64,000 nt of DNA, taken from NCBI RefSeq assembly GCF_020510705.1, contig NZ_CP075184.1, forward strand, positions 2,666,001 through 2,730,000. Reading direction: 5' to 3'. Below the pieces are notes generated by a model, which was not told where the DNA came from, did not search any database, and was given only the letters and a program-made list of their open reading frames with translations. Position 1 is the first letter of the stretch. Every line of letters starts with the position of its first letter. Shown here one piece after another: positions 1-64,000 of the stretch. Both the position numbers and the translations under genes were made by a program. The stretch is from Acidovorax radicis (lineage in GTDB: Bacteria > Pseudomonadota > Gammaproteobacteria > Burkholderiales > Burkholderiaceae_C).

Positions 1-392
1 TCGGGCGCCAATGCCGTTGCGGGGCGCATCGCACAGGTCAGCACCACCGGTTTGCAGGTGTCCACTACCTGTTGCAGAAACCATGCGGTTTCTTCCAAGG
101 TATCGGTGCCATGGGTAATGACAAGGCCACGCACCTCAGGGTCTGCCAAATGGTGGATGCAACGCAGGGCAAGCGCCCTCCACACATCCACGTCCATGTC
201 TTTGCTGTCGATTTGCGCCACTTGCTCGGTCACGAGCGTACCGTGGACAAACGCCTGAAAGCCGGGTACCGCGCCCAGTAGTTGCTCCACGCCTACCTGC
301 GCAGCGATGTAGCCGATGTTGTCGCCAGCGGTTGCAGAGGTTCCTGCAATCGTGCCGCCTGTCCCCAAAACCACAATTTTTTGCCCGCTCAC
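1..392 (-). CDS. L-asparaginase (asparaginase/glutaminase family), N-terminal part, cut by window edge
   Basis: This is the first 130 or so residues of an asparaginase, which hydrolyses L-asparagine to aspartate and ammonia. The N-terminus carries the family signature GTGGTIAG, whose threonine is the nucleophile, and further on [15 protein letters not shown], the second catalytic Thr-Asp motif. I chose the GTG at 392 because a GGAG lies 7 nt upstream; an in-frame GTG at 398 is too close to it. No signal peptide is visible, so a cytoplasmic enzyme is likely. It diverges from lexA across a 90-bp gap that holds a LexA box. The C-terminus lies outside the window. Confidence 0.9.
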
Positions 393-428
393 TTGCACAC
401 TCCGAAAAACTGGTGAAAAATACAGCTA

Positions 429-444
429 CTGGATTAAAAAACAG
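429..444. promoter_or_regulatory. LexA (SOS) box
   Basis: CTGG-N8-ACAG with an AT-only spacer, flanked by TA and TT, matches the CTGT-N8-ACAG SOS box with one deviation (G for T at position 4). It ends 37 nt before the lexA ATG, so it probably mediates autorepression. It also lies in the promoter region of the divergent asparaginase. Confidence 0.75.
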
Positions 445-481
445 TTGTTCGTCACTGTACCCGCCTCCACCGGAAAGCACC

Positions 482-1156
482 ATGCTCGACAACCCCAAAC
501 TCACCGCTCGCCAGCAGCAGATCCTGGACCTAATCCAGACCGCCATTGCACGCACCGGTGCTCCGCCCACCCGCGCAGAAATCGCGAACGAACTGGGCTT
601 CAAGTCGGCCAATGCCGCAGAAGAGCATCTGCAAGCCCTGGCACGCAAGGGCGTGATTGAGCTGGTCAGCGGAACCTCCCGTGGGATTCGTCTGCGCAGT
701 GACACTGTGCGCTCAATCAATGCCGCGCGTGGCAACCAGTTCAGTCTGCCGATTCCAGGCCTGTCGCAACTGGTGTTGCCCCTGATAGGCCGTGTGGCAG
801 CGGGATCGCCCATTCTCGCGCAGGAACACGTGGACAAAACCTACAGCGTTGAGAACAGTCTCTTTCAGCACAAGCCCGATTACCTGCTCAAAGTGCGCGG
901 CATGTCCATGCGCGACGTTGGCATCATGGACGGAGACCTGCTCGCCGTGCAATCCACGCGAGAAGCTCGCAATGGCCAGATCATCGTGGCCCGCCTCGGC
1001 GACGAGGTGACGGTAAAGCGCCTGCGCCGTACCGCCACCGCCATCGAGTTGCTGCCTGAAAACCCCGATTACCCAGTGATTGTGGTTGAACCGGGTGAGC
1101 CCTTTGAAATCGAAGGCCTCGCTGTGGGACTTATCCGCAACACCATGCTGATGTAA
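482..1156 (+). CDS. lexA: LexA repressor, SOS regulator and autoprotease
   Basis: This 224-residue protein represses SOS genes and cleaves itself when RecA is activated. The N-terminal winged helix-turn-helix begins [13 protein letters not shown] and includes [13 protein letters not shown]. The cleavage site is Ala107-Gly108 in RVAAGSP. The catalytic dyad is Ser142 (GMSM) and Lys179 (TVKRLRR). The length is slightly above E. coli LexA because of a longer linker, as is usual in betaproteobacteria. The ATG at 482 fits the family N-terminus; upstream in-frame codons run through the SOS box and are not coding. The box 37 bp upstream indicates autoregulation. Confidence 0.97.
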
Positions 1157-1402
1157 GCGCCTGGAGCCTTTTGGGCCACACCGCGGGTGGCGGGCGTTTG
1201 GTGTACCAGCCATGGTGCACCAGCCCTGCGGTGACGGCCTCTTTATCCGTCAATCTTGCCTCTCTGTGAAACAAAACAGCGCCACACAAGCTGTGTTGGC
1301 GTTGGGCTCGACCGTGTCGGCGCCTGCTTCACACGCGAGGCATCGACGGGGAATCACACGCAATCCTGCCTATGTTCGACCCCCGACCTTCGGAGTTTTC
1401 AC

Positions 1403-1933
1403 ATGGGATTTGCCTTGACCACTCTTTCTGCATTTTTTGCCCTTCGAGGCCCGTGGCGACGTATCAAGCGGCTGCTCGCGCATTTCCCACGAATACCAGT
1501 ATCTGAAGGCACACATTGCGGGCCTGATACAACCGATCAACACCACCGTGTGCACAGCAACTCAGCCACGGCAGATGGCAGCATCAGCGCAAGCGGCACC
1601 TTGTCTGCCAACCACAGCCCCGCCGAGCTGCCCGCCCCACGACCCTTGCGCGGCAACTGGCCGTTCACTGTCCGTCCCCCGTCCCGCCAGCCGGACCTGC
1701 CCACCCAACCCTCACCCATAGCGCGGCGGTCTTTTTTGCCAAAATTAGCTGCAAGCAGCCGTCGCAATACCTTTCTTGCATCGCTAGCCGCAGAGGCTTC
1801 CGCCAATGCGCCTGCAAGGGCTGTTAAACGCGTTTCGGATGTGCGCAGCGGGCGGTTGGTCATCGCGGGACGAATGGCCGATGTCTGTGCCGAACTGGAC
1901 CGCCTGGCAGCTTCGGAGGCGTTGCAGGCATGA
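1403..1933 (+). CDS. hypothetical protein downstream of lexA
   Basis: A 176-residue protein I cannot assign. The ATG at 1403 has a GGAG seven bases upstream, which makes it a credible gene. The N-terminus is mildly hydrophobic then basic (LTTLSAFFALRGPWRRIKRLL). The middle is rich in Pro, Ser and Thr and looks disordered. The C-terminus (SGRLVIAGRMADVCAELDRLAA) looks like a compact conserved motif, and I have an impression of similar endings in other Comamonadaceae hypothetical proteins. It lies 246 bp after lexA on the same strand; no LexA box was seen directly upstream. Confidence 0.6.
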   Translation: MGFALTTLSAFFALRGPWRRIKRLLAHFPRIPVSEGTHCGPDTTDQHHRVHSNSATADGSISASGTLSANHSPAELPAPRPLRGNWPFTVRPPSRQPDLPTQPSPIARRSFLPKLAASSRRNTFLASLAAEASANAPARAVKRVSDVRSGRLVIAGRMADVCAELDRLAASEALQA

Positions 1934-2200
1934 CCGTGCCCGATTGAAGTCTGGGCAATGGCGCCAAGCACTGTGAAAAACACACCAAGGAACGACCCAA
2001 CGCCGGCTTGCGACCCGGTCGGCACCGTATTTGTGCACAGGTGCGTCGGCTCAATGTAGCGCTCAATGGCGCCTCACGAGGCTCGCATCGGCGGTTTCGC
2101 CCGCCCATGCAAACACTCGGTCACCAAAAGCAGGTCGTTTTGATACGCCACGCGCGTCACCCATGGGTGGATGCATGTTCTACCAAGGCACAATATCAGA

Positions 2201-3208
2201 ATGAATATTGTGATCCTCGACGATTATCAGGACGCAGTGCGCAAACTGCATTGCGCCTCTCGTCTCGACCCTTACACCGCCAAGGTGTACACCAATACTG
2301 TCAAGGGCCTGGGTCAGCTCTCTATTCGGCTCAAAGATGCAGACGTGATCGTGCTCATCAGGGAACGCACGCAAATCACCCGGCAACTGGTTGAAAAGCT
2401 CCCCAGGCTCAAGCTCATTGCGCAGACGGGCAAGGTCGGCAGCCACGTGGACGTGACTGCCTGCACCGAGCGTGGCATTGCGGTTGCCGAGGGCGTGGGC
2501 TCCCCCGTCGCACCGGCGGAATTGACATGGGCCCTGGTCATGGCCGCTGCGCGCAGGCTGCCGCAATACATCTCCAACCTCAAACATGGTGCGTGGCAAC
2601 AGTCGGGGCTCAAAACCGCATCCATGCCTACCAACTTCGGCCTTGGCACTGTGTTGCGGGGCAAAACCATGGGTATCTGGGGCTATGGCCGCACCGGCCA
2701 ACTCGTGGCAGGTTATGCGCGTGCGTTTGGCATGAACGTGCGGATATGGGGGCGAGAGGCCTCACGCGTGCAGGCGCTCACCGATGGCTATCAGGTGGCC
2801 ACTACGCGCGAAGAATTCTTCTCGCAATGCGATGTCATTTCGCTTCATCTTCGGCTCAATGATGAAACGCGGGGGGTGATCTCGCTTGAAGACCTTTCGT
2901 GCATGAAGCCCACCTCACTGTTCGTCAATACATCGCGCGCCGAAATCATCGAACCGGATGCCCTCATTGCGGCCTTGAACCGGGGCCGTCCGGGCTTGGC
3001 TGCCGTGGACGTGTTCGAGAGCGAACCCATTTTGCAAGGCCACGCATTGCTCAGGCTCGAAAACTGTATTTGCACGCCCCACATCGGCTACGTTGAGCAA
3101 GACAGCTACGAGCTTTATTTTGGTGCGGCGTTTGAAAACGTGGTGAACTTCATCAAGGGCACTCCCACGAACATCGTCAACCCTGGGGCGCTTCAAGTGC
3201 GCCGCTAG
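2201..3208 (+). CDS. D-2-hydroxyacid dehydrogenase (SerA-like), NAD-dependent
   Basis: A 335-residue member of the D-isomer-specific 2-hydroxyacid dehydrogenase family, which interconverts 2-oxo acids and D-2-hydroxy acids. The Rossmann segment IWGYGRTGQLVAGYARAFG carries the GxGxxG dinucleotide motif. The catalytic Arg (NTSRAEII), Glu (FESEPI) and His (CTPHIGYVE) are all present. It lacks the C-terminal ACT domain of classical regulated SerA, so substrate and pathway are open: phosphoglycerate dehydrogenase or another hydroxyacid. The ATG at 2201 starts directly at the family motif MNIVILDDYQD; an in-frame ATG at 2171 is less likely. It ends in TAG and converges on the binding-protein gene. 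Confidence 0.88.
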   Translation: MNIVILDDYQDAVRKLHCASRLDPYTAKVYTNTVKGLGQLSIRLKDADVIVLIRERTQITRQLVEKLPRLKLIAQTGKVGSHVDVTACTERGIAVAEGVGSPVAPAELTWALVMAAARRLPQYISNLKHGAWQQSGLKTASMPTNFGLGTVLRGKTMGIWGYGRTGQLVAGYARAFGMNVRIWGREASRVQALTDGYQVATTREEFFSQCDVISLHLRLNDETRGVISLEDLSCMKPTSLFVNTSRAEIIEPDALIAALNRGRPGLAAVDVFESEPILQGHALLRLENCICTPHIGYVEQDSYELYFGAAFENVVNFIKGTPTNIVNPGALQVRR

Positions 3209-3283
3209 CTAGTCAACGACAACGAACCATTCAGTTCCTGGCGCTCGTTGAGCTCAGCGCGCCGTGTTTCATTGACGCCCATG

Positions 3284-3312
3284 AAAAAAGGCTTCCAACC
3301 GGAAGCCTTTTT
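3284..3312. terminator. bidirectional rho-independent terminator
   Basis: A perfect 12-bp inverted repeat, AAAAAGGCTTCC / GGAAGCCTTTTT, with a 4-nt loop. It has A and T runs on either side and lies between the converging dehydrogenase and binding-protein genes, so it can act in both directions. Confidence 0.9.
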
Positions 3313-3358
3313 GACATCCGCAACGCACCAGGGTGCCTTGCGGGAAGGTGCCGCTCAA

Positions 3359-4486
3359 TTACAGAGGGGTCTTCTTGCCGTCTTTGTAGTTGTACAGCGT
3401 GATGGCTGGGTTCTTCATTTCGCCGTTGGGTTCAAAAGCGATCGTGGAGGTCACGCCCTTGAAGTTCGCCTTGGCCAGTTCGTTCACGTAAACCTTGGGA
3501 TCCACGGAGTTGGCGCGCTTCATGGCGTCTACCAGCAGGTACGTGGCGTCGTAGGTGTATGGGCTGTAAACCTGGAACTGATTGGGGTACTTGGCATCGT
3601 ACTTGGCCTTCCAGGCCGTACCACCAGGCATCTTGGCGAGCGATGAACCACCTTCAGCGCAGATGACGTTCTCCAGGGTCTTGGCGCCACCAGCCAGTTT
3701 GGCGATTTCTGACGTGCAAACGCCATCACCACCAAAGTACTTCACCTTGCCCATGCCCAACTGCTCCATCTGACGCAGCATCGGGCCTGCTTGAGGGTCC
3801 ATGCCGCCGAAGAACACGGCATCGGGGTTCTTGGACTTGATGGCAGTCAGGATGGCCATGAAGTCCGTGGCCTTGTCCGTGGTGAACTGCTCGTCCACCA
3901 CCTTCATGCCCTTTTCAGCGGCAACCTTCTTGAACACGTTGGCGACGCCCTGGCCGTAAGCGGTACGGTCATCGATGATCGCAACGGTCTTGAGCTTGAG
4001 GGTGTCCGCCGCGTAGAAAGCCAGACCAGCGCCCAGGGCGTTGTCGTTGGCGATGATACGGAAGGTCGTCTTGTAACCGGGCTTGGTCAGGTTAGGGTTG
4101 GTCGCTGCACCCGTCACCATGGGGATGCCACAGTCGTTGTAAACCTTGGATGCTGGGATGGTGGTGCCGGAGTTCAGGTGGCCAACAACGCCTGCAACCT
4201 TGGAGTCACACAGTTTTTGTGCAGCAGCCGTGCCCTGCTTTGGATCGGCAGCGTCATCTTCAGCCACCAGTTCAAACTTGGTCTTCTTGCCACCAATGGT
4301 GATGCCTTGCGCGTTCAGCTCTTCAATGGCCATACGGGCGCCATTTTCGTTGTCCTTGCCGTAGTGAGCTTGAGCGCCGGAAACCGGAGCTACGTGGCCG
4401 ATCTTGACCACCTGCTCTTGTGCAGAGGCCACACCAGCAGCAGCCGCGATAGCAGCAACCACGGTCAGTTTCAACTTCAATTGCAT
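3359..4486 (-). CDS. branched-chain amino acid ABC transporter substrate-binding protein (LivK/LivJ type)
   Basis: A 375-residue periplasmic binding protein of the Leu/Ile/Val family. Residues 1-22 form a signal peptide (KLTVVAAIAAAAGVASA, cleavage likely before QEQVV). The mature start VVKIGHVAPVSGAQAHYGKDNENGARMAIEELNA is typical of LivK. The ATG at 4486 has GGAG six bases upstream. No liv permease or ATPase genes are adjacent, so this is an orphan component serving a transporter encoded elsewhere, as is common in Burkholderiales. Ligand could be Leu/Ile/Val or a related amino acid. Confidence 0.92.
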   Translation of the reverse strand: MQLKLKLTVVAAIAAAAGVASAQEQVVKIGHVAPVSGAQAHYGKDNENGARMAIEELNAQGITIGGKKTKFELVAEDDAADPKQGTAAAQKLCDSKVAGVVGHLNSGTTIPASKVYNDCGIPMVTGAATNPNLTKPGYKTTFRIIANDNALGAGLAFYAADTLKLKTVAIIDDRTAYGQGVANVFKKVAAEKGMKVVDEQFTTDKATDFMAILTAIKSKNPDAVFFGGMDPQAGPMLRQMEQLGMGKVKYFGGDGVCTSEIAKLAGGAKTLENVICAEGGSSLAKMPGGTAWKAKYDAKYPNQFQVYSPYTYDATYLLVDAMKRANSVDPKVYVNELAKANFKGVTSTIAFEPNGEMKNPAITLYNYKDGKKTPL

Positions 4487-4617
4487 ATAAATCTCCAGTA
4501 AAGATAAACGCTGAGAATTAGTTTCGTGTCCCAACGCAGGCGAACATATCGCAATTTACGGGCCAGATCATTAGGGAACACGATTACGTGCGAGCCAAGC
4601 CACAGGGGAATACCCTG

Positions 4618-5259
4618 TCATCGCCGGGGCGACGAGGCCGAACCGCTTGCCAATTCGTCTGCAACGGCCTCATAAACGGCATGGCGAACCACCGATTCGA
4701 TCTCTTCGCGCAATCTCGGCAGCACGGATCTTGTCTGCTCTTGCACCACCGTGGCAATCGCATCACGCAAACGTTGATCCAGCACAACGTCCACACGCTG
4801 CATCACCCGATGCACCATGTATTCCTCCATGCCATCGGGTAACCGCTGAGTGCCAAGCGTCGTGCTTGCCGGTGCATTGCTGTGAACCGCCAAGCCAGGT
4901 GCGGCCGTGGACACATGACGAGCCACCCCAGCAACTGGCACCGAGGTGGTGACCGACGACAATGCCTGACCACCTTGCAATGAGGCAGAACCAGGGGATG
5001 CCATCGGCAGTGGGGCCTTTGCGGGCGGCAGCGCCGACGGGGGGGCTGATCGTGCGGCGATGCCTTGTGGCTGCAATAACGGCGATGGAGAGGATGGGGC
5101 TGGCGGGTGACTTGGCATAGCCACGGGCACAACAGGGGTGCGCTGCAATGGTGCACTGGTCGTCGTATTGGCCCCGGGAGTCGACGACACGCCCGGCACC
5201 TGCACCACTTCAGTGAGTGTCGGCACAAAGCGCGGAGGTGTTCTGGGTGGGAGTGCCAT
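4618..5259 (-). CDS. hypothetical protein translationally coupled to holC
   Basis: A 213-residue protein whose ATG overlaps the holC stop codon by one base (TAATG), implying translational coupling. The first two thirds are low complexity, rich in Pro, Ala, Ser and Thr, and probably disordered. The last 70 residues (MEEYMVHRVMQRVDVVLDQ and following) are predicted helical and amphipathic, rich in Val, Glu and Arg, and look like the conserved part. It may belong to a DUF2486-like family found beside holC in Burkholderiales; I am not certain. No catalytic motif is seen. Confidence 0.7.
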   Translation of the reverse strand: MALPPRTPPRFVPTLTEVVQVPGVSSTPGANTTTSAPLQRTPVVPVAMPSHPPAPSSPSPLLQPQGIAARSAPPSALPPAKAPLPMASPGSASLQGGQALSSVTTSVPVAGVARHVSTAAPGLAVHSNAPASTTLGTQRLPDGMEEYMVHRVMQRVDVVLDQRLRDAIATVVQEQTRSVLPRLREEIESVVRHAVYEAVADELASGSASSPRR

Positions 5260-5693
5260 TAACCTGCTTTCAACACCAGATCGTGACGAACGATGGAGTA
5301 ACCACGCGAGGCATAGTGGCGCCACCGCACGCGCGCTTGTGCACGATCCGCTTCATCCTGGGCACTCACGACTTCCACCAGCCGGTCAAACCGCGCGAAT
5401 CCCTCAGGGACCTCGCTGTAAAGATTCAGCAAAACTTCGTGGTGTGGGGCTGACGCCACATCCACCGCCAATAACACAGGCGACGCATGCACCAGTTCTT
5501 CGTCGGCATCGCTGCGGCAATGGGCTAGAAAATCCTGGGGTGCCAGTGTCCAGAGCATGCGGTCCAGTACTTGCAATGTGTCTGCAGGTGCTGCAATCAC
5601 CAGGCGTGCCCCACTGCGGTGAACCTTGCGCGCAAAACGGCAGGCATAGGCGAGCTTGTCGGGCGCGTTGAAGTGAAAGGCAACCTCTGTCAT
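5259..5693 (-). CDS. holC: DNA polymerase III chi subunit
   Basis: A 144-residue HolC, the clamp-loader accessory subunit that links the polymerase holoenzyme to single-strand binding protein. The sequence TEVAFHFNAPDKLAYACRFARKVHRSGARLVI is the characteristic N-terminus, and the central LWTLAPQDFLAHC and C-terminal WRHYASRGYSI segments fit the family. Start and end codons are constrained by neighbours: pepA ends 7 bp upstream and the next gene starts within the stop codon. The pepA-holC order is conserved across proteobacteria. Confidence 0.95.
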   Translation of the reverse strand: MTEVAFHFNAPDKLAYACRFARKVHRSGARLVIAAPADTLQVLDRMLWTLAPQDFLAHCRSDADEELVHASPVLLAVDVASAPHHEVLLNLYSEVPEGFARFDRLVEVVSAQDEADRAQARVRWRHYASRGYSIVRHDLVLKAG

Positions 5694-5700
5694 GGCTCGC

Positions 5701-7245
5701 TCAGGAGGAAATTTTTGCCCGCTGCGCGCGCTTGGCTGCGGGTTTTGCGACCCTTGCGACCTTGGTGGCGCTGGTGGTCGCCGGTGGCGCAGGCATTGCC
5801 GCGTGTACTGCGGCCTGGCCCAAAAGATAGTGCACGAGCAGACCCACTGGCCGCCCCGTCGAACCTTTGGCTGCGCCGCCTCGCCATGCGGTGCCAGCGA
5901 TGTCCAGGTGCGCCCAGGGCGTATCACCCACAAATTTTTGCAGGAACTTGGCCGCCGTGATGGCCCCCCCCGCGCGGCCAGCCACGTTGCCCATGTCCGC
6001 AAAATTACTCTTGAGGCCATCTGCGTAGTCGTCGTCCAGCGGCATGCGCCAGCAGGGGTCCTGCGCGGCGTCGCCGGCGTCTTGCAACGCAGAGGCCAGG
6101 CCATCGTTATTGGCAAACAGCCCGCTGCGCACCCCCCCCAAGGCGATGACACAAGCGCCCGTCAACGTGGCGATATCCACCACCGCCGCCGGCTTGAAGC
6201 GCGCCGCATACGTCAGGGAATCACACAGTACCAGCCTGCCTTCGGCATCGGTATTCAAAATTTCGATGGTCTGCCCGCTCATGCTGGTGACCACGTCACC
6301 TGGCTTCACTGCACGTCCATCGGGCATGTTTTCGCAGGCGGGGATCAACCCCACCACGTTGATAGCAGGCTGCAGCTCGGCCAACGCGCGGAAAGTGCCG
6401 AGCACACTGGCGGCCCCGCACATGTCGAACTTCATTTCATCCATCTCAGCCGAGGGCTTGATGGAAATGCCACCCGTGTCAAAGGTGATTCCCTTGCCCA
6501 CCAGAACCACCGGCGCCTTGTTTTTGGCGCCGCCGCTATAACGCAGCTCGATGAAGCGCAAAGGTTCTTCTGAACCCCGGGCCACGGCCATGAAGGCGCC
6601 CATGCCAAGCCGGGCAACGTCGGCACTGCCGTAGACCTTGCATTGAATGCGCGGCCATTTGGCCAGTGCTTTGGCCGCATCTGCCAAAAGGTTGGGGGTT
6701 GCGTGATTGGCCGGGCGGTTGCCCCACTCACGAGCAAACTCAATGCCCGCAATCAGTGCAACGCCGTTGTCGAAAGCCTCACGGGCCTCGGCGATATGGG
6801 GCACCCCCACGACACAACGGCCCAGGGCGCGCGCTTCAGCCTTTGGTTTGGTGGTGGTGTAGACGTAGCTGGCCTCGGCAACCGCTTGCACCACAGCACT
6901 GACCGCACCCGGCGCGACAGCTCCTGCAAAACACAGCACCAACCGCTTGGTTTGAGGGGCCTTGAACGCGCCGCTGGCTGCCAACACCGCCTGGCGCAAT
7001 GCGCGCGCAGAGCCATCCCCCACACCCACCAGCAGTACGCGGCGTGCGGCCACCGCCGGCACCTGGTACAGCGGCAACTGCTTGCCTGCCTTCAATGTCA
7101 GATCCCCACTTTTGAGCGCTTGCGCGATGATCAAGGACAGGCCATCGGGGCCCGGCTTGAAGCCCTCAGGGATCAGCACAAGCAGCAGGTCACATTTTTC
7201 CGAGGCAGCCGTTGCCAGGTCAAGGGTCTTGAGATCAAAGTTCAT
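5701..7245 (-). CDS. pepA: leucyl aminopeptidase (M17 family)
   Basis: A 514-residue cytosolic M17 metallopeptidase that removes N-terminal residues from peptides; some homologues also bind DNA. The catalytic C-terminal half contains LVGKGITFDTGGISIKPS (metal-binding Lys and Asp) and the signature NTDAEGRLVL (metal ligands and catalytic Arg). The N-terminal macrodomain-like half is more divergent. The last residues (AKPAAKRAQRAK) form a basic Ala/Lys-rich tail beyond the usual end. It leads the pepA-holC operon and diverges from lptF. Its 5' leader holds a 25-26 bp element also found in mirror image before lptF. Confidence 0.97.
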   Translation of the reverse strand: MNFDLKTLDLATAASEKCDLLLVLIPEGFKPGPDGLSLIIAQALKSGDLTLKAGKQLPLYQVPAVAARRVLLVGVGDGSARALRQAVLAASGAFKAPQTKRLVLCFAGAVAPGAVSAVVQAVAEASYVYTTTKPKAEARALGRCVVGVPHIAEAREAFDNGVALIAGIEFAREWGNRPANHATPNLLADAAKALAKWPRIQCKVYGSADVARLGMGAFMAVARGSEEPLRFIELRYSGGAKNKAPVVLVGKGITFDTGGISIKPSAEMDEMKFDMCGAASVLGTFRALAELQPAINVVGLIPACENMPDGRAVKPGDVVTSMSGQTIEILNTDAEGRLVLCDSLTYAARFKPAAVVDIATLTGACVIALGGVRSGLFANNDGLASALQDAGDAAQDPCWRMPLDDDYADGLKSNFADMGNVAGRAGGAITAAKFLQKFVGDTPWAHLDIAGTAWRGGAAKGSTGRPVGLLVHYLLGQAAVHAAMPAPPATTSATKVARVAKPAAKRAQRAKISS

Positions 7246-7265
7246 AATCGGTGTTTTCCTTAGCG

Positions 7266-7290
7266 CGTGTCATGCACTTTTACGTACCCG
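7266..7290 (-). repeat. mirror-image leader element, pepA copy
   Basis: Read on the minus strand this is CGGGTACGTAAAAG followed by TGCATGACACG, ending 20 bases before the pepA ATG. It matches the lptF copy at 7506-7530 in 23 of 25 positions, in opposite orientation, so each gene reads the same element just before its start codon. Confidence 0.7.
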
Positions 7291-7505
7291 TATTAACGAT
7301 TGGTGCCACTTATCACGACGTGCAGTGCGCCACCAGTACCAAGGCTTGGGCCAGTGCAGCGACCCGAGTGACAACCTCCAGGCTCGGCCTTCGGGGCAGC
7401 CAGGAAACAGGCCCGGCCACTACGTTGCAGAACACATGTGGCAATCACGCTGCGCTCCGCCCTGCGTTTTATTCCGGCCCTGTTTTCCGGTTCTTGTGGT
7501 TTTCG

Positions 7506-7530
7506 CGGGCACGTAAAAGTACATGACACG
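7506..7530 (+). repeat. mirror-image leader element, lptF copy
   Basis: CGGGCACGTAAAAG followed by TACATGACACG lies 10 bases before the lptF start and is the inverted partner of 7266-7290. The 215 bp between the copies hold no gene I can support and must contain both divergent promoters. The element may be an operator, a promoter core or a leader structure. Confidence 0.7.
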
Positions 7531-7540
7531 CTCGTAGCTT

Positions 7541-8647
7541 ATGTTATTCGATTCATCCATACGCAAAGAGTTGGCCCGCAGCTTTGGCGCGACGCTGGTG
7601 GTGCTGGTAACCGTGGTCATGACCATGATGCTTATTCGCACCCTCGGCCAGGCATCCAAAGGCAGTGTCAGTCCCTCCGACGTCATGCTGGTCATGGGCT
7701 TCACGGTTCTGGGCCAATTGCCCACGATTTTGAGCCTGAGTCTTTTTATCGCCGTGGTCGCCACGTTGTCGCGCATGTACCGAGACAGCGAAATGGTGAT
7801 CTGGTTCGCCAGCGGACGCGGGCTGATCAGCCTGGTTCGTCCCCTGATTCGATTTGCCTGGCCGGTGATGGTGGTCATCGCCGTGTTGTCCCTGCTGGTG
7901 TGGCCCTGGGCAAACTCCCAGATCCAGGAGCTCAAAACCCGCTACGAGCAGCGCAGCGACATCGACCGCATTGCACCCGGCGAGTTCCAGGAGTCATCCA
8001 ATGGCAGCCGTGTTTTCTTCGTCGACAAAGACAGCCCGGACAACCAGGTTGGCAACAACGTCTTCATTGCCGCCAACGACGGCAAACGCGAATCAGTGAC
8101 ATCCGCCCGTAGCGCTCGGCTGGAGACGCAGAACAGCGAACGCGTGGCCATCCTCACCCAGGGCCAGCGGCTGGAGACAGCTCTCGATAAGCCCGGGGTC
8201 AAGATCAGCGAGTTTGCCGAATACGGCACCCGTATCGGGTCGGCCCCCACGGGCTCGGCCGAAGAGCAGGCCGTGAAATCCCGCACCACCTACGATTTGC
8301 TCACACAACCTTTGCCCGCCTATCGCGCGGAGCTGGGCTGGCGCTTGGGGCTGGCGCTGGCGGCGGTCAATTTTGTGTTGTTGGGCCTGGCGGTGGCCAG
8401 CGTCAACCCACGCGCAGCCAGCAGCACCAGCATGGTGTTCGCGCTTTTTGGTTTCGTCACTTACTACAACCTGATGACGCTGGGCCAAAGCTGGGTCGGT
8501 GCCAGCCGCCTGGGCTTGGGTAGCTTCATGCTGCTGCTGCATGGCGGCACGCTGGTGCTGGCCTTGCTCGTACTGGCCATACGGCATAACCAGTGGAGCG
8601 TGCGCCGCCTTTGGCCAGCGCCAAAGCCTGAAGCGAGCGCGTCATGA
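7541..8647 (+). CDS. lptF: LPS export ABC transporter permease LptF
   Basis: A 368-residue inner-membrane permease of the LptB2FG complex, which extracts lipopolysaccharide and passes it to LptC and the periplasmic bridge. Hydrophobic segments near residues 15-35, 55-80 and 100-125 precede a large periplasmic beta-jellyroll domain; further membrane segments follow from about residue 270 to 350, the usual LptF/G layout. MLFDSSIRKELARSFGATLVVL is the typical YjgP start. It overlaps lptG by 4 bp. Confidence 0.96.
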   Translation: MLFDSSIRKELARSFGATLVVLVTVVMTMMLIRTLGQASKGSVSPSDVMLVMGFTVLGQLPTILSLSLFIAVVATLSRMYRDSEMVIWFASGRGLISLVRPLIRFAWPVMVVIAVLSLLVWPWANSQIQELKTRYEQRSDIDRIAPGEFQESSNGSRVFFVDKDSPDNQVGNNVFIAANDGKRESVTSARSARLETQNSERVAILTQGQRLETALDKPGVKISEFAEYGTRIGSAPTGSAEEQAVKSRTTYDLLTQPLPAYRAELGWRLGLALAAVNFVLLGLAVASVNPRAASSTSMVFALFGFVTYYNLMTLGQSWVGASRLGLGSFMLLLHGGTLVLALLVLAIRHNQWSVRRLWPAPKPEASAS

Positions 8648-9756
8648 AAACCCTTCGTCACCTCATTCACCGCGAGGCCCTGTCGGCCGTCGCCTTTGTC
8701 ACGGCGGGTTTCCTGGCGCTGTTTTTTTTCTTCGACCTGATCGACGAATTGCGCTGGGTGGGCCGTGCCGGCGCAGATGGATACCAGCTGTCGCATGCCC
8801 TTTTGTTTGTGACGTTGAGCATTCCGAGCCATCTGTATGAGCTGTTGCCCATCACGGTGCTCATCGGCACCATCTTCGTGATGGCGCGCTTTGCACAAAG
8901 CTCTGAGTTCACCATCATGCGCACCAGCGGCATGGGCCCTTGGCGTGCATTGCGCACGCTGCTGGCGTTGGGCGGCGTGTTTGTGCTGTTGACCTTTGCC
9001 GTGGGCGACTATCTGGCCCCATTGGCGGACCGCGCCGCGCAGCTCGTCAAGGTGCGGTATCTGGGCCGCCTGACAAGCGGTGCGACGGGGGCTTGGCTCA
9101 AAGAGCGCCAGGACGACCACTCGTTCGCAGTCAACGTGCGGGCCCTGGCACCCCACGGCGGCATGCTGGATGTGCGCATCTTCGAGTTCGACGGCAAGGG
9201 GCGCCTGGCCGCGCAGATACACGCTGACTCGGGTCAATTCGATTCTGGCGATGCCTGGAGGCTCGACAACGTGCGAAGCAGCCGCTTTGACCACGGCGGC
9301 AGCAACGGCAATGAAGCCCGCGTGGAACACCTGAACACACCCATCTTTCAGTGGCACACCCGCATTACCGCCGACATGGTGGCCGCATCACTTCTGAAGC
9401 CTGATCGCATGGCCACACTGGATCTGTTCCAGTTCATCCGACACCTCAACGCCAATGGGCAGTCGGCCCAAAAGTACGAGATCGAATTCTGGCGCAAGGT
9501 GTTCTACCCCTTGAGCTGCCTGGTGATGGTGGTGCTCTCGCTGCCCTTTGCGTACCTTCATTTCCGCTCCGGTGGTATTGCGGGCTACGTGTTTGGAGGG
9601 GTCATGGCAGGCATCAGCTTCTTCTTGTTGAACAACGTGTTTGGCTATGCAGGCAACTTGCAGAACTGGTCGCCCTGGCTCACGGCGGCGGCCCCCGGGT
9701 TGATTTATTCGGTGTTATCGCTGGGAGCGTTTGGTTGGCTGGTGCTCAGGCGTTGA
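8644..9756 (+). CDS. lptG: LPS export ABC transporter permease LptG
   Basis: A 370-residue partner of LptF. The start ATGA overlaps the lptF stop, indicating coupled translation. It has the same six-helix plus periplasmic domain layout: TM segments near residues 12-35, 60-80 and 100-120, then the jellyroll, then three TM segments from about residue 280. The motif YELLPITVLIGTIFVMARFAQSSEFTIMRTSGM is characteristic of the coupling-helix region that contacts LptB. lptB is not in the window. Confidence 0.96.
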   Translation: MKTLRHLIHREALSAVAFVTAGFLALFFFFDLIDELRWVGRAGADGYQLSHALLFVTLSIPSHLYELLPITVLIGTIFVMARFAQSSEFTIMRTSGMGPWRALRTLLALGGVFVLLTFAVGDYLAPLADRAAQLVKVRYLGRLTSGATGAWLKERQDDHSFAVNVRALAPHGGMLDVRIFEFDGKGRLAAQIHADSGQFDSGDAWRLDNVRSSRFDHGGSNGNEARVEHLNTPIFQWHTRITADMVAASLLKPDRMATLDLFQFIRHLNANGQSAQKYEIEFWRKVFYPLSCLVMVVLSLPFAYLHFRSGGIAGYVFGGVMAGISFFLLNNVFGYAGNLQNWSPWLTAAAPGLIYSVLSLGAFGWLVLRR

Positions 9757-9834
9757 CCCGCAGCCAGCGCATCATCCCAAAGCCTGCCCGCCGCCATCGC
9801 TGCCCGCTGTCGCACCTCGCACCTGATTCACACA

Positions 9835-10206
9835 ATGACCCACGCCATCATCTTGTTCTCACACGGCTCGCGCGACCCACTCTGGCGCGCCCCCGTGGAG
9901 GCTGTTGCGGCCCACATCGCCGCACAGCACCCCGACCGCAGCGTGGCATGTGCCTATCTGGAGTTGTGCGAGCCCACCCTTGCCGACGCTGCGAGCCAAC
10001 TGGTTGCGCAAGGAGCAACCCAGGTGACCGTTGTCCCCATGTTTCTGGGCACCGGCAAGCATGCCCGCGAAGATTTGCCTTTGCTGGTCGCTGCGCTGCG
10101 CTCGGCCCACCCCGGTGTGCCCTTTACGGTGCAGGCGGCCATTGGTGAAGACCCGCGCATGACCGCGCTGATGGCCCACATTGCGTGCGAAATCGCTCCC
10201 CACTGA
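9835..10206 (+). CDS. CbiX/SirB-type sirohydrochlorin chelatase (short form)
   Basis: A 123-residue single-domain class II chelatase that inserts Fe2+ or Co2+ into sirohydrochlorin. The N-terminal FSHGSRDPLW supplies the first catalytic His and VVPMFLGTGKHAREDLP supplies the second. The short single-domain form suggests a homodimer, as in CbiX-small. It sits 75 bp upstream of cysB, which points to sirohaem synthesis for sulfite reductase rather than cobalamin. Confidence 0.88.
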   Translation: MTHAIILFSHGSRDPLWRAPVEAVAAHIAAQHPDRSVACAYLELCEPTLADAASQLVAQGATQVTVVPMFLGTGKHAREDLPLLVAALRSAHPGVPFTVQAAIGEDPRMTALMAHIACEIAPH

Positions 10207-10281
10207 GCTTTCTCGGCGCGGCAACCGATATTGCTTAGACGATTGTAGAATAATGATGCCAATCTTTAGGCGATATTAGAT

Positions 10282-11223
10282 ATGAACCTGCACCAATTCC
10301 GCTTCGTTCAAGAGGCTGCGCGCCGCAACCTCAACCTGACCGAGGCCGCCAAGGCCCTGCACACCTCGCAGCCCGGCGTCTCCAAGGCCATCATCGAGCT
10401 GGAAGAAGAACTGGGCGTGGACATCTTTGCCCGGCACGGCAAACGCCTCAAGCGCATCACCGAGCCCGGCCAGCATGTGCTCAAAAGCATCGAAGTCATC
10501 ATGCGCGAGGTGGGCAACTTGAAGCGCATTGGCGAGCAGTTCAGCGCGCAAGACAGCGGCACCCTCAGCATCGCCACCACCCACACCCAGGCCCGCTACG
10601 TGTTGCCCGTGCCCGTGGCGCGGCTGCGCGAGGCCTACCCCAAGGTCAACATCAGCTTGCACCAGGCCACGCCGCATGAAGTGGCCCGCATGATCATTGA
10701 CGAAGTGGCCGAGATCGGCATGGCCACCGAATCTCTGGCCGACTACCCCGAACTCGTCACCCTGCCCTGCTACGAATGGCAGCACGTGCTGGTGGTGCCC
10801 AACGACCACCCGCTGGCGCAAAAGGAGCGCATTGGCCTGGACGACCTGGCCCACGAAGCGCTCATCACCTACCACCCATCGTTCACCGGCCGGGGCAAGA
10901 TCGACCACGCCTTTGCGGCGCGCAAGCTCACGCCCCGCATCGTGCTTGAGGCCATCGACTCCGACGTGATCAAGACCTACGTGCGCCTGGGCCTGGGCAT
11001 CGGCATCGTGGCCGAGATGGCCATGCGCGACGACCCGCTGGGCGACCTGGCCGTACGCCCCGTGGGCCACCTGTTCGGGCAGAGCGTGGCACGCGTGGCC
11101 TTCAAGCGCGGTGCCTACCTGCGCAACTTTGTCTACAAATTTGCCGAACTGCTCAGCGACCGCCTGAGCCGCGAGCTGATTGCCCGTGCCATGACAGGCC
11201 ACGTCAACGACTACGAACTGTAA
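10282..11223 (+). CDS. cysB: LysR-family transcriptional regulator CysB (sulfur assimilation)
   Basis: A 313-residue LysR-type activator. The start MNLHQFRFVQEAARRNLNLTEAAKALHTSQPGVSKAI is the CysB/Cbl helix-turn-helix, followed by the long linker helix ELEEELGVDIFARHGKRLKRIT. The ligand domain has SIATTHTQARYVLP, which binds O-acetylserine, N-acetylserine or sulfate-type ligands in the family. It would activate cysteine biosynthesis and alternative sulfur genes when sulfate is scarce. The AT-rich 75 bp before it probably hold its promoter. The adjacent siroheme chelatase fits a cys context. Cbl is the main alternative. Confidence 0.9.
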   Translation: MNLHQFRFVQEAARRNLNLTEAAKALHTSQPGVSKAIIELEEELGVDIFARHGKRLKRITEPGQHVLKSIEVIMREVGNLKRIGEQFSAQDSGTLSIATTHTQARYVLPVPVARLREAYPKVNISLHQATPHEVARMIIDEVAEIGMATESLADYPELVTLPCYEWQHVLVVPNDHPLAQKERIGLDDLAHEALITYHPSFTGRGKIDHAFAARKLTPRIVLEAIDSDVIKTYVRLGLGIGIVAEMAMRDDPLGDLAVRPVGHLFGQSVARVAFKRGAYLRNFVYKFAELLSDRLSRELIARAMTGHVNDYEL

Positions 11224-11346
11224 GAAGAAGGTGGCAAGAAACCGCCCCGCCCCATGTTGGGCAAGCCGGATTCACCCTTGCCTTCTCGTACCGTTCAAGA
11301 TGCTCCCCCATTTTTCCCAACGTTCTGTCTTCCCCGTTGTTGCGCC

Positions 11347-12519
11347 ATGACCCAAGCTACCAACTCCGCCCGCACCCCCGCCTTTCCCAGCAAGCTGCCC
11401 AACGTGGGCACCACCATCTTCACGGTGATGTCTGCCCTGGCCACCGAGCACAAGGCCGTCAACCTGGGGCAAGGTTTTCCAGACTTTGAATGCGCCCCTG
11501 AACTGGTGAACGCCGTCACCGCTGCCATGCAGGCAGGGCACAACCAGTACCCGCCCATGCCCGGCGTGCCAGTGCTGCGCGAGGCCGTGGCCCGCAAGAT
11601 CGAGGCGCTGCACGGCAAGGCCTACAACCCCAACACCGAAATCACCATCACCGCTGGCGCCACGCAAGCCATCATCACCGCCATCCTGGCCATCGTGCAC
11701 CCGGGCGACGAAGTGATCGTGCTCGACCCCTGCTACGACAGCTACGTGCCCAACATCGACCTGGCCGGTGGCAAGGCCGTGCGCGTGCCGCTCACACCGG
11801 GCACCTTCCGCCCCGACTTTGCCAAGATCAGCGCCGCCATCACGCCGCGCACCCGCGCCATCATCATCAACAGCCCGCACAACCCCAGCGCCACCATCTG
11901 GACGGCCGAGGAAATGCGCCAGCTCGAAGCCCTGCTCGCCCCCACCGACATCCTGCTCATCAGCGACGAGGTGTACGAGCACATGGTGTTCGACGGCGCA
12001 GAGCACCAGAGCGCAGCGCGTTTTCCTGGTCTGGCGGCGCGCGCCTTCATCGTGTCCAGCTTCGGCAAGACCTTCCATGTCACGGGCTGGAAGGTGGGCA
12101 CCGTGGCCGCGCCCGCAGCCCTGACGGCCGAGTTCCGCAAAGTGCACCAGTTCAACGTGTTCACCGTGAACACGCCGGTGCAGTACGGCCTGGCGGCTTA
12201 CCTGGAAAACCCAGCGCCTTACCTGCAACTGCCCGCCTTCTACCAAGCCAAGCGCGACCTGTTCCGCCAGGGGTTGCAAGGCTCGCGCTTCAAGCTGCTG
12301 CCCAGCACGGGCAGCTACTTCCAGTGCGTCGATATTTCGGGCGTGAGCGACCTGGGCGAAGCCGATTTCTGCCAATGGCTCACTCGCGAGGTGGGCGTGG
12401 CGGCCATTCCACTCTCGGCCTTCTACGCCGATGGGTTTGACCAGCGCGTGGTGCGCTTTTGCTTTGCCAAGAAAGACGAGACCCTGCGCGCCGCGCTGGA
12501 GCGCCTGCGCAGGCTCTGA
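11347..12519 (+). CDS. PLP-dependent aminotransferase, methionine/kynurenine aminotransferase (YbdL) type
   Basis: A 390-residue class I/II aminotransferase. FTVMSALATEHKAVNLGQGFPDFECAPEL is the typical kynurenine aminotransferase/YbdL start. ITAGATQAI forms the PLP phosphate loop, INSPHNPSA the cofactor ring contact, and SSFGKTFHVTGWKVG holds the Schiff-base lysine. I chose the ATG at 11347; the upstream frame from 11254 is proline-rich and not family-like. Homologues prefer methionine, aromatic or kynurenine substrates, so the natural amine donor is uncertain. A dispersed palindrome lies 21 bp after the stop. Confidence 0.9.
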   Translation: MTQATNSARTPAFPSKLPNVGTTIFTVMSALATEHKAVNLGQGFPDFECAPELVNAVTAAMQAGHNQYPPMPGVPVLREAVARKIEALHGKAYNPNTEITITAGATQAIITAILAIVHPGDEVIVLDPCYDSYVPNIDLAGGKAVRVPLTPGTFRPDFAKISAAITPRTRAIIINSPHNPSATIWTAEEMRQLEALLAPTDILLISDEVYEHMVFDGAEHQSAARFPGLAARAFIVSSFGKTFHVTGWKVGTVAAPAALTAEFRKVHQFNVFTVNTPVQYGLAAYLENPAPYLQLPAFYQAKRDLFRQGLQGSRFKLLPSTGSYFQCVDISGVSDLGEADFCQWLTREVGVAAIPLSAFYADGFDQRVVRFCFAKKDETLRAALERLRRL

Positions 12520-12540
12520 TTCCAGCCCATAGATAAAAAG

Positions 12541-12598
12541 TGGCTGCAGCGCTTATGGATAAAGCGCGAACAGCTATCATTTTTGAAAATTCTGCTTT
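12541..12598 (-). repeat. dispersed palindromic repeat, AGCGCTT family, copy 1
   Basis: Core GCGCTTATGGATAAAGCGC. On the minus strand it reads GATAGCTGTTCGCGCTTTA, then the second arm and a T-rich tail. It lies between the aminotransferase and the kdp operon. Confidence 0.75.
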
Positions 12599-12634
12599 CA
12601 CGCAATCGCTCTGCGCCCCATGACCCCAGGCGCA

Positions 12635-12684
12635 TCTTGATGCTTTCTTGATACCCCACAGCCACCTCTTGCGCCCATCTTGAT
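12635..12684. promoter_or_regulatory. candidate KdpE operator, three in-phase TCTTGAT half-sites
   Basis: TCTTGAT occurs at 12635-12641, 12646-12652 and 12678-12684. The first two are 11 bp apart and the third is 32 bp on, so all fall on one face of the helix, as expected for tandem binding by an OmpR-type regulator such as KdpE. The array lies 43-92 bp before the first ORF of the kdp operon. Confidence 0.5.
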
Positions 12685-12726
12685 GCGGGCTTTCCTAGCA
12701 TCGGTCCATGTTTCAAGGAGAAGCAG

Positions 12727-12834
12727 ATGGACTGGGTTTATATGGCAATGGGCGGCACGCTGTGGCTCGCCATTTGTGGGTTAACCAAAGGCTGCGCACG
12801 GCTGCAGGCGCAAGGTCAAGGGGGGCGGTCATGA
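12727..12834 (+). CDS. small hydrophobic protein upstream of kdpF
   Basis: A 35-residue ORF beginning [24 protein letters not shown] lies six bases before the ATG, and its TGA overlaps the kdpF ATG as ATGA, so it is probably the first translated cistron of the operon. One hydrophobic segment (about residues 4-19) is followed by a basic, Gln/Gly-rich tail ([15 protein letters not shown]). This suggests a single-pass membrane microprotein. It could act as a Kdp accessory subunit or only as a leader that couples translation into the 31-residue kdpF. I do not know a name for it. Confidence 0.6.
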
Positions 12835-12926
12835 CCAGCGGCTGGATGATTCTGGCGGCCGTGCTGGCTGCTGCGCTTTTGGTGTACCTGGTCGCCGTGT
12901 TGCTGCGGCCGGAGGACTTTTCATGA
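12831..12926 (+). CDS. kdpF: Kdp potassium ATPase small stabilising subunit KdpF
   Basis: A 31-residue single-span protein beginning [17 protein letters not shown] and ending LRPEDFS, a typical KdpF composition and length. It stabilises the KdpABC complex in the membrane. A G-rich Shine-Dalgarno (AAGGGGGGCGG) precedes the ATG. It overlaps the small upstream ORF and kdpA by 4 bp each, a fully coupled arrangement. Confidence 0.92.
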
Positions 12927-14716
12927 GCACCGGTGCATGGCTGCAATTGGCAGTGTTCATGGCACTGCTGCTGGCGCTGGCTTGGCCGCTGGCGCGTGGT
13001 ATCGACGCCGTGATGGCAGGCCGCTTTGCGCTGGGGCGGCGGCTGGAAGGCCCGCTGTTCCAACTGGCAGGCGTGCGGCCCGATGAAGAGACCGGCTGGC
13101 TGCGCTACGCGCTGGGCCTGCTGGTGTTCAATGGCCTGGGCGTGCTGGCGGTGTATGCGCTGCAGCGCTGGCAAGCCGTGCTGCCGTTCAACCCGCAAGG
13201 CATGGCTGCCGTGTCGCCCGACTCGGCCTTCAACACCGCCATCAGCTTTGTCACCAACACCAACTGGCAGGGCTATGGCGGCGAAAGCACCATGAGCTAC
13301 CTCACGCAGATGCTGGCGCTGACGGTGCAGAACTTCCTGTCTGCCGCCACAGGCTTGGTCGTCGTCATTGCGTTGGTGCGTGGGTTTGCAAGGCATTCAG
13401 CGCAGAGTATTGGCAATGTGTGGGCCGATCTGACCCGCGCCACGCTGTGGGTGCTGCTGCCGCTGTCGCTGGTGCTGGCCGTGGTGTTTGCAGGCCAGGG
13501 CGTGATCCAGAACCTGTCGCCCTATACCGAAGTGCAGACGCTGGAGCCCGTGCATTACGACGCCCCCAAGCTCGATAGCGCAGGCCAGCCCGTGCTGGAC
13601 GCCCAAGGCGCTGCGGTGACCGAGCCCGCCACCCAAACCACCCAGACGCTGGCCATGGGCCCCGTGGCCTCGCAGCTGGCCATCAAGATGCTGGGCACCA
13701 ACGGCGGCGGCTTCTTCAACGCCAACTCGGCCCACCCGTTCGAGAACCCCTCGGCCGCCAGCAACCTGCTGCAGATGCTGGCGATCTTCCTGATACCCGC
13801 CGCTTTATGCCTGGTGTTTGGCCGCATGGTGGGCGATGAGCGCCAGGGCTGGACGATTCTGGCAACGATGAGCCTGCTCTTTGTGGTCGCCGTGGTGGCC
13901 ACCACCGCCTTCGAGCAGCAGGGCAACCCGCTGCTTTCATCGCTGGGCGTGGACCAGGCTGCCAGCGCCCTGCAGGCGGGCGGCAACATGGAAGGCAAGG
14001 AAACGCGCTTCGGCATCGCCACCTCGGCCCTGTTCGCCGTGATCACCACAGCGGCCAGCTGCGGTGCGGTGATTGCCATGCACGACAGCTTCACGCCCCT
14101 GGGCGGCATGGTGCCGATGGTGCTCATGCAGATGGGCGAGGTGGTGTTCGGCGGCGTGGGCTCGGGCCTGTACGGCATGCTGGTGTTCGCCATCATGGCC
14201 GTGTTCATCGCCGGGCTGATGATTGGCCGCACGCCCGAATACCTGGGCAAGAAGATCGAGACGCATGAGATGAAGCTCGTCTCCATCGCCATCCTCGTCA
14301 CGCCGTTGCTCGTATTGCTCGGTACCGCCGTGGCGGTAATGAGCGAGGCAGGCCGCGCGGGCCTCTCCAACCCCGGCGCGCACGGCTTTAGCCAAGTGCT
14401 GTACGCGCTGTCTTCCGCCGCCAACAACAACGGCAGCGCCTTCGCAGGCCTGTCGGCCAACACCCCCTTCTACAACGTGCTGCTGGCCGTGGCCATGTGG
14501 CTGGGGCGCTTTGGTGTGATCGTGCCCGTGCTGGCCATGGCCGGGTCCCTCGCCGCCAAGAAGCGCGCCACCGCCACCGATGGCACCTTGCCCACCCACG
14601 GCCCGCTGTTTGTGGCGCTGCTGGCGGGCGTGGTGCTGCTGGTGGGCTTGCTGAACTATGTGCCCGCCCTCGCGCTGGGCCCGGTGGTTGAGCACCTCGT
14701 GCTCACACCCCGTTGA
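12923..14716 (+). CDS. kdpA: potassium-transporting ATPase subunit A
   Basis: A 597-residue channel-like subunit that binds and selects K+ in KdpFABC. It has about ten membrane segments arranged as four M1-P-M2 repeats. Selectivity loops are visible as [31 protein letters not shown], a [12 protein letters not shown] segment, and [14 protein letters not shown]. The family length is about 560-600 residues. The start overlaps the kdpF stop by 4 bp. Confidence 0.97.
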
Positions 14717-14736
14717 TAAATGGCTGGGAGATTGTG

Positions 14737-16803
14737 ATGACTCGCAAAACATTGACCCTGTTCGACCCCGTCCTGGTGCGCCCTGCGCTGCTGGAGGCTT
14801 TCAAGAAGCTGGACCCGCGTGTGCAATGGCGCAACCCGGTGATGTTTGTGGTGTACGTAGGCAGCGCCTTCACCACCGCGCTGGCCGCCAGCAAGCCCGA
14901 GGGCTTCACGGCTGCCGTGGCCCTGTGGCTGTGGTTCACCGTGCTATTTGCCAACTTTGCCGAGGCCATGGCCGAAGGCCGCAGCAAGGCCCAGGCAGCA
15001 TCGCTGCGCGGGCTAAAAAAGCAGACCTGGGCCAAAAAACTCGACGGCCAGTTTGACCGCACCACCCCACGCACCGAAATGACCTGGCTGCCGCTGGAAG
15101 CCGCCAACTTGCGCAAGGGCGATGTGGTGCTGGTGGAAGCCGGTGACATCATCCCTGCCGATGGCGAGGTGATCGATGGCGTGGCCTCAGTGGACGAGAG
15201 CGCCATCACCGGCGAATCGGCCCCGGTGATCCGCGAATCGGGCGGCGACTTCTCGGCCGTGACGGGCGGCACCCGCGTGCTGTCCGACTGGATCGTGGTG
15301 CGCGTGGCCGTGAACCCCGGCGAGACCTTTGTGGACCGCATGATCGCCATGGTCGAGAACGCCAAGCGCCACAAGACACCCAATGAGATCGCGCTGACCA
15401 TTTTGCTGGTGGCGCTGACCATCGTGTTCCTGGGCGTGGTGGTCACGCTGCTGCCGTTCTCGCTGTTCAGCGTGCAGGCCAGCGGCGCGGGCGAGCCTGT
15501 GAGCCTGGTCGTGCTGGTGGCCCTGCTGGTGTGCCTGATCCCCACCACCATCGCGGGCCTGCTCAGCGCCATCGGCGTGGCAGGCATGAGCCGCATGATG
15601 CAGGCCAATGTGATCGCCACCTCCGGCCGCGCGGTGGAGGCTGCAGGCGACGTGGACGTGCTGCTGCTGGACAAGACCGGCACCATCACCCTGGGCAACC
15701 GGCAGGCCAGCCAGTTCGTGTCTGCGCCCGGCGTGACCGATGCGGCCCTGGCCGATGCAGCGCAGCTCGCGTCGCTGGCCGACGAAACCCCCGAAGGCCG
15801 CAGCATCGTGGTGCTGGCCAAGCAGAAGTTCAACCTGCGCGAGCGTGATCTCTCCAGCCTGCAAGCCACGTTCGTGCCGTTCACTGCGCAAACGCGCATG
15901 AGCGGTGTGGACCTGCCCGGCGCCCGCCTGCTGCGCAAGGGCGCAGCCGATGCCATCCGCAAGCACGTGGAGGCACTGGGCGGGCGCTTCCCCACCGCCG
16001 TACAGACCGCAGTGGACGATGTATCGCGCCGCGGCAGCACACCGCTGGTGGTGGCCGATGGCGCCCATGTGCTGGGCGTGGTGGAGTTGAAAGACGTGGT
16101 CAAGGGCGGCATTAAAGAGCGTTTTGCCGAGCTGCGCCGCATGGGCATCAAGACCGTGATGGTGACGGGCGACAACCGCCTGACCGCCGCCGCGATTGCG
16201 GCCGAGGCCGGTGTGGACGACTTTCTGGCCGAAGCCACACCCGAGGCCAAGCTGCAGCTCATCCGCAGCTACCAGGCCAATGGCCAACTGGTGGCCATGA
16301 CGGGCGACGGCACCAACGACGCCCCCGCCCTGGCCCAGGCCGACGTGGCCGTGGCCATGAACACCGGCACCCAGGCCGCCAAGGAGGCCGGCAACATGGT
16401 GGACCTGGACAGCAACCCCACCAAGCTCATCGAGATTGTGGAGACCGGCAAGCAGATGCTGATGACGCGCGGCTCGCTCACCACCTTCAGCATCGCCAAC
16501 GACATTGCCAAGTACTTCGCCATCATCCCGGCGGCGTTTGTCACCACCTACCCGCAGTTGTCGGCCCTGAACTTCATGCACCTGGCCAGCCCCTCGTCAG
16601 CCATTCTGTCGGCCGTGGTGTTCAACGCGCTGATCATCATCTTCCTGATCCCGCTGGCCTTGAAGGGCGTGGCCTACCGCGCCGTGGGGGCCGCCGCGCT
16701 GCTGCGCCGCAACCTGGCCATTTATGGGCTGGGGGGCATGGTGGTGCCGTTCATTGGCATCAAGTTGATTGACATGGTGCTGGCGGCTGCCGGTCTGACT
16801 TGA
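14737..16803 (+). CDS. kdpB: potassium-transporting ATPase catalytic subunit B
   Basis: A 688-residue P-type ATPase subunit that couples ATP hydrolysis to K+ uptake. The phosphorylated aspartate is Asp312 in [13 protein letters not shown]. Also seen are the TGES actuator motif ([10 protein letters not shown]), the MVTGDN segment and the [11 protein letters not shown] hinge. I chose the ATG at 14737, preceded by GGGAG at a 6-base spacing. A TTG at 14713 in frame overlaps kdpA and would add eight residues. A 170-bp repeat separates it from kdpC. Confidence 0.97.
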
Positions 16804-16940
16804 ACAAGGACCTCCCCCTGTGTCGCTTCGCGCCTTCCCCCTCCTCTCGCTTCGCTGCGCTACGCGGGGAGGGGGACGACACCCTCGCTGCGGGGCGGCC
16901 CTTGCTCGGTGTCCCCTGGCCTGGGCCGCGCCAGTCCGAT
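16804..16940. repeat. dispersed GC-rich repeat element inside the kdp operon
   Basis: Between kdpB and kdpC lies a segment with complementary CCCCCTCC and GGGGAGGGGG blocks separated by CGCTTCGCTGCGC, then GCGGCCCTTGCTCGGTGTC. It can fold into a strong hairpin. I recognise the type as a repeat scattered in Comamonadaceae genomes. It contains no gene. It may attenuate transcription or stabilise the upstream kdpAB message. Confidence 0.6.
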
Positions 16941-16976
16941 AAGCAGCTCCCGGAATCTCATTGAAAGGAAAATCGT

Positions 16977-17591
16977 ATGCCTATCCGTATCCCCCGCGAC
17001 GACGTGCCCGCCAGCCCAGGCGGCCTGGTGCGCCCCGCCCTCACGCTGTTTGTTGTGCTGTCCATCGTCACCGGCCTGCTGTACCCGCTGGCCGTGACGG
17101 GCGTGGCGCAAACGGCCTTCCCACACCAAGCCAACGGCAGCTTGATCACCCAGGGTGGCAAGACGGTGGGCTCCGAGCTGATCGGCCAGTCGTTCACCGA
17201 GCCCGGCCATTTCTGGGGCCGCCCGTCGGCCACAGCGCCCATGCCTTACAACGCATCGGCATCGGGCGGCTCCAATCTGGGCCCCACGAACCCGGCGCTG
17301 ACAGATGCCGTCAAGGCCCGCATCGAGGCCCTGCGCGCTGCCGACCCCGGCAACACCCAACCCGTGCCCGTGGACTTGGTCACCGCATCGGCCAGCGGGC
17401 TGGACCCCCACATCAGCCCGGCAGCCGCCGCCTACCAAACCGAGCGCGTGGCCCGTGCCCGGGGCCTGCCCGTGGCGCAGGTACAGGCGCTGGTGCCGCA
17501 ACATACTGAAGGCCCCTGGCTGGGTTTGTTCGGGGAGTCGCGTGTGAACGTGCTGGCCTTGAACCTGGCGCTCGATGCGCTACCAAAATAA
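16977..17591 (+). CDS. kdpC: potassium-transporting ATPase subunit C
   Basis: A 204-residue KdpC, the accessory subunit with one N-terminal membrane segment ([21 protein letters not shown]) and a periplasmic domain. [28 protein letters not shown] is the family signature, and the C-terminal [16 protein letters not shown] is conserved. A GAAAGG lies upstream of the ATG at 16977. Length is normal. It is separated from kdpB by a repeat rather than by the few bases usual for this operon. Confidence 0.96.
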
Positions 17592-17641
17592 TAGCTGCTT
17601 GCGCTTGATGAATAAGCGCTAAAGGCCCATTTGATTCAAAA
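17591..17641 (+). repeat. dispersed palindromic repeat, AGCGCTT family, copy 2
   Basis: ATAGCTGCTTGCGCTTGATG, then AATAAGCGCTAAAGGCCCA and TTTGATTCAAA. It begins at the kdpC stop codon and fills most of the kdpC-kdpD gap. Confidence 0.85.
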
Positions 17642-17661
17642 GTGACGAGTAAACTGTAGCC

Positions 17662-20391
17662 ATGCAGGATCGCCCCGACCCCGACGCGCTGCTGCAGCGC
17701 ATCCAGCAAGAGCAGGCCCAGCAGCAGCGTGGGCGGCTCAAGGTGTTCTTTGGCGCCTGCGCGGGGGTGGGCAAGACCTTTGCCATGCTGTCCGCCGCCC
17801 GGGCGGCACAGGCGCAGGGCACACCCGTCACCATCGGCGTGGTCGAGACGCATGGCCGCGCCGACACCGACGCGCAGACCGCCCACCTACCGCGCCTACC
17901 GCTGCGCGCCCTGCCCTACAAAGACCGCACCCTGCCCGAGTTTGACCTGGACGCCGCCCTGGCCTGGGGCGCCGCGCACCCCGAGGGCCTGGTGCTGCTG
18001 GACGAACTGGCCCACAGCAATGTGGCCGGATCGCGCCACCCCAAGCGCTGGCAAGACGCCGAAGAACTGCTGGCCGCAGGCATCGACGTGTGGTCCACCA
18101 TGAACGTGCAGCACCTGGAGAGCCTTAACGACATCGTCAGCGGCATCACCGGCATCCGCGTGTGGGAGACGGTGCCCGACCAGTTTTTTGACGCGGCCGA
18201 CGAAGTGGTGGTGGTGGACCTGCCACCTGACGAGCTGCTGGCGCGCCTGAAAGCCGGCAAGGTCTACCTGCCGCAGCAGGCCGAACGAGCCGCCGCCAAC
18301 TTCTTTCGCAAAGGCAACCTGCTGGCCCTGCGCGAGTTGGCCCTGCGCCGCACTGCCGACCGGGTGGACGACGAAATGCGCGCCTACCGCCGCGCCAGCA
18401 CCACCACGGCCGAGGCCGTGTGGCCCAACCGCGAGGCCCTGCTGGCCTGCGTAGGCACGGGCGACAACGCCGAAAAAGTGGTGCGCAGCTGCGCCCGCCT
18501 GGCCGCCCAGCTCGACCTGCCCTGGCACGCCGTCCACGTGGAAACGCCGGAGCAGCAAGGCCAGTCGGCCACCCTGCACCCGCAGGTGGAGCGCACGCTG
18601 AAGATCGCCTAGCAACTGGGCGCTGCCGCCTGCGCCGTGCTGCCCGCAGCCCAGCCCGCACAAGCCCTGGTGCGCTATGCGCGTGAGCACAACCTGGTGC
18701 GCGTGGTGATGGGGCGCAGCGCCCGGCGCTGGCCCTGGCAAGCCACGCTGGCCGAGCAGATCGGGCAAAGTGCCTGCGACCTGGACCTGTTGCAGGTGGG
18801 CACACTGCCCAACCGCTCTGACCACAACGATCGCAAAGCGACCCGCGCCACCGCCGCCGTGTCTCGCACTGCATTCTGGCCCGGCTACATCGCCGCCGCA
18901 CTCGCCTGCTGCGTGGCCGCCGTCATCGCCACACCGCTCGCCAATGTGCTGGAGCTGACCAACATCGTCATGCTGTTTTAGCTGGTGGTGGTGGGTGTGG
19001 CGCTGCGTTTTGGTCGCGGCCCGGCCATCATGGCCGCCTTTATGGGCGTGGGGTTCTTTGACTTTTTCTTTGTGCCGCCGCGCTTCAACTTTGCGGTGAG
19101 CGACGCGCAGTACGTCGTCACCTTTGCCGTGATGCTCGTGGTGGCCCTGGTGGTGGGCCAGCTCACCGCCGGGCTCAAGGTACAGGCCGAGGCCGCTACC
19201 GAGCGCGAACACCGCGTGCGCAGCCTGTACGACATGGCGCGGGACTTGTCTGCTGCCCTGCTGCCCGAGCAGGTGGCGGAGATTGGCGCACGCTTTATCA
19301 CTGGCGAATTCAGCGCAGGCAGCACGCTGGTGGTGGCCGACGATGACAACCGCCTGCAGGTGCTGCCCGGCGGCACCGCCCCCGTGGACATGGCCGTGGC
19401 GCAATGGGCGTTTGAGCGCGGCGAGCCCGCAGGCCGGGGCACGGATACCTTGCACTCCAGCCCCACGCTGGTGCTGCCGCTCAAGGCGCCCATGCGCATC
19501 CGTGGTGTGCTGGTGGTGGCCATGCCACAACACCAAGGTCAAGGCCAGGTACCCGGTGTAGAACCGCGCCGCCTGCTGCAGACCTGCGCCTCGCTGCTCG
19601 CCATTTCGCTCGAACGCATCCACTACATCGACGTGGCGCAAAAAAGCACGGTGCAGATCGAGTCCGAGCGGCTGCGCAACTCGCTGCTCTCGGCCATCTC
19701 GCACGATTTGCGCACGCCGCTGGCCTCGCTGGTCGGCCTGGCCGAATCGCTGGCCATGGTGCAGCCGCCCCTGCCTGCCCACCAACAAGAGCTGACCGGA
19801 GCCATCCAGCAATCGGCCCAGCGCATGAGCGCGCTGGTCAACAACCTGCTGGACATGGCCCGCCTGGAGTCCGGGGCCGTGCAGCTCAACAAGGCCTGGC
19901 AGCCGCTGGAAGAAGTGGTGGGCAGCGCCTTGGCCGCCAGCGCCCCGGCCATCGCTGCGCGCCGCATCGAGGTGACCCTGCCCGACGACCTGCCGTTGCT
20001 GCAAATCGACGCCGTGCTGATGGAACGCGTGCTGGTCAACCTGCTTGAAAACGCCGCTAAGTACACCCCCGTAGACACCACCATTCACATCAGCGTGCAG
20101 CCCCAAAGCGATGCCGTGGCCTTGACCATCACCGACGAAGGCCCCGGCCTGCCCAAAGGGCGCGAAGAGCTGCTGTTTGAAAAGTTTGAGCGTGGCGCCC
20201 GCGAAAGCGCCACGCCCGGCGTCGGCCTGGGGCTGGCGATTTGCCGCGCCATCGTGCAGGCGCATGGTGGCAGCATCCGGGGCGATACGATCCTCAACGC
20301 GCAGGGCCAGCCTGCAGGCGCACGCTTTACGCTGCTGCTGCCACGCGGCACACCGCCCACCGACCTGGGCACCGATGTCCCCTATGCTTGA
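17662..20391 (+). pseudogene. kdpD: kdpD sensor histidine kinase with two in-frame amber codons
   Basis: The frame encodes a full 909-codon KdpD, the K+/turgor sensor kinase, but codons 317 (18610-18612) and 440 (18979-18981) are TAG. All three pieces are in one frame with no indel. The N-terminal KdpD domain has Walker A GACAGVGKTFAML and is intact. A UspA-like domain spans about 250-370 and contains the first stop. The second stop lies in the membrane domain. GAF, HisKA (His681 in SHDLRTPLASL) and the ATPase domain with DEGPGLPKG follow. Each stop is one base from a plausible sense codon: CAG or GAG for the first, TTG for the second. The gene may be inactive, read through, split, or mis-sequenced. 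Confidence 0.9.
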
Positions 20392-20406
20392 TTCGCAAGG
20401 ATGCTC

Positions 20407-20507
20407 ATTCCATTTCTAAATCATCCGTGTCGTTGTTGCTTCGCCTTGCCGTGCTACAGCACTGTCTGCGGCTTCGCGCCTAGACACAAATGATTTGGAA
20501 ATGGAAT
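20407..20507. repeat. large imperfect inverted repeat between kdpD and kdpE
   Basis: Arms of 25 bp at 20407-20431 and 20483-20507 (ATTCCATTTCTAAATCAT paired with ATGATTTGGAAATGGAAT) are complementary with three mismatches. They enclose a 51-bp GC-rich core with its own hairpin potential. The element looks like a dispersed non-autonomous repeat, not an intact insertion sequence. Confidence 0.75.
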
Positions 20508-20527
20508 CAGATGCCGCCACCCCATCT

Positions 20528-20595
20528 GTTCGGGCTGAGCTTGTCGAAGCCGGGGCGCTGATCGTCAGCAGCCCTTCGACAGGCTCAGGGCGAAC
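20528..20595. repeat. palindromic GTTCGGGCTGAGC repeat
   Basis: GTTCGGGCTGAGCTTGTCG at 20528 pairs with CGACAGGCTCAGGGCGAAC ending at 20595, 19 of 22 bases over the arms, around a 24-bp loop. I recognise this as an intergenic palindrome widespread in proteobacterial genomes. It ends 42 bp before kdpE. Confidence 0.75.
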
Positions 20596-20637
20596 GGAGC
20601 TATTTTTCCAGCCTCGCTGTCCCCCCAAGCACGCACC

Positions 20638-21360
20638 ATGACCGACCTGCCCACCCACATCCTCATCGTCGAAGACGAAGCCGACATCCGCCGCTTTGTG
20701 CGCCTGACGCTGGAGAGCGAGGGCCACACCGTGCACGAGGCCGCCACCCTGCAGCGCGGCCTGATCGAGGCCGGCACCCGCCGCCCCGATCTGGTGGTGC
20801 TGGACCTGGGCCTGCCCGACGGCGACGGCGTGGACTTGATCCGCGACCTGCGCACCTGGTCGGCCATGCCCATCATCGTGCTCTCGGCCCGCAGCGCCGA
20901 GGCCAGCAAGATCGCGGCGCTGGACGCCGGGGCCGACGACTACCTGGTCAAGCCCTTTGGCTCGGACGAGCTGATGGCCCGCGTGCGCGCCCAGCTGCGC
21001 CGCAGCCAGCGCGCATCCGGCACCGAAGCCACACCCGTCATCCAGTTCGGCCCCATCACCGTGGACCTGGCCCGCCGCACCGTAGAGCGCAGCACGGACG
21101 GCAATGGTGAAGGCGATGGCAGCGAGGCACTGCACCTCACGCCCATCGAATACAAGCTACTCACCTACCTGGCCTCCCAGCCCGACCGCGTCATCACCCA
21201 CGCCCAATTGCTCAAGGCCGTGTGGGGCCCAGGCCATGCCGAAGACACGCACTATGTGCGCGTGCACATGGCCAACCTGCGCAAGAAGGTGGAACACAAC
21301 GCCTCCATGCCCCGGCACCTTCGGACTGAGGCGGGCATTGGGTACCGGTTCGTGCCTTGA
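20638..21360 (+). CDS. kdpE: KDP operon response regulator KdpE
   Basis: A 240-residue OmpR-family regulator. The receiver domain starts THILIVEDEADIRRFVRLTLE, with the phosphoacceptor Asp in LVVLDLGLPDGDGVDLI and the conserved Lys in DDYLVKPFG. The C-terminal winged helix contains LTPIEYKLLTYLASQPDRVITHAQLLKAVWGP. It would activate kdpFABC under K+ limitation. The reading frame is intact although its partner kdpD is interrupted, and 246 bp of repeat DNA separate the two. Confidence 0.95.
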   Translation: MTDLPTHILIVEDEADIRRFVRLTLESEGHTVHEAATLQRGLIEAGTRRPDLVVLDLGLPDGDGVDLIRDLRTWSAMPIIVLSARSAEASKIAALDAGADDYLVKPFGSDELMARVRAQLRRSQRASGTEATPVIQFGPITVDLARRTVERSTDGNGEGDGSEALHLTPIEYKLLTYLASQPDRVITHAQLLKAVWGPGHAEDTHYVRVHMANLRKKVEHNASMPRHLRTEAGIGYRFVP

Positions 21361-21366
21361 TGCGCC

Positions 21367-22341
21367 TCACGAACCCTTCGCAGTAAGGGTGGTGGCACAG
21401 CGCAAAGCGCGCTCTCCCGCCACGCGCAGCCGCTCCTGCAGCGACGCGGGCGCCAACACCTCAAACTCCACATCCAGCGCCATGAGCCAGAACGCCAGGG
21501 CATCGCTGGCGGCGCATTCCAGCTGGCACTGCTGCCCATCGGCCAGCGTGGTGACCACACCGGCCGACTGCGGAATGCGCCGCGCCATTTCTGCGTAGGG
21601 CGCGTGCAGCACAACCCTCGCCTGGTCGGGGTGCGGCGCCACGGTGATGGAGCGGGAGACATAGGCCTTGAGGTCACCGCCGTCCGGCCCAGGGCGCGGT
21701 ACAAAATGCGCGCCGACTTCCGGCTTTGCCACCATGCGGTCGATGCGGAAGGTGCGCCAGTCGCCACGGCTGCAATCCCACGCCACCAAATACCAGCGCA
21801 TGCCGGTGTGCACCACGCCCTGCGGCTCCACCGTGCGCTGGGTGGCACGCCCCTTGCCGTCTTCGTACGAAAAACCTAGCCGCAACTGGTCGCGACAGGC
21901 CGATGCCAGCGTGGCCAACAGCGAGGCCTCCACCACCGGCCCGGTGCGGTCCAGCGGCAGGATGGTGGAGCGCAGCGCGTCCACCTGCTCGCGCAGCCGC
22001 AGGGGCATGGCCTGCTCCAGTTTCACCAAGGTGCGCAAAGCGGGTTCTTCAATGCCGCCCACAGCACCCGCGGTGGCGGTGCGCAGCGCAATCGATACGG
22101 CCAGGGCTTCTTCATCGTCCAGCAGCAACGGGGGAAACGCCTGCCCCGCGCGGAAGGCATAGCCGCCCGCCACGCCACTGCTGGCCTGCACCGGGTAGCC
22201 CAGCTGCCGCAGGCGGTCGATGTCGCGCCGCAGCGTGCGCGGGTGCACTTCCAGCCGCTCGGCCAGCTCGGGGCCCATCCAGTGGCTGCGGGTTTGGAGC
22301 AGTGACAGCAGGCGCAACAGGCGGGTGGATGAAGTGAGCAT
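21367..22341 (-). CDS. YafY-type transcriptional regulator (HTH + WYL domain)
   Basis: A 324-residue regulator. The N-terminal helix-turn-helix (LLRLLSLLQTRSHWMGPELAERLEVHPRTLRRDIDRLRQLG) is the HTH_11 type. The central WYL region contains YEDGKGRATQRTVEPQGVVHTGMRWYLVAWDCSRGDWRTFRIDRM. WYL domains sense ligands, often nucleic acids or small molecules. The start is uncertain: ATG at 22341 or 22356, with no clear Shine-Dalgarno. It is divergent from a glutathione transferase gene, which is a likely target. Confidence 0.88.
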   Translation of the reverse strand: MLTSSTRLLRLLSLLQTRSHWMGPELAERLEVHPRTLRRDIDRLRQLGYPVQASSGVAGGYAFRAGQAFPPLLLDDEEALAVSIALRTATAGAVGGIEEPALRTLVKLEQAMPLRLREQVDALRSTILPLDRTGPVVEASLLATLASACRDQLRLGFSYEDGKGRATQRTVEPQGVVHTGMRWYLVAWDCSRGDWRTFRIDRMVAKPEVGAHFVPRPGPDGGDLKAYVSRSITVAPHPDQARVVLHAPYAEMARRIPQSAGVVTTLADGQQCQLECAASDALAFWLMALDVEFEVLAPASLQERLRVAGERALRCATTLTAKGS

Positions 22342-22435
22342 GCCGCCACTGTACATTGAATCGAGGACTGAAATTGTCCGCAATGGTTCTTACAGTGACT
22401 CCACCTTTTCTTCCACCACTTGCAAGGAGTTCTTC

Positions 22436-23044
22436 ATGTCCATCGTCCTTTATTGGCACCCCATGTCCAGCGCCACCCCCATCGCCTGCGCCCTCACCGA
22501 ACTGGGTGCGCCGCATGAGCGCATCAAGATCGACATCCGCACCGGCGAGCAGCGCCGCCCCGACTACCTGGCCCTCAACCCGAACGGCAAGGTGCCCACG
22601 CTGACGGTTGACGGCGCACCGATGTTTGAGGCCCTGGCCATCCACCTGTGGCTCGGTCATCGTTTTGGCGTGGAGCGCGGCCTGTGGCCCGCTGGCGGCA
22701 CGCCAGAGGCGTTGCAAGCCCTATCCTGGTGCGCTTGGTCGTATGTGACCTATGGCGCGCTGGTGGGACGCCTGCATGTGGCAACCCAGGGCGAAGAAGT
22801 GTGGCGCAACACTGCCCAGGCAGAGGCCGTTCTGCGTCAGCTGAGCGAGTTGCTGGTCGTGCTGGACGCGCGGCTGGCCCAGCAACCCTGGATGCTGGGG
22901 GCGAACTACTCGTTGGTGGATTTGGTGGTGGGCTCGGTGCTGGGTTACAGCGTGTACTTGGGTGCGCCTGTCAATGCGCATCCGCATGTACAAGCCTGGC
23001 TCGCCAAAGTCCAAGCGCGCCCGGCCATGCAGATCGACGGTTGA
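22436..23044 (+). CDS. glutathione S-transferase family protein
   Basis: A 202-residue GST. The N-terminal thioredoxin-like domain begins MSIVLYWHPMSSATPIACALTELG and holds NPNGKVPTLTVDG, the cis-Pro glutathione site. The all-helical C-terminal domain has the conserved Asp of the capping motif in MLGANYSLVDLVVGSVL. AAGGAG lies before the ATG at 22436. Substrate is unknown. It is divergent from the WYL regulator, with about 95 bp between starts. Confidence 0.9.
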   Translation: MSIVLYWHPMSSATPIACALTELGAPHERIKIDIRTGEQRRPDYLALNPNGKVPTLTVDGAPMFEALAIHLWLGHRFGVERGLWPAGGTPEALQALSWCAWSYVTYGALVGRLHVATQGEEVWRNTAQAEAVLRQLSELLVVLDARLAQQPWMLGANYSLVDLVVGSVLGYSVYLGAPVNAHPHVQAWLAKVQARPAMQIDG

Positions 23045-23094
23045 CGCGGTGCAGCAGCCACACCAGCGATCACAGTGACCGAAACGGGCGCCGG

Positions 23095-24354
23095 CTAGTA
23101 CTCTGCGCCCTTGTCGCCGTCGCCATGCGCCGCAGTGCGCACCACACGCCCAATGCTCAGACCCTGCACCAGAATTGAGAACACCACCACGCAATAAGTG
23201 AGTGTGAGCACGATGTTGCGCTCTGGCCCCGCAGGCAGCGAAAGTGCCAGCGCCACAGAGATCCCCCCGCGCAGGCCGCCCCACACCAACACGCGCTCGG
23301 AGCCCTGCGGCAAATTCAACCACTGTGCGCCAGCGCGCACCGGCAGCCCCACGGTGAGCCAACGCGCGGCTAGCGCCACCAGCACCGCCGACACACCTGC
23401 CAGCAACAGCGGCACCGAAAACGAAATCAACAACACCTCCATGCCAATCAGCACGAACAGCACAGCATTGAGGATTTCGTCAATCAACTCCCAGAACATG
23501 TCCACATAGCGCCGCGTGGTGTCGGACATCGCGCGGGCACGCCCGCCATTTCCCACAATCAAGCCTGCAACCACCATGGCCAGCGGCCCGGAGACATGCA
23601 GATGCGACGCCAGGGCGTAACCGCCCACCACGGCGGCCAAGGTCAACATCACCTCGATCTGGTACTGGTCGATGGATTTGAGCAGCCACACCGTGACCCA
23701 CCCCAACACGAGGCCCAGCACGACGCCACCGCCCGCCTCTTGCGCCAGCAGCGACGCGCCTTGTGCCGCCGTGGGCAGGCCGCCACTGGCGAGCACGCCC
23801 AGCAGCAACGAGAACAGCACCACACCCACGCCATCGTTGAACAACGATTCGCCGGAGATCACCAACTCCAGCGACTTGGGAGCCCCGGCGGACTTGAGAA
23901 TGCCCATCACGGCAATCGGATCCGTGGGGGATATCAGCGCACCAAACAGCAGGCAATACAGCAGCGGCACTGGCACGCCCACCCAGGGCAATACCCACCA
24001 CATCCCCAACCCGATGACGATGGTGGACAGTGTTGTGCCCACCAATGCCAGCCCTGCCACCGTATAGCGGTATTTGCGCAGTGCCGACAAGTCCACATGC
24101 AAGGCGCTCGCAAACAGCAGGAACGACAACATGCCCTGCATCAGCACCTCGGAAAAATCGAGCGTGCGCAAAAACGACTTTTCACGTGCCAACAAACCGT
24201 AGTCCAAGCCCGCAGCATCCAGCGCCACCAGCACCAGCGAGAACACCATGGCGATGACCATGACACCAATGGTGGTGGGCAGGCGCACAAATCGGAAGTT
24301 CACATACGAAAGCAGCGCGGTCACAACCAGGCAAATGGCGGCAATGTCGAGCAT
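23095..24354 (-). CDS. Na+/H+ antiporter, CPA1 (NhaP) family
   Basis: A 419-residue inner-membrane antiporter with about 12 hydrophobic segments. The ion-binding region reads LLFGALISPTDPIAVMGILK (the Asp of the TDP motif), followed by GESLFNDGVGVVLFSLLLG (the ND motif). Both are diagnostic for CPA1 exchangers that expel Na+ or K+ for H+. There is no cytoplasmic regulatory tail of note. It ends in TAG, showing that TAG is a normal stop codon here. Confidence 0.92.
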   Translation of the reverse strand: MLDIAAICLVVTALLSYVNFRFVRLPTTIGVMVIAMVFSLVLVALDAAGLDYGLLAREKSFLRTLDFSEVLMQGMLSFLLFASALHVDLSALRKYRYTVAGLALVGTTLSTIVIGLGMWWVLPWVGVPVPLLYCLLFGALISPTDPIAVMGILKSAGAPKSLELVISGESLFNDGVGVVLFSLLLGVLASGGLPTAAQGASLLAQEAGGGVVLGLVLGWVTVWLLKSIDQYQIEVMLTLAAVVGGYALASHLHVSGPLAMVVAGLIVGNGGRARAMSDTTRRYVDMFWELIDEILNAVLFVLIGMEVLLISFSVPLLLAGVSAVLVALAARWLTVGLPVRAGAQWLNLPQGSERVLVWGGLRGGISVALALSLPAGPERNIVLTLTYCVVVFSILVQGLSIGRVVRTAAHGDGDKGAEY

Positions 24355-24442
24355 GGAGGTGGCGTCTTATGGCTGAGGGATGGGGGAGAGAAAAACAATG
24401 CACCGGACCCCAATGAGCGGCCCCTGGCGCCATACAAAGCGC

Positions 24443-25933
24443 CTATAGCAGCACGATGTCGTACTGCTCTTGCCCGATGGCACTTTCGGCCTGCAGTGAA
24501 ATGGGCTTGCCGATAAAGTCCGACAGCCCAGCCAGATGCTGGCTCTCTTCGTCCAGGAACAGTTCCACTACAGGCGCCGATGCGACCACACGAAACTCTC
24601 GGGGGTTGAACTGACGGGCTTCGCGCAAAATTTCGCGCAAGATGTCGTAGCACACGCTGCGCGCAGTCTTCACGCTGCCCTTGCCCTGGCAGGCTTCGCA
24701 AGGCTCGCACAGCATGTGGGCCAACGATTCGCGGGTGCGCTTGCGCGTCATCTCGACCAGGCCTAGTTGGGAGAACGTGCCGGACGACATGGTCTTGACC
24801 CGGTCGCGCGCAAGCTGCTTCTTGAACTCCGCCAGCACAGCCTGCTGGTGGTCGTCCCGCACCATGTCGATGAAGTCCACGATGATGATGCCGCCCAGGT
24901 TGCGCAGGCGCAGCTGGCGGGCGATGGCCTGTGCGGCTTCGAGGTTGGTCTTGAAGATGGTGTCGTCGAAGTTGCGCGCGCCCACGTAGCCACCAGTGTT
25001 CACGTCGATGGTGGTGAGCGCCTCGGTCTGGTCCACGATCAGGTAGCCACCCGATTTGAGCTCGACCCGTCGTCCCAGGGCCTTGGCCACTTCTTCGTCG
25101 ATGGCGTAGAGGTCAAAAATCGGCCGCTCGCCCTTGTAGTGCTGCAGCTTGCCTGCGGCGGCGGGCATGAACTCCTGCCCAAACGCACGCAGCCGGTGAA
25201 ACTGCTCCATCGAGTCGAGCCGGATGGTCTGCGTGTGGTCGCCCACCATGTCGCGCAGCACACGCTGCAGCAGGTCCAGGTCCTGGTGCAGCAGTGACAT
25301 CGCGGGCAGCTTGAGCGAGGCCTCCTTGATGCGCGCCCAGGTCTTGCGCAGGTAGGCAATGTCTTCGGCCAGCTCGGCATCGGTCGAATCTTCGCCGTTG
25401 GTGCGCAGGATGAAGCCGCCACCGCCGCCCGTGGACTTGTCGCCCACCAGCGCCTGCAGCCGCGCGCGCAGCGCATCGCGCTCGGCGGGCGGGATTTTTT
25501 GCGACACGCCCACGTGGTCGTCCTGCGGCAAAAACACGAGCAGGCGGCCTGCAATGCTGATTTGCGTGGACAGCCGCGCGCCCTTGGTGCCAATCGGGTC
25601 CTTGATGACTTGCACCATGAGGGCCTGGCCTTCAAACACCTGTTTCTCAATGGGGGTCTGCGGCTCGGTCTTGCGTGCAAAAGCTGGCGGTTCGCCGTCA
25701 GGCTGCCGGTGCCAGACATCGGCGACATGCAAAAACGCTGCGCGCTCGAGCCCGATGTCGATAAACGCCGACTGCATGCCCGGCAAAACGCGCGAGACCT
25801 TGCCCAGATAGACATTGCCCACCAGTCCGCGCTCCAGCGTGCGTTCGATGTGCAGCTCTTGCACCGCACCGTGCTCCACCACGGCCACGCGCGTTTCCTG
25901 GGGTGACCAGTTGATCAAAATGTCTTGTTGCAT
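24443..25933 (-). CDS. rng: ribonuclease G
   Basis: A 496-residue endoribonuclease of the RNase E/G family that matures 16S rRNA 5' ends and degrades mRNA. It has the S1 domain (RGLVGNVYLGKVSRVLPGMQSAFIDIG), the catalytic DNase I-like domain with VDQTEALTTIDVNTGGYVG and GGIIIVDFIDM (Mg-binding Asp residues), and the zinc-link CEPCEACQGKG. The length excludes RNase E, which has a long C-terminal scaffold. It is followed by maf upstream on the same strand, the standard maf-rng order. Confidence 0.96.
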   Translation of the reverse strand: MQQDILINWSPQETRVAVVEHGAVQELHIERTLERGLVGNVYLGKVSRVLPGMQSAFIDIGLERAAFLHVADVWHRQPDGEPPAFARKTEPQTPIEKQVFEGQALMVQVIKDPIGTKGARLSTQISIAGRLLVFLPQDDHVGVSQKIPPAERDALRARLQALVGDKSTGGGGGFILRTNGEDSTDAELAEDIAYLRKTWARIKEASLKLPAMSLLHQDLDLLQRVLRDMVGDHTQTIRLDSMEQFHRLRAFGQEFMPAAAGKLQHYKGERPIFDLYAIDEEVAKALGRRVELKSGGYLIVDQTEALTTIDVNTGGYVGARNFDDTIFKTNLEAAQAIARQLRLRNLGGIIIVDFIDMVRDDHQQAVLAEFKKQLARDRVKTMSSGTFSQLGLVEMTRKRTRESLAHMLCEPCEACQGKGSVKTARSVCYDILREILREARQFNPREFRVVASAPVVELFLDEESQHLAGLSDFIGKPISLQAESAIGQEQYDIVLL

Positions 25934-25967
25934 GGAGTGTGCGTTCTGTTGTTATGTTTTGTGGTGT

Positions 25968-26582
25968 TTATATGGCAAAACCCGCTGCGCGCAAGAGCTG
26001 TGCTGTCTCGTACATGGGCAGGCCCATGATGCCCGAATAGCTGCCGCTCAGGGTCTGCACATACGCCGCTGCCCTGCCCTGAATGCCATAGGCGCCTGCC
26101 TTGCCCAGCGGCTCGCCGGTGGCCACATAAGCATCAATCTGGGCAGGAGTCATGGCCCCGAACGTCACCCGTGACACCGACAAGGAGCAAAGGCGCCTGG
26201 CACCCACCTGCAACGCCACAGCCGTGAGCACGCGGTGCTCATGGCCCGCCAGCTCGCCCAGCATGCGCGCCGCGTGGGCAGCGTCGTCGGGTTTGCCGTA
26301 GATGGTGCGGCCCAATGCCACTGTGGTGTCCGAGCACAGGATCGGTGCGTCGGGCAAGCTACGGCGCATGCGCCGCGCCACGGCCGCATCAAGCTTGAGG
26401 CCGGTCACCCGCTCGACATAGGCGGTGGGCGCCTCGCCCGGCAACACGGCCTCCATGGCTTCGGCGTCTTCGGGCTCGTCGCCTGGGGTGTTGGGCAGCA
26501 ATAGTTCATGCGCAACCCCCAGCTGTTCAAGCAGCTGGCGCCGACGGGGGCTTTGGGAGGCGAGGTAGACGAAAGTGGGCAT
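25968..26582 (-). CDS. maf: Maf family nucleoside triphosphate pyrophosphatase
   Basis: A 204-residue Maf protein, a house-cleaning pyrophosphatase acting on dTTP, UTP or modified nucleotides. Seen are YLASQSPRRRQLLEQLG (substrate loop), LCSDTTVALG (metal-binding Asp), KPDDAAHAARML, and the C-terminal YGIQGRAAAYV plus GSYSGIMGLP. The ATG at 26582 begins the conserved fold. It lies 34 bp upstream of rng and is probably cotranscribed. Confidence 0.95.
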   Translation of the reverse strand: MPTFVYLASQSPRRRQLLEQLGVAHELLLPNTPGDEPEDAEAMEAVLPGEAPTAYVERVTGLKLDAAVARRMRRSLPDAPILCSDTTVALGRTIYGKPDDAAHAARMLGELAGHEHRVLTAVALQVGARRLCSLSVSRVTFGAMTPAQIDAYVATGEPLGKAGAYGIQGRAAAYVQTLSGSYSGIMGLPMYETAQLLRAAGFAI

Positions 26583-26677
26583 GGGCAGATCTTGATGAAT
26601 AAAAAAGGGCACGATGAAAGGCAGTGGGCAGGATACTGTCGGATTTGCAGCCGACGATGTCCAAGGCGGACAGGCTC

Positions 26678-27631
26678 CTAAACCACAAAACGCGTCACCG
26701 CCAGTATCGCCACCGGCATCGTCACCAGGCCCAGCGCGGTGGACACCGCCACGCTCGCCGTGACTTCGTCTTCGGCCACGGCATAGCGCTGGGCGAACAA
26801 AAACACGTTGGCCCCCACTGGCAGTGCGGCGGTAACAATCATCACGGCCAGCGGCATGCCCGACAGGCCCAGCGCCCAGCCCAGGGTTGCCAGCACCAAC
26901 GGGTGCACCACACACTTGACCAGCGCAATGCGCAGCGCCGCCTTGAAATGGTGGCCCACCGTAGTGAACGCCAGCGTGACCCCCACCAGCAGCAGGGCAA
27001 TGGGCCCCAGCGCCTGGCCCAGCAACTGCAGTGGCTTGCCCACCAGCTCGGGCACCAACAGGCCCGTTTGCGCAAACAACAGGCCCGCGATGATCGGCAG
27101 CGGCACGGGGTGCAAGATGCCGTTGCGAATGGCTTGCAGCACGGTGCGCCACATGGGCAGCTGCACCCCGCCATCGCGCCCCGCATGTTCACGCGCGCTG
27201 GCCAGTTCAAACACCACCGTGGCCGCCGTGAGCAAGATGAGCGAGTGCACCGAGATCAGCGTGAACAGCGTGACCAGCCCCTCCTCGCCAAACACCAGGC
27301 CCACCACGGGCACCCCAATCATCAGCGCATTGCTGAACGTGTTGGCCAGCGCCCGCGCCGCGCCCAGGCGGCTAAAGCCTTGCCACACCAGCGAGGCCGT
27401 GTACACCATGCCAAACGCCACAAAGTAAATGCCCACCGGCCCGAAGTTGAGGTCTTCGAGGTGCACCGTGCTCATGGTGCGAAACAGCAATGCGGGCGTG
27501 AGCACCATGAACACCAGATTGGCCAGGTCCTTGACCGCACCCGCCCGTATCCAGCCGCGCCGCCCCACAAAAAAGCCGATGGCGATGAACAAAATGACAG
27601 GGATCAGCGAGGTGAAAACGGCGGAGTTCAA
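26678..27631 (-). CDS. AEC-family permease (auxin efflux carrier-like transporter)
   Basis: A 317-residue membrane protein with ten hydrophobic segments in two halves. Motifs include NALMIGVPVVGLVFGEEG, HPVPLPIIAGLLFAQTGLLVPE and TAALPVGANVFLFAQRYAVAEDEVTASVAVST, the last being the conserved C-terminal AEC signature. The substrate is probably an organic acid or amino acid. I chose a TTG at 27631 because family members begin (M)NSAVFTSLIPVI; a GTG at 27694 would give a longer, atypical N-terminus. No Shine-Dalgarno is clear for either. Confidence 0.85.
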   Translation of the reverse strand: MNSAVFTSLIPVILFIAIGFFVGRRGWIRAGAVKDLANLVFMVLTPALLFRTMSTVHLEDLNFGPVGIYFVAFGMVYTASLVWQGFSRLGAARALANTFSNALMIGVPVVGLVFGEEGLVTLFTLISVHSLILLTAATVVFELASAREHAGRDGGVQLPMWRTVLQAIRNGILHPVPLPIIAGLLFAQTGLLVPELVGKPLQLLGQALGPIALLLVGVTLAFTTVGHHFKAALRIALVKCVVHPLVLATLGWALGLSGMPLAVMIVTAALPVGANVFLFAQRYAVAEDEVTASVAVSTALGLVTMPVAILAVTRFVV

Positions 27632-27728
27632 GGTGCACGGGCCCGGGAGGACAAAGGTACGGAAAAGCGGACAAGCGGGTAACCACGGCCACACACCACG
27701 GTGTGCAAGGTCACAGCACTATGATTTT

Positions 27729-27780
27729 AATAGCTGCTAGCGCTTTTGCATCAAGCGCTGGCGGCCATTTTCGCTCATGA
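27729..27780 (+). repeat. dispersed palindromic repeat, AGCGCTT family, copy 3
   Basis: TAGCTGCTAGCGCTTTTGC, then ATCAAGCGCTGGCGGCCA and TTTTCGCTCATGAA, between the AEC permease start and the end of the beta-helix protein gene. Confidence 0.85.
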
Positions 27781-27862
27781 ATCAACCGTTTGTGGCGCAG
27801 GTGTCGCACAGCCCACCCCCTCAGCCACCACCGCCACCCTCACCACAACCCTCACCCTCCCC

Positions 27863-28735
27863 TCACACCAAGCTCGGCCCCAGCCACACCCCGCTGCGCA
27901 GGCGCTCGGGCACCTGCTGCGCCCACACCTGGGCGCTCGACTCCCAGGTCTCCTGCTGCACGTTCAGGCCGGCAAACACGCCGTAGCCGTCGCCAGCGCG
28001 AATGTCTTCGCCCGCGCACAGGCTCTCGCCCGCCTTGATCGAGCCGTGGGTGTGGATGCACTCGCCCGCCTTGATGCCCCAGGCCGCTTCCAGGTGCTGC
28101 ACGCCGGTGATAGCGCCGCCCACCAAAATGCCGTGCCCCGCGCGCAGGCTGCCCGCGCCGGTGAGGTGCCCGCCCACGCGCACGCCCTTGTCGCATTCCA
28201 CCGCGCCGCGGGCGATCAGGTCTTGCCCCACAAAGGCGCCTCCCTGGAGCACCAGCTTGCCGCCGCACACCACATCCCACCCGGCGCGCAGGTCGCCACC
28301 GCCCGTGATGTTGCCCGCAGCCTCCACGCCCCAGTCAGCGCGCAGATCGCCGCCCGCCTGCAAAAGGCCGCCGCTCACAATGCCGCCCGCGACGCGAAGG
28401 TCTTCGCCCGTCACCACCGATTCCCCGGCCCGCAAACCCCCACCCGCGCGGATGGACCGCCCCGCCTGGATCACGCTCGACACCTCGATGCTGCCGCGCA
28501 CCAGCACCGTGCCGGCAAACACGATGGCATCGGCCTCCAGCTGATCTACCGACAACACTGCGTTGGTGGGGCCAAACTGCGACAGCAGCCAACACGCATC
28601 GCCCACCCGCCCGGCGCTGACCAGCGAATCGAGCACCTCCTGGTAGCCGCTGCCGTCTTCCACATTGCGGCTGAACCAGCGAAACCCGTCCGCACAAGGG
28701 TTTTTGGCCCGCAGGAATTTTTTGGTGAACTCCAT
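27863..28735 (-). CDS. repeat-rich beta-helix protein (polymer-forming/bactofilin-like)
   Basis: A 290-residue protein I cannot name. The N-terminal 60 residues (MEFTKKFLRAKNPCADGFRWFSRN onward) look globular. From about residue 70 to 260 the sequence is a chain of five-to-six-residue turns such as SIRAGGGLRAGESVVTGEDL and GSIKAGESLCAGEDIRAG, with I/L/V followed by xAG or xGG. This pattern predicts a regular right-handed beta-helix as in bactofilins. No signal peptide or membrane segment is visible, so it is probably cytoplasmic. No partner gene is adjacent. Confidence 0.75.
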   Translation of the reverse strand: MEFTKKFLRAKNPCADGFRWFSRNVEDGSGYQEVLDSLVSAGRVGDACWLLSQFGPTNAVLSVDQLEADAIVFAGTVLVRGSIEVSSVIQAGRSIRAGGGLRAGESVVTGEDLRVAGGIVSGGLLQAGGDLRADWGVEAAGNITGGGDLRAGWDVVCGGKLVLQGGAFVGQDLIARGAVECDKGVRVGGHLTGAGSLRAGHGILVGGAITGVQHLEAAWGIKAGECIHTHGSIKAGESLCAGEDIRAGDGYGVFAGLNVQQETWESSAQVWAQQVPERLRSGVWLGPSLV

Positions 28736-29227
28736 GGCCCTCACCCCCGGTGGGCCCGCGCCCATGAAGGCGCGGGCGCAGCGATGGACAACCGCGCGGA
28801 AGGCGGATGGACGGGGTGTGACCAGATGGGCGTGGGCCCAACAACAAGGCAAGTAAACATGAGGCATCTCGTGAAAGAGCGGCCCGTGCCGGTGCAGCAA
28901 AGAGCACATCGGACGGCCACCATCGCGCTGGGCTGGGGCCCGGCGATGGATGTTCTGCGCAGTGTGGGGAGAAAAGAAGGTTATCGCCGGGCGGGGGAAT
29001 GTGCGACCGGCTTGTAGGGCCAGATCTCACACACCGCAGCGCCCCCGCCCACACACCCGGCCATAGGCACGCAGCCGCGCAGCGGGCCGGTGTGGGCGAA
29101 TGGGGTGGGGAAAAACATAGGCGCAGATGGTATCAGCCAGGCCTTTCGCTGCGGCTTGAGGGGGGATTGCCATGCCGCATCCGCCGCCGTCACGTGCAGC
29201 AGGTGCGTCACGTGCGGCAGCGCCGAC
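28736..29227. other. intergenic, no gene supported
   Basis: A 492-bp GC-rich stretch between the beta-helix protein start and the patatin stop. I see no ORF with a ribosome binding site, no RNA gene and no member of the palindromic repeat family. It presumably contains the beta-helix gene promoter. Confidence 0.5.
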
Positions 29228-30292
29228 TCAAGGGCTGGCGCAGGGTTCGCCCAGCCCCGCATACCCCGCTACCTTTTGCAGGCTGGATCGGTTGTCCAGG
29301 CAGGCCTGGTGCTGGGCGGCCGCCGCTTTTTGCTGGGCCACGCGTGTGGCAGTGGCGCGCTCGGCCTGCAACTGCGCCACGCGCTCACGAATGTGGGGCA
29401 TGGCGGCCAGCGCGGCTTTTTCGCCCTCCACCATCGCCTTGGCGCGCTGGCTGAAGTCTGCCGAGCCCAAATCGAGCACCTGGGGCCGGATGATCACGTC
29501 CGCGCGCGCCAGCTCGGCCTGCCCCAACTTCTGGCCCATGATGGCAATCGACTGGCTGAGCGTGCCCAGCATGTCGCCCGGCGATTTGCCCCGGGCCTTG
29601 TTGGAGATGTCCACCGCAATCACCACATCCGCACCCAGCTGGCGCGCCGCATCCACCGGCACCGGGCTCACGATGCCTCCATCCACAAAATGGTATTTGC
29701 CCAGCGTGACCGGCTGAAACACACCCGGAACACTGCTGGACGCCCGCACCGCCTGCCCCGTGTTGCCCCGCGCAAACACCGTGCGCTCGCCGTCTTCGAG
29801 CCGCGTCGCCACCGCCACAAAGGGCTTGGCCAGCTGCTCCAGGGGCTTGTTGCGCACCTGCGCGTTCACATAGTCCTCCAGCCCCTGGCCCAGCACCAGC
29901 CCGCCCGACGACAACTGCAGGTCGCGGATCTTCGATTCATCCAGCGCCACGGCTTTTTCCTGCAGCTCGAACGCGTTCATGCCGCTGGCGTACATCGCCC
30001 CCACCACACTGCCCGCGCTCGTGCCCGCCACCACGGCGGGCGCAAAGCCGTTGGCCTCCAGCATCTTGATCACCCCGATGTGCGCAAACCCCTTGGCCGC
30101 CCCACCGCCCAATGCGATGCCGATCTTGATGGGGGCCGGTGCGGCGATCGTGGCGATGGGCTCGGGCAAGGCGGCAGCCGAACGCGGCGAACTGCTGCCA
30201 CAGGCGCTCAGGGCCGCCAGCGCGCATACGCCCAACACCGCGAACAAGGGCGAAAAGACTGTGGGGAAGGTGCGGGGGGTAAAAGCGGTCAT
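29228..30292 (-). CDS. patatin-like phospholipase, lipoprotein
   Basis: A 354-residue lipid acyl hydrolase related to RssA. The N-terminus has a lipoprotein signal (LFAVLGVCALAALSACGSSS, lipobox LSAC), so it should be membrane-anchored in the periplasm. The catalytic features are the oxyanion loop ALGGGAAKG, the nucleophile serine in GTSAGSVVG and the Asp in FVDGGIVSPVPV. The C-terminal 60 residues are Ala/Gln-rich and helical. The ATG at 30292 begins the signal peptide. Confidence 0.92.
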   Translation of the reverse strand: MTAFTPRTFPTVFSPLFAVLGVCALAALSACGSSSPRSAAALPEPIATIAAPAPIKIGIALGGGAAKGFAHIGVIKMLEANGFAPAVVAGTSAGSVVGAMYASGMNAFELQEKAVALDESKIRDLQLSSGGLVLGQGLEDYVNAQVRNKPLEQLAKPFVAVATRLEDGERTVFARGNTGQAVRASSSVPGVFQPVTLGKYHFVDGGIVSPVPVDAARQLGADVVIAVDISNKARGKSPGDMLGTLSQSIAIMGQKLGQAELARADVIIRPQVLDLGSADFSQRAKAMVEGEKAALAAMPHIRERVAQLQAERATATRVAQQKAAAAQHQACLDNRSSLQKVAGYAGLGEPCASP

Positions 30293-30447
30293 GGGCGATG
30301 GATCCAGAGGCCCAGCCCCATTGCGGGGCGCGGGCACAGGCTTGATTGTCCGCCAATGCCGCAACGGCCTGCACGGGCACCGCGCGACAACCCCGTGCCA
30401 TCCAGTGGCACTTATTCACGCCAGGGCATGGCATGACATGGCGACAA

Positions 30448-30471
30448 AATATTGCACGATCATGCTATATT
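30448..30471. promoter_or_regulatory. palindromic operator candidate for the toxin-antitoxin operon
   Basis: AATATTGCACGATC followed by ATGCTATATT forms a 24-bp palindrome centred on GATC, 20 of 24 bases symmetric. It contains a good -10 hexamer (TATATT) and lies 27 bp before the antitoxin ATG. Xre-type antitoxins commonly autorepress through such sites. Confidence 0.55.
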
Positions 30472-30497
30472 CTTTCACACGAAACGAAGGAGTCATC

Positions 30498-30890
30498 ATG
30501 GTTGCTCGCCTGGCAAAGGTGGCGAATCTGGAGGCCGCCCCCGACAAAGCCCTGGTTTTGGGCAAGGCCACGGCCCGTGCCGCACAAGAGCTCAGCCTGT
30601 CCAATGCCGCGTTGGCCCGGGTGATTGGCTTGAGCGAGCCCACCATCAGCCGCATCGTGGGCGGCGCGCGTGGCATCGACCCCCTCTCCAAAGAAGGGCA
30701 GCTGGCCTTGCTGCTGGTGCGCCTGTTCCGGTCCCTGGACCCGCTGGTCGGCTCGGACGCGCAAAAGCGCCACGACTGGCTGCGCAGTCATAACAAGGCC
30801 CTCAATGGCGCACCGGCCGCCTTGATCGAAACCCCTGCAGGCCTGGTCACAGCCCTGGCCTACCTCGACGGGATGCGGGCCGCCGCGTGA
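30498..30890 (+). CDS. antitoxin, Xre/MbcA/ParS type (DUF2384)
   Basis: A 130-residue antitoxin. The N-terminal helix-turn-helix covers about residues 30-60 (LSLSNAALARVIGLSEPTISRIVGG). The C-terminal toxin-binding region has the DUF2384 pattern with a late ETPAGLVTALAYLDGMR. AAGGAG lies before the ATG. It overlaps the downstream RES toxin start, the usual antitoxin-first order. It should bind DNA and the toxin and repress its own promoter through the palindrome upstream. Confidence 0.88.
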   Translation: MVARLAKVANLEAAPDKALVLGKATARAAQELSLSNAALARVIGLSEPTISRIVGGARGIDPLSKEGQLALLLVRLFRSLDPLVGSDAQKRHDWLRSHNKALNGAPAALIETPAGLVTALAYLDGMRAAA

Positions 30891-31594
30891 TGGTGCAGGC
30901 CCAGGCCTCCTGGAACCCCGGCTGGGTTCAAGAACACGCAGCAGACCTGGCGATGAACGCGTTTCGCATGGTCGAGACGCAGCACACCGCGGCCACCATG
31001 CGCCTGGTGGACTCTGCGGACGAACAGACCCTGCTCGAGCAAATGCTGGACGACGCCAAACCCCCGCTGCCCCCACACGCCAAGGGGCTTCATTACCTGC
31101 TGGCCGCGCCCTTTCGTTACCGGTCACCGACAGGGTCTCGATTTCGCGGCACCCAGATGACCTGCCTCTGGTATGGCGCCGACGATCCGTTTTGTGCCTG
31201 TGCCGAAATTGCCTATTGGCGCCAGCGGTTTTTGCTGGACAGCGCGGGGCTCGTGGCGCAACAACTGTCCACCGAGCACTCGATGTATGAAGCTGTTGTC
31301 AGCGGGCGGGCCCTTGATCTGCTGTCACTCCCCTGGTCACAAGCCGAAGCCCAGTGGACACACCCCAGCAACTACACCGCAACACAGAAGCTGGGGGCGT
31401 TGGTTCAAGACACTGGCGATGTGGCGTGGATCCGTTATGCCTCGGTGCGCGCGCCCGGGCACACCTGCGCCGCCGTATTTGACCCACGGAGTCTGGCCAT
31501 GGTCACCCCAGAGGGCCGGTATGAACAGTGGCACTGCCACACCACACGCGACCGGGTCACGTTATCCAACGGCCGTGTGCGGTTTGACTTTTAG
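30890..31594 (+). CDS. RES-domain toxin (NAD+-degrading family)
   Basis: A 234-residue RES-domain protein. RES toxins consume NAD+ and stop growth. The family Arg, Tyr and Glu segments are seen as APFRYRSPTGSRFRG and LWYGADDPFCACAEIAYWRQ, and YTATQKLGALVQ is the late conserved block. The ATG at 30890 shares one base with the antitoxin TGA (TGATG); a GTG at 30887 would add one residue. The protein is longer than many RES toxins because of a 40-residue N-terminal helical extension. Ends in TAG. Confidence 0.88.
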   Translation: MVQAQASWNPGWVQEHAADLAMNAFRMVETQHTAATMRLVDSADEQTLLEQMLDDAKPPLPPHAKGLHYLLAAPFRYRSPTGSRFRGTQMTCLWYGADDPFCACAEIAYWRQRFLLDSAGLVAQQLSTEHSMYEAVVSGRALDLLSLPWSQAEAQWTHPSNYTATQKLGALVQDTGDVAWIRYASVRAPGHTCAAVFDPRSLAMVTPEGRYEQWHCHTTRDRVTLSNGRVRFDF

Positions 31595-31662
31595 AACGTG
31601 TTCACGATCTAAGCAAGCGGGCGTCCTGGCAGTGGCACGGTGTATCGGCTTGTAGAAATGCT

Positions 31663-31720
31663 ATTAAATATATAGCTGCTAACGCTTATTGATAAAGCGC
31701 TAGAGGCCTAAAAGTCTTAA
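31663..31720 (+). repeat. dispersed palindromic repeat, AGCGCTT family, copy 4
   Basis: TATATAGCTGCTAACGCTT, then ATTGATAAAGCGCTAGAGGCC, 70 bp after the RES toxin gene. Confidence 0.8.
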
Positions 31721-31872
31721 AACCTTAGTCAAACGGCTGGGTTCGTTGATGCTGAACAGAGCGTGAATGAGCCGTTCAGCGTACTTTCAGGGTGGTATTC
31801 GGACAATGCCACACGACACGAAGCCTGCACTGCGAACTGTCTCGTGCTGTGCCTTTTTTACAGGAACCGCCC

Positions 31873-32340
31873 ATGAAATCCACCCCCACTTTGCGCCATG
31901 CCGTGCTGGTTCTATGGCTAGGCTTGGCCGCCCTGCCCACGTGGGCCAGTGACGATTGCGATGCGCCGCTCAATCGCTGGCAAACGCGTGATGCGGTGCG
32001 GCAGATGGCCGCCGCACAGGGCTGGCAGATCCAGCGGCTGAAGATTGACGACGGTTGCTATGAAATTCGCGGTACCGATGCCCAAGGACGCACCTTCAAA
32101 GCCAAGATCGACCCGGAAACCCTGAAGGTGTTGAAGATGAAGCAAGGCGACCACCAGCGGGACCGGGACCGGGACCGGGACCGGGACCGGGAGCGCGATG
32201 ACGAGGGTGCTGCGCGGCACGCTCGACCGCCGCAACCGGGCGCCGCCGCCGGGCCTGCGCCTATGGCATTGCCGATCTCATCGCCTACTTCATCGCCTAC
32301 GTCAGCCCCTGGCTCCGCGCCGCGCGGCCAGGTCGAATAA
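31873..32340 (+). CDS. periplasmic PepSY-domain protein with Arg-Asp repeat
   Basis: A 155-residue secreted protein. Residues 1-25 form a signal peptide (LRHAVLVLWLGLAALPTWA). The PepSY-like domain includes RWQTRDAVRQMAAAQGWQIQRLKIDDGCYEIRGTDAQGR and ends with KIDPETLKVLKM. It is followed by an Arg-Asp dipeptide tract encoded by a hexanucleotide repeat, then a Pro/Ala/Ser-rich tail. It is the first gene of a cluster with DUF2271, a PepSY-flavodoxin reductase and ApbE, so it may bind haem, flavin or another protein of a periplasmic redox path. That role is inferred. Confidence 0.75.
   Translation: MKSTPTLRHAVLVLWLGLAALPTWASDDCDAPLNRWQTRDAVRQMAAAQGWQIQRLKIDDGCYEIRGTDAQGRTFKAKIDPETLKVLKMKQGDHQRDRDRDRDRDRERDDEGAARHARPPQPGAAAGPAPMALPISSPTSSPTSAPGSAPRGQVE
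32158..32193 (+). repeat. hexanucleotide tandem repeat (CGGGAC)5 plus CGGGAG
   Basis: Five perfect CGGGAC units and a variant sixth encode Arg-Asp five times and Arg-Glu. Because the unit is six bases, copy-number change keeps the reading frame. Confidence 0.9.
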
Positions 32341-32366
32341 ACACATTTCTCACAGAGAGCATCACC

Positions 32367-32843
32367 ATGTCCAAACCTCTTTTGACCATTCTGGCCACCG
32401 CCTGCGCGCTGGCCCTTCCCGCCCTGGCACACAGCCGCCCGCTCACGCTGACCGCCCAGCTCAAGAACTACGGCGGCGACGGCGCCTACCTGGCGGCCTA
32501 CCTGACCGATGCCAAAGGCGCCTATGTGCGCACGCTGTGGGTGGCAGGCGGCAAGGCCAAGTACCACAAGCACTTGTCTGACTGGAGCCGCCTCTCGGCG
32601 GGGGACGCCAAACGCCTCAATGGCGTCACCGGTGCCAGCGTGGGCGCTGGGCGCACGCTCAAGGTCACCGCCGATCTGGCGGATGCACTGATCGACGCGG
32701 GCTATGAAATCCGCATCGACGCTGCGGCAGAGGACATGCGAGACAGCCCGTCGGAGGTCCGCATTCCACTGTCCAAAGCCAACGCCGGCAAGCCGCAGGC
32801 GGGCAAGCAGTACATCCAGTCGGCAACCTTTCAACTCCAGTAA
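32367..32843 (+). CDS. DUF2271 family periplasmic protein
   Basis: A 158-residue secreted protein with signal peptide LTILATACALALPALAHS. The mature domain includes KNYGGDGAYLAAYLTDAKGAYVRTLWVAGGKAKYHKHLSDWSRLS and IDAAAEDMRDSPSEVRIPL, which fits DUF2271, a family commonly found beside PepSY reductases and ApbE. The function is not established; a flavinylated or metal-associated periplasmic redox partner is plausible. I do not see a clear FMN-attachment Thr motif. It lies 26 bp after the PepSY gene and 9 bp before the reductase. Confidence 0.82.
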   Translation: MSKPLLTILATACALALPALAHSRPLTLTAQLKNYGGDGAYLAAYLTDAKGAYVRTLWVAGGKAKYHKHLSDWSRLSAGDAKRLNGVTGASVGAGRTLKVTADLADALIDAGYEIRIDAAAEDMRDSPSEVRIPLSKANAGKPQAGKQYIQSATFQLQ

Positions 32844-32852
32844 AGGGCCCGC

Positions 32853-35060
32853 ATGAGTTGGAAAGCGATCCACCGCTGGCTCGGCCTGACCATTGGCACC
32901 CTGGCGGTGGTGCTGGGCATCACCGGTGCCATCCTGGCGATTGACCCGGTGCAGCAGGCGTGGCAGGCGCCCGCTGCCCCGGGCAATTTTCCCGTGGCCA
33001 CCTTGGTGGAGCGCGTGGCGCGCAGCGTCCCAAATGCAGAAGAAATCCGCCGTCTGCCATCGGGCGCCATCGTGGTATTCAGCTTTGCAGGGGACCAGCC
33101 GCAGGCGTCTTACGTGGACCCCGCCGATGGCCATGTGCTGGGTGCGTGGCAAGCCTCGGCGCTGCCGCGCTGGGTGAAGAACCTGCACCGCTCACTGCTG
33201 TTGGGCGACGCCGGGCGCTGGGGTGCGGCGGGCACTGCGCTGACCGTGGGCTTGTTGTGCGTCTCTGCCCTGGTGCTGTTGCTGCGGCGCATGGGCGGCT
33301 GGCGGCGGCTGGCGGCACGGGTGCGTGGCTCGCTGGCGCAGCGCATCCACGTGGTGACCGGCCGCGTGGTGCTTGCCATCCTTTGCATCACATCGCTCAC
33401 AGCGCTGACCATGAGCGCATCGACCCTGGGGCTGGTGACGCTGGACCCCAGAACCGAACCTGAAGTGTTTTCAGTAGTAACCGGCAAGCCCGACATGCCC
33501 GGCGCACAGCTGACAACGCTGCAAAACCTCCAGGTGCAGGATTTGCGCAAGCTGAGCCTTCCTGGCGCCACCGACCCGGAAGACACCTGGAAGGTCGTCG
33601 CCGCCCAAGGGCAAGGCTGGATTGACCGGACCTCGGGCCAGATGCTGGCCTGGCAGGATGCCCCCCTGGCGCAGCGTATCTACGACTGGGCCGTGGTGCT
33701 GCACACCGGCGAAGCGGCCTGGCCCTGGGCCGTGGTGCTCGGGCTCGCGGGCGCCAGCGTGCTGCTGTTCTGGCTGTCGGGCGTTGTGATCTGGTGGCGA
33801 GCACGCCGCCAGGCACCGCACATCATCGGCAACACGCCCATGGCACAGGCCGACGTGCTCATCTTCGTGGCCAGCGAAGGTGGCAGCACCTGGGGTTTCG
33901 CGCAGACACTGCAAGACGCGTTCGTGCAAGGCGGTCACCGCGTACACACCAGTGCACTGGAGAACTTTCGAACCACGGCCGCCACACGGCAGGTGTTTGT
34001 GCTTGCCGCAACCTACGGCGAAGGCCAGGCCCCGGCCCATGCCAGCCACGCCCTGGAGCACATCGCCAAGCTCAACGCCAGCGCTGTGCCGGTCACGGTG
34101 CTGGGCTTCGGCGACCGACAGTTCCCGGCCTTCTGCGCCTTTGCCAAGGCGCTGGATCAGACCTTGCGCGCACAGGGCTGGCCCACGTTGCTGCCGGTCG
34201 AGTGCATCCACCAGCAATCGGGCCAGCAGTTTGCGCGCTGGGGCGATGCCCTGGCACAGGCGCTGGGCGAACCCCTGGTGCTGGAGCATGTGCCGCGCTT
34301 GCCAGCCACGGTGGCGCTCACGCTCGTCGCGCGGCAGGACTATTCCGGTGTCACCGGGCAAGCCTCGGCGATCATGCGCTTTGCGTGGCCTGCACAAGGA
34401 CTGGACGCACGCTTGCGCGGGCACGGTCTGGCGCGGTTTGCCGCGGGCGATCTTGTGGGCGTTGTGCCGCCGGGTTCGGCCGTACCGCGCTACTACTCGC
34501 TGGCGTCGGGCTGGGAAGATGGTTTTGTGGAAATCTGCGTGCGTCAGATGAGCGGCGGCCTGTGCTCCACGCACTTGCTGGGCCTGCAGATGGGGGACAG
34601 CATCAGCGCCTTCATACGGTCCAACCCCGGCTTTGCACTGCCGCGATCGCGGCGGCCTGTGCTGCTGATTGGGGCGGGCACCGGTGTGGCGCCGCTGGCG
34701 GGCTTCATCCGGCGCAACGACAGGCGCAGCCCGATGCACCTGTACTTTGGCGGACGTGACCCGGCGCGGGACTTTTACTTTGGCCCCGACATTCAGCGCT
34801 GGCTCGCCGAAGGGCGCCTGGCAACGCTGCAGACGGCTTTCTCGCGCGTGCCCGACGGCGGCGGCTATGTGCAGGATGCCCTGCGCCGTGACGCCGAGCG
34901 CGTGCGCGACCTGGTGGCGCAGGGCGCCATCGTGCGCGTTTGCGGCAGCCGTGCCATGGCGCAGGGCGTGGCCGAGGCGCTGGACAGCGTGTTGGCGCCA
35001 CTGGACTGGAGCGTATCAGCGCTGAAAGCCAAGGAGCGTTATGCCGAAGATGTCTTCTGA
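32853..35060 (+). CDS. PepSY membrane / flavodoxin / ferredoxin-reductase fusion (sulfite reductase flavoprotein-like)
   Basis: A 735-residue membrane flavoprotein. The PepSY-associated membrane part has TM segments near residues 8-30, 120-140, 165-190 and 290-315. A flavodoxin-like FMN domain follows (about 330-470; VLIFVASEGGSTWGFAQTL). The FAD/NADPH reductase part has RYYSLASG for FAD, SGGLCSTHL, and the nucleotide site LLIGAGTGVAPLAGFIRR. It should carry electrons from NAD(P)H in the cytoplasm across the inner membrane, for example for iron or flavin reduction. The final acceptor is unknown. It overlaps apbE by 20 bp. Confidence 0.88.
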   Translation: MSWKAIHRWLGLTIGTLAVVLGITGAILAIDPVQQAWQAPAAPGNFPVATLVERVARSVPNAEEIRRLPSGAIVVFSFAGDQPQASYVDPADGHVLGAWQASALPRWVKNLHRSLLLGDAGRWGAAGTALTVGLLCVSALVLLLRRMGGWRRLAARVRGSLAQRIHVVTGRVVLAILCITSLTALTMSASTLGLVTLDPRTEPEVFSVVTGKPDMPGAQLTTLQNLQVQDLRKLSLPGATDPEDTWKVVAAQGQGWIDRTSGQMLAWQDAPLAQRIYDWAVVLHTGEAAWPWAVVLGLAGASVLLFWLSGVVIWWRARRQAPHIIGNTPMAQADVLIFVASEGGSTWGFAQTLQDAFVQGGHRVHTSALENFRTTAATRQVFVLAATYGEGQAPAHASHALEHIAKLNASAVPVTVLGFGDRQFPAFCAFAKALDQTLRAQGWPTLLPVECIHQQSGQQFARWGDALAQALGEPLVLEHVPRLPATVALTLVARQDYSGVTGQASAIMRFAWPAQGLDARLRGHGLARFAAGDLVGVVPPGSAVPRYYSLASGWEDGFVEICVRQMSGGLCSTHLLGLQMGDSISAFIRSNPGFALPRSRRPVLLIGAGTGVAPLAGFIRRNDRRSPMHLYFGGRDPARDFYFGPDIQRWLAEGRLATLQTAFSRVPDGGGYVQDALRRDAERVRDLVAQGAIVRVCGSRAMAQGVAEALDSVLAPLDWSVSALKAKERYAEDVF

Positions 35061-36027
35061 GCCCCATGAGCACGCTGCGCCCTGCAAACGCACCACCCTG
35101 CACGGCCCGACCATGGGCACGCGCTGGTCTGCCAACGTCGATGCCGACGCCTCGGTGGACCTCAAGGCCTTGCGCCAGGACCTCGCCGCTGCGGTGGAGC
35201 AGGTGGACGCGCAGATGTCCCCCTGGAAACCCGACAGCGACCTCGTGCGCCTGAACCGCGCGTCTGTGGGCGAATGGGTGGACCTGCCCGCTGAAATCCT
35301 GGAGGTACTGGACTGCGCACTCGATGTTCAAAGCTTGAGCGCGGGTGCCTTCGATCCGTGCGTGGGGGCGCTGGTTGACGCGTGGGGGTTTGGCGCGGTG
35401 CGCGATGCACCGGACGCGCAAGCGATCCGCGCCGCACGCCAGTCCGTGCCTCTCGCCGCGAACGGGCGCCTGGAACTGGACAGGCCCGCAGGCCGTTCCC
35501 GCAAGCATGCATCTATCCAACTGGACCTGTGCGGCATTGCGAAGGGATACGGGGTGGATCACATGGCCAAAGTGCTGCAACAACACGGCGTGCGGCATGC
35601 ACTGGCCGCGCTGGATGGTGAGCTGCGTGCCGTGGGCGCTCAAGCCAGCGGCGCGCCCTGGGCGGTGGCGCTCGAACGCCCCGAGACAGGGCGCCGCGCG
35701 GTGCATGGGGTCATCGAATTGGAGGATCTGGCTGTGGCCACCTCGGGCGACTACCGGCACTATCTGGACGTGGGCGATGCGCGCATCGCCCACACCATGG
35801 ATGCGCGCCGCTGCGCGCCCGTGAACAACGCCGTGGCCTCGGTCACCGTGCTGGCACGCACCTGCATGCTGGCGGATGCCTGGGCCACGGCCTTGCTGGT
35901 GGCAGGCCCCGACGAAGGCCTGGCCATGGCACAACGCATGAGGATGGATGTGCTGTTCCTGTTGCGTCGTGCGGAAGGCCTGACGCAAGTGGGGCTGGGG
36001 CGGTTCGGCACGTCTGCTGATGGGTGA
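35041..36027 (+). CDS. apbE: FAD:protein FMN transferase (ApbE family)
   Basis: A 328-residue ApbE homologue, which covalently attaches FMN to Thr residues of exported redox proteins. GPTMGTRWSANVDA is the start motif; DLCGIAKGYGVDHMA is the nucleotide region; HTMDARRCAPVNNAVASVTVLARTCMLADAWATALLV is the C-terminal Mg-binding block. The usual GGD motif reads LDGELRA here, a mild deviation. No signal peptide is evident from the ATG at 35041, so location is uncertain. It overlaps the reductase gene and is probably co-expressed with it. Confidence 0.9.
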   Translation: MPKMSSEPHEHAAPCKRTTLHGPTMGTRWSANVDADASVDLKALRQDLAAAVEQVDAQMSPWKPDSDLVRLNRASVGEWVDLPAEILEVLDCALDVQSLSAGAFDPCVGALVDAWGFGAVRDAPDAQAIRAARQSVPLAANGRLELDRPAGRSRKHASIQLDLCGIAKGYGVDHMAKVLQQHGVRHALAALDGELRAVGAQASGAPWAVALERPETGRRAVHGVIELEDLAVATSGDYRHYLDVGDARIAHTMDARRCAPVNNAVASVTVLARTCMLADAWATALLVAGPDEGLAMAQRMRMDVLFLLRRAEGLTQVGLGRFGTSADG

Positions 36028-36165
36028 AGCCTTGCGTCGCTGGTAGCGTGAAGCCCGTCGAACCCCCTGCGTTTGCCAGTACCACGCATCGCAACCGGGG
36101 CCAGCGGGGGATGGCCCTCTCCCACCGGCCCGGTCACGCCTTTTCAGCGCACTCGATTTGCTGCG

Positions 36166-36363
36166 CCGTCAAAACGCCACCTTCACCCCCACCGTCAGAT
36201 GCCGCCCCATCAGCGGCGCTGCGTTCTTGATGAACGAGGTGTGCGCATACGCCAGGTGGTCCGTCAGGTTGTTGGCCTTCAAATACACCTGCCATGGCGT
36301 GCCGCTGCTGAACTGGCCGTTGTAGCTCACCCCCACGTTCAGCATGCCGTAGCCGGGCGTGGC
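36166..36363. repeat. 198-bp direct repeat, copy A
   Basis: Matches 38175-38372 in the same orientation with 8 mismatches by eye (about 96% identity). Between the copies lies essentially one gene, the PAS-GGDEF protein. Confidence 0.9.
36169..36363 (-). pseudogene. remnant of a TonB-dependent receptor C-terminus
   Basis: On the minus strand this encodes the last 65 codons of a receptor beta-barrel (YGMLNVGVSYNGQFSSGTPW to MGRHLTVGVKVAF and stop), parallel to the end of the intact receptor at 38178. It lacks everything upstream and any start signal. Its few amino-acid differences (V for L, H for C, H for N) suggest a diverged paralogue or decaying copy. Confidence 0.85.
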
Positions 36364-36372
36364 CACGACGCT

Positions 36373-37995
36373 TTATTGAGCCACGCACACGCCCAATGAC
36401 TGACTTTTGGCCCGGTACATGGCGGCGTCTGCAGCGCGCAGGTAGTCGTCGACCGTCGCCAACTTGGATGCGCTGCTGGCCAATCCGATACTCGCACCAC
36501 TGATCACGGTGTGCCTGCCAATCACGTAAGGTGCTTCCAAGGCGGCGGCAATCTGCTCCGCGCGTTGGCTGGCTTCAGCGGGATCAATGGACTCCAACAG
36601 CACATTGAACTCGTCGCCACTCATGCGGGCGACCAGATCAATCGCCCGCACACAGGATTCGAGCCGCCGCGCCACCTGTTGCAATAGCTGGTCGCCCACA
36701 TGATGTCCATAGCTGTCATTGACAGCCTTGAACCCGTTGAGATCCAGCAGCAGCACGGCGAACATCGCAGATCCATCGCGCGTCGGCACGCCATCACCGT
36801 TCACCCCGTCGTTCTGGTGCAGCGCGATGAGTTGCGCGAGTCGATCACGGAACAACGGCCGGCCGGGCAAGTTGGTCAGCGCATCGTAGGAACTGCCACG
36901 CTCGGCCAGATCGCTCAACGATCCCGCCATGCGCACGGGAACGCCGTCTTCAAACTCGGCGAGCCCGCGCCAATTGACCCATACCAGCCTCTCAGCCCCG
37001 TGGAACGCGCGGAAGTCCACCGAAAAGTTCGAGCTGTTTCCGGACAGGTGCCTGCGGTAGGCCTCCTGCACGCGCTCGCGATCCTCGGTATCGATGAGTT
37101 GCTCGAGAAAGCGCCAGCCCCCGTCATGCAAAAGATCGGAGCTACCCAGCCCGACGATCTGAAGAAAACGCCCAGACACATGCAGGGCGTCCGTTCGCAA
37201 GTCCCAATACCAGATGCCGTCATTGGATCCGCGGGTCGCCAGCGAATAGCGGTTTTCGGAGCGCAACAAATCGAGTTCGGTGTTCTTCTGCTGGGTGACG
37301 TCGATCATCAGGCCGATCATGCGGTTCGGCCGACCCGGCTCGACCACTGCGCGGCACAGATCACGCACCCACACGACCTTGCCCGACTTGGCAATCAGCC
37401 GGTAACTCATCTCGTAGGCATGGCTGTGCGTGGCGTTGTAAGCGGCATCGTCAATCAGCAGGGCCTGCGCCAGGTCATCGGGATGCACATGCGCCCGCCA
37501 GAAGCCCGGGTCAGCCCGCCACTCCTCGACCGAGTAGCCGAACAAGCGCTCGACCTGCGGGCTCAGAAAGGTATTGCCCACCCCGATTTCAGCTTCCCAA
37601 ACCACGCCATCAATGGTTTCCAGCAAGCGCAGAAAGCGCTGGCGAATTTCCACCAGCACCTGCTCGGTAACCTCGGTGATCTCGATCAGGACACCCTGGC
37701 GGCTGATCACCCGCTCGGCCGCATCCGTCTCCGGGTGGAACTGCAGACGCACCCAGCGATAGTCCGCGTCGGCAAAGCGCAAGCGGAACACCGGCATGCC
37801 CGAGCGCAGGGTGCCGATGTCGTCAGGATGCACGAATTCAAGCAAAGACCTGCCGAGCGCCGCCGCCACCGAATGGCCGGTGAGCTTGTGCCACGCCGGG
37901 TTCAGATAAGTGATCTCCCACAGCGCATCGGTTTGCACCACCGCCTCGGGTAACAGTTGCAGCAGTTTTGCGGACGGCGTGGGAGTGGTGGGCAT
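36373..37995 (-). CDS. PAS-domain diguanylate cyclase
   Basis: A protein of about 540 residues with three PAS domains (about 10-120, 135-260, 265-385) and a C-terminal GGDEF domain. PAS cores read VVQTDALWEITYLNPAWHKLTG and YRWVRLQF. The GGDEF signature loop is SGDEF in VARMSGDEFNVLLESID, with the metal Asp in LLLDLNGFKAVNDSYGHHVGD. SGDEF is often still active. No membrane segment is seen, so it is a cytoplasmic sensor making c-di-GMP. I see no EAL domain. The start is uncertain: ATG 37995, or GTG 38052 extending the N-terminus. It sits between two copies of a receptor 3' end. Confidence 0.9.
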   Translation of the reverse strand: MPTTPTPSAKLLQLLPEAVVQTDALWEITYLNPAWHKLTGHSVAAALGRSLLEFVHPDDIGTLRSGMPVFRLRFADADYRWVRLQFHPETDAAERVISRQGVLIEITEVTEQVLVEIRQRFLRLLETIDGVVWEAEIGVGNTFLSPQVERLFGYSVEEWRADPGFWRAHVHPDDLAQALLIDDAAYNATHSHAYEMSYRLIAKSGKVVWVRDLCRAVVEPGRPNRMIGLMIDVTQQKNTELDLLRSENRYSLATRGSNDGIWYWDLRTDALHVSGRFLQIVGLGSSDLLHDGGWRFLEQLIDTEDRERVQEAYRRHLSGNSSNFSVDFRAFHGAERLVWVNWRGLAEFEDGVPVRMAGSLSDLAERGSSYDALTNLPGRPLFRDRLAQLIALHQNDGVNGDGVPTRDGSAMFAVLLLDLNGFKAVNDSYGHHVGDQLLQQVARRLESCVRAIDLVARMSGDEFNVLLESIDPAEASQRAEQIAAALEAPYVIGRHTVISGASIGLASSASKLATVDDYLRAADAAMYRAKSQSLGVCVAQ

Positions 37996-38174
37996 GCAGG
38001 GCTGTTGCAAAAAGGGAGGCAAATACATCCAACGGATAGCAAAATCAACCACGTGAGATCAAGTATGGCACGGGTTCCGGGCCCCCTTATTTTCGGTGGT
38101 TTGGGGCAGCCAAACAGCGCGAGCCAGCGACGCCCTCCCCCGCCGCTGGCTCGCTCACATCACGACGGCATCAC

Positions 38175-38372
38175 CCGTCAAAACGCCACCTTCATCCCCA
38201 CCGTCAGATTGCGCCCCATCAGCGGCGCTGCGTTCTTGATGAACGAGGTGTGCGCGTACGCCAGGCAGTCCGTCAGGTTGTTGGCCTTTAAATACACCTG
38301 CCATGGCGTGCCGCTGCTGAACTGGCCGTTGTAGCTCACCCCCAGGTTCAGCATGCCGTAGCCGGGCGTGGC
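38175..38372. repeat. 198-bp direct repeat, copy B
   Basis: The receptor-resident copy; partner of 36166-36363. It is the 3' end of the intact TonB-dependent receptor gene. Confidence 0.9.
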
Positions 38373-40292
38373 GGTTTCGAATTCGGCCACGCGGGTCTGG
38401 CGGGCCACTTGCACCCATTCGACCTGGCCTTCCCAGGCTTGCCAGTTGGCGTCCAGCCGCACGCCAGCGCGGGTGGCGGGGATGCGGGGCAGCAGGCCGT
38501 TGCCGCCGTCGAGCTTGGCGCGCACGGTGTCGCCGAACAGGGTGATGCCCAGATTGCGCGTCAGGCGCTGGCGCACCTGGCCTTCGATGCCGGTGAAGGT
38601 GGCGTCGGCCTGGCTGTATTGCAGCAGTTGCAGGCCATCCACTTCATCGAGCGTGCGGCCATAGATGTAGTTGCTGATGCGGTTGCGGAAGACGCTCACG
38701 CCAAAGGTGGTGTCGCCGCTGGTTTTCTTCAGGCTCACGTCGATGTTCTGCGAGATCTCGGACTTCAGGTCGGCGTTGCCGCGCTCATACGTGCTGGTGG
38801 CCATGTGCAGGCCCTTGGCATACAGCTCTTCGGCCGAAGGGGCGCGGCTGGCGCGGGTGAAAGAGGTGCCGACCTGGTAGCCGGACGTGAACTTCCACAC
38901 CGCGCCCAGCGATGCCGAGGTGCCGTTGTGGCTGCGTTCGATGCCGCTGGTTTGCGCTTCGGCCGTCTGGCGGTCGTGGCGCAGGGCGGCTTCAAAGCGC
39001 CAGTCGCCCAGGCGATATTCCTCTAGCGCAAAGAAGCCCAGCTTACGCGTGATGGTGGGCTCCACATAGGCCTCTTCGCCTTCGGCGCTGAACTTGCGTT
39101 GCGAGGTTTGCAATCCAACCACCCCCTTGAAGCCAGCAAGCGGCTCGTGCTGTAGCTCGATGCGGGTGTCGTAGGCCTTGTTCTTGAAGGTGGTGCTGAC
39201 CGCGCCGTCTTCGACCTCGTCGTGTTGGTAGTCGGTGACGCCCGCACGCAGGCGCAGGGCCGAAAAGCCGGTGAACGGGTTGCGCAGCTCGCCCCGGATG
39301 TCGAAGCGTTCGCTGCGCAGGTCCACCACGGGCACGTCGCCCGCTGCCCCGTCGTGGTCGTGGTCATGGCCGTCTGCTTCGTCATCGGCATGGGCGCCGC
39401 AGTGCAGGTGGTCGCCGTGGGTGTGGCAGCCGTCAAAACTGTGGTTATGCCCCGGCAGGCCATATTGGGCGGTCTGGCGGGTGTAGGCCGCGCCCAGGTA
39501 GCCCTGGTCGCCCACCCACGACAGGCCGACGCTGCCGGTGTCGGTGCGGTTGAAGCTGCCCAACACCTTGCGGGTGGGTTCGCCCTCAGGCGCCCAGCCC
39601 TTGCCAACGCGGTAGTCGCCTGCGTCGCGCGCCACGCCTTCCACGTGCACCGCCAGGTGGCCCGCGCCGCCGGTCAGCGAGAAGGCCCCTGCCCCTTCGC
39701 GGGCGCCCGTGTTGGCGCGCAGCTCGGCGCTGCCTTCGTAGCCTTTTTCAGGGACCGCAGTGGGCACCTTGCCGTCGAGCACATTGACCACGCCGCCCAC
39801 GGCGCCGTTGCCATAGACCAGGGCCGAGGGGCCGCGCAGCACTTCGATCTGGGTGGCCAGCAAAGGCTCGGACACCACGGCGTGGTCGGGGCTGATGGTG
39901 GAGGCGTCGTGCAGCTCGGCCCCGTCGCTCAGCACCTTGACGCGCGGGCCGTCCATGCCGCGAATGATGGGGCGGCTGGCACCGGCGCCAAAGTGGCTGC
40001 TGGTGATACCGGGCTCACTGTTGAGCGTCTCGCCCAGGGTGGCCTCGCGGCGGCGCACGAGCTCGTCCCCCTCCAGCACGGTGGCCGGTGTGGTCATGTC
40101 GTTGGCACCCAGCTGCAGGCCGCTGGCCGACACGGTAACGGGTGCCAGAGTGGGGGCTGCCGCGCTGTCGGGGCTGGCCTGCGCGTGTGCCAGCCGGGTG
40201 CCAGACAGCAGAACCATCGCGGCAAGGGCCACAGGGCGCAGGGCAGGACGGCGGGGTGTGCGAAGGAGGTGTGCAGGGTGAAAAGTGTTCAT
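38178..40292 (-). CDS. TonB-dependent receptor, ZnuD-like (zinc uptake)
   Basis: A 704-residue outer-membrane receptor. After a signal peptide ending ARLAHA-type (TRLAHAQASP) come the plug domain (SASGLQLGANDMTTPATVLEGDEL, RPIIRGMDGPRVKVLSDG, LRGPSALVYGNGAVGGVVNVLDG) and a 22-strand-type barrel ending in a terminal Phe. A long loop around residues 290-335 is His/Asp-rich (HNHSFDGCHTHGDHLHC, DGHDHDHDG), as in ZnuD receptors that take up zinc. A Zur-type gene and associated transport genes lie upstream on the same strand. I infer zinc uptake; copper or another metal is possible. Confidence 0.88.
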   Translation of the reverse strand: MNTFHPAHLLRTPRRPALRPVALAAMVLLSGTRLAHAQASPDSAAAPTLAPVTVSASGLQLGANDMTTPATVLEGDELVRRREATLGETLNSEPGITSSHFGAGASRPIIRGMDGPRVKVLSDGAELHDASTISPDHAVVSEPLLATQIEVLRGPSALVYGNGAVGGVVNVLDGKVPTAVPEKGYEGSAELRANTGAREGAGAFSLTGGAGHLAVHVEGVARDAGDYRVGKGWAPEGEPTRKVLGSFNRTDTGSVGLSWVGDQGYLGAAYTRQTAQYGLPGHNHSFDGCHTHGDHLHCGAHADDEADGHDHDHDGAAGDVPVVDLRSERFDIRGELRNPFTGFSALRLRAGVTDYQHDEVEDGAVSTTFKNKAYDTRIELQHEPLAGFKGVVGLQTSQRKFSAEGEEAYVEPTITRKLGFFALEEYRLGDWRFEAALRHDRQTAEAQTSGIERSHNGTSASLGAVWKFTSGYQVGTSFTRASRAPSAEELYAKGLHMATSTYERGNADLKSEISQNIDVSLKKTSGDTTFGVSVFRNRISNYIYGRTLDEVDGLQLLQYSQADATFTGIEGQVRQRLTRNLGITLFGDTVRAKLDGGNGLLPRIPATRAGVRLDANWQAWEGQVEWVQVARQTRVAEFETATPGYGMLNLGVSYNGQFSSGTPWQVYLKANNLTDCLAYAHTSFIKNAAPLMGRNLTVGMKVAF

Positions 40293-40646
40293 GGTGTCTT
40301 GTTGTCTGTGCAATAGGTGCGCGCCGACATGGCGGGCAACCAGTGCCCGCTGCGGCGGTGCTTGGGGCGGTTCATGCCCCGAAAATATGATTAAAAAGTG
40401 CATGTAGCGCTTTATTCGTAAGCGCTGGCAGCTATCGATATGTGAGCTGTCAGGCGCCACACACCCATCCATTGCGCGGCTCTGCGCCCCTTTGCATTCA
40501 TCTGCATCCATCTGCCAGCAGCTGACGGCACGCAGAGTTGTGCGCCTCTTTCAAGAAGCGATAGGCAAAGGTGAATGGCTGCACTGGCCCCGGCTCGGGC
40601 CGCAGCGCAAGCGTTTTGAAGCGACGCTTAAAACGTGTTCACGCGC
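40293..40646. other. intergenic region upstream of the receptor, with repeat copy 5
   Basis: A 354-bp stretch between the DUF2946-like stop and the receptor start. It contains an AT-rich segment near 40383-40400 that may be the receptor promoter and the palindromic repeat near 40405. I see no ORF with a ribosome binding site, and no palindrome like the one before zur. Confidence 0.5.
40405..40435 (-). repeat. dispersed palindromic repeat, AGCGCTT family, copy 5
   Basis: TAGCGCTTTATTCGTAAGCG, then CTGGCAGCTATC. On the minus strand it reads GATAGCTGCCAGCGCTTAC, so this copy has the opposite orientation to most. Confidence 0.75.
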
Positions 40647-41231
40647 TCACACTGCGGGCGGGCCGCGCGCGTAGAACAGCGTGACGTGCAGCACACCGAC
40701 GCGGTCGGCCGGTGGTGCGGGCGGTGCTTGCGCCAGCACGGGCGCAGGCACCGCCATGGGGATGGAATACAAGGCGTCGCCCAGCGCGAGCTGATCGAGC
40801 AACAGGCAGTCGGCGGCGCTGTGGTGGCCGGCGAGCAGGTCGAACAGGCCGGGGGAGCTGGCGGGGACGGCGCCCGCTGGCTGAGCCGGTGCAGCGGCCA
40901 GTGCGGGGTGCTGCGCTGGCGTTGGCGTTAGGGTTAGCGGCCCCAGACCCTGCGCTTGGGCTTGTGTTGGAGCCTGCAGCGCCAGCAGCACCCGCCCGGC
41001 GTGCACCCGGTCAAGCGTGCTGCCGTGGGTGACCTGGTGCAGACGGCCCAGCGTGGGTGCCACCACCAGCGCCAGCAGCAGCCATACCAGCGCGGCCTGG
41101 GCACCCACCACGCGCAGGCCCTGCCCCGCCCAACGCCGCGCCACGCCGAGGGCCGCCGCCGCACGCGCAGGCTGGCGCAGCGGGGCTCGGCCTGCAAAGG
41201 CAGCGGGCGAATAAATGGGTGGGTGGCTCAC
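40647..41231 (-). CDS. DUF2946-like membrane-associated protein
   Basis: A 194-residue protein, GTG start at 41231. One membrane segment lies around residues 40-60 (GAQAALVWLLLALVVAPTLG), followed by a His-containing loop, an Ala/Pro-rich linker and HHSAADCLLLDQLALGDAL. The pattern of His then Cys followed by LLDQLALGD resembles DUF2946, small proteins found beside metal-uptake receptors. The C-terminus is short and uncharged. No clear Shine-Dalgarno supports the start. Function is unknown; metal binding or membrane-associated metal handling is a guess from context. Confidence 0.6.
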   Translation of the reverse strand: MSHPPIYSPAAFAGRAPLRQPARAAAALGVARRWAGQGLRVVGAQAALVWLLLALVVAPTLGRLHQVTHGSTLDRVHAGRVLLALQAPTQAQAQGLGPLTLTPTPAQHPALAAAPAQPAGAVPASSPGLFDLLAGHHSAADCLLLDQLALGDALYSIPMAVPAPVLAQAPPAPPADRVGVLHVTLFYARGPPAV

Positions 41232-41335
41232 GGAACGGGACGGGCAATAAGAAAAAGAAAGAGGCGAGAGAAACTGGCGCAGCAGGGGAACAGGGGAACG
41301 GAGGCGTGCGATGTCTTCGGACCATGCACCGGACT

Positions 41336-41377
41336 GTTTATTTATTTACTTACTTAGTTGTTTGTTGATTGATTGAC
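41336..41377. repeat. AT-rich degenerate tetranucleotide tract
   Basis: TTTATTTATTTACTTACTTA, then GTTGTTTGTTGATTGATTGA, starting just 3' of the DUF3299-like stop codon. It is conspicuous in GC-rich DNA. The units are imperfect. Confidence 0.7.
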
Positions 41378-41381
41378 GGAT

Positions 41382-42116
41382 CTATTTCACCGGCACCGCA
41401 TTCACCACGCGGTAATACAGCCCATAGGGATCGTTGGGGAGCAGCGTGAACTGGCCTTCCACCACCACGGGTTCCAGCGAGTAGCGCACGGGGGTACGGG
41501 CTTTGACCTCGACCATGCTCTCAGGCCCGCCGGGCAGGCAAAAAGCGCAGGTCAGCGGCACCGAGGTCAGCAAAAAATGGGTTTGTGTGGGCTTGGCATC
41601 CAGCGGCACCATAAAGCCCTGAATGCGCTGCACGGTCTTGTTCAACCCCTGCTGGCGGGCGCTGAACACGGGCAGCACGGCGTCTTTGGTGGTCTTTTTG
41701 GTCAGGTCCGTCAGCGTGGACCATGGCACCACATCCGAGCGCTGGGGCAGCGGCGCAATCGGGCTGCTGGGGCTGTGAAAGCCCGGCCCGGTGCCCGCAG
41801 GCAACCCACCCATGGCCGCGCCTGCCGGCAACGGGGACGAGAGCACGGGCGCCCCCATTTGCGCCCCCATTTGCGCCCCCATTTGCGCCCCCATTTGCGC
41901 CCCCGTTTGCGCCCCCGTTTGCGCCGCAGGGGCCGCAGCGGGCTTGGGCGCGGTGCCCACCACCGGCTGTGCATGCAGCGCGCCACCCATAACCGCCACC
42001 ACGCCACAACCCACCACCACCGCCGCCCCCAGCACCCGCGAAAGCGTTGCCGCGCGCTGCGTGGCATGGCGAGGCGTTGCGCTGGTGACGGTTGGGGTGA
42101 ACATGGGGATAGACAT
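41382..42116 (-). CDS. DUF3299-like periplasmic protein of the zur locus
   Basis: A 244-residue protein. After an N-terminal hydrophobic segment (RVLGAAVVVGCGVVAVMGGALHA) comes a low-complexity tetrapeptide repeat (GAQT, GAQM), then a conserved domain from about residue 115: VVPWSTLTDLTKKTT, QRIQGFMVPLDAKPTQTHFLL, SVPLTCAFCLPGGPESMVEVKA and VVEGQFTLL. That layout matches DUF3299. The Cys pair (CAFC) could bind metal. Families with DUF3299 occur with ABC transporters induced by zinc limitation in other proteobacteria. Start ATG at 42116; 42104 is possible. Confidence 0.78.
   Translation of the reverse strand: MSIPMFTPTVTSATPRHATQRAATLSRVLGAAVVVGCGVVAVMGGALHAQPVVGTAPKPAAAPAAQTGAQTGAQMGAQMGAQMGAQMGAPVLSSPLPAGAAMGGLPAGTGPGFHSPSSPIAPLPQRSDVVPWSTLTDLTKKTTKDAVLPVFSARQQGLNKTVQRIQGFMVPLDAKPTQTHFLLTSVPLTCAFCLPGGPESMVEVKARTPVRYSLEPVVVEGQFTLLPNDPYGLYYRVVNAVPVK
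41849..41920. repeat. 12-bp tandem repeat, six units, inside the DUF3299-like gene
   Basis: Four GCGCCCCCATTT units and two GCGCCCCCGTTT units. On the coding strand each unit gives Gly-Ala-Gln-Met or Gly-Ala-Gln-Thr. Copy-number change keeps frame. Confidence 0.95.
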
Positions 42117-42196
42117 AGGTATAGGTTGGGCTATGGGTAGGCTGGGGGATGAGCGTGGGTCAATGCAGCGGCCGAATCGATGCTTTGAACAAGCGC

Positions 42197-42448
42197 TTAG
42201 TGCGCGTGTTTCATCCCGCAGTCTTTGCCAATGGCCAGGTTGCGGCAGGCCGCCTGCAGGTCTTTTTGGCACTGGTCATGGTCTTTGCCCGACTCCAGGC
42301 ATTTGGCGGCAGATTCATGCGCGGCAGCCATGGCGCGGTGGCGCTCAATGTCGGCCTTGGTTTCCTTGTCGCCATGGCCTTGGGCCTGCGCGAAGGCACC
42401 TGCCAGCAACCATGGGGCCAGGGCCAGCGCGAGGAGGGATTTTTTCAT
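42197..42448 (-). CDS. small Cys/His-rich periplasmic protein of the zur locus
   Basis: An 83-residue protein with signal peptide KKSLLALALAPWLLAGAFAQA. The mature part is about 60 residues, helical, with four cysteines spaced C-x9-C-x7-C-x8-C (from KCLESGKDHDQC to KDCGM) and His residues at the end (GMKHAH). Two disulfides or a metal site are possible. It lies between the permease and the DUF3299-like gene on one strand, so it is probably part of the same operon. I do not recognise a named family. Confidence 0.78.
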   Translation of the reverse strand: MKKSLLALALAPWLLAGAFAQAQGHGDKETKADIERHRAMAAAHESAAKCLESGKDHDQCQKDLQAACRNLAIGKDCGMKHAH

Positions 42449-42537
42449 GAAGGACCTTTCAGTACGGAGGGGTTGAAAACAATACGAAAAAGACAAAAAA
42501 CGAAAGGGGTGCAACCCCCAAGTGGGCAGGCGATCGC

Positions 42538-43776
42538 TCATGCCTGGCCCAGCAAATCGGCCACATCGGTGCGATAGGCCTGCAAAGCGGGCAGCAGCGC
42601 GGCCAATGCGGCCACCGCCGCAGCCAGTAAGGGCACGCCAGCTTCGGCCGGCAGCCACACCAGCCCGGTCACCGGCAACAACCCCTGGGCGCTGAGCGCC
42701 CAGCCCAGCCCTTCGGCCAGGCCGTGGCCCAGCACCAAGCCCAAAACAGACGCCAGCGCGGCCAGCCACAGCGCTTCCCACAGCACCAACCCGGCCACGC
42801 GGCCCGGGGGCGCGCCCAGCATGCGCAGCATGGCCAGGTCGGCCCGGCGCTCGCGCACGGCGTTCCACAGCGCGATGAACACGCTCAGCGCGGCCACCGC
42901 CAGCAGCACGCAGCCAAAGGCGCGCAGCACATCGGCCCCCACGCCCAGCAGGCGCAGCAGGCGCGTGACCTCGATCGCGGGCGCGGCCGCCTGCATGGCC
43001 GTGTCGGCATTGATCTGGCGCGGCAGCGTGACGGCGGCCAGGGGCGAGCGGTAGCGCACCAGGGCCACGGTCACTTCGCGCTCTTGCTTGAGGATTTCCA
43101 GGTCGTCGGGGCCATCGGCCGTGGCGGTCTCGTGCACCAGCCAGACGGATTCGGTGCTGGTCAGGATGAGCCGGTCAAGCACGCAGCCGCAGGGCACCAG
43201 CACGCCGCTCACGCGGTAGGGGTGGTCGCCATGCGCGTGCCCTCCCCCGCCCAGGCCGTGGCTACCAATGAACGTGGAGCCCACCAGCGGGGCGCCGCCA
43301 TGGGTGGCTTTGACGATGCTGCGCGCGACCGTGGCGCCCAGCACGGCATCCATGGGCTGCTGCCACAGCGCGCCTTCGGCCAGCGTGGCCTCGTAGTGCG
43401 CCACATAGTCAGGCGTGGTGCCCACGATGCGGTAGCCCTGGTAGCTGTCGCCCAGGCTCAGCGGGATGACCTGCGCCACCAGCGGGTTCTTCTGCAGCGC
43501 CTGCACATCCTGCAGCGGGATGTTGCCGGTGGGCACATCGATGTGGAACACCCCCGCCAGAATGAGCTGCAGCGGGCTGCCCTTGGCGCCCACCACCAGG
43601 TCAATGCCCGCGAGGTCGCGCTCGAACGCCTTGTCGAGCTGCGTGGCGACCAGCAGCACCAGCGTGATGGCCGCCAGGCCCAGCGTGAGCACCAGCAGGT
43701 TGAGCACGGCCGCCAGCGGGCGAGACCACAGGTAGCGCCATGACAGGCGGGCGAGTTTGAATACTCCTGAATTCAT
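42538..43776 (-). CDS. FtsX/MacB-like ABC transporter permease of the zur locus
   Basis: A 412-residue permease with an N-terminal TM segment (residues 17-40), a large extracytoplasmic domain (about 45-280) and three C-terminal TM segments (about 285-310, 335-360, 375-400). This is the MacB/LolC/FtsX topology, used to drive periplasmic or lipid-linked substrates rather than classical import. The extracytoplasmic domain has a His-rich bit (GGGHAHGDHPYR). It pairs with the ATPase immediately upstream. Its ATG sits at the edge of a palindromic repeat. Confidence 0.88.
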   Translation of the reverse strand: MNSGVFKLARLSWRYLWSRPLAAVLNLLVLTLGLAAITLVLLVATQLDKAFERDLAGIDLVVGAKGSPLQLILAGVFHIDVPTGNIPLQDVQALQKNPLVAQVIPLSLGDSYQGYRIVGTTPDYVAHYEATLAEGALWQQPMDAVLGATVARSIVKATHGGAPLVGSTFIGSHGLGGGGHAHGDHPYRVSGVLVPCGCVLDRLILTSTESVWLVHETATADGPDDLEILKQEREVTVALVRYRSPLAAVTLPRQINADTAMQAAAPAIEVTRLLRLLGVGADVLRAFGCVLLAVAALSVFIALWNAVRERRADLAMLRMLGAPPGRVAGLVLWEALWLAALASVLGLVLGHGLAEGLGWALSAQGLLPVTGLVWLPAEAGVPLLAAAVAALAALLPALQAYRTDVADLLGQA

Positions 43777-43826
43777 AGCTGCTAGCGCTTATCCGATAAG
43801 CGCTGGGCGCCCATTTCATTCAAATC
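43775..43826 (+). repeat. dispersed palindromic repeat, AGCGCTT family, copy 6
   Basis: ATAGCTGCTAGCGCTTATCC, then GATAAGCGCTGGGCGCCCA and TTTCATTCAAA. It overlaps the 3' end of the ATPase gene, supplying its last codons and stop, and reaches the permease ATG. Confidence 0.85.
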
Positions 43827-44456
43827 CAGGGGCTGAACACCCGCCAGGGCGGACACCACACGCTGGTCATGCGTGGCGATCACCAGGCTGGCATCGCAGG
43901 CGGCGGCGCTTTGCTGCAGCAGCGCCAGCGCATCAAAGGCGGCCTCGTCGTCCAGGCTGGCCGTGGGCTCGTCGGCCAGCAGCACCTGCGGCGCCAGCAA
44001 CACGGCCCGCGCCAGCGCCACGCGCTGTGCCTGCCCGCCCGAGAGTTGGTGTGGCTTGCGGGCGGCCAGCTCGGCCACCCCCACCTGCGCCAATGCGCGC
44101 TGGATGGCTGCATCGTCACGTGGCAGCCCGGCCGCAAAGTAAGCCAACGCCAGGTTGTCGGCCACCGTGAGTGCGCTGCTGAGGTACAGCTTTTGCGGCA
44201 AAAAACCAATCGTGCGGGCGCGCCAGGCATCGATCTCGGCCCCGCGCTGCGTGCCCAGCTGCGTGCCCGCCACAAACAGGTCGCCCCCGCTGGCCCCGCG
44301 CAACCCGGCCATCAGCGACAGCCAGGTCGATTTGCCCGTGCCCGACCGGCCACGCAGCAGCAAGGTGCCGCCCTGGCGCAGATCCACGTCCGGGAAGCGC
44401 AGCGGCGCAGCGCCGCCCGTGGCGTAGGTGTAGGACAGGCCCCGGGTGCGGATCAT
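43782..44456 (-). CDS. ABC transporter ATP-binding protein of the zur locus
   Basis: A 224-residue ATPase of the LolD/MacB class. Walker A is GRSGTGKST, the signature is LSGGQAQRVALARA, Walker B is VLLADEPTASLD and the switch His is in VIATHDQR. It overlaps the zur stop by 4 bp (ATGA), so translation is coupled. The last 15 or so residues (LDLNEMGAQRLSDKR) are encoded by the palindromic repeat that also provides the TAG stop, so the natural C-terminus may have been shortened or extended. Confidence 0.92.
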   Translation of the reverse strand: MIRTRGLSYTYATGGAAPLRFPDVDLRQGGTLLLRGRSGTGKSTWLSLMAGLRGASGGDLFVAGTQLGTQRGAEIDAWRARTIGFLPQKLYLSSALTVADNLALAYFAAGLPRDDAAIQRALAQVGVAELAARKPHQLSGGQAQRVALARAVLLAPQVLLADEPTASLDDEAAFDALALLQQSAAACDASLVIATHDQRVVSALAGVQPLDLNEMGAQRLSDKR

Positions 44457-44938
44457 GCGGCGGAGCCTTCCGAGGGGTGCGCACAGCCCGAGCACCGCCC
44501 GCGCACTGCAATGTCCACGGCCAGGCCCTCATGCCCGGCCGTGGCCAGCGCCTGCAGCACCTGCTTGAGAGCCGTCTGCACTTTGACCGAGCCCTGCGAC
44601 AGGCGGAATTGGCGGTGGCAGTCGTCGCATTCAAAGCGGGGTGCAGCGCCCTCTTCGCCTTGTGGGGCCAGCGCGTACCGCGTCACGCGGGCGGCATCCA
44701 CCTGCTTGTGCAGCAGGCCTGCAGCGGCAAAGCGGTCGAGCAGGCGGTAGACGGTGACTTTGTTGACCGCAGCACCCGCGGCAGCCAGGGCCGTCTCGAC
44801 CTCGGCTTCAGACAACGCGGCGTCTGGTCGGGCCTCATACAGCGCAGCCAGCGCCCGCGTGGCGCGGGTGGCGCGCATGCCGGGCGGGAGCGACCAGGGC
44901 TGGAAGCGGTGAGCGTTTGAAGAGGACGGTGCGGACAT
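44453..44938 (-). CDS. zur: Fur-family regulator, Zur-like
   Basis: A 161-residue Fur-family repressor. The helix-turn-helix domain includes ATRALAALYEARPDAALSEAEVETAL and VNKVTVYRLLDRFAAAGLLHK. The dimerisation domain has two CxxC pairs (FECDDCHRQF and GRCSGCAH), the structural zinc site. It has fewer histidines in the hinge than typical Fur, which favours Zur over Fur; this is a context call. The ATG at 44938 follows a palindromic operator. It is the first gene of a metal-transport operon. Confidence 0.8.
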   Translation of the reverse strand: MSAPSSSNAHRFQPWSLPPGMRATRATRALAALYEARPDAALSEAEVETALAAAGAAVNKVTVYRLLDRFAAAGLLHKQVDAARVTRYALAPQGEEGAAPRFECDDCHRQFRLSQGSVKVQTALKQVLQALATAGHEGLAVDIAVRGRCSGCAHPSEGSAA

Positions 44939-44958
44939 GGATGTGGCGTATGGACGTG

Positions 44959-44985
44959 GCATAACGCAATTGGGTTGCATTATGC
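44959..44985. promoter_or_regulatory. palindromic operator candidate upstream of zur
   Basis: GCATAACGCAA-TTGGG-TTGCATTATGC: 11-bp arms with one mismatch and a 5-bp spacer, 21 bp before the zur ATG. Its position fits autorepression of the zur-led operon. I cannot confirm a match to a known Zur consensus for this family. Confidence 0.65.
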
Positions 44986-45087
44986 CCGCACACAACCCCC
45001 GCACTGACCACAGCGGGCATGAAAGCCGATGGACTCAGGGCCTGAGGCAGTGACGCCGCACCTTTCACAGCCACCCGAGCCTTCGAC

Positions 45088-45624
45088 TCACCCCTTCAAA
45101 TAGCGCGTAAACGTCTTGCGAAACTTCTCCACCTTCGGCCCCACCACAAACGCGCAATAGCCTGCGTTCGGGTTGTTCGCAAAGTAGTCCTGGTGGTACG
45201 CCTCGGCCGTGCTGTAGTCCGAGAGCGGCTTCACCTCGGTGGTGATGAGCGCTCCAAACAGCTTGTCTTGCGACATCTGCCGGATCATGACGTTAGCGAT
45301 CTCGCCGTGCTCAGGGTTGTCAAAGTAGATGCCGCTGCGGTATTGCGTGCCCACGTCGTTGCCCTGGCGGTTGAGCGTGGAGGGGTCGTGGGTATGGAAG
45401 AAGATTTCCAGGATCTCTTGCAGGCTGATCTCGTCGGCATCGAACGTCAGGCGCACCACCTCGGCGTGACCGGTATCGCCCTGGCAGATCTGCTCGTACG
45501 TGGGGTGGACGGTGTGGCCGTTGGTGTAGCCGCTTTCCACGTCGGTGATACCGCGCACGCGGTCGAACACGGCTTCGGTGCACCAAAAACAGCCGCCGCC
45601 CAGGGTGATGGTTTGCAAAGTCAT
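45088..45624 (-). CDS. msrA: peptide methionine sulfoxide reductase MsrA
   Basis: A 178-residue enzyme that reduces Met-S-sulfoxide in proteins. The catalytic Cys is in GGGCFWCTEAVF, at residue 10-13. The substrate block is VESGYTNGHTVHPTYEQICQGDTGHAEVV, followed by EIFFHTHDPSTLNRQGNDVGTQYRSGIYF. The C-terminal region lacks the usual two recycling cysteines, apart from one at YCAFV, so the recycling route is less clear. The ATG at 45624 begins at the conserved start. Confidence 0.96.
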   Translation of the reverse strand: MTLQTITLGGGCFWCTEAVFDRVRGITDVESGYTNGHTVHPTYEQICQGDTGHAEVVRLTFDADEISLQEILEIFFHTHDPSTLNRQGNDVGTQYRSGIYFDNPEHGEIANVMIRQMSQDKLFGALITTEVKPLSDYSTAEAYHQDYFANNPNAGYCAFVVGPKVEKFRKTFTRYLKG

Positions 45625-45692
45625 GGCAATCCTTGGTTGTTCGTCAAATCGTCTGATTATCAATTGACGCTCCCGCACGTGCTTGCTACATT

Positions 45693-45706
45693 ACTAACCG
45701 GTCAGT
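45693..45706. promoter_or_regulatory. palindromic TetR-type operator
   Basis: ACTAACCGGTCAGT: the outer ACT/AGT and inner ACCGGT are symmetric around the centre, the shape of many TetR-family operators. It lies 18 bp before the TetR gene, so autorepression and control of the downstream RND pump are likely. Confidence 0.6.
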
Positions 45707-45724
45707 CATTAACGAAGTTGCCCC

Positions 45725-46441
45725 TTGTCCCATACGCCTGTTCCCACTACCGCCCCAGTTGGCACCAAACGCGAGCGCCGCAAGGAAGCCCGCCCGGGTG
45801 AGCTGCTGGAGGCTGCGCTGGACCTTTTTGTCGAAAAGGGTTTTGCCGCGACGCGGGTGGATGAGGTGGCGGCGCGGGCCGGGGTGTCCAAAGGCACGCT
45901 CTTTCTGTATTTCCCCAGCAAGGAAGAACTGTTCAAGGCCGTGGTGCGGCAGAACATTGCAGGCCGGTTTGAAGAGTGGCGAGGCGAACTGGAGTCGTTC
46001 GAAGGCACCACGAGCGATCTGCTGCGCTACTGCTACCAGGTGTGGTGGGAGCGCATCGGCGCCACCAAGGCCTCGGGCATCACCAAGCTGATGTTCAGCG
46101 AGGCCCAGAATTTCCCGGAGATCACCGAGTTCTACCAGCAGGAGGTGATTCTGCCGGGACAAGCGCTGATCCGCCGCATCGTCGAGCGCGGCATCGAGCG
46201 CGGCGAGTTCCGCCCCGTGCCGCTGGACTACATCGTGCACGTGGTGCTGGCCCCCATGATCTTCCTCATGATGTGGAAACATTCGGTGGGCGCGTGTATT
46301 CCAGACTCGCTGGGATTACGGCCTGAGTTGTATATCGAGGCGCAGATCGACAACGTGCTGCATGGCCTGCTGGTGCGGCCCGAAGGCTCGCAGCCCATTC
46401 CACCCCCTTCCTCCTCTTCACCGCCCCCACGCGGCACCTGA
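45725..46441 (+). CDS. TetR-family transcriptional regulator of the RND efflux operon
   Basis: A 238-residue repressor with N-terminal helix-turn-helix LLEAALDLFVEKGFAATRVDEVAARAGVSKGTLFLYFPSKEEL. The ligand domain covers about residues 80-215. The C-terminal tail is Pro/Ser-rich (PIPPPSSSSPPPRGT). The start is TTG at 45725, the only reasonable initiation point before the conserved domain. It precedes a membrane fusion protein and RND pump on the same strand by 2 bp, indicating an operon. Effector is unknown. Confidence 0.9.
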   Translation: MSHTPVPTTAPVGTKRERRKEARPGELLEAALDLFVEKGFAATRVDEVAARAGVSKGTLFLYFPSKEELFKAVVRQNIAGRFEEWRGELESFEGTTSDLLRYCYQVWWERIGATKASGITKLMFSEAQNFPEITEFYQQEVILPGQALIRRIVERGIERGEFRPVPLDYIVHVVLAPMIFLMMWKHSVGACIPDSLGLRPELYIEAQIDNVLHGLLVRPEGSQPIPPPSSSSPPPRGT

Positions 46442-46443
46442 CC

Positions 46444-47613
46444 ATGAAACGCTGGATTCCCTTGGGCGTTGCAGCCATCGCCGTCGTGCTGATCGGTGGC
46501 GGTGTGTGGCGTGCCATGGCGGCGCGGCAGGCGCAGCAAAAGGCTTTGGCCGAGGCCACCACCCAACGCGCCGAGGCACCGCTGCAACTGGCACCCGATG
46601 AGGTCGTCACCGTGCAGTCGTCCCAGCTCTCGCTGGGGGTGCCGGTATCAGGCTCGTTGCGGGCCGTGGACTCGGCCATGGTCAAGGCACGCGTGGCCGG
46701 CGAACTGCAGGGCCTGACTTTGCGTGAAGGCGACAGCGTCAAGGCGGGCCAGGTAGTGGCACGCATCGACCCGACCGAAGCCCGTGCACGCCTGCGCCAG
46801 GCCCAGCAGCAGGCCGACGCCGCCAAATCGCAGGTGGACATCAACCAGCGGCAGTACACCAACAACCGCGCGCTGGTGGACCAGGGCTTTATCTCGGCCA
46901 CGGCACTGGTGACCTCGCAGGCCAGCCTGGAAGCGGCCCAATCCAGCTACCAGGCCACCGTGGCAACGGCCGACGTGGCGCGCAAGGCGCTCGAAGATAC
47001 GGTGCTTAAAAGCCCCATCAGCGGGCTGGTGGCCCAGCGATTGGCCCAACCGGGCGAGCGCGTGGCCATTGACGCCCGCATCATTGAGGTGGTGGACCTG
47101 TCGCGGCTGGAGCTGGAGGCGTTGCTCAGCCCGTCGGATTCCGTGGCGGTGCGCGTGGGCCAGAAAGCTCAGCTCACCATCGAGGGCATCGGGGCCCCGG
47201 TGCCTGCCACCGTGGTGCGCATCAACCCCAGCGCCCAGGCGGGCAGCCGCACGGTGCCGGTCTACCTGCGGGTGGAGCAGCCCTCCGGCGCCATGCCGCT
47301 GCGGCAAGGCCTGTTTGTGCAGGGCACGCTCGATACCGGGCGGGCCGATGTGCTGGCCGTTGCGCTGGATGCCGTGCGCACCGACAAACCCGCGCCCTAC
47401 CTGCAAACGCTCAAGGATGGCCGTGTGGCCTATGTGGAGGTCAAGACGGGCACGCGTGCCGTGGTCAATGGCCAGACCCTGGTGGCGGTCGAAGGTGTGC
47501 CGGAAGGCACGGTGGTGGTTGCGGGCCGGATCGGCCAGTTGCGCGAGGGCACGGCCGTGGCCGTGGCTGCGACAGCCGCCGCGTTGCCCGCAACATCCCG
47601 CGCAGCGCCCTGA
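46444..47613 (+). CDS. RND efflux periplasmic adaptor (membrane fusion protein)
   Basis: A 389-residue HlyD-type adaptor linking the inner-membrane pump to an outer-membrane channel. The N-terminal TM anchor is WIPLGVAAIAVVLIGGGVW. It is followed by a lipoyl half (VKARVAGELQGLTLREGDSVKAGQVVARID), an alpha-helical hairpin (about residues 105-180), the second lipoyl half (VLKSPISGLVAQRLAQPGERV) and beta-barrel segments. It immediately follows the TetR gene and lies 15 bp before the RND pump. The matching outer-membrane channel could be the TolC-type protein 4 kb on. Confidence 0.94.
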   Translation: MKRWIPLGVAAIAVVLIGGGVWRAMAARQAQQKALAEATTQRAEAPLQLAPDEVVTVQSSQLSLGVPVSGSLRAVDSAMVKARVAGELQGLTLREGDSVKAGQVVARIDPTEARARLRQAQQQADAAKSQVDINQRQYTNNRALVDQGFISATALVTSQASLEAAQSSYQATVATADVARKALEDTVLKSPISGLVAQRLAQPGERVAIDARIIEVVDLSRLELEALLSPSDSVAVRVGQKAQLTIEGIGAPVPATVVRINPSAQAGSRTVPVYLRVEQPSGAMPLRQGLFVQGTLDTGRADVLAVALDAVRTDKPAPYLQTLKDGRVAYVEVKTGTRAVVNGQTLVAVEGVPEGTVVVAGRIGQLREGTAVAVAATAAALPATSRAAP

Positions 47614-47628
47614 CCTCCCCGGCCCACC

Positions 47629-50600
47629 ATGTGGTTCACCAAAGTCAGCCTCAAAAACCCCGTGTTCGCCACGATGGTGATGCTCGCCATCGTCGTGCTG
47701 GGCCTGTTCTCTTACCAGCGCCTCAAGGTCGATCAGTTCCCCAACATCGACTTCCCGGTGGTCGTGGTTACCGTGGACTACCCCGGGGCATCGCCTGAAA
47801 TCGTCGAAAGCGAAGTCACCAAGAAGATCGAGGAAGGTGTCAACTCGATTGCAGGCATCAACGCCCTCACCTCACGCAGCTACGAGGGCACGGCGGTGGT
47901 CATCATCGAGTTCCAGCTGCACATCGATGGCCGCAAGGCCGCCGAAGACGTGCGCGAGAAGGTCGCCACCGTGCGCCCCCTGCTGCGCACCGAGGTCAAG
48001 GAGCCACGCGTGCTGCGCTTTGACCCGGCCAGCCGCGCCGTGTGGTCACTGGCCGTGCTGCCCGACGACACGGCGGGCTCCACGGCCCGCAGTGCCGTGG
48101 AGCTGACCACCTGGGCCGAGCAGATCCTGAAAAAGCGCCTCGAGAATGTGCGCGGCGTCGGCGCCGTGAACCTGGTGGGCGCCACCAAGCGCGAGATAAA
48201 CATCTACCTGAACCCGCAGGCGCTGGAAGCGTTCGGCGTCACCCCCGACCAGGTGGCCAATGCCGTGCGCAACGAGAACCAGGACTTGCCGGTGGGCGCC
48301 ATCCGCTCGCTGGCGCAGGAGCGCGTGGTGCAGATCGACGCCCGCATGCAACGCCCCGAGGACTTCGGCAAGATCATCGTTGCCCGCAAGAACAACGCGC
48401 CCGTGTACCTGGACCAGGTGGCCCGCGTGAACGATGGCGCACAGGAAGTGGAGAGCCTGGCGCTGTACAACGGCCAGCGCACGCTGCTGCTGTCGGTGCA
48501 GAAATCGCAGGAAGAGAACACCATCGAAGTGGTCGATGGACTGAACGCCGCCGTGGCCGAGTTGCGCAGCCAGCTGCCTCCTGGCGTGCGGCTGGAGACC
48601 ATTGGCGACAGCGCCCGCCCCATCCGTGTGGCGGTCAACAACGTGCGCCAGACCCTGATCGAAGGCGCGGCACTCACGGTGCTCATCGTCTTTCTGTTCC
48701 TCAATTCCTGGCGCTCGACCGTGATCACGGGGCTGACCCTGCCGATTGCGCTGATCGGCACGTTCCTGTTCATGAACATGTTTGGCTTCACCATCAACAT
48801 GATCACGCTGATGGCGCTCTCTCTGTGCGTGGGCCTGCTGATCGACGATGCCATCGTGGTGCGCGAGAACATCGTGCGCCATGTGCAGATGGGCAAAGGC
48901 GCCTACGCTGCCGCCATGGACGGCACGCAGGAGATTGGCCTGGCGGTGCTGGCCACCACGCTGTCCATCGTGGCGGTGTTCATGCCCATCGGCTTCATGG
49001 GCGGCATCATCGGCAAGTTCTTTCATGAGTTCGGCATCACCATCGTCGCGGCGGTGATGATCTCGATGTTTGTGAGCTTCACGCTCGACCCCATGCTCTC
49101 GAGCATCTGGCACGACCCGAGCATCCGCAGCCATGGTCAGCAGGTGGCCCCGGTCACCTTCTATGACAAGACCATCGGCCGCGTGACGGGCTGGTTCGAA
49201 CGCGCGACAGACACCCTGGCCGAGGGTTACCAGCGCATTTTGCGCTGGTCACTGCTTCACAAGCTGACCACCATGGCAATCGCCCTGGGCATCTTCGTGC
49301 TGAGCATCTTCATGGTGCCGCTGCTGGGCACCGAGTTCGTGCCCAAGGCCGATTTTTCTGAGACCACCGTCAATTTCTACACCCCTGTCGGTTCATCGCT
49401 GGAGGCCACCGAGGCCAAGGCACGGCAGGTCGAGGGCATCCTGCGTGAGCTACCAGAAGTGCGCTACACCCTGGCCACGCTGAACACAGGCACCGCGCAG
49501 GGCAAGATTTACGCCAGCATCTACGTGCGCCTGGTGGACCGCAAGGACCGCACCCGCAGCGTGGACGACATGTCCACCGTGTTGCGCGAGCGCCTCAAAA
49601 GTGTGCCCGGCATCACGGTCACCCATGTGGGTCTGCTGGACCCGGTGGGGGGGCAAAAGCAGATCGAGTTTTCGCTGCAAGGGCCCGACCTGCAAGAACT
49701 GGAGCGCCTGACCCGTGTGGTGACTGAAAAGATCCGCGACATCCCCGGTCTGGTGGACCTGGACACCAGTGCCAAACCCGACAAACCCGTGATATCCCTG
49801 GCGGTAAAGCGCGACGTGGCATCCGACCTGGGCCTTTCGGTGGCGCCGATGGCAGCGTCGCTGCGCACGCTGGTGGCTGGCACCACCGTGGGCAATTGGC
49901 GCGCGCCCGACGACCAGACCTATGACGTGAACGTGCGCCTGGCCCCCGAGGCCCGCACCGCCCCCGAGGACCTTGCACGCCTGCCCTTTGCCCTGACGGC
50001 TGCCGATGGCACCACCCGCATCGTGCGCCTGAACCAGGTCGCCACCGTGGCCGAATCCACTGGCGCCAACCAGATCAATCGGCGCGACCTGACCCGCGAA
50101 GTGGCCGTGAATGCCAACGTGGGCCTGCGCTCGGCCGGCGAGGTATCGGCCGACATCAAGAAGGCGCTGGACAGCGTGAGCTTCCCGCCCGGCTACCGCT
50201 ATCAGTTTGGCGGCTCCACCAAAAACATGGCCGAATCGTTTGGTTATGCGATTTCGGCGCTGGCCATGGCGATCATCTTCATCTACATGATCCTGGCCAG
50301 CCAGTTCAAGAGCTTCTTGCAGCCGCTGGCGCTCATGACGGCTTTGCCGCTCACCCTCATTGGTGTGGTGCTGGCGCTGTTGATGTTCCGCTCCACGCTG
50401 TCGATGTTTTCGATCATCGGCGTGGTGATGCTGATGGGCCTGGTGACCAAAAACGCCATCTTGCTGGTGGACTTTGCGATCCGCTCCCGCCAGGAGTACG
50501 TGAACGAAAACGGAGTCACCGTTCCCGGCCTGCCGCGATCGGATGCACTGCTGCTGGCCGCCCGCGTGCGCCTGCGCCCCATCCTGATGACCACACTGGC

Positions 50601-50829
50601 CATGATTTTTGGCATGGTGCCCCTGGCGTTTGCGTTGTCTGAAGGTTCCGAGCAGCGCGCGCCCATGGGCCAGGCGGTGATTGGCGGCGTGATTACGTCC
50701 TCGCTTTTGACGCTGGTCGTCGTGCCGGTGGTGTATTGCTACATGGACGATCTGGCCCAGTGGGCGCTTCGCAAGATGGGCCGCGCCAGCGCACAGCCCG
50801 AGGCCTCTAAAATCAAGGGTTTGTCCTGA
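47629..50829 (+). CDS. RND efflux pump, inner-membrane transporter
   Basis: A 1066-residue RND transporter with twelve TM segments and two large periplasmic loops. TM1 is [20 protein letters not shown] and the first porter domain starts [32 protein letters not shown]4 contains the proton-relay Asp pair in [21 protein letters not shown], and TM10 the relay Lys in [18 protein letters not shown]. It pairs with the adaptor upstream. The loop spacing is of the hydrophobic-drug (AcrB/MdtB-like) kind, not the heavy-metal CusA kind. Substrates are unknown. Confidence 0.94.
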
Positions 50830-50863
50830 TCGTCTCGACACCCGCCCCCTACGGAGAAATTTC

Positions 50864-51577
50864 ATGAACATGCCCCTGAACACGTCTGCCAACATCAGCG
50901 ACCCCGTCGCCCAGGCCCGTTACAACATGATCGAGCAGCAGATCCGCCCCTGGAACGTGCTCGACGCTGACGTGCTGGAACTGCTGACGCAGGTGCACCG
51001 CGAAAACTTCGTGCCTGCCGCCTACCGCAGCATGGCGTTCATGGACATCGAAATCCCCTTGCTCGGCACTGATGCCGAAGAAGCCGTGCGCCTGGGCCAC
51101 AGCATGCTGCAGCCCCGTGTCGAGGCCCGCATCCTGCAAGACATGCAAATCAAGCCCACCGACCGCGTGCTCGAAATTGGTGCGGGCTCGGGGTATATGG
51201 CTGCCTTGCTGGCCTCCCGTGCCGAGCGCGTTGTCTCGCTCGAAATCAACCCCGCCCTGGCCAGCATGGCCCACGACAACCTGCGCAATGCCGGCGTGGC
51301 CAACGCCGATGTGCGCCAGGCCGATGGTGCGCGCGACCCCATTCCCGATGGCCCGTTTGATGTGATCGTGCTCAGTGGTTCGGTGGTCGACGTGCCCCCT
51401 CACCTGCTGGCGTTGCTGCGCGACGGTGGCCGCCTGGGCGCCATCGTGGGCAGTGAGCCCGTGATGCGCTTCACCCTGGTCCGCCGCACGGGCGACCGCT
51501 TCGAGACCACCTCGCCGTGGGACACCATTGCGCCACGCCTTGTCCATTTCCCCGAACCCTCGGGCTTCACGTTCTGA
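50864..51577 (+). CDS. pcm: protein-L-isoaspartate O-methyltransferase family protein
   Basis: A 237-residue SAM-dependent methyltransferase that can repair isoaspartyl residues. The SAM motif I is VLEIGAGSGYMAALL, motif post-I VVSLEINPALASMA. The N-terminal Pcm block is NMIEQQIRPWNVLDADVLELLTQVHRENFVPAAYRSMAFMDIEIPL. The substrate-binding T/S-rich loop typical of Pcm is altered here, so some family members with this form may have a different role. The gene order pcm-rhodanese-tolC is common in Burkholderiales. Confidence 0.9.
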   Translation: MNMPLNTSANISDPVAQARYNMIEQQIRPWNVLDADVLELLTQVHRENFVPAAYRSMAFMDIEIPLLGTDAEEAVRLGHSMLQPRVEARILQDMQIKPTDRVLEIGAGSGYMAALLASRAERVVSLEINPALASMAHDNLRNAGVANADVRQADGARDPIPDGPFDVIVLSGSVVDVPPHLLALLRDGGRLGAIVGSEPVMRFTLVRRTGDRFETTSPWDTIAPRLVHFPEPSGFTF

Positions 51578-51613
51578 GCCCCGCTTTCTGAGTCTTTTTC
51601 CTCGGAGTTCCGC

Positions 51614-51955
51614 ATGATCGACCACGTCCGCCCTGCCCAGTTGTCTGCATGGTTTGCCACCGCGCCCGAAGGCAGCATGCCCCTGGTGCTGGACGTGCGC
51701 GAGCCCTGGGAGCTGCAAACCGCGAGTGTGCGGGCGGACGGTTTCGAACTGGTTGCCATTCCCATGGGCGAGCTGTCCGCGCGCCTGGCCGAACTCAACC
51801 CGGCCCGCCCCACCGCTTGCCTGTGCCACCACGGCGCACGCAGCCTGCGCGTGGCGGCGTTTCTGGATCACCACGATTTTGAGCGGGTGGCCAACATCAC
51901 TGGCGGGATCGATGCCTGGTCGCATGAAGCCGATCCCGGCGTACCCCGCTACTGA
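51614..51955 (+). CDS. rhodanese-domain sulfurtransferase
   Basis: A 113-residue single-domain rhodanese. The active-site loop is CLCHHGARS with the catalytic Cys before HHGAR, and the fold block LVLDVREPWE is at the N-terminus. Such proteins move sulfane sulfur or remove thiol stress. AGG-type Shine-Dalgarno (CTCGGAG) precedes the ATG. It lies 36 bp after pcm and 78 bp before tolC. Confidence 0.92.
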   Translation: MIDHVRPAQLSAWFATAPEGSMPLVLDVREPWELQTASVRADGFELVAIPMGELSARLAELNPARPTACLCHHGARSLRVAAFLDHHDFERVANITGGIDAWSHEADPGVPRY

Positions 51956-52033
51956 CCGGCCTGGCGCCCTTTTTAGGGGGTGCCGCCCTTTCGCCCCCGT
52001 TCATTCGATCCGCAGTTCCTCCGAAAGACTTCC

Positions 52034-53368
52034 ATGACACCGCTCCGGCCTCTCTCCCTGTCACTTCTGTCCATGGCGCTGGGCACAGCGCTGTGTGCCC
52101 CGGCGCAGGCGCAGAGCCTGCTGGAACTGGTGGAATCGGCGCGGACCTACGACACCACCTGGCAATCGGCCCGTGCCCAGCTGGACGCCGCCGCACGCCG
52201 AGCCGATCAAGCCCGCGCGGGCCTGCTGCCCTCGGCAGCCCTGTCCAGTGGCCTGAACCGGTCGAATGTGGAGTTGAGCCGCCCTTCCATCCAAAACACC
52301 GGCACGGCCCAGACCGTGGGCATCAATGCCACCCAGCCGTTGTATCGGCCTGCCAACCGCATCACCCTGCAACAGGGTGAACGCGGCGTGGATGTGGCCC
52401 AGGCGCAGCTGGATGCGGCCACGCAGGATCTGCTGGTGCGGGTGAGCCAGGCCTATTTCGACGTGCTCGCCGCACAAGACACGTTGACCTTTGTGCAGGC
52501 CCAGAAAGCCGCCGTCTCCGAGCAGCTCGCATCGGCCAAGCGCAACTTCGAAGTGGGCACCACCACGGTGACCGATTCGCGCGAAGCGCAGGCCCGCTAC
52601 GACCTCGTGATCGCCCAAGAGATCGCCGCCGAAAACGATTTGCGCGTCAAGCACCTCGCGCTCGACCAACTGGTGGGTATTGCCGGTGCCCAGCCCCGAC
52701 CCTTGGCCTTGCCGGTGCAAGTGCCCAGCGTGTTGCCCGACAACGTGGCCACCTGGGTGGAAACCGCACGCGAGCAACAACCGGCCGTGCGCCAGGCGGC
52801 CATTGCCCTGGACATTGCACGCCTCGAAACCAAAAAAGCCGAAACCGGCCACCTGCCTACGGTGGACCTGCAAGCGGGCTACAACATCACGCGCAACGTG
52901 AACGGCACGATCACGGCGCCAGGCATTACCAGCCGCGCCAACAGCGCCAGTGTGGGTGTAGCCCTGAATCTGCCGCTTTTTGCCGGTTTTGCCGTGCAAA
53001 ACCGCGTGAAAGAAACCCTGGCACTTGAAGAAAAAGCCGCCGCCGACCTCGAAACGGCCCGCCGCAACGTCGCCCAAGCCACACGCGCCGCGTTCTTTGG
53101 GGTGCAGTCAGGCCAGGGCCAGGTGCAGGCCCTTGAGGCCGCCGAGGCCTCCAGCCAGAGCGCGCTCGATGCCAACAAGCTGGGGTATCAGGTGGGCGTG
53201 CGCATCAACATCGATGTGCTCAATGCCCAAAGCCAGCTCTTCCAGACCAAACGCGACCTGGCGCAGGCCCGCTACAACGTCTTGCTGGGCACGCTCAAGC
53301 TGCGCCAGGCCGCTGGCACGCTCACGCCCGATGATGTGCAGGCGATCAACGCGCTGCTGGTGAAATAA
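52034..53368 (+). CDS. tolC: TolC-family outer-membrane channel
   Basis: A 444-residue outer-membrane efflux channel. A signal peptide (LSLSLLSMALGTALCAPAQAQ) precedes the mature start SLLELVESARTYDTTWQSARAQLDAAARRADQARAGLLP. The two-fold internal repeat of helical coiled-coil segments is visible, and the second half begins near residue 230. It provides the exit duct for type I secretion and RND pumps. I chose the ATG at 52034 because the signal peptide begins there. It could serve the RND pump upstream. Confidence 0.94.
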   Translation: MTPLRPLSLSLLSMALGTALCAPAQAQSLLELVESARTYDTTWQSARAQLDAAARRADQARAGLLPSAALSSGLNRSNVELSRPSIQNTGTAQTVGINATQPLYRPANRITLQQGERGVDVAQAQLDAATQDLLVRVSQAYFDVLAAQDTLTFVQAQKAAVSEQLASAKRNFEVGTTTVTDSREAQARYDLVIAQEIAAENDLRVKHLALDQLVGIAGAQPRPLALPVQVPSVLPDNVATWVETAREQQPAVRQAAIALDIARLETKKAETGHLPTVDLQAGYNITRNVNGTITAPGITSRANSASVGVALNLPLFAGFAVQNRVKETLALEEKAAADLETARRNVAQATRAAFFGVQSGQGQVQALEAAEASSQSALDANKLGYQVGVRINIDVLNAQSQLFQTKRDLAQARYNVLLGTLKLRQAAGTLTPDDVQAINALLVK

Positions 53369-53382
53369 GCGTATTCAAGGGA

Positions 53383-53414
53383 TTCGGAACCGGGCCCGAG
53401 CGCACGGTGCCGAA
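53383..53414. terminator. candidate terminator hairpin between tolC and the converging gene
   Basis: TTCGGAACCGGGCCC can pair with CGCACGGTGCCGAA through a stem of about 12 bp with mismatches. It is not followed by a T-run on either strand, so rho-independence is doubtful. Confidence 0.4.
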
Positions 53415-53421
53415 CCACGGT

Positions 53422-54594
53422 TCAATGCACGGCGTCCAGTGCCTGCGCCAGATCGGCCACCAGGTCGTCAGGGTGCTCGATGCCCACACTCAGGCGTATC
53501 AACCCCTCGGTCACGCCGTTGGCGGCCCGGGCCTGGGCCGAAACAAAACTGTGGGTGGTGCTGGCCGGGTGGCAGGCCAGGCTGTCCACATCGCCCAATG
53601 ACACGGCCTGCGTGAACAGCGCCAGCCGGTTAAGCACCTGTGCGGCCACCGCGCGTTCGCTCTGCGCCAGCTCGAAGGACACCATGCCGCCAAAACCGCC
53701 CTGCAGCTGGCGCTGCGCCAGCGCGTGCTGCGGGTGCCCCGGCAAGCCAGGGTAATGCACGGCGCGCACGGCGGGGTGCGACGCCAGGAAACGCGCCACC
53801 GCCGCAGCGCCCTCGCAATGGGCGGCCATGCGCAGCGGCAGGGTCTTGATGCCGCGCAGAAACAAAAAAGCCTCTTGCGGCGCCAGGTTGCCGCCCACAT
53901 GGCCCAGCCCGGTCTTGCGGATGTTGCCCACCAGCGCTTCGGAGCCCGCCACCAGGCCACCCGTGGCGTCGCCGTGGCCGCCGAGGTATTTGGTCATGGA
54001 ATGCAACACCAGATCGATGCCACAGGCGAGTGGGCGCAGCAGGCACGGCGTGCAAAAGGTGTTGTCGGCCACGGTGATCGCGCCGTGCGCGCGCGCCACG
54101 GCGGCCACCTGCGCCAGGTCGTGCAGGCGCAGCGTGGGGTTGGAGAGGGTTTCGACCCAGACCATGCGGGTAGCCGGGGTCAGGCAGGCGGAGAGCCCAG
54201 GCACCGTGGCATCCACCACCTTGATCCCCCAACGCTCGCCCAGCGACCGCAGCAGGCTTTCGGTGCCGCCGTACAGTGGGCCCAGGAACACCAGCTCATC
54301 GCCGGGGTTCAGCAACCCCAGCAGCACAGACGAAGAGGCCGCCGTGCCACTTGAAAACGCCACGGCCGCCTCTGCCCCTTCGAGGTCGGCCATCTTGGCC
54401 TCCAGCGCGGCCACGGTGGGGTTGGCGAAGCGGCTGTAGCGGTAGCCCGCTGCCTCACCGGCAAAGATGGCGGCGCCACGCTCCAGCGTGCCATAGCCAA
54501 AGGCCGTGGTCTGGTTGATGGGGGTGGCAATGGCGCCTGTGGTGGGGTCGGGGTGCTGCCCAGCGTGGACAGCGCGGGTGCGCAGGTGGGTCAT
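53422..54594 (-). CDS. PLP-dependent transsulfuration enzyme (cystathionine gamma-synthase / O-acylhomoserine sulfhydrylase family)
   Basis: A 390-residue Cys/Met-metabolism PLP enzyme. The signature includes TRAVHAGQHPDPTTGAIATPINQTTAFGY, the cofactor loop SSGTAASSS, VWVETLSNPT, VADNTFCTPCLLRPLACGIDLVLHSMTKYLGGHGD (Schiff-base lysine in SMTKY) and the C-terminal RLSVGIEHPDDLVADLAQAL. It may form cystathionine, sulfhydrylate O-acylhomoserine or cleave methionine; sequence alone does not decide. It converges on tolC. No methionine pathway genes are adjacent. Confidence 0.9.
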   Translation of the reverse strand: MTHLRTRAVHAGQHPDPTTGAIATPINQTTAFGYGTLERGAAIFAGEAAGYRYSRFANPTVAALEAKMADLEGAEAAVAFSSGTAASSSVLLGLLNPGDELVFLGPLYGGTESLLRSLGERWGIKVVDATVPGLSACLTPATRMVWVETLSNPTLRLHDLAQVAAVARAHGAITVADNTFCTPCLLRPLACGIDLVLHSMTKYLGGHGDATGGLVAGSEALVGNIRKTGLGHVGGNLAPQEAFLFLRGIKTLPLRMAAHCEGAAAVARFLASHPAVRAVHYPGLPGHPQHALAQRQLQGGFGGMVSFELAQSERAVAAQVLNRLALFTQAVSLGDVDSLACHPASTTHSFVSAQARAANGVTEGLIRLSVGIEHPDDLVADLAQALDAVH

Positions 54595-54695
54595 GGTGCT
54601 GGAAGAAAAAAGCGGCGGTGGCCAAACAAGGACGGCGAAGCGAACGGTGCCTCAGAACGCGTTCACGATCTAAGCGGTCATTGTGCTCCACTCTT

Positions 54696-54736
54696 CATAG
54701 CTGCCAGCGCAGGCACCATAAGCGCGGGAGGGTGTT
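54696..54736 (+). repeat. dispersed palindromic repeat, AGCGCTT family, copy 7 (degenerate)
   Basis: ATAGCTGCCAGCGCAGGCAC, then CATAAGCGCGGGAGGGTG; the first arm is damaged. It lies between the transsulfuration gene start and a small hypothetical gene. Confidence 0.6.
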
Positions 54737-54779
54737 TTGGCACCAACCCGGCCTCGGGTGCGAGACAGCACCTGCCCGC

Positions 54780-55085
54780 CTACGATGGCACCGCAAACAG
54801 CACAGCCCAGCACCCCGGATCGCCCGCCAGCAGATCCAGGTCGTTGGTGGAGGGCCGCTCGCAAGGCCGCGCACCCAGTTCGCGCGCCAGAGCAGCAGCG
54901 GCGGGTGAAAAGTAGGCCATGGCCTCGCACTGCAAGCGCCCTTCCAGCTCGTGGCGGGTGAAAACGGCCATGTCCAGCGGCTTGCCTGCGGCCTGAAACA
55001 GGGCGTCAAACTGCTCACGCAAGGCTTCTTTGGGCTCAAAGGCCATCACCCCATCGCCGAGGGACTGCGAAAACCAGGTCTGCAC
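54780..55085 (-). CDS. small hypothetical protein
   Basis: A 101-residue protein I do not recognise. Start is GTG at 55085 with GGAG six bases upstream. The sequence starts MQTWFSQSLGDGVMAFEPKEALREQFDALFQAAGKPLDMAVFTRHELEGRLQCEAMAYFSPAAAALAREL, mostly helical and soluble, with no signal peptide. It lies 76 bp after the stop of waaA on the same strand and could be cotranscribed with it. Confidence 0.7.
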   Translation of the reverse strand: MQTWFSQSLGDGVMAFEPKEALREQFDALFQAAGKPLDMAVFTRHELEGRLQCEAMAYFSPAAAALARELGARPCERPSTNDLDLLAGDPGCWAVLFAVPS

Positions 55086-55161
55086 GTGTGGCTCCTTTGT
55101 TCATCCAACCGTTGTTGCGCTCCGAGATCCGATCATCCGGGCCAGGGCACAACGCGCCACC

Positions 55162-56544
55162 CTACTCCCGCGTTCGGGTGGCGGCAAGTACATCGGCCAG
55201 TGCGTGGGCCGTGCGCTCGGCGGCACCCCGGTGCGCTTGTGCGAACTGCAGGGCCTGCGCGCGGCCCAACGCCAGGCGCTGGGGGTTGCCGGCCCATTCG
55301 CAGGCCACGCGCAGGCCCTGCGCCATGTCCGCCACGCGCTGCGCCGCCCCTGCGCTGCATGCGGCATCTGCGGCTTGCGCAAAGTTGAAGGTATGGGGGC
55401 CCAGCACCACCGGGCACCCGCAAGCGGCCGCCTCGATCAGGTTCTGGCCACCCAACGGGGCAAAACTGCCCCCGAGCAAGGCGACGTCGGCCAGGCCGTA
55501 ATACAGCACCATCTCCCCCAGGCTGTCGCCCAGCCACACATCGGCATCTTCGGGCGTTGCGGGCGCGCTGTGCCACTGGCTGCGGCGCGACACACGCAGG
55601 CCCGCACGCGCCAAGAGCTCGGCCACCTCGTCAAAACGCTGGGGGTGGCGAGGCACGATGAGCCATTGCACCTCGGCGGACGCCGGGGGGATGGTGGCGC
55701 TTGCTTCATTATTGATAGCTGCTTGCGCTTTATGGACAAGCGCTGGCGCCTGTTTTTGCTTCAGAACATCGAGCCACAGGGTTTCTTCGCCCTCACGGCT
55801 GCTGGCCAGCAAAACCACCGGGCGGGCGCTGGTGGCCCGCCATGCGCGGCCCTGCGCCAACTGGCTGGCGTCGGGCACCACATCAAACTTGAGGTTGCCA
55901 AACACGCCACGCACATTGGTGCCCAGGGCCCGAAGGCGGATCGCATCTTCTTCGGTCTGCGCCCAGGCCGCCGACAACCCGCTGTAGGCGGGCCGCGCCA
56001 GTGCCGCCACGCGCTGTGCCTTGCGCAGCGATTTTTCGTTGAAGCGTGCATTGGCCAGCACCAGGGGCACACCCTGCTTGCGGCACCCGGCCACGAGGTT
56101 GGGCCAGACCTCGGTTTCCATCAGCACGCCGATGGCCGGCTTGAATTTGCGCAGAAACCGCGCCACGGCGCCCGGTGTGTCCCACGGCAGCCAGACCTGC
56201 ATGTCACCGGGCAACAGCCATTTCTCCCCCTCAGCCCGGCCGGTGGCGGTGCCATGCGTGAGCAGCAGGCGCATGTCTGGCCACTGCGCCCGCAGGGCTG
56301 CCACCAAGATGGCAGCGGCCCGGGTCTCCCCCAGCGAGACGGCATGGATCCACACAAAACGGCCCATCACATTCATGCTGCTGTGGGGCATGAGGCTGTC
56401 GATGGGTTGCGGATAGCGGCCAAACCGCTCGCCCACCGCAACGGCATAGCCAGGCTCGGCCACGGCACGGCGGCGCAGCTTGCGGCGCAGCAGGGGCTGG
56501 GCGCACCAGGTGAACAGCGAATACAGGGCGCGTGCGGCGTTCAT
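55162..56544 (-). CDS. waaA: Kdo transferase WaaA (KdtA), with a palindromic repeat inside the gene
   Basis: A 460-residue inner-membrane glycosyltransferase that adds Kdo to lipid A precursor. The N-terminal membrane segment is ALYSLFTWCAQPLL. Catalytic and donor motifs include IHAVSLGETRAA, TETVWPN-type (VLMETEVWPNLV), ANARFNEKS, and the C-terminal GGSFAPLGGQNLIEAAACGCPVVLGPHTFNF. Around residue 260-280 the sequence QKQAPALVHKAQAAINNEA is encoded by a palindromic repeat (55715-55764) in frame. It adds about 17-20 residues in a region where homologues usually have a short loop. The ATG overlaps the nitrilase gene by 4 bp. Confidence 0.95.
   Translation of the reverse strand: MNAARALYSLFTWCAQPLLRRKLRRRAVAEPGYAVAVGERFGRYPQPIDSLMPHSSMNVMGRFVWIHAVSLGETRAAAILVAALRAQWPDMRLLLTHGTATGRAEGEKWLLPGDMQVWLPWDTPGAVARFLRKFKPAIGVLMETEVWPNLVAGCRKQGVPLVLANARFNEKSLRKAQRVAALARPAYSGLSAAWAQTEEDAIRLRALGTNVRGVFGNLKFDVVPDASQLAQGRAWRATSARPVVLLASSREGEETLWLDVLKQKQAPALVHKAQAAINNEASATIPPASAEVQWLIVPRHPQRFDEVAELLARAGLRVSRRSQWHSAPATPEDADVWLGDSLGEMVLYYGLADVALLGGSFAPLGGQNLIEAAACGCPVVLGPHTFNFAQAADAACSAGAAQRVADMAQGLRVACEWAGNPQRLALGRAQALQFAQAHRGAAERTAHALADVLAATRTRE
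55715..55764 (+). repeat. dispersed palindromic repeat, AGCGCTT family, copy 8, inside waaA
   Basis: GATAGCTGCTTGCGCTTTAT, then GGACAAGCGCTGGCGCCTG and TTTTTGCTTC. It lies wholly within the waaA reading frame and is read in the antisense direction relative to the repeat. Confidence 0.85.
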
Positions 56545-57326
56545 GCAAGCGCTTCCAGCGCAACCACCTCACCCGACCAGACCGCATCGGGCCCACGCGT
56601 CGCAAGCACCAGACAGGTGCTCGCCCCCGGCGCTGCCACCACCAACCGGCCCCCTGGCGCCCAGAAAGCGCTGCGGCCCACGCTGACGTAGCCGCCCGAC
56701 GGCCCCCCATGGTTGGCCACCAGCACGCCCATGGTGTGGTCCCTGGCGTAACCCTGGAGCTGGGCCGATTCGGGCCCGTACCCTTTTTCCGAGATCAGTG
56801 CGCCGCTTGCATACAGCGCAGCGCCTGCCATGGCCGCTGCGTGCGCATGTTCCGGGTGGGTAGCGTCGGCGCAGATGGCCAGGCCCGTGGCCTCGCCCGC
56901 CAAAACCCGCACCTGGGCATCTTCATCACCGGCGCTTGCAAACTGCTCTTCGCTGCCGTGCAGATGCCGTTTGCGGTACAGCGCCACAGATCCGTCCGCG
57001 CCTAGCACCCACGCACCGATGGCGGGAAGGCCCCCGGCCATTGCCGGTGCTGCCGGGCCGCCCACTACCAGCGTCATGCCAAGGTGGTGTGCTGCCTGGC
57101 GCAGCGGTGCCAGCGCGGCATGGCCGGCATCCAGCACATGGCCAGCCAGCAAGGGCAACTCATAGCCCGTCAGCGACAGCTCCGGAAACACCAGCAGTTG
57201 CACACCCCGGTGCGCCGCCGCCTGCGCCAGCACCAGGTGCGTCTGCACATTGCGCGCGACATCTCCGGGCACCGAGCAGGCTTGCGCCGCCGCAATGCGC
57301 AAAGGGATAGATAAAGAGGGATTCAC
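56541..57326 (-). CDS. carbon-nitrogen hydrolase (nitrilase superfamily)
   Basis: A 261-residue amidase-type enzyme. The Glu of the triad is in LLVFPELSLTGYELP, the Lys in LYRKRHLHGSEE and the Cys in GLAICADATHPEH, so the catalytic Glu-Lys-Cys set is complete. It resembles omega-amidase or deaminated-glutathione amidase types, but the substrate is unclear. Starts at GTG 57326 (VNPSLSIPLRIAAAQA), with no obvious Shine-Dalgarno; the conserved fold begins there. It overlaps waaA by 4 bp. Confidence 0.87.
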   Translation of the reverse strand: MNPSLSIPLRIAAAQACSVPGDVARNVQTHLVLAQAAAHRGVQLLVFPELSLTGYELPLLAGHVLDAGHAALAPLRQAAHHLGMTLVVGGPAAPAMAGGLPAIGAWVLGADGSVALYRKRHLHGSEEQFASAGDEDAQVRVLAGEATGLAICADATHPEHAHAAAMAGAALYASGALISEKGYGPESAQLQGYARDHTMGVLVANHGGPSGGYVSVGRSAFWAPGGRLVVAAPGASTCLVLATRGPDAVWSGEVVALEALA

Positions 57327-57340
57327 GCGGCGTACGGACA

Positions 57341-57368
57341 AGGAGGAAGGAGGAAGGAGGAAGGAAGG
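57341..57368. repeat. 7-bp tandem repeat (AGGAGGA)
   Basis: Three perfect AGGAGGA units and a variant, directly upstream of the nitrilase start on the opposite strand. On the minus strand it is a run of pyrimidines. Confidence 0.85.
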
Positions 57369-57453
57369 CTTCGGGACTGAGGCATGCAGGGCTGGACGGC
57401 CGCTACGGCTGCAGGGCGCAGATGCCCATGACCACGCGGCGCCCGCGCCACCG

Positions 57454-58842
57454 TCAGTGGCTGGCAGCCCCCACATGGGCATCGGGCTTGACCCGGTGCA
57501 GCAGCGCGAGCATGGCCGCTTCGATGCGCGCCAGGGCTTCGGTGGTATGCCCTTCAAAGCGCAACACCAGCACCGGCGTGGTGTTGCTGGCGCGGATCAG
57601 GCCAAAGCCATCGGGCCAGTCCACACGCAGACCGTCGATGGTGCTGATGGTGGCAGGCGCAGTGAAGGTCTCGGCGGCCAGGGCTTGCAACTCGGCCGTC
57701 AGGCGGTGGGGTTCGCCCTCGGCGCAGGCCACGTTCAGCTCAGGCGTGGAGAAGCTGGTGGGCAGCGCGTTGAGCACCGCGCTCGGGTCGCTGCTGCGGC
57801 TCAGAATTTCCAGCAGGCGGCAGCCTGCGTAGGTGCCGTCGTCAAAGCCGTACCAGCGCTCCTTGAAGAAGATGTGGCCGCTCATCTCGCCGCCCAACGG
57901 GGAGTTGGTCTCCTTCATGCGCGCCTTGATGAGCGAGTGGCCGGTCTTGAACATCACCGGCACACCACCTGCCGCTGCAATGGCGGGCGCCAGGCGCTGG
58001 GTGCATTTCACGTCGAAGATGATCTCGCCACCGGGCACGCGCGAGAGCACGTCTTGGGCAAACAGCATCATCTGGCGGTCGGGGAAGATGTTGGTGCCTT
58101 CCTTGGTCACGATGCCTAAGCGGTCGCCGTCGCCGTCGAAGGCCAGGCCCAGCTCTGCATCGCTGCTCTTCAAGGCCTCGATCAAATCGCGCAGGTTCTC
58201 GGGCTTGCTCGGGTCGGGGTGGTGGTTGGGGAAGTTGCCATCCACCTCCGAGAACAGCTCGACCACCTCGCAGCCCAGCGCACGGAAGATGTCGGGGGCC
58301 GAGGCACCCGCAATGCCGTTGCCGCAGTCCACCACGATCTTGATCGGCCGGGCCAGCTTCACGTCACCCACGATGCGATCGCGGTACGCAGGCAGCACAT
58401 CCACATGCCGCACCGAGCCGCCGGGCAGCAGTTGCCAGCTTTCCTGCTCCATGGTGCGGCGCAGGGCCTGGATCTCTTCGCCATAGATGGCGCGGCCATT
58501 GAGCACCATCTTGAAGCCGTTGTAGTCCTTGGGATTGTGGCTGCCGGTAACCTGGATGCCGCTGTTGCACAGCGTGCTGGCCGCAAAGTACAAAAGGGGC
58601 GTGGTGACCAGGCCCACGTCGATCACCTCAATGCCCGCCTCCACCAAGCCCCGGATCAGCGCCGCCGACATGGCAGGGCCCGACAGGCGGCCATCACGCC
58701 CCACGGCCACCGTGGTCTGCCCTTCGGCGCGGGCGGCGGTGCCAAAGGCCCGGCCCAGGCCCAGGGCCACGTCTTCGTTCAGGGTGGACGGCACGATGCC
58801 GCGGATGTCATAGGCTTTGAAAATGGCGGGGGTAGGTTGCAC
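57454..58842 (-). CDS. phosphomannomutase/phosphoglucomutase (AlgC-type)
   Basis: A 462-residue alpha-D-phosphohexomutase that interconverts hexose 6- and 1-phosphates for LPS, capsule or alginate sugars. The start (QPTPAIFKAYDIRG) is the AlgC/ManB type. The phosphoserine loop is VTGSHNPKDYNGFK; the metal loop is LAFDGDGDRLG; the sugar loop is GGEMSGHIFF; the phosphate-binding site is RASNTTPVLVLRFEG. GTG at 58842 gives the usual family length. An ATG at 58884 would add 14 residues. Confidence 0.93.
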   Translation of the reverse strand: MQPTPAIFKAYDIRGIVPSTLNEDVALGLGRAFGTAARAEGQTTVAVGRDGRLSGPAMSAALIRGLVEAGIEVIDVGLVTTPLLYFAASTLCNSGIQVTGSHNPKDYNGFKMVLNGRAIYGEEIQALRRTMEQESWQLLPGGSVRHVDVLPAYRDRIVGDVKLARPIKIVVDCGNGIAGASAPDIFRALGCEVVELFSEVDGNFPNHHPDPSKPENLRDLIEALKSSDAELGLAFDGDGDRLGIVTKEGTNIFPDRQMMLFAQDVLSRVPGGEIIFDVKCTQRLAPAIAAAGGVPVMFKTGHSLIKARMKETNSPLGGEMSGHIFFKERWYGFDDGTYAGCRLLEILSRSSDPSAVLNALPTSFSTPELNVACAEGEPHRLTAELQALAAETFTAPATISTIDGLRVDWPDGFGLIRASNTTPVLVLRFEGHTTEALARIEAAMLALLHRVKPDAHVGAASH

Positions 58843-58983
58843 GCAGAAGGGCCTTTCGCGATGGGGGTTGAAAGTCCGCTGCATTGTAGGCGGCGCCTTT
58901 TGCAGCATCTGTCAGCCAATGCCGCCCGGTGGAGCGCACCGCCGGGCCAACAGCCCGAGGCACATGTCCGAAAACGGCTAGTG

Positions 58984-60639
58984 ATGCCGAATCAGCCTCC
59001 TATGATTCAGCCCATGACATTGGCCAAACCGCCCTCCCTTGCCGCTACCGCAACCGCCGCAGAAACCGCGTCGGACGAGGGCCGCTACCTGGCCGTGCTG
59101 GCCCGCGATGCACGGTTTGACGGGCACTTTTTCACCGCAGTGACCTCCACCGGCATCTACTGCCGCCCGGTGTGCGCCGTGCGCGCGCCCCGGCGTGAAA
59201 ACTGCCGCTTCTATGCCCTGGCCGCGCAGGCCGAGAGTGCCGGGTTTCGCCCCTGCCTGCGTTGCCGGCCCGAGGTCGCACCCCAGGCGCTGGTGTGGTC
59301 GGTGCAGGACGCCAGCGGCATCCTGGTGCAGCAGGCCGTGCGCCTGCTCGATGCCCCCGATCTGTGGCCGCACCCTTCGACCCCGGGCACCCCGGGTGAA
59401 GGTGCCACCGTGGCCCGCCTGGCACAGCGCCTGGGTGTGAGCGACCGCCACCTGCGGCGCATCTTTGAAGCCGCGCTGGGTGTCTCGCCGCTGCAATATC
59501 TGCAGACCCGGCGGTTGCTCACGGCCAAACAGCTGCTCACCGACACGGCCATGCCCGTGACGCAGGTGGCGCTGGCCAGCGGTTTTGCCAGCGTGCGCCG
59601 CTTCAACGCCGCGTTTGCCGGGCACTATGGCCTGAACCCCACCCAGCTGCGGCGCAGCGGCGTTGATAGCACGACCAGTCCGGGCGCGGGCCGCACCAGC
59701 GCACTGCGACTGGCCTGGCGCCCGCCCTTTGATGTGGCCGCCCTGCTGGCCTTTTTTGAAAAACGGCAGTTCCATGGCGTGGAATGGGTCGTGCACGGCA
59801 CCGACGGCCCCGGCCTGCGCCGCACGGTGCGGCTGCCCAGCACCCGCACCGGATTGCCGCAAGAAACCACTGGCTGGCTCAGTGCCCGTTTTGACGCAAC
59901 CCGCCACCAGGTGGTGCTGCAGACCAGCGACAGCCTGTACCCCGTGCTGCCGCTCGTGATCCGCCGCGTGCGCGCCATGCTCGACCTTGATGCCGACCCG
60001 GCCGCCATCAACGCTGTGCTGCACCCCCACTTCCCCGAAGGCGACGGCCTGCGCGTGCCCGGTGCATTTGACGGCTTCGAGCTGGCCGTGCGTGCCGTGC
60101 TGGGCCAGCAGATCACCGTGGCCGCCGCCCGCACGCTGGGCCAGCGCCTGGTGGAGCGGCTGGGTGAGCCCATCGAAACGCCCTGGCCTGAGCTGCACCG
60201 GCTGTTCCCCACCGCCACGACCTTGGCCAACGCCGATGGCGACACGCTGGGCCAGTTGGGCATCGTGCGCCAGCGCCAAGCCGCCATCGTCGCGCTGGCC
60301 CGGGCGGTGGACAGCGGCGCTTTGGCCCTGCATGCGGGCGCCGATGTCGAAAAAACCACCGCCGCCCTGTGCGCCCTGCCCGGCATTGGCGACTGGACGG
60401 CCCAGTACATCGCCATGCGGGTGCTGCGCTGGCCCGACGCCTTCCCGGCCGCAGATGTGGCACTGCACAAGGCGCTGTCTGTGCAGGGGCACAAGAACCC
60501 GGCCCGCGCCGCTGCCGAGGCCTCGCAGGCGTGGCGGCCCTGGCGCAGCTATGCGGTGCTGCGTGCGTGGGCGGCGGGCAGCATCGCCAGCCCCGCCCCG
60601 CCCCGCCAACCGATTCACTACAAAAACAATCGCTGCTAG
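58984..60639 (+). CDS. Ada-like/AlkA fusion DNA-repair protein (DNA-3-methyladenine glycosylase II)
   Basis: A protein of about 540-551 residues. The N-terminal Ada zinc domain has four cysteines (IYCRPVCAVRAP and FRPCLRCRPE) and an AraC-type helix-turn-helix (AQRLGVSDRHLRRIFEAALGVSPLQYLQTRRLLTAKQLLTDT). The C-terminal AlkA part has the HhH-GPD region FELAVRAVLGQQITVAAARTL, LPGIGDWTAQYIAMRVLRWPDAFP and the catalytic Asp in ADVALHKAL. So it senses alkylation, activates genes and removes alkylated bases. The start is uncertain (ATG 58984, 59002 or 59014). It precedes ogt. The TAG stop lies within a palindromic repeat. Confidence 0.93.
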   Translation: MPNQPPMIQPMTLAKPPSLAATATAAETASDEGRYLAVLARDARFDGHFFTAVTSTGIYCRPVCAVRAPRRENCRFYALAAQAESAGFRPCLRCRPEVAPQALVWSVQDASGILVQQAVRLLDAPDLWPHPSTPGTPGEGATVARLAQRLGVSDRHLRRIFEAALGVSPLQYLQTRRLLTAKQLLTDTAMPVTQVALASGFASVRRFNAAFAGHYGLNPTQLRRSGVDSTTSPGAGRTSALRLAWRPPFDVAALLAFFEKRQFHGVEWVVHGTDGPGLRRTVRLPSTRTGLPQETTGWLSARFDATRHQVVLQTSDSLYPVLPLVIRRVRAMLDLDADPAAINAVLHPHFPEGDGLRVPGAFDGFELAVRAVLGQQITVAAARTLGQRLVERLGEPIETPWPELHRLFPTATTLANADGDTLGQLGIVRQRQAAIVALARAVDSGALALHAGADVEKTTAALCALPGIGDWTAQYIAMRVLRWPDAFPAADVALHKALSVQGHKNPARAAAEASQAWRPWRSYAVLRAWAAGSIASPAPPRQPIHYKNNRC

Positions 60640-60680
60640 CGCTTATGTATCAAGCGCTATCGGCCCATTTCATTCAAAAA
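60628..60680 (+). repeat. dispersed palindromic repeat, AGCGCTT family, copy 9
   Basis: AATCGCTGCTAGCGCTTATG, then TATCAAGCGCTATCGGCCCA and TTTCATTCAAA. It supplies the last two codons and the stop of the Ada-AlkA gene. Confidence 0.85.
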
Positions 60681-60695
60681 CAGTTCCACTGAACC

Positions 60696-61259
60696 ATGCA
60701 ATTCCATCCCCATACCGTGCAGATGCGCACCTCCACCACGCTGGGACCGGTGCGCCTGGCAGCATCGCCCACCGGCCTCGCTGGCGTGTGGTTTGAAGGC
60801 CAGCGCCACGAGCCCAGCACGCAGCTCCATGGCCCGGCAGCCTGGGCCGACGCGGCTGGCCACCCGGTGCTGCAGGAGGCAGCCCGCCAGCTCCGGCAGT
60901 ACCTTTGCGGTGAGCGCGCCGGGTTTGACCTGCCGCTGGACCTCTCGGGCGGCACGCCGTTCCAGCAGGAGGTGTGGCGCGCCTTGCTCGCCGTAGGCCG
61001 TGGCGCCACCACCAGCTATGGCGCCTTGAGCCGCCAGCTGGGCCGCCCGCTGGCCGTGCGGGCGGTGGGCGCCGCCGTGGGGCGCAACCCGATCAGCGTG
61101 GTCGTACCCTGCCACCGGGTGGTAGGCACCGACGGCAGCCTTACCGGCTATGCCGGAGGCCTCGACCGAAAAAGGGCCTTGCTGACCCTGGAGAATGCAC
61201 AACCCGGTGGCCCAGCCGCCTACCCACACGACAACAACCACCACAAAGGATGCGCATGA
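60696..61259 (+). CDS. ogt: methylated-DNA--protein-cysteine methyltransferase
   Basis: A 187-residue O6-alkylguanine transferase. The acceptor Cys is in SVVVPCHRVVGTDGSLTGYAGGLDRK, and the helix-turn-helix that enters the DNA minor groove is GRGATTSYGALSRQLGRPLAVRAVGAAVGRNP. The ATG at 60696 follows the repeat by 15 bp; a later ATG at 60726 is possible. It follows the Ada-AlkA gene and overlaps the EamA gene by 4 bp (ATGA), so the alkylation-repair genes and the transporter may be one operon. Confidence 0.94.
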   Translation: MQFHPHTVQMRTSTTLGPVRLAASPTGLAGVWFEGQRHEPSTQLHGPAAWADAAGHPVLQEAARQLRQYLCGERAGFDLPLDLSGGTPFQQEVWRALLAVGRGATTSYGALSRQLGRPLAVRAVGAAVGRNPISVVVPCHRVVGTDGSLTGYAGGLDRKRALLTLENAQPGGPAAYPHDNNHHKGCA

Positions 61260-62179
61260 ACAGCCAGGGAACCCAGCCTGTATCGACCTGGATCGGAGAA
61301 TTCATCCTGCTGGCGGCCTTGTGGGGCGCATCGTTTCTCTTCATGCGCATGGGCGCGGCTGAATTCGGCCCGCTGCCCATGGTCGGTTTGCGCGTGATGC
61401 TGGCCACGGTGTTCCTGTGGCCCATCATGATGCGCCAGGGCCACTGGCCCGCATTGCGCAGGCACTGGCGGCCCATCATGGTGGCGGGGGTCCTCAATTC
61501 GGCCATTCCGTTTGCGCTGTTTGCCTGGGCCGTGATGCACATTGCCACCGGCCTGACCTCCATCCTCAACGCCACCGTGCCGCTGTTTGGCGCGCTGGTG
61601 GCCTGGATCTGGCTGGGTGACCGCATCAACCGCCTGCGCTGGGCGGGGCTGGCCCTGGGGTTTATCGGGGTGGCGTTGCTGGCCTGGCGGGCCCCTGCGG
61701 GCACCGGGTTCAAGACCGAACATGCCGGTTGGGCCATTGCGGCCTGCCTGGCGGCTTCCAGCTTTTATGGCCTGTCGGCCAGCTTCGCACGGCGCTACCT
61801 CACGGGCATTCCCCCACTGGCCACGGCCACCGGCAGCCAACTGGGCGCGTCGCTGGGCCTGGCACTGCCCACCGTGTGGCTCTGGCCTGCGCAAATGCCC
61901 GGACTGCGTGCCTGGGCGGCCATTGGGGCCATCGCCGTGTTGTGCACCGGCATTGCCTACATCCTGTACTTTCGCCTCATCGCGCACGCAGGCCCCAGCC
62001 GCGCGCTGGCGGTGACCTTCATCGCCCCCGTGTTCGCCGTGTTCTACGGCAGCTTGTTCCTGGGCGAGAGGGTTACGCCCTGGATGATTGGCTGCGCCCT
62101 GGTGATCGTGTGCGGCACGATGTTGTCAACCGGACTTGTCAGGACGCTCAGGCTTGCGCCGCCGCCTTCTCAACGGTGA
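61256..62179 (+). CDS. EamA-family DMT transporter
   Basis: A 307-residue drug/metabolite transporter with ten TM segments in two five-helix repeats. Seen are LLAALWGASFLFMRMGAAEFGPLPMVGLRVMLA (first EamA block) and AGWAIAACLAASSFYGLSASFARRYL (second). The end is basic and Pro-rich. Substrate is unknown. It overlaps ogt by 4 bp, which is unexpected functionally; it may be an operon accident. Confidence 0.92.
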   Translation: MNSQGTQPVSTWIGEFILLAALWGASFLFMRMGAAEFGPLPMVGLRVMLATVFLWPIMMRQGHWPALRRHWRPIMVAGVLNSAIPFALFAWAVMHIATGLTSILNATVPLFGALVAWIWLGDRINRLRWAGLALGFIGVALLAWRAPAGTGFKTEHAGWAIAACLAASSFYGLSASFARRYLTGIPPLATATGSQLGASLGLALPTVWLWPAQMPGLRAWAAIGAIAVLCTGIAYILYFRLIAHAGPSRALAVTFIAPVFAVFYGSLFLGERVTPWMIGCALVIVCGTMLSTGLVRTLRLAPPPSQR

Positions 62180-62504
62180 GCGCCTGTTCAAAGTCTTTTT
62201 GGGGATCGCATTGGAGTGCAATCGCCCGATTTCACTCCAACTCTTTGGGCAAGTGCCTTGCCGGGAGGTCTGCGGCGTTGCCGCGCCTAGCATCCCATCC
62301 CGGCTAGGTACTTGTGCGACTCCCAAAAGACATTGAACAGGCTCTAAACTCTGCCCATGGGTTTCTTATCGGTGTCGTGTGACATGACCAAGTTCGTCAG
62401 CGGCATGGGGCGGGGTTCTTTCATACAAGCCCCTGGTAGTTGCCCATCCATTGCCCGCTCGGTTCAAGCCATCCCGCCACAGTCTCCGGTACACGCGTTT
62501 TCTC
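62180..62504. other. intergenic, promoter region of the PAS sensor
   Basis: A 325-bp stretch with a somewhat AT-richer middle (62200-62360). I see no ORF with a ribosome binding site, no RNA gene and no member of the palindromic repeat family. Confidence 0.5.
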
Positions 62505-64000
62505 ATGGGTAACAACACCCTTTTGGCCGGCACCGCGCTCATGTCGCTGCTGCTGGTGCTGGCTTGGCTACCGCCACAAGAGTCGTTGCGCCCGTCGCGC
62601 AACACATTGCTGCTGCTCGGCGTGGCGGGCGGGATCGTTTCGGTGGCCTCCTTTGAGGCCCTGCGAGCCAACGCCCCCGAGCTGCATGTTGTGGCGTATC
62701 CCACTGTCGCCGCTTTCATGGCCCTTTTTTTTGGCGCCCCGGCGGCCATCCTCACGGCGTTGATCAGCCTGGCGGCGGTGCTGTGGACAGACACCTCGGC
62801 CGCCATCCCCGCCGCCGCGGTGCTGGGCACAACCGTTGCCACCGGGCTGCTATGGCGCTGGATGGGCTATCGCCTGCGCACGCCGGCCTGGGCACCCCTG
62901 ATCGGACTGTCTCTGACCCTGCCCTTGGCGGCCACCTGCGGCCTGTGGGGGGCGGACACCGGGCCTGGCATCGGGCACGACATGCCGTGGTACCACGGCG
63001 CGGGGGTCTTGATGCTGGGCGTGGGCCAGTTGCTGCTGGCCAGCAAGGCCCGCTCCGAGTTGGCGGGCAAAGACATGCAGCAATCGCTGTTGCAGCGTGA
63101 GCAGCAGTTGAGCCTTGCGTTGGGCTCGCTGAGCGGTGGCCGCTGGGAGTGGGACGTGGCCGCGCGCCGGTTCCGTTGTGATGGTGCTTTTTACGAGGCC
63201 TACGGCATCACCTCGGCCGACGCCCAGGCGCCCGACCTCTGGAACCGCTGGTACGCCCGCCGCCACCCCCAGGATGCCGAGCGCAACGCCGCGCACCTTG
63301 CGCGCGCCATGGACGGGCTGGAAGAAAGCTATGAGGCGGAGTTCCGCGTGATGGACACGGCGGGGCACTGGCGCTGGCTGATGTCGCGCGGCACCGTAGC
63401 ACGGCGCGATGACCTGGGTCGCCCGCTGAGCCTCGTCGGCATGGACGTGGACATCACAGCCCACCACGAAGTGAAAGAAGCCTTGCGGTCTGCCGAGACC
63501 AAGTACACCACCTTCTATCAGACCCTGCCCGATCCGGCCGGCATCTCGCGCATTTCAGACGGCCGCTACGTCGATGTGAACCCCGCGTTTTGCGAGGTGA
63601 TGGGACTCACCCTTGAGGCCGTGGTGGGCCGTACCTCCGGCGAACTCTCCATTTGGGCCAGCCCCGAGGAACGCGCCCGGCTGGTGGAGACCTTTCTGCG
63701 CGATGGCAAGGTCGACCGGCTGCCGCTAATGGCCCGGGGCAGAGGCCGGACCATTCCTGGGCTCATGTCAGCACGCTCTGTGCTGATCAATGGTGAAAAT
63801 TGCTTTGTTTTCATTTTTCACGACATGACGGAAGCGCAACGCCAAAGCGACGAACTGCGGGCGCTCTACAACCAGTTACGGCAGGCGGGCCGGCTGGCGC
63901 GGCTGGGCGCGTGGGAAGACGAACGCGGCAAGGGGCTGGTGTCGTGGTCGGACATGTGTTTTGAGATCCACGGGCTCGACCCACGGCTGCCACTGCCCTC
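62505..64000 (+). CDS. membrane PAS-domain sensor protein, cut by window edge
   Basis: 498 codons are visible and the frame is open at the edge. Residues 1-170 hold about five hydrophobic segments (LLAGTALMSLLLVLAWL, LLLLGVAGGIVSVASF, AAFMALFFGAPAAILTALISLAAVLW) resembling the 5TM-5TMR_LYT or MHYT-type input. Three PAS/PAC units follow (about 205-320, 330-440, from 460), with PAC phrases FRVMDTAGHWRWLMSRGTV and VGMDVDIT. The output domain (histidine kinase, GGDEF or EAL) is outside the window. Start ATG 62505 lacks a strong Shine-Dalgarno. Confidence 0.85.
   Translation, partial: MGNNTLLAGTALMSLLLVLAWLPPQESLRPSRNTLLLLGVAGGIVSVASFEALRANAPELHVVAYPTVAAFMALFFGAPAAILTALISLAAVLWTDTSAAIPAAAVLGTTVATGLLWRWMGYRLRTPAWAPLIGLSLTLPLAATCGLWGADTGPGIGHDMPWYHGAGVLMLGVGQLLLASKARSELAGKDMQQSLLQREQQLSLALGSLSGGRWEWDVAARRFRCDGAFYEAYGITSADAQAPDLWNRWYARRHPQDAERNAAHLARAMDGLEESYEAEFRVMDTAGHWRWLMSRGTVARRDDLGRPLSLVGMDVDITAHHEVKEALRSAETKYTTFYQTLPDPAGISRISDGRYVDVNPAFCEVMGLTLEAVVGRTSGELSIWASPEERARLVETFLRDGKVDRLPLMARGRGRTIPGLMSARSVLINGENCFVFIFHDMTEAQRQSDELRALYNQLRQAGRLARLGAWEDERGKGLVSWSDMCFEIHGLDPRLPLP

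Follow-up and report, generated by a model that had tools for sequence, protein, structure and literature searches.

Probable recent loss of a redundant KdpD histidine kinase in an Acidovorax genome with two kdp operons

What has become of a sensor-kinase gene whose reading frame is interrupted by two stop codons and is otherwise whole? The question is raised by kdpD of one kdp operon (operon A, products marked -A) in a 64,000-nucleotide stretch of DNA (hereafter the window), which covers positions 2666001-2730000 of a genome assembled as a single contig of 4,995,154 bases. The gene occupies 17662..20391 of the window on the forward strand and is a frame of 909 codons running from ATG at 17662 to TGA at 20389-20391. 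A sequence-only reading of this DNA had reported two in-frame TAG codons without an indel, and reading of the window together with alignment to orthologues confirms them: the first is codon 317 (18610..18612, +), the second codon 440 (18979..18981, +), within the DUF4118 membrane domain. Comparison of the frame 17662-20391 with orthologues reveals, besides these two codons, no stop, frameshift or indel. The evidence below makes it likely that kdpD-A is a recently inactivated histidine-kinase gene: a redundant, spare sensor.

The remainder of the frame is intact, as first noted. Walker A (GKT, residues 37-39) is present, the Walker B Asp/Glu pair (residues 114-115) lies within LLDEL, which begins at residue 112, SHDLRTP begins at residue 680 and places the phospho-acceptor histidine at 681, and the kinase domains are recovered by Pfam. 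Three open pieces result from the two stops. The first (316 aa; 17662..18612, +) contains a complete KdpD domain at residues 22-235 (PF02702; 297.2 bits against a cut-off of 26.1) plus about half of a Usp domain. The extent of the latter is transferred by position from the E. coli protein, where Usp spans 253-365 (PMC2714519, in excerpt), no Usp family match being obtained here. The middle piece, between the two TAGs, has no Pfam match. The last (18982..20391, +) encodes the rest of DUF4118 (matched only at profile positions 33-107), GAF_3, HisKA with His681 and HATPase_c, and a start-site scan gave it no convincing start of its own. A sensor kinase carries DUF4118, HisKA and HATPase_c on one continuous chain; here these domains are encoded behind two TAGs.

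The other genes of operon A, all on the forward strand, are full-length and intact, in agreement with what had been claimed for kdpE, kdpA, kdpB and kdpC: kdpA (597 aa; 12923..14716; Pfam KdpA, 2.9e-236), kdpB (696 aa; 14713..16803; Pfam, with TGES at 166-169 and DKTGT at 320), kdpC (204 aa; 16977..17591; Pfam KdpC, 3.8e-80) and the response-regulator gene kdpE (240 aa; 20638..21360; Pfam Response_reg and Trans_reg_C). A small ORF seen in translation (31 aa; 12831..12926, +) overlaps the start of kdpA and is presumably kdpF-like, a name given from its position and from the character of KdpF. KdpA-A is 94.8-97.7% identical in eight relatives and 90.8% identical in a ninth locus (L008); KdpB-A is 93-99% identical, over nearly its full length, in nine relatives.

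If one or both TAGs were sequencing or assembly errors, kdpD would be intact, and a frame that looks constrained apart from its stops is what such an error would leave. Against this, the assembly is a single contig, 100% complete with 0.33% contamination, and errors of this kind do not recur around the gene. A census compared 118 conserved genes over approximately 400 kb with the relative G004, and a script flagged 11 of them; kdpD is the sole gene found to have stops inside a domain (two others being judged by position only). Nine further flagged genes with in-frame stops are explained by query frames that had been over-extended mechanically: in seven, every stop precedes the first Pfam domain, while the other two genes, with stops at query residues 6 and 30, cross locus borders and were judged likewise from position only. 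The eleventh encodes an acyltransferase (2633492_2634349; G000:C1:2586878-2587532) whose last 42 residues, behind the domain, align to G004 in another frame; this may be a real 3' frameshift. Given 48,012 aligned residues in 116 genes, the chance of a second independent error falling in the same 909-codon gene is about 2%, and the two changes, relative to the orthologues, differ in mutation class, which argues against one systematic miscall. Base-calling error, one of the options offered by the sequence-only reading, is on these grounds very unlikely.

Could the stops be read as sense? Stop codon usage was scored in 116 genes, 115 of which have a placed stop: 17 end in TAG, 71 in TGA and 27 in TAA, which bears out the earlier statement that TAG has not been reassigned. 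A search for tRNAs (RF00005) returned 49 genes, none with the CUA anticodon of an amber suppressor (a tRNA missed by RF00005 would escape), and release factor RF1 (prfA) is present (495.7 bits against a cut-off of 423.25). UAG recoding would call for a UAG-reading tRNA; instead RF1 is kept and TAG serves as a terminator, and neither recoding nor base error is a likely source of the stops. Readthrough or suppression yielding a functional, full-length KdpD-A had also been suggested. The sequence beyond the stops shows no visible relaxation of constraint, as would be expected if the whole chain were made; however, there is no CUA-anticodon tRNA among the 49, RF1 is present, TAG is an ordinary terminator (17/115), the TAGs occur in none of 13 full-length orthologues, and each of two successive stops would need to be read through, which multiplies the losses. 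We regard readthrough as improbable in the extreme. Clustering of TAG was considered as a signal in its own right and rejected: of the stop codons that a single change could create in an orthologue, 61-64% are TAG, so that the choice of TAG at both sites (a chance of 37-41%, from that share) is unremarkable.

The history of the two codons is seen most directly in other genomes. KdpD proteins of the genus fall into two types by score, A and B, and at both sites each of the 13 full-length type-A orthologues (DNA identity 80-93%) has a sense codon; moreover, a single identical residue is encoded at codon 317 across the 13, and likewise at codon 440. The disabling stops are therefore absent from the orthologues, as is expected of a pseudogene. 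The same TAGs recurring elsewhere had been raised as an alternative, and were found in 0/13. The 13 orthologues, together with a fourteenth type-A carrier cut by a contig end (G030), are all the type-A carriers found, provided that L005 and L007 correspond to G060 and G066, a match suggested by their contig positions. Duplicate loci (L003, L004, L006, L008) were left out of the 13, as was L021, which duplicates L037; the distant L009 and L040 lie outside the 13 and within the comparison that follows, and L026 is in neither. Within the best match of 18 further loci (17 more distant KdpDs plus G030) no stop was found. Codon 440 is covered in 15 of the 18 and encodes the same residue as the type-A orthologues in all 15; codon 317, also covered in 15, varies. 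G030, open over 379 codons, encodes the orthologues' residue at 317. Among named species, the nearest by KdpD are A. radicis N35 and A. delafieldii DSM 64. Among near relatives from a protein search, P0002 has sense codons at both sites and P0001 at 317, its frame leaving the alignment before 440. The best 120 of 5615 matches to the N-terminal piece included no near-identical 316-aa product from another isolate (clustering may hide one), a scan of viral contigs found no relative, and literature on Acidovorax kdpD and on kdpD pseudogenes or nonsense mutations yielded no report of this case among the matches listed. Papers on Francisella pseudogenes contain the words kdpD and pseudogene together, a possible parallel.

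A second kdp operon (type B), outside the view of the sequence-only reading, is found at approximately 1.563-1.571 Mb and encodes KdpA (601 aa), KdpB (697 aa), KdpC (191 aa), KdpD (920 aa) and KdpE, all open. It adjoins genes for CorA, a Gcw_chp protein and a Kup-type (K_trans) transporter; on its other flank are a GNAT/C39 protein and a RimK-like protein, with an integrase-core (rve) transposase-like gene further out. Between the B and A copies identity is 49.5% for KdpD, 58% for KdpE and 78% for KdpB. KdpD-B (L103) comprises the same domain families in the same order as the KdpD-A frame; it differs in that its frame is open and that, as a paralogue, it belongs to the opposite branch of KdpDs in the genus tree. 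The Gcw_chp gene of the type-B module (L103:17067-17724) shares 98.8% identity across 658 bases with a copy at approximately 302 kb (L144:1106-1763), and the stretch is mostly about 76-86% identical in other genomes of the genus; judged by these identities, the pair looks like a recent gene conversion or duplication.

Carriage of both types is rare. Among 47 genomes of the genus, KdpD was matched in 33 (32 over the cut-off) and KdpA in 33; a duplicate of either, KdpD-domain gene or KdpA gene, occurs in this genome alone, which has two of each. Type A occurs in 15 genomes and type B in 18, this genome being counted in both. A weak KdpD-domain match below the cut-off (G018:C261:10838-11182) lies in a 216-aa frame of a genome that is 82% complete and in which no KdpA was found. 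The KdpD tree has two branches, of 12 type-A and 15 type-B rows (G030, G060, G066, G063, G068 and G069, and the outside rows G042, G056 and G059, are excluded). With both types included, A. radicis N35 groups with G021 and the tree leaves the placement of the window's KdpD-A unresolved; without the type-B rows the latter stands next to G033. These placements require either two gains or several losses of the type-B operon. The operon is 86.6% identical to that of G005 over 11.7 kb, and a 5-kb control region has two conserved stretches that are 84% and 76% identical to the same genome; on these figures a horizontal gain of type B is possible, as is vertical descent.

A reciprocal case is found in A. 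radicis N35 (taken as G034). Its KdpD-A is intact at 909 aa. Contig C2 opens with the end of an IS21 IstB gene; next come a type-B KdpD reduced to its C-terminal portion, KdpE-B and the RimK module, at 88% identity with this genome. A search of G034 for another KdpA gave none (N35 is a draft, and missing genes could be unassembled). N35 and the lineage studied here thus seem to have lost opposite sensors.

Recent decay, one of several options in the sequence-only reading, is accordingly the one we favor, on the strength of the two TAGs, the sense codons in 13/13 orthologues and the second open kdp operon. Under it, the complete type-B kdpABCDE operon would have rendered the type-A sensor dispensable, and kdpD-A would then have been hit by two nonsense changes. 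Codon 317 should terminate translation and release a 316-residue piece that lacks the membrane, DHp and ATPase domains, leaving KdpE-A presumably without its cognate kinase. K+-dependent transcription would rest on KdpD-B/KdpE-B, and KdpFABC-A would be made at a basal level or be driven by cross-talk. Cross-talk from KdpD-B to KdpE-A is possible; in alignment, several residues after the phospho-acceptor histidine differ between KdpD-A and KdpD-B. The earlier suggestion that regulation by K+ may be lost has to be softened, because the intact operon B carries its own KdpD and KdpE: what stands is the probable loss of operon A's own sensor. There are points against recent loss. The case is a single isolate, and the argument that redundancy allowed the loss draws on two cases, type-B carriers being few among type-A genomes.

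A further prediction concerns constraint. Private changes were defined as codons changed only in the window among nine type-A genomes (the window and eight of the 13 orthologues). For kdpD there are 18 synonymous, 3 missense and 1 stop (the second stop falls outside the count, as the synonymous form of that codon varies); for kdpA plus kdpB there are 31 synonymous and 1 missense, and kdpE-A has 1 synonymous and 0 missense. The absence of clearly relaxed constraint (kdpD against kdpA plus kdpB, P = 0.29) tells against loss, unless inactivation was very recent or part of kdpD is still used. Had kdpD been neutral along the whole branch, the neutral ratio of missense to synonymous changes (2.2-2.7) would predict some 40 missense changes or more; since only 3 are seen, the counts point to inactivation late on the branch. 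The expected stop-to-missense ratio is 0.032-0.037, and two stops alongside 3 missense changes are a little lucky, which also weighs against the recent-loss reading. Within the gene, codons 1-316 have 11 synonymous and 0 missense changes, and codons 318-909 have 7 and 3 plus the two stops; front and rear differ at P = 0.09 without the stops and P = 0.037 with them, in a test chosen after the fact. In the other eight taxa the corresponding counts (69:29 and 151:52) do not differ (P = 0.49).

Might the pieces still work together? A restart after codon 440 would give a C-terminal piece that, with the N-terminal piece, forms a two-chain sensor as in Deinococcus. D. radiodurans has KdpD-N plus a separate kinase (PMC5716572, in excerpt), and a title cited in PMC11018627 states that N- and C-terminal parts of E. 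coli KdpD complement each other. GTG and ATG codons are present beyond the stop. Of the candidate starts listed for codons 318-538, four are preceded by 4/6 matches to AGGAGG, and two of the four (GTG 446 and GTG 498) have a spacing greater than 2; these GTGs follow the second stop and equal the native kdpD start, also 4/6, at usable spacing. The test consequently separates little, and no ribosome site exceeds 4/6. A restart after 440 would, furthermore, sacrifice the beginning of DUF4118 (only profile positions 33-107 are matched by the last piece), and two stops leave the middle piece over as an orphan, a third fragment. The split-protein restart proposed at the outset thus retains the two GTGs as weak support, no site being better than the native one, and we think it highly improbable.

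A different use of the front piece is compatible with loss of the histidine kinase, and competes only with the idea that nothing of the gene still functions: the 316-residue piece may survive as an independent serine kinase, phosphorylating KdpB and curbing the pump post-translationally, as short KdpDs elsewhere may do. By analogy there is precedent. In E. coli the isolated KdpD domain (1-230) is able to phosphorylate KdpB at its TGES serine, and naturally short KdpDs without a histidine kinase exist, mainly in species without KdpE (both PMC11018627, in excerpt). Here the whole KdpD domain (22-235) precedes codon 317, Walker A (GKT 37-39) and the Walker B Asp/Glu (114-115) are kept, the TGES serine is found in both KdpB paralogues, a structure of an isolated homologous domain (2r8r) matches residues 22-244, and no missense private change precedes codon 317 against three plus two stops after it. 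On the other hand, the chain ends at 316 and its Usp domain is halved, unlike the short KdpDs with KdpD plus Usp; kdpE is retained, whereas the kinase-less versions occur mainly in species without it (PMC11018627, in excerpt); and the difference in constraint is weak, post hoc and without parallel in the other eight taxa. The residue after GKT is F40 (F in 12/13 orthologues, Y in 1/13 and in 2r8r) in place of E. coli W39, which is said to help hold adenine; judged from these sequences, the change may be harmless. In E. coli, N-terminal KdpD 1-395 leads to constitutive kdpFABC expression (PMC2714519, in excerpt). Possible fates of the piece are that it is inert, an unregulated serine kinase, or a stabilizer of KdpE; most likely it is inert or nearly so, and retention as a serine kinase is rather unlikely. 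The fuller proposal – that nonsense mutation split a two-function KdpD, that the front piece is retained as a serine kinase uncoupled from K+ sensing that could hold back one or both Kdp pumps, and that N35 resolved the redundancy in the opposite way – can be advanced only tentatively, with doubt outweighing expectation.

Set beside known systems (as described in excerpts of PMC11018627 and PMC5716572), the unbroken frame has the domain order of E. coli KdpD, a tandem serine/histidine kinase (KdpD, Usp by position, DUF4118, GAF, HisKA, HATPase), shares its Walker A and B motifs, and has in common with it the TGES serine of KdpB (PMC11018627). Unlike E. coli KdpD, the chain here should end inside Usp, lacking histidine-kinase and membrane parts, and has F for W after GKT. 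In having a KdpD domain with no histidine kinase on the same chain it is like the short KdpDs (KdpD-N of Deinococcus and cyanobacteria, and DgKdpD; PMC11018627, PMC5716572), and two kdp operons per genome are reported for cyanobacteria also (PMC11018627, PMC5716572). It differs from the short forms in that the truncation is recent and due to nonsense codons, half of Usp is left, the remainder of the gene persists downstream and kdpE is kept.

Most likely, then, the loss is real, recent and largely ordinary, its interest coming from operon B, the reverse case in N35 and the possible survival of the serine kinase. It illustrates how a bacterium that carries two K+-pump operons may discard one redundant sensor, the converse loss being visible in A. 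radicis N35. An active front piece would exemplify a natural transition from the bifunctional form of KdpD towards the short KdpDs that have serine-kinase function only; if the piece is inactive, this is ordinary gene decay, and operon A should not be annotated as K+-regulated by its own sensor.

Several minor features were recorded. Between kdpD and kdpE lies an imperfect palindrome (20404..20510, no strand assigned), identified by sequence comparison, with 28-nt arms at 20404-20431 and 20483-20510. It was considered as the cause of the breakage of kdpD and rejected: L032 and L007 carry a similar palindromic element at the same place beside an intact kdpD. As to its spread, the junction pattern gave nothing to show in 9 of 13 loci. 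A second repeat-like stretch follows at approximately 20535-20600. One protein from the searches, P0187 (817 aa, named KdpA of Pseudomonas fluorescens), has KdpA, DUF4118, GAF, HisKA and HATPase on one chain, and is either a fusion of pump subunit and sensor kinase or an artefact. Elsewhere in the window, at approximately 27717-27778, a stretch of about 55 bases matches dozens of places in several genomes of the genus and is probably a dispersed intergenic repeat.
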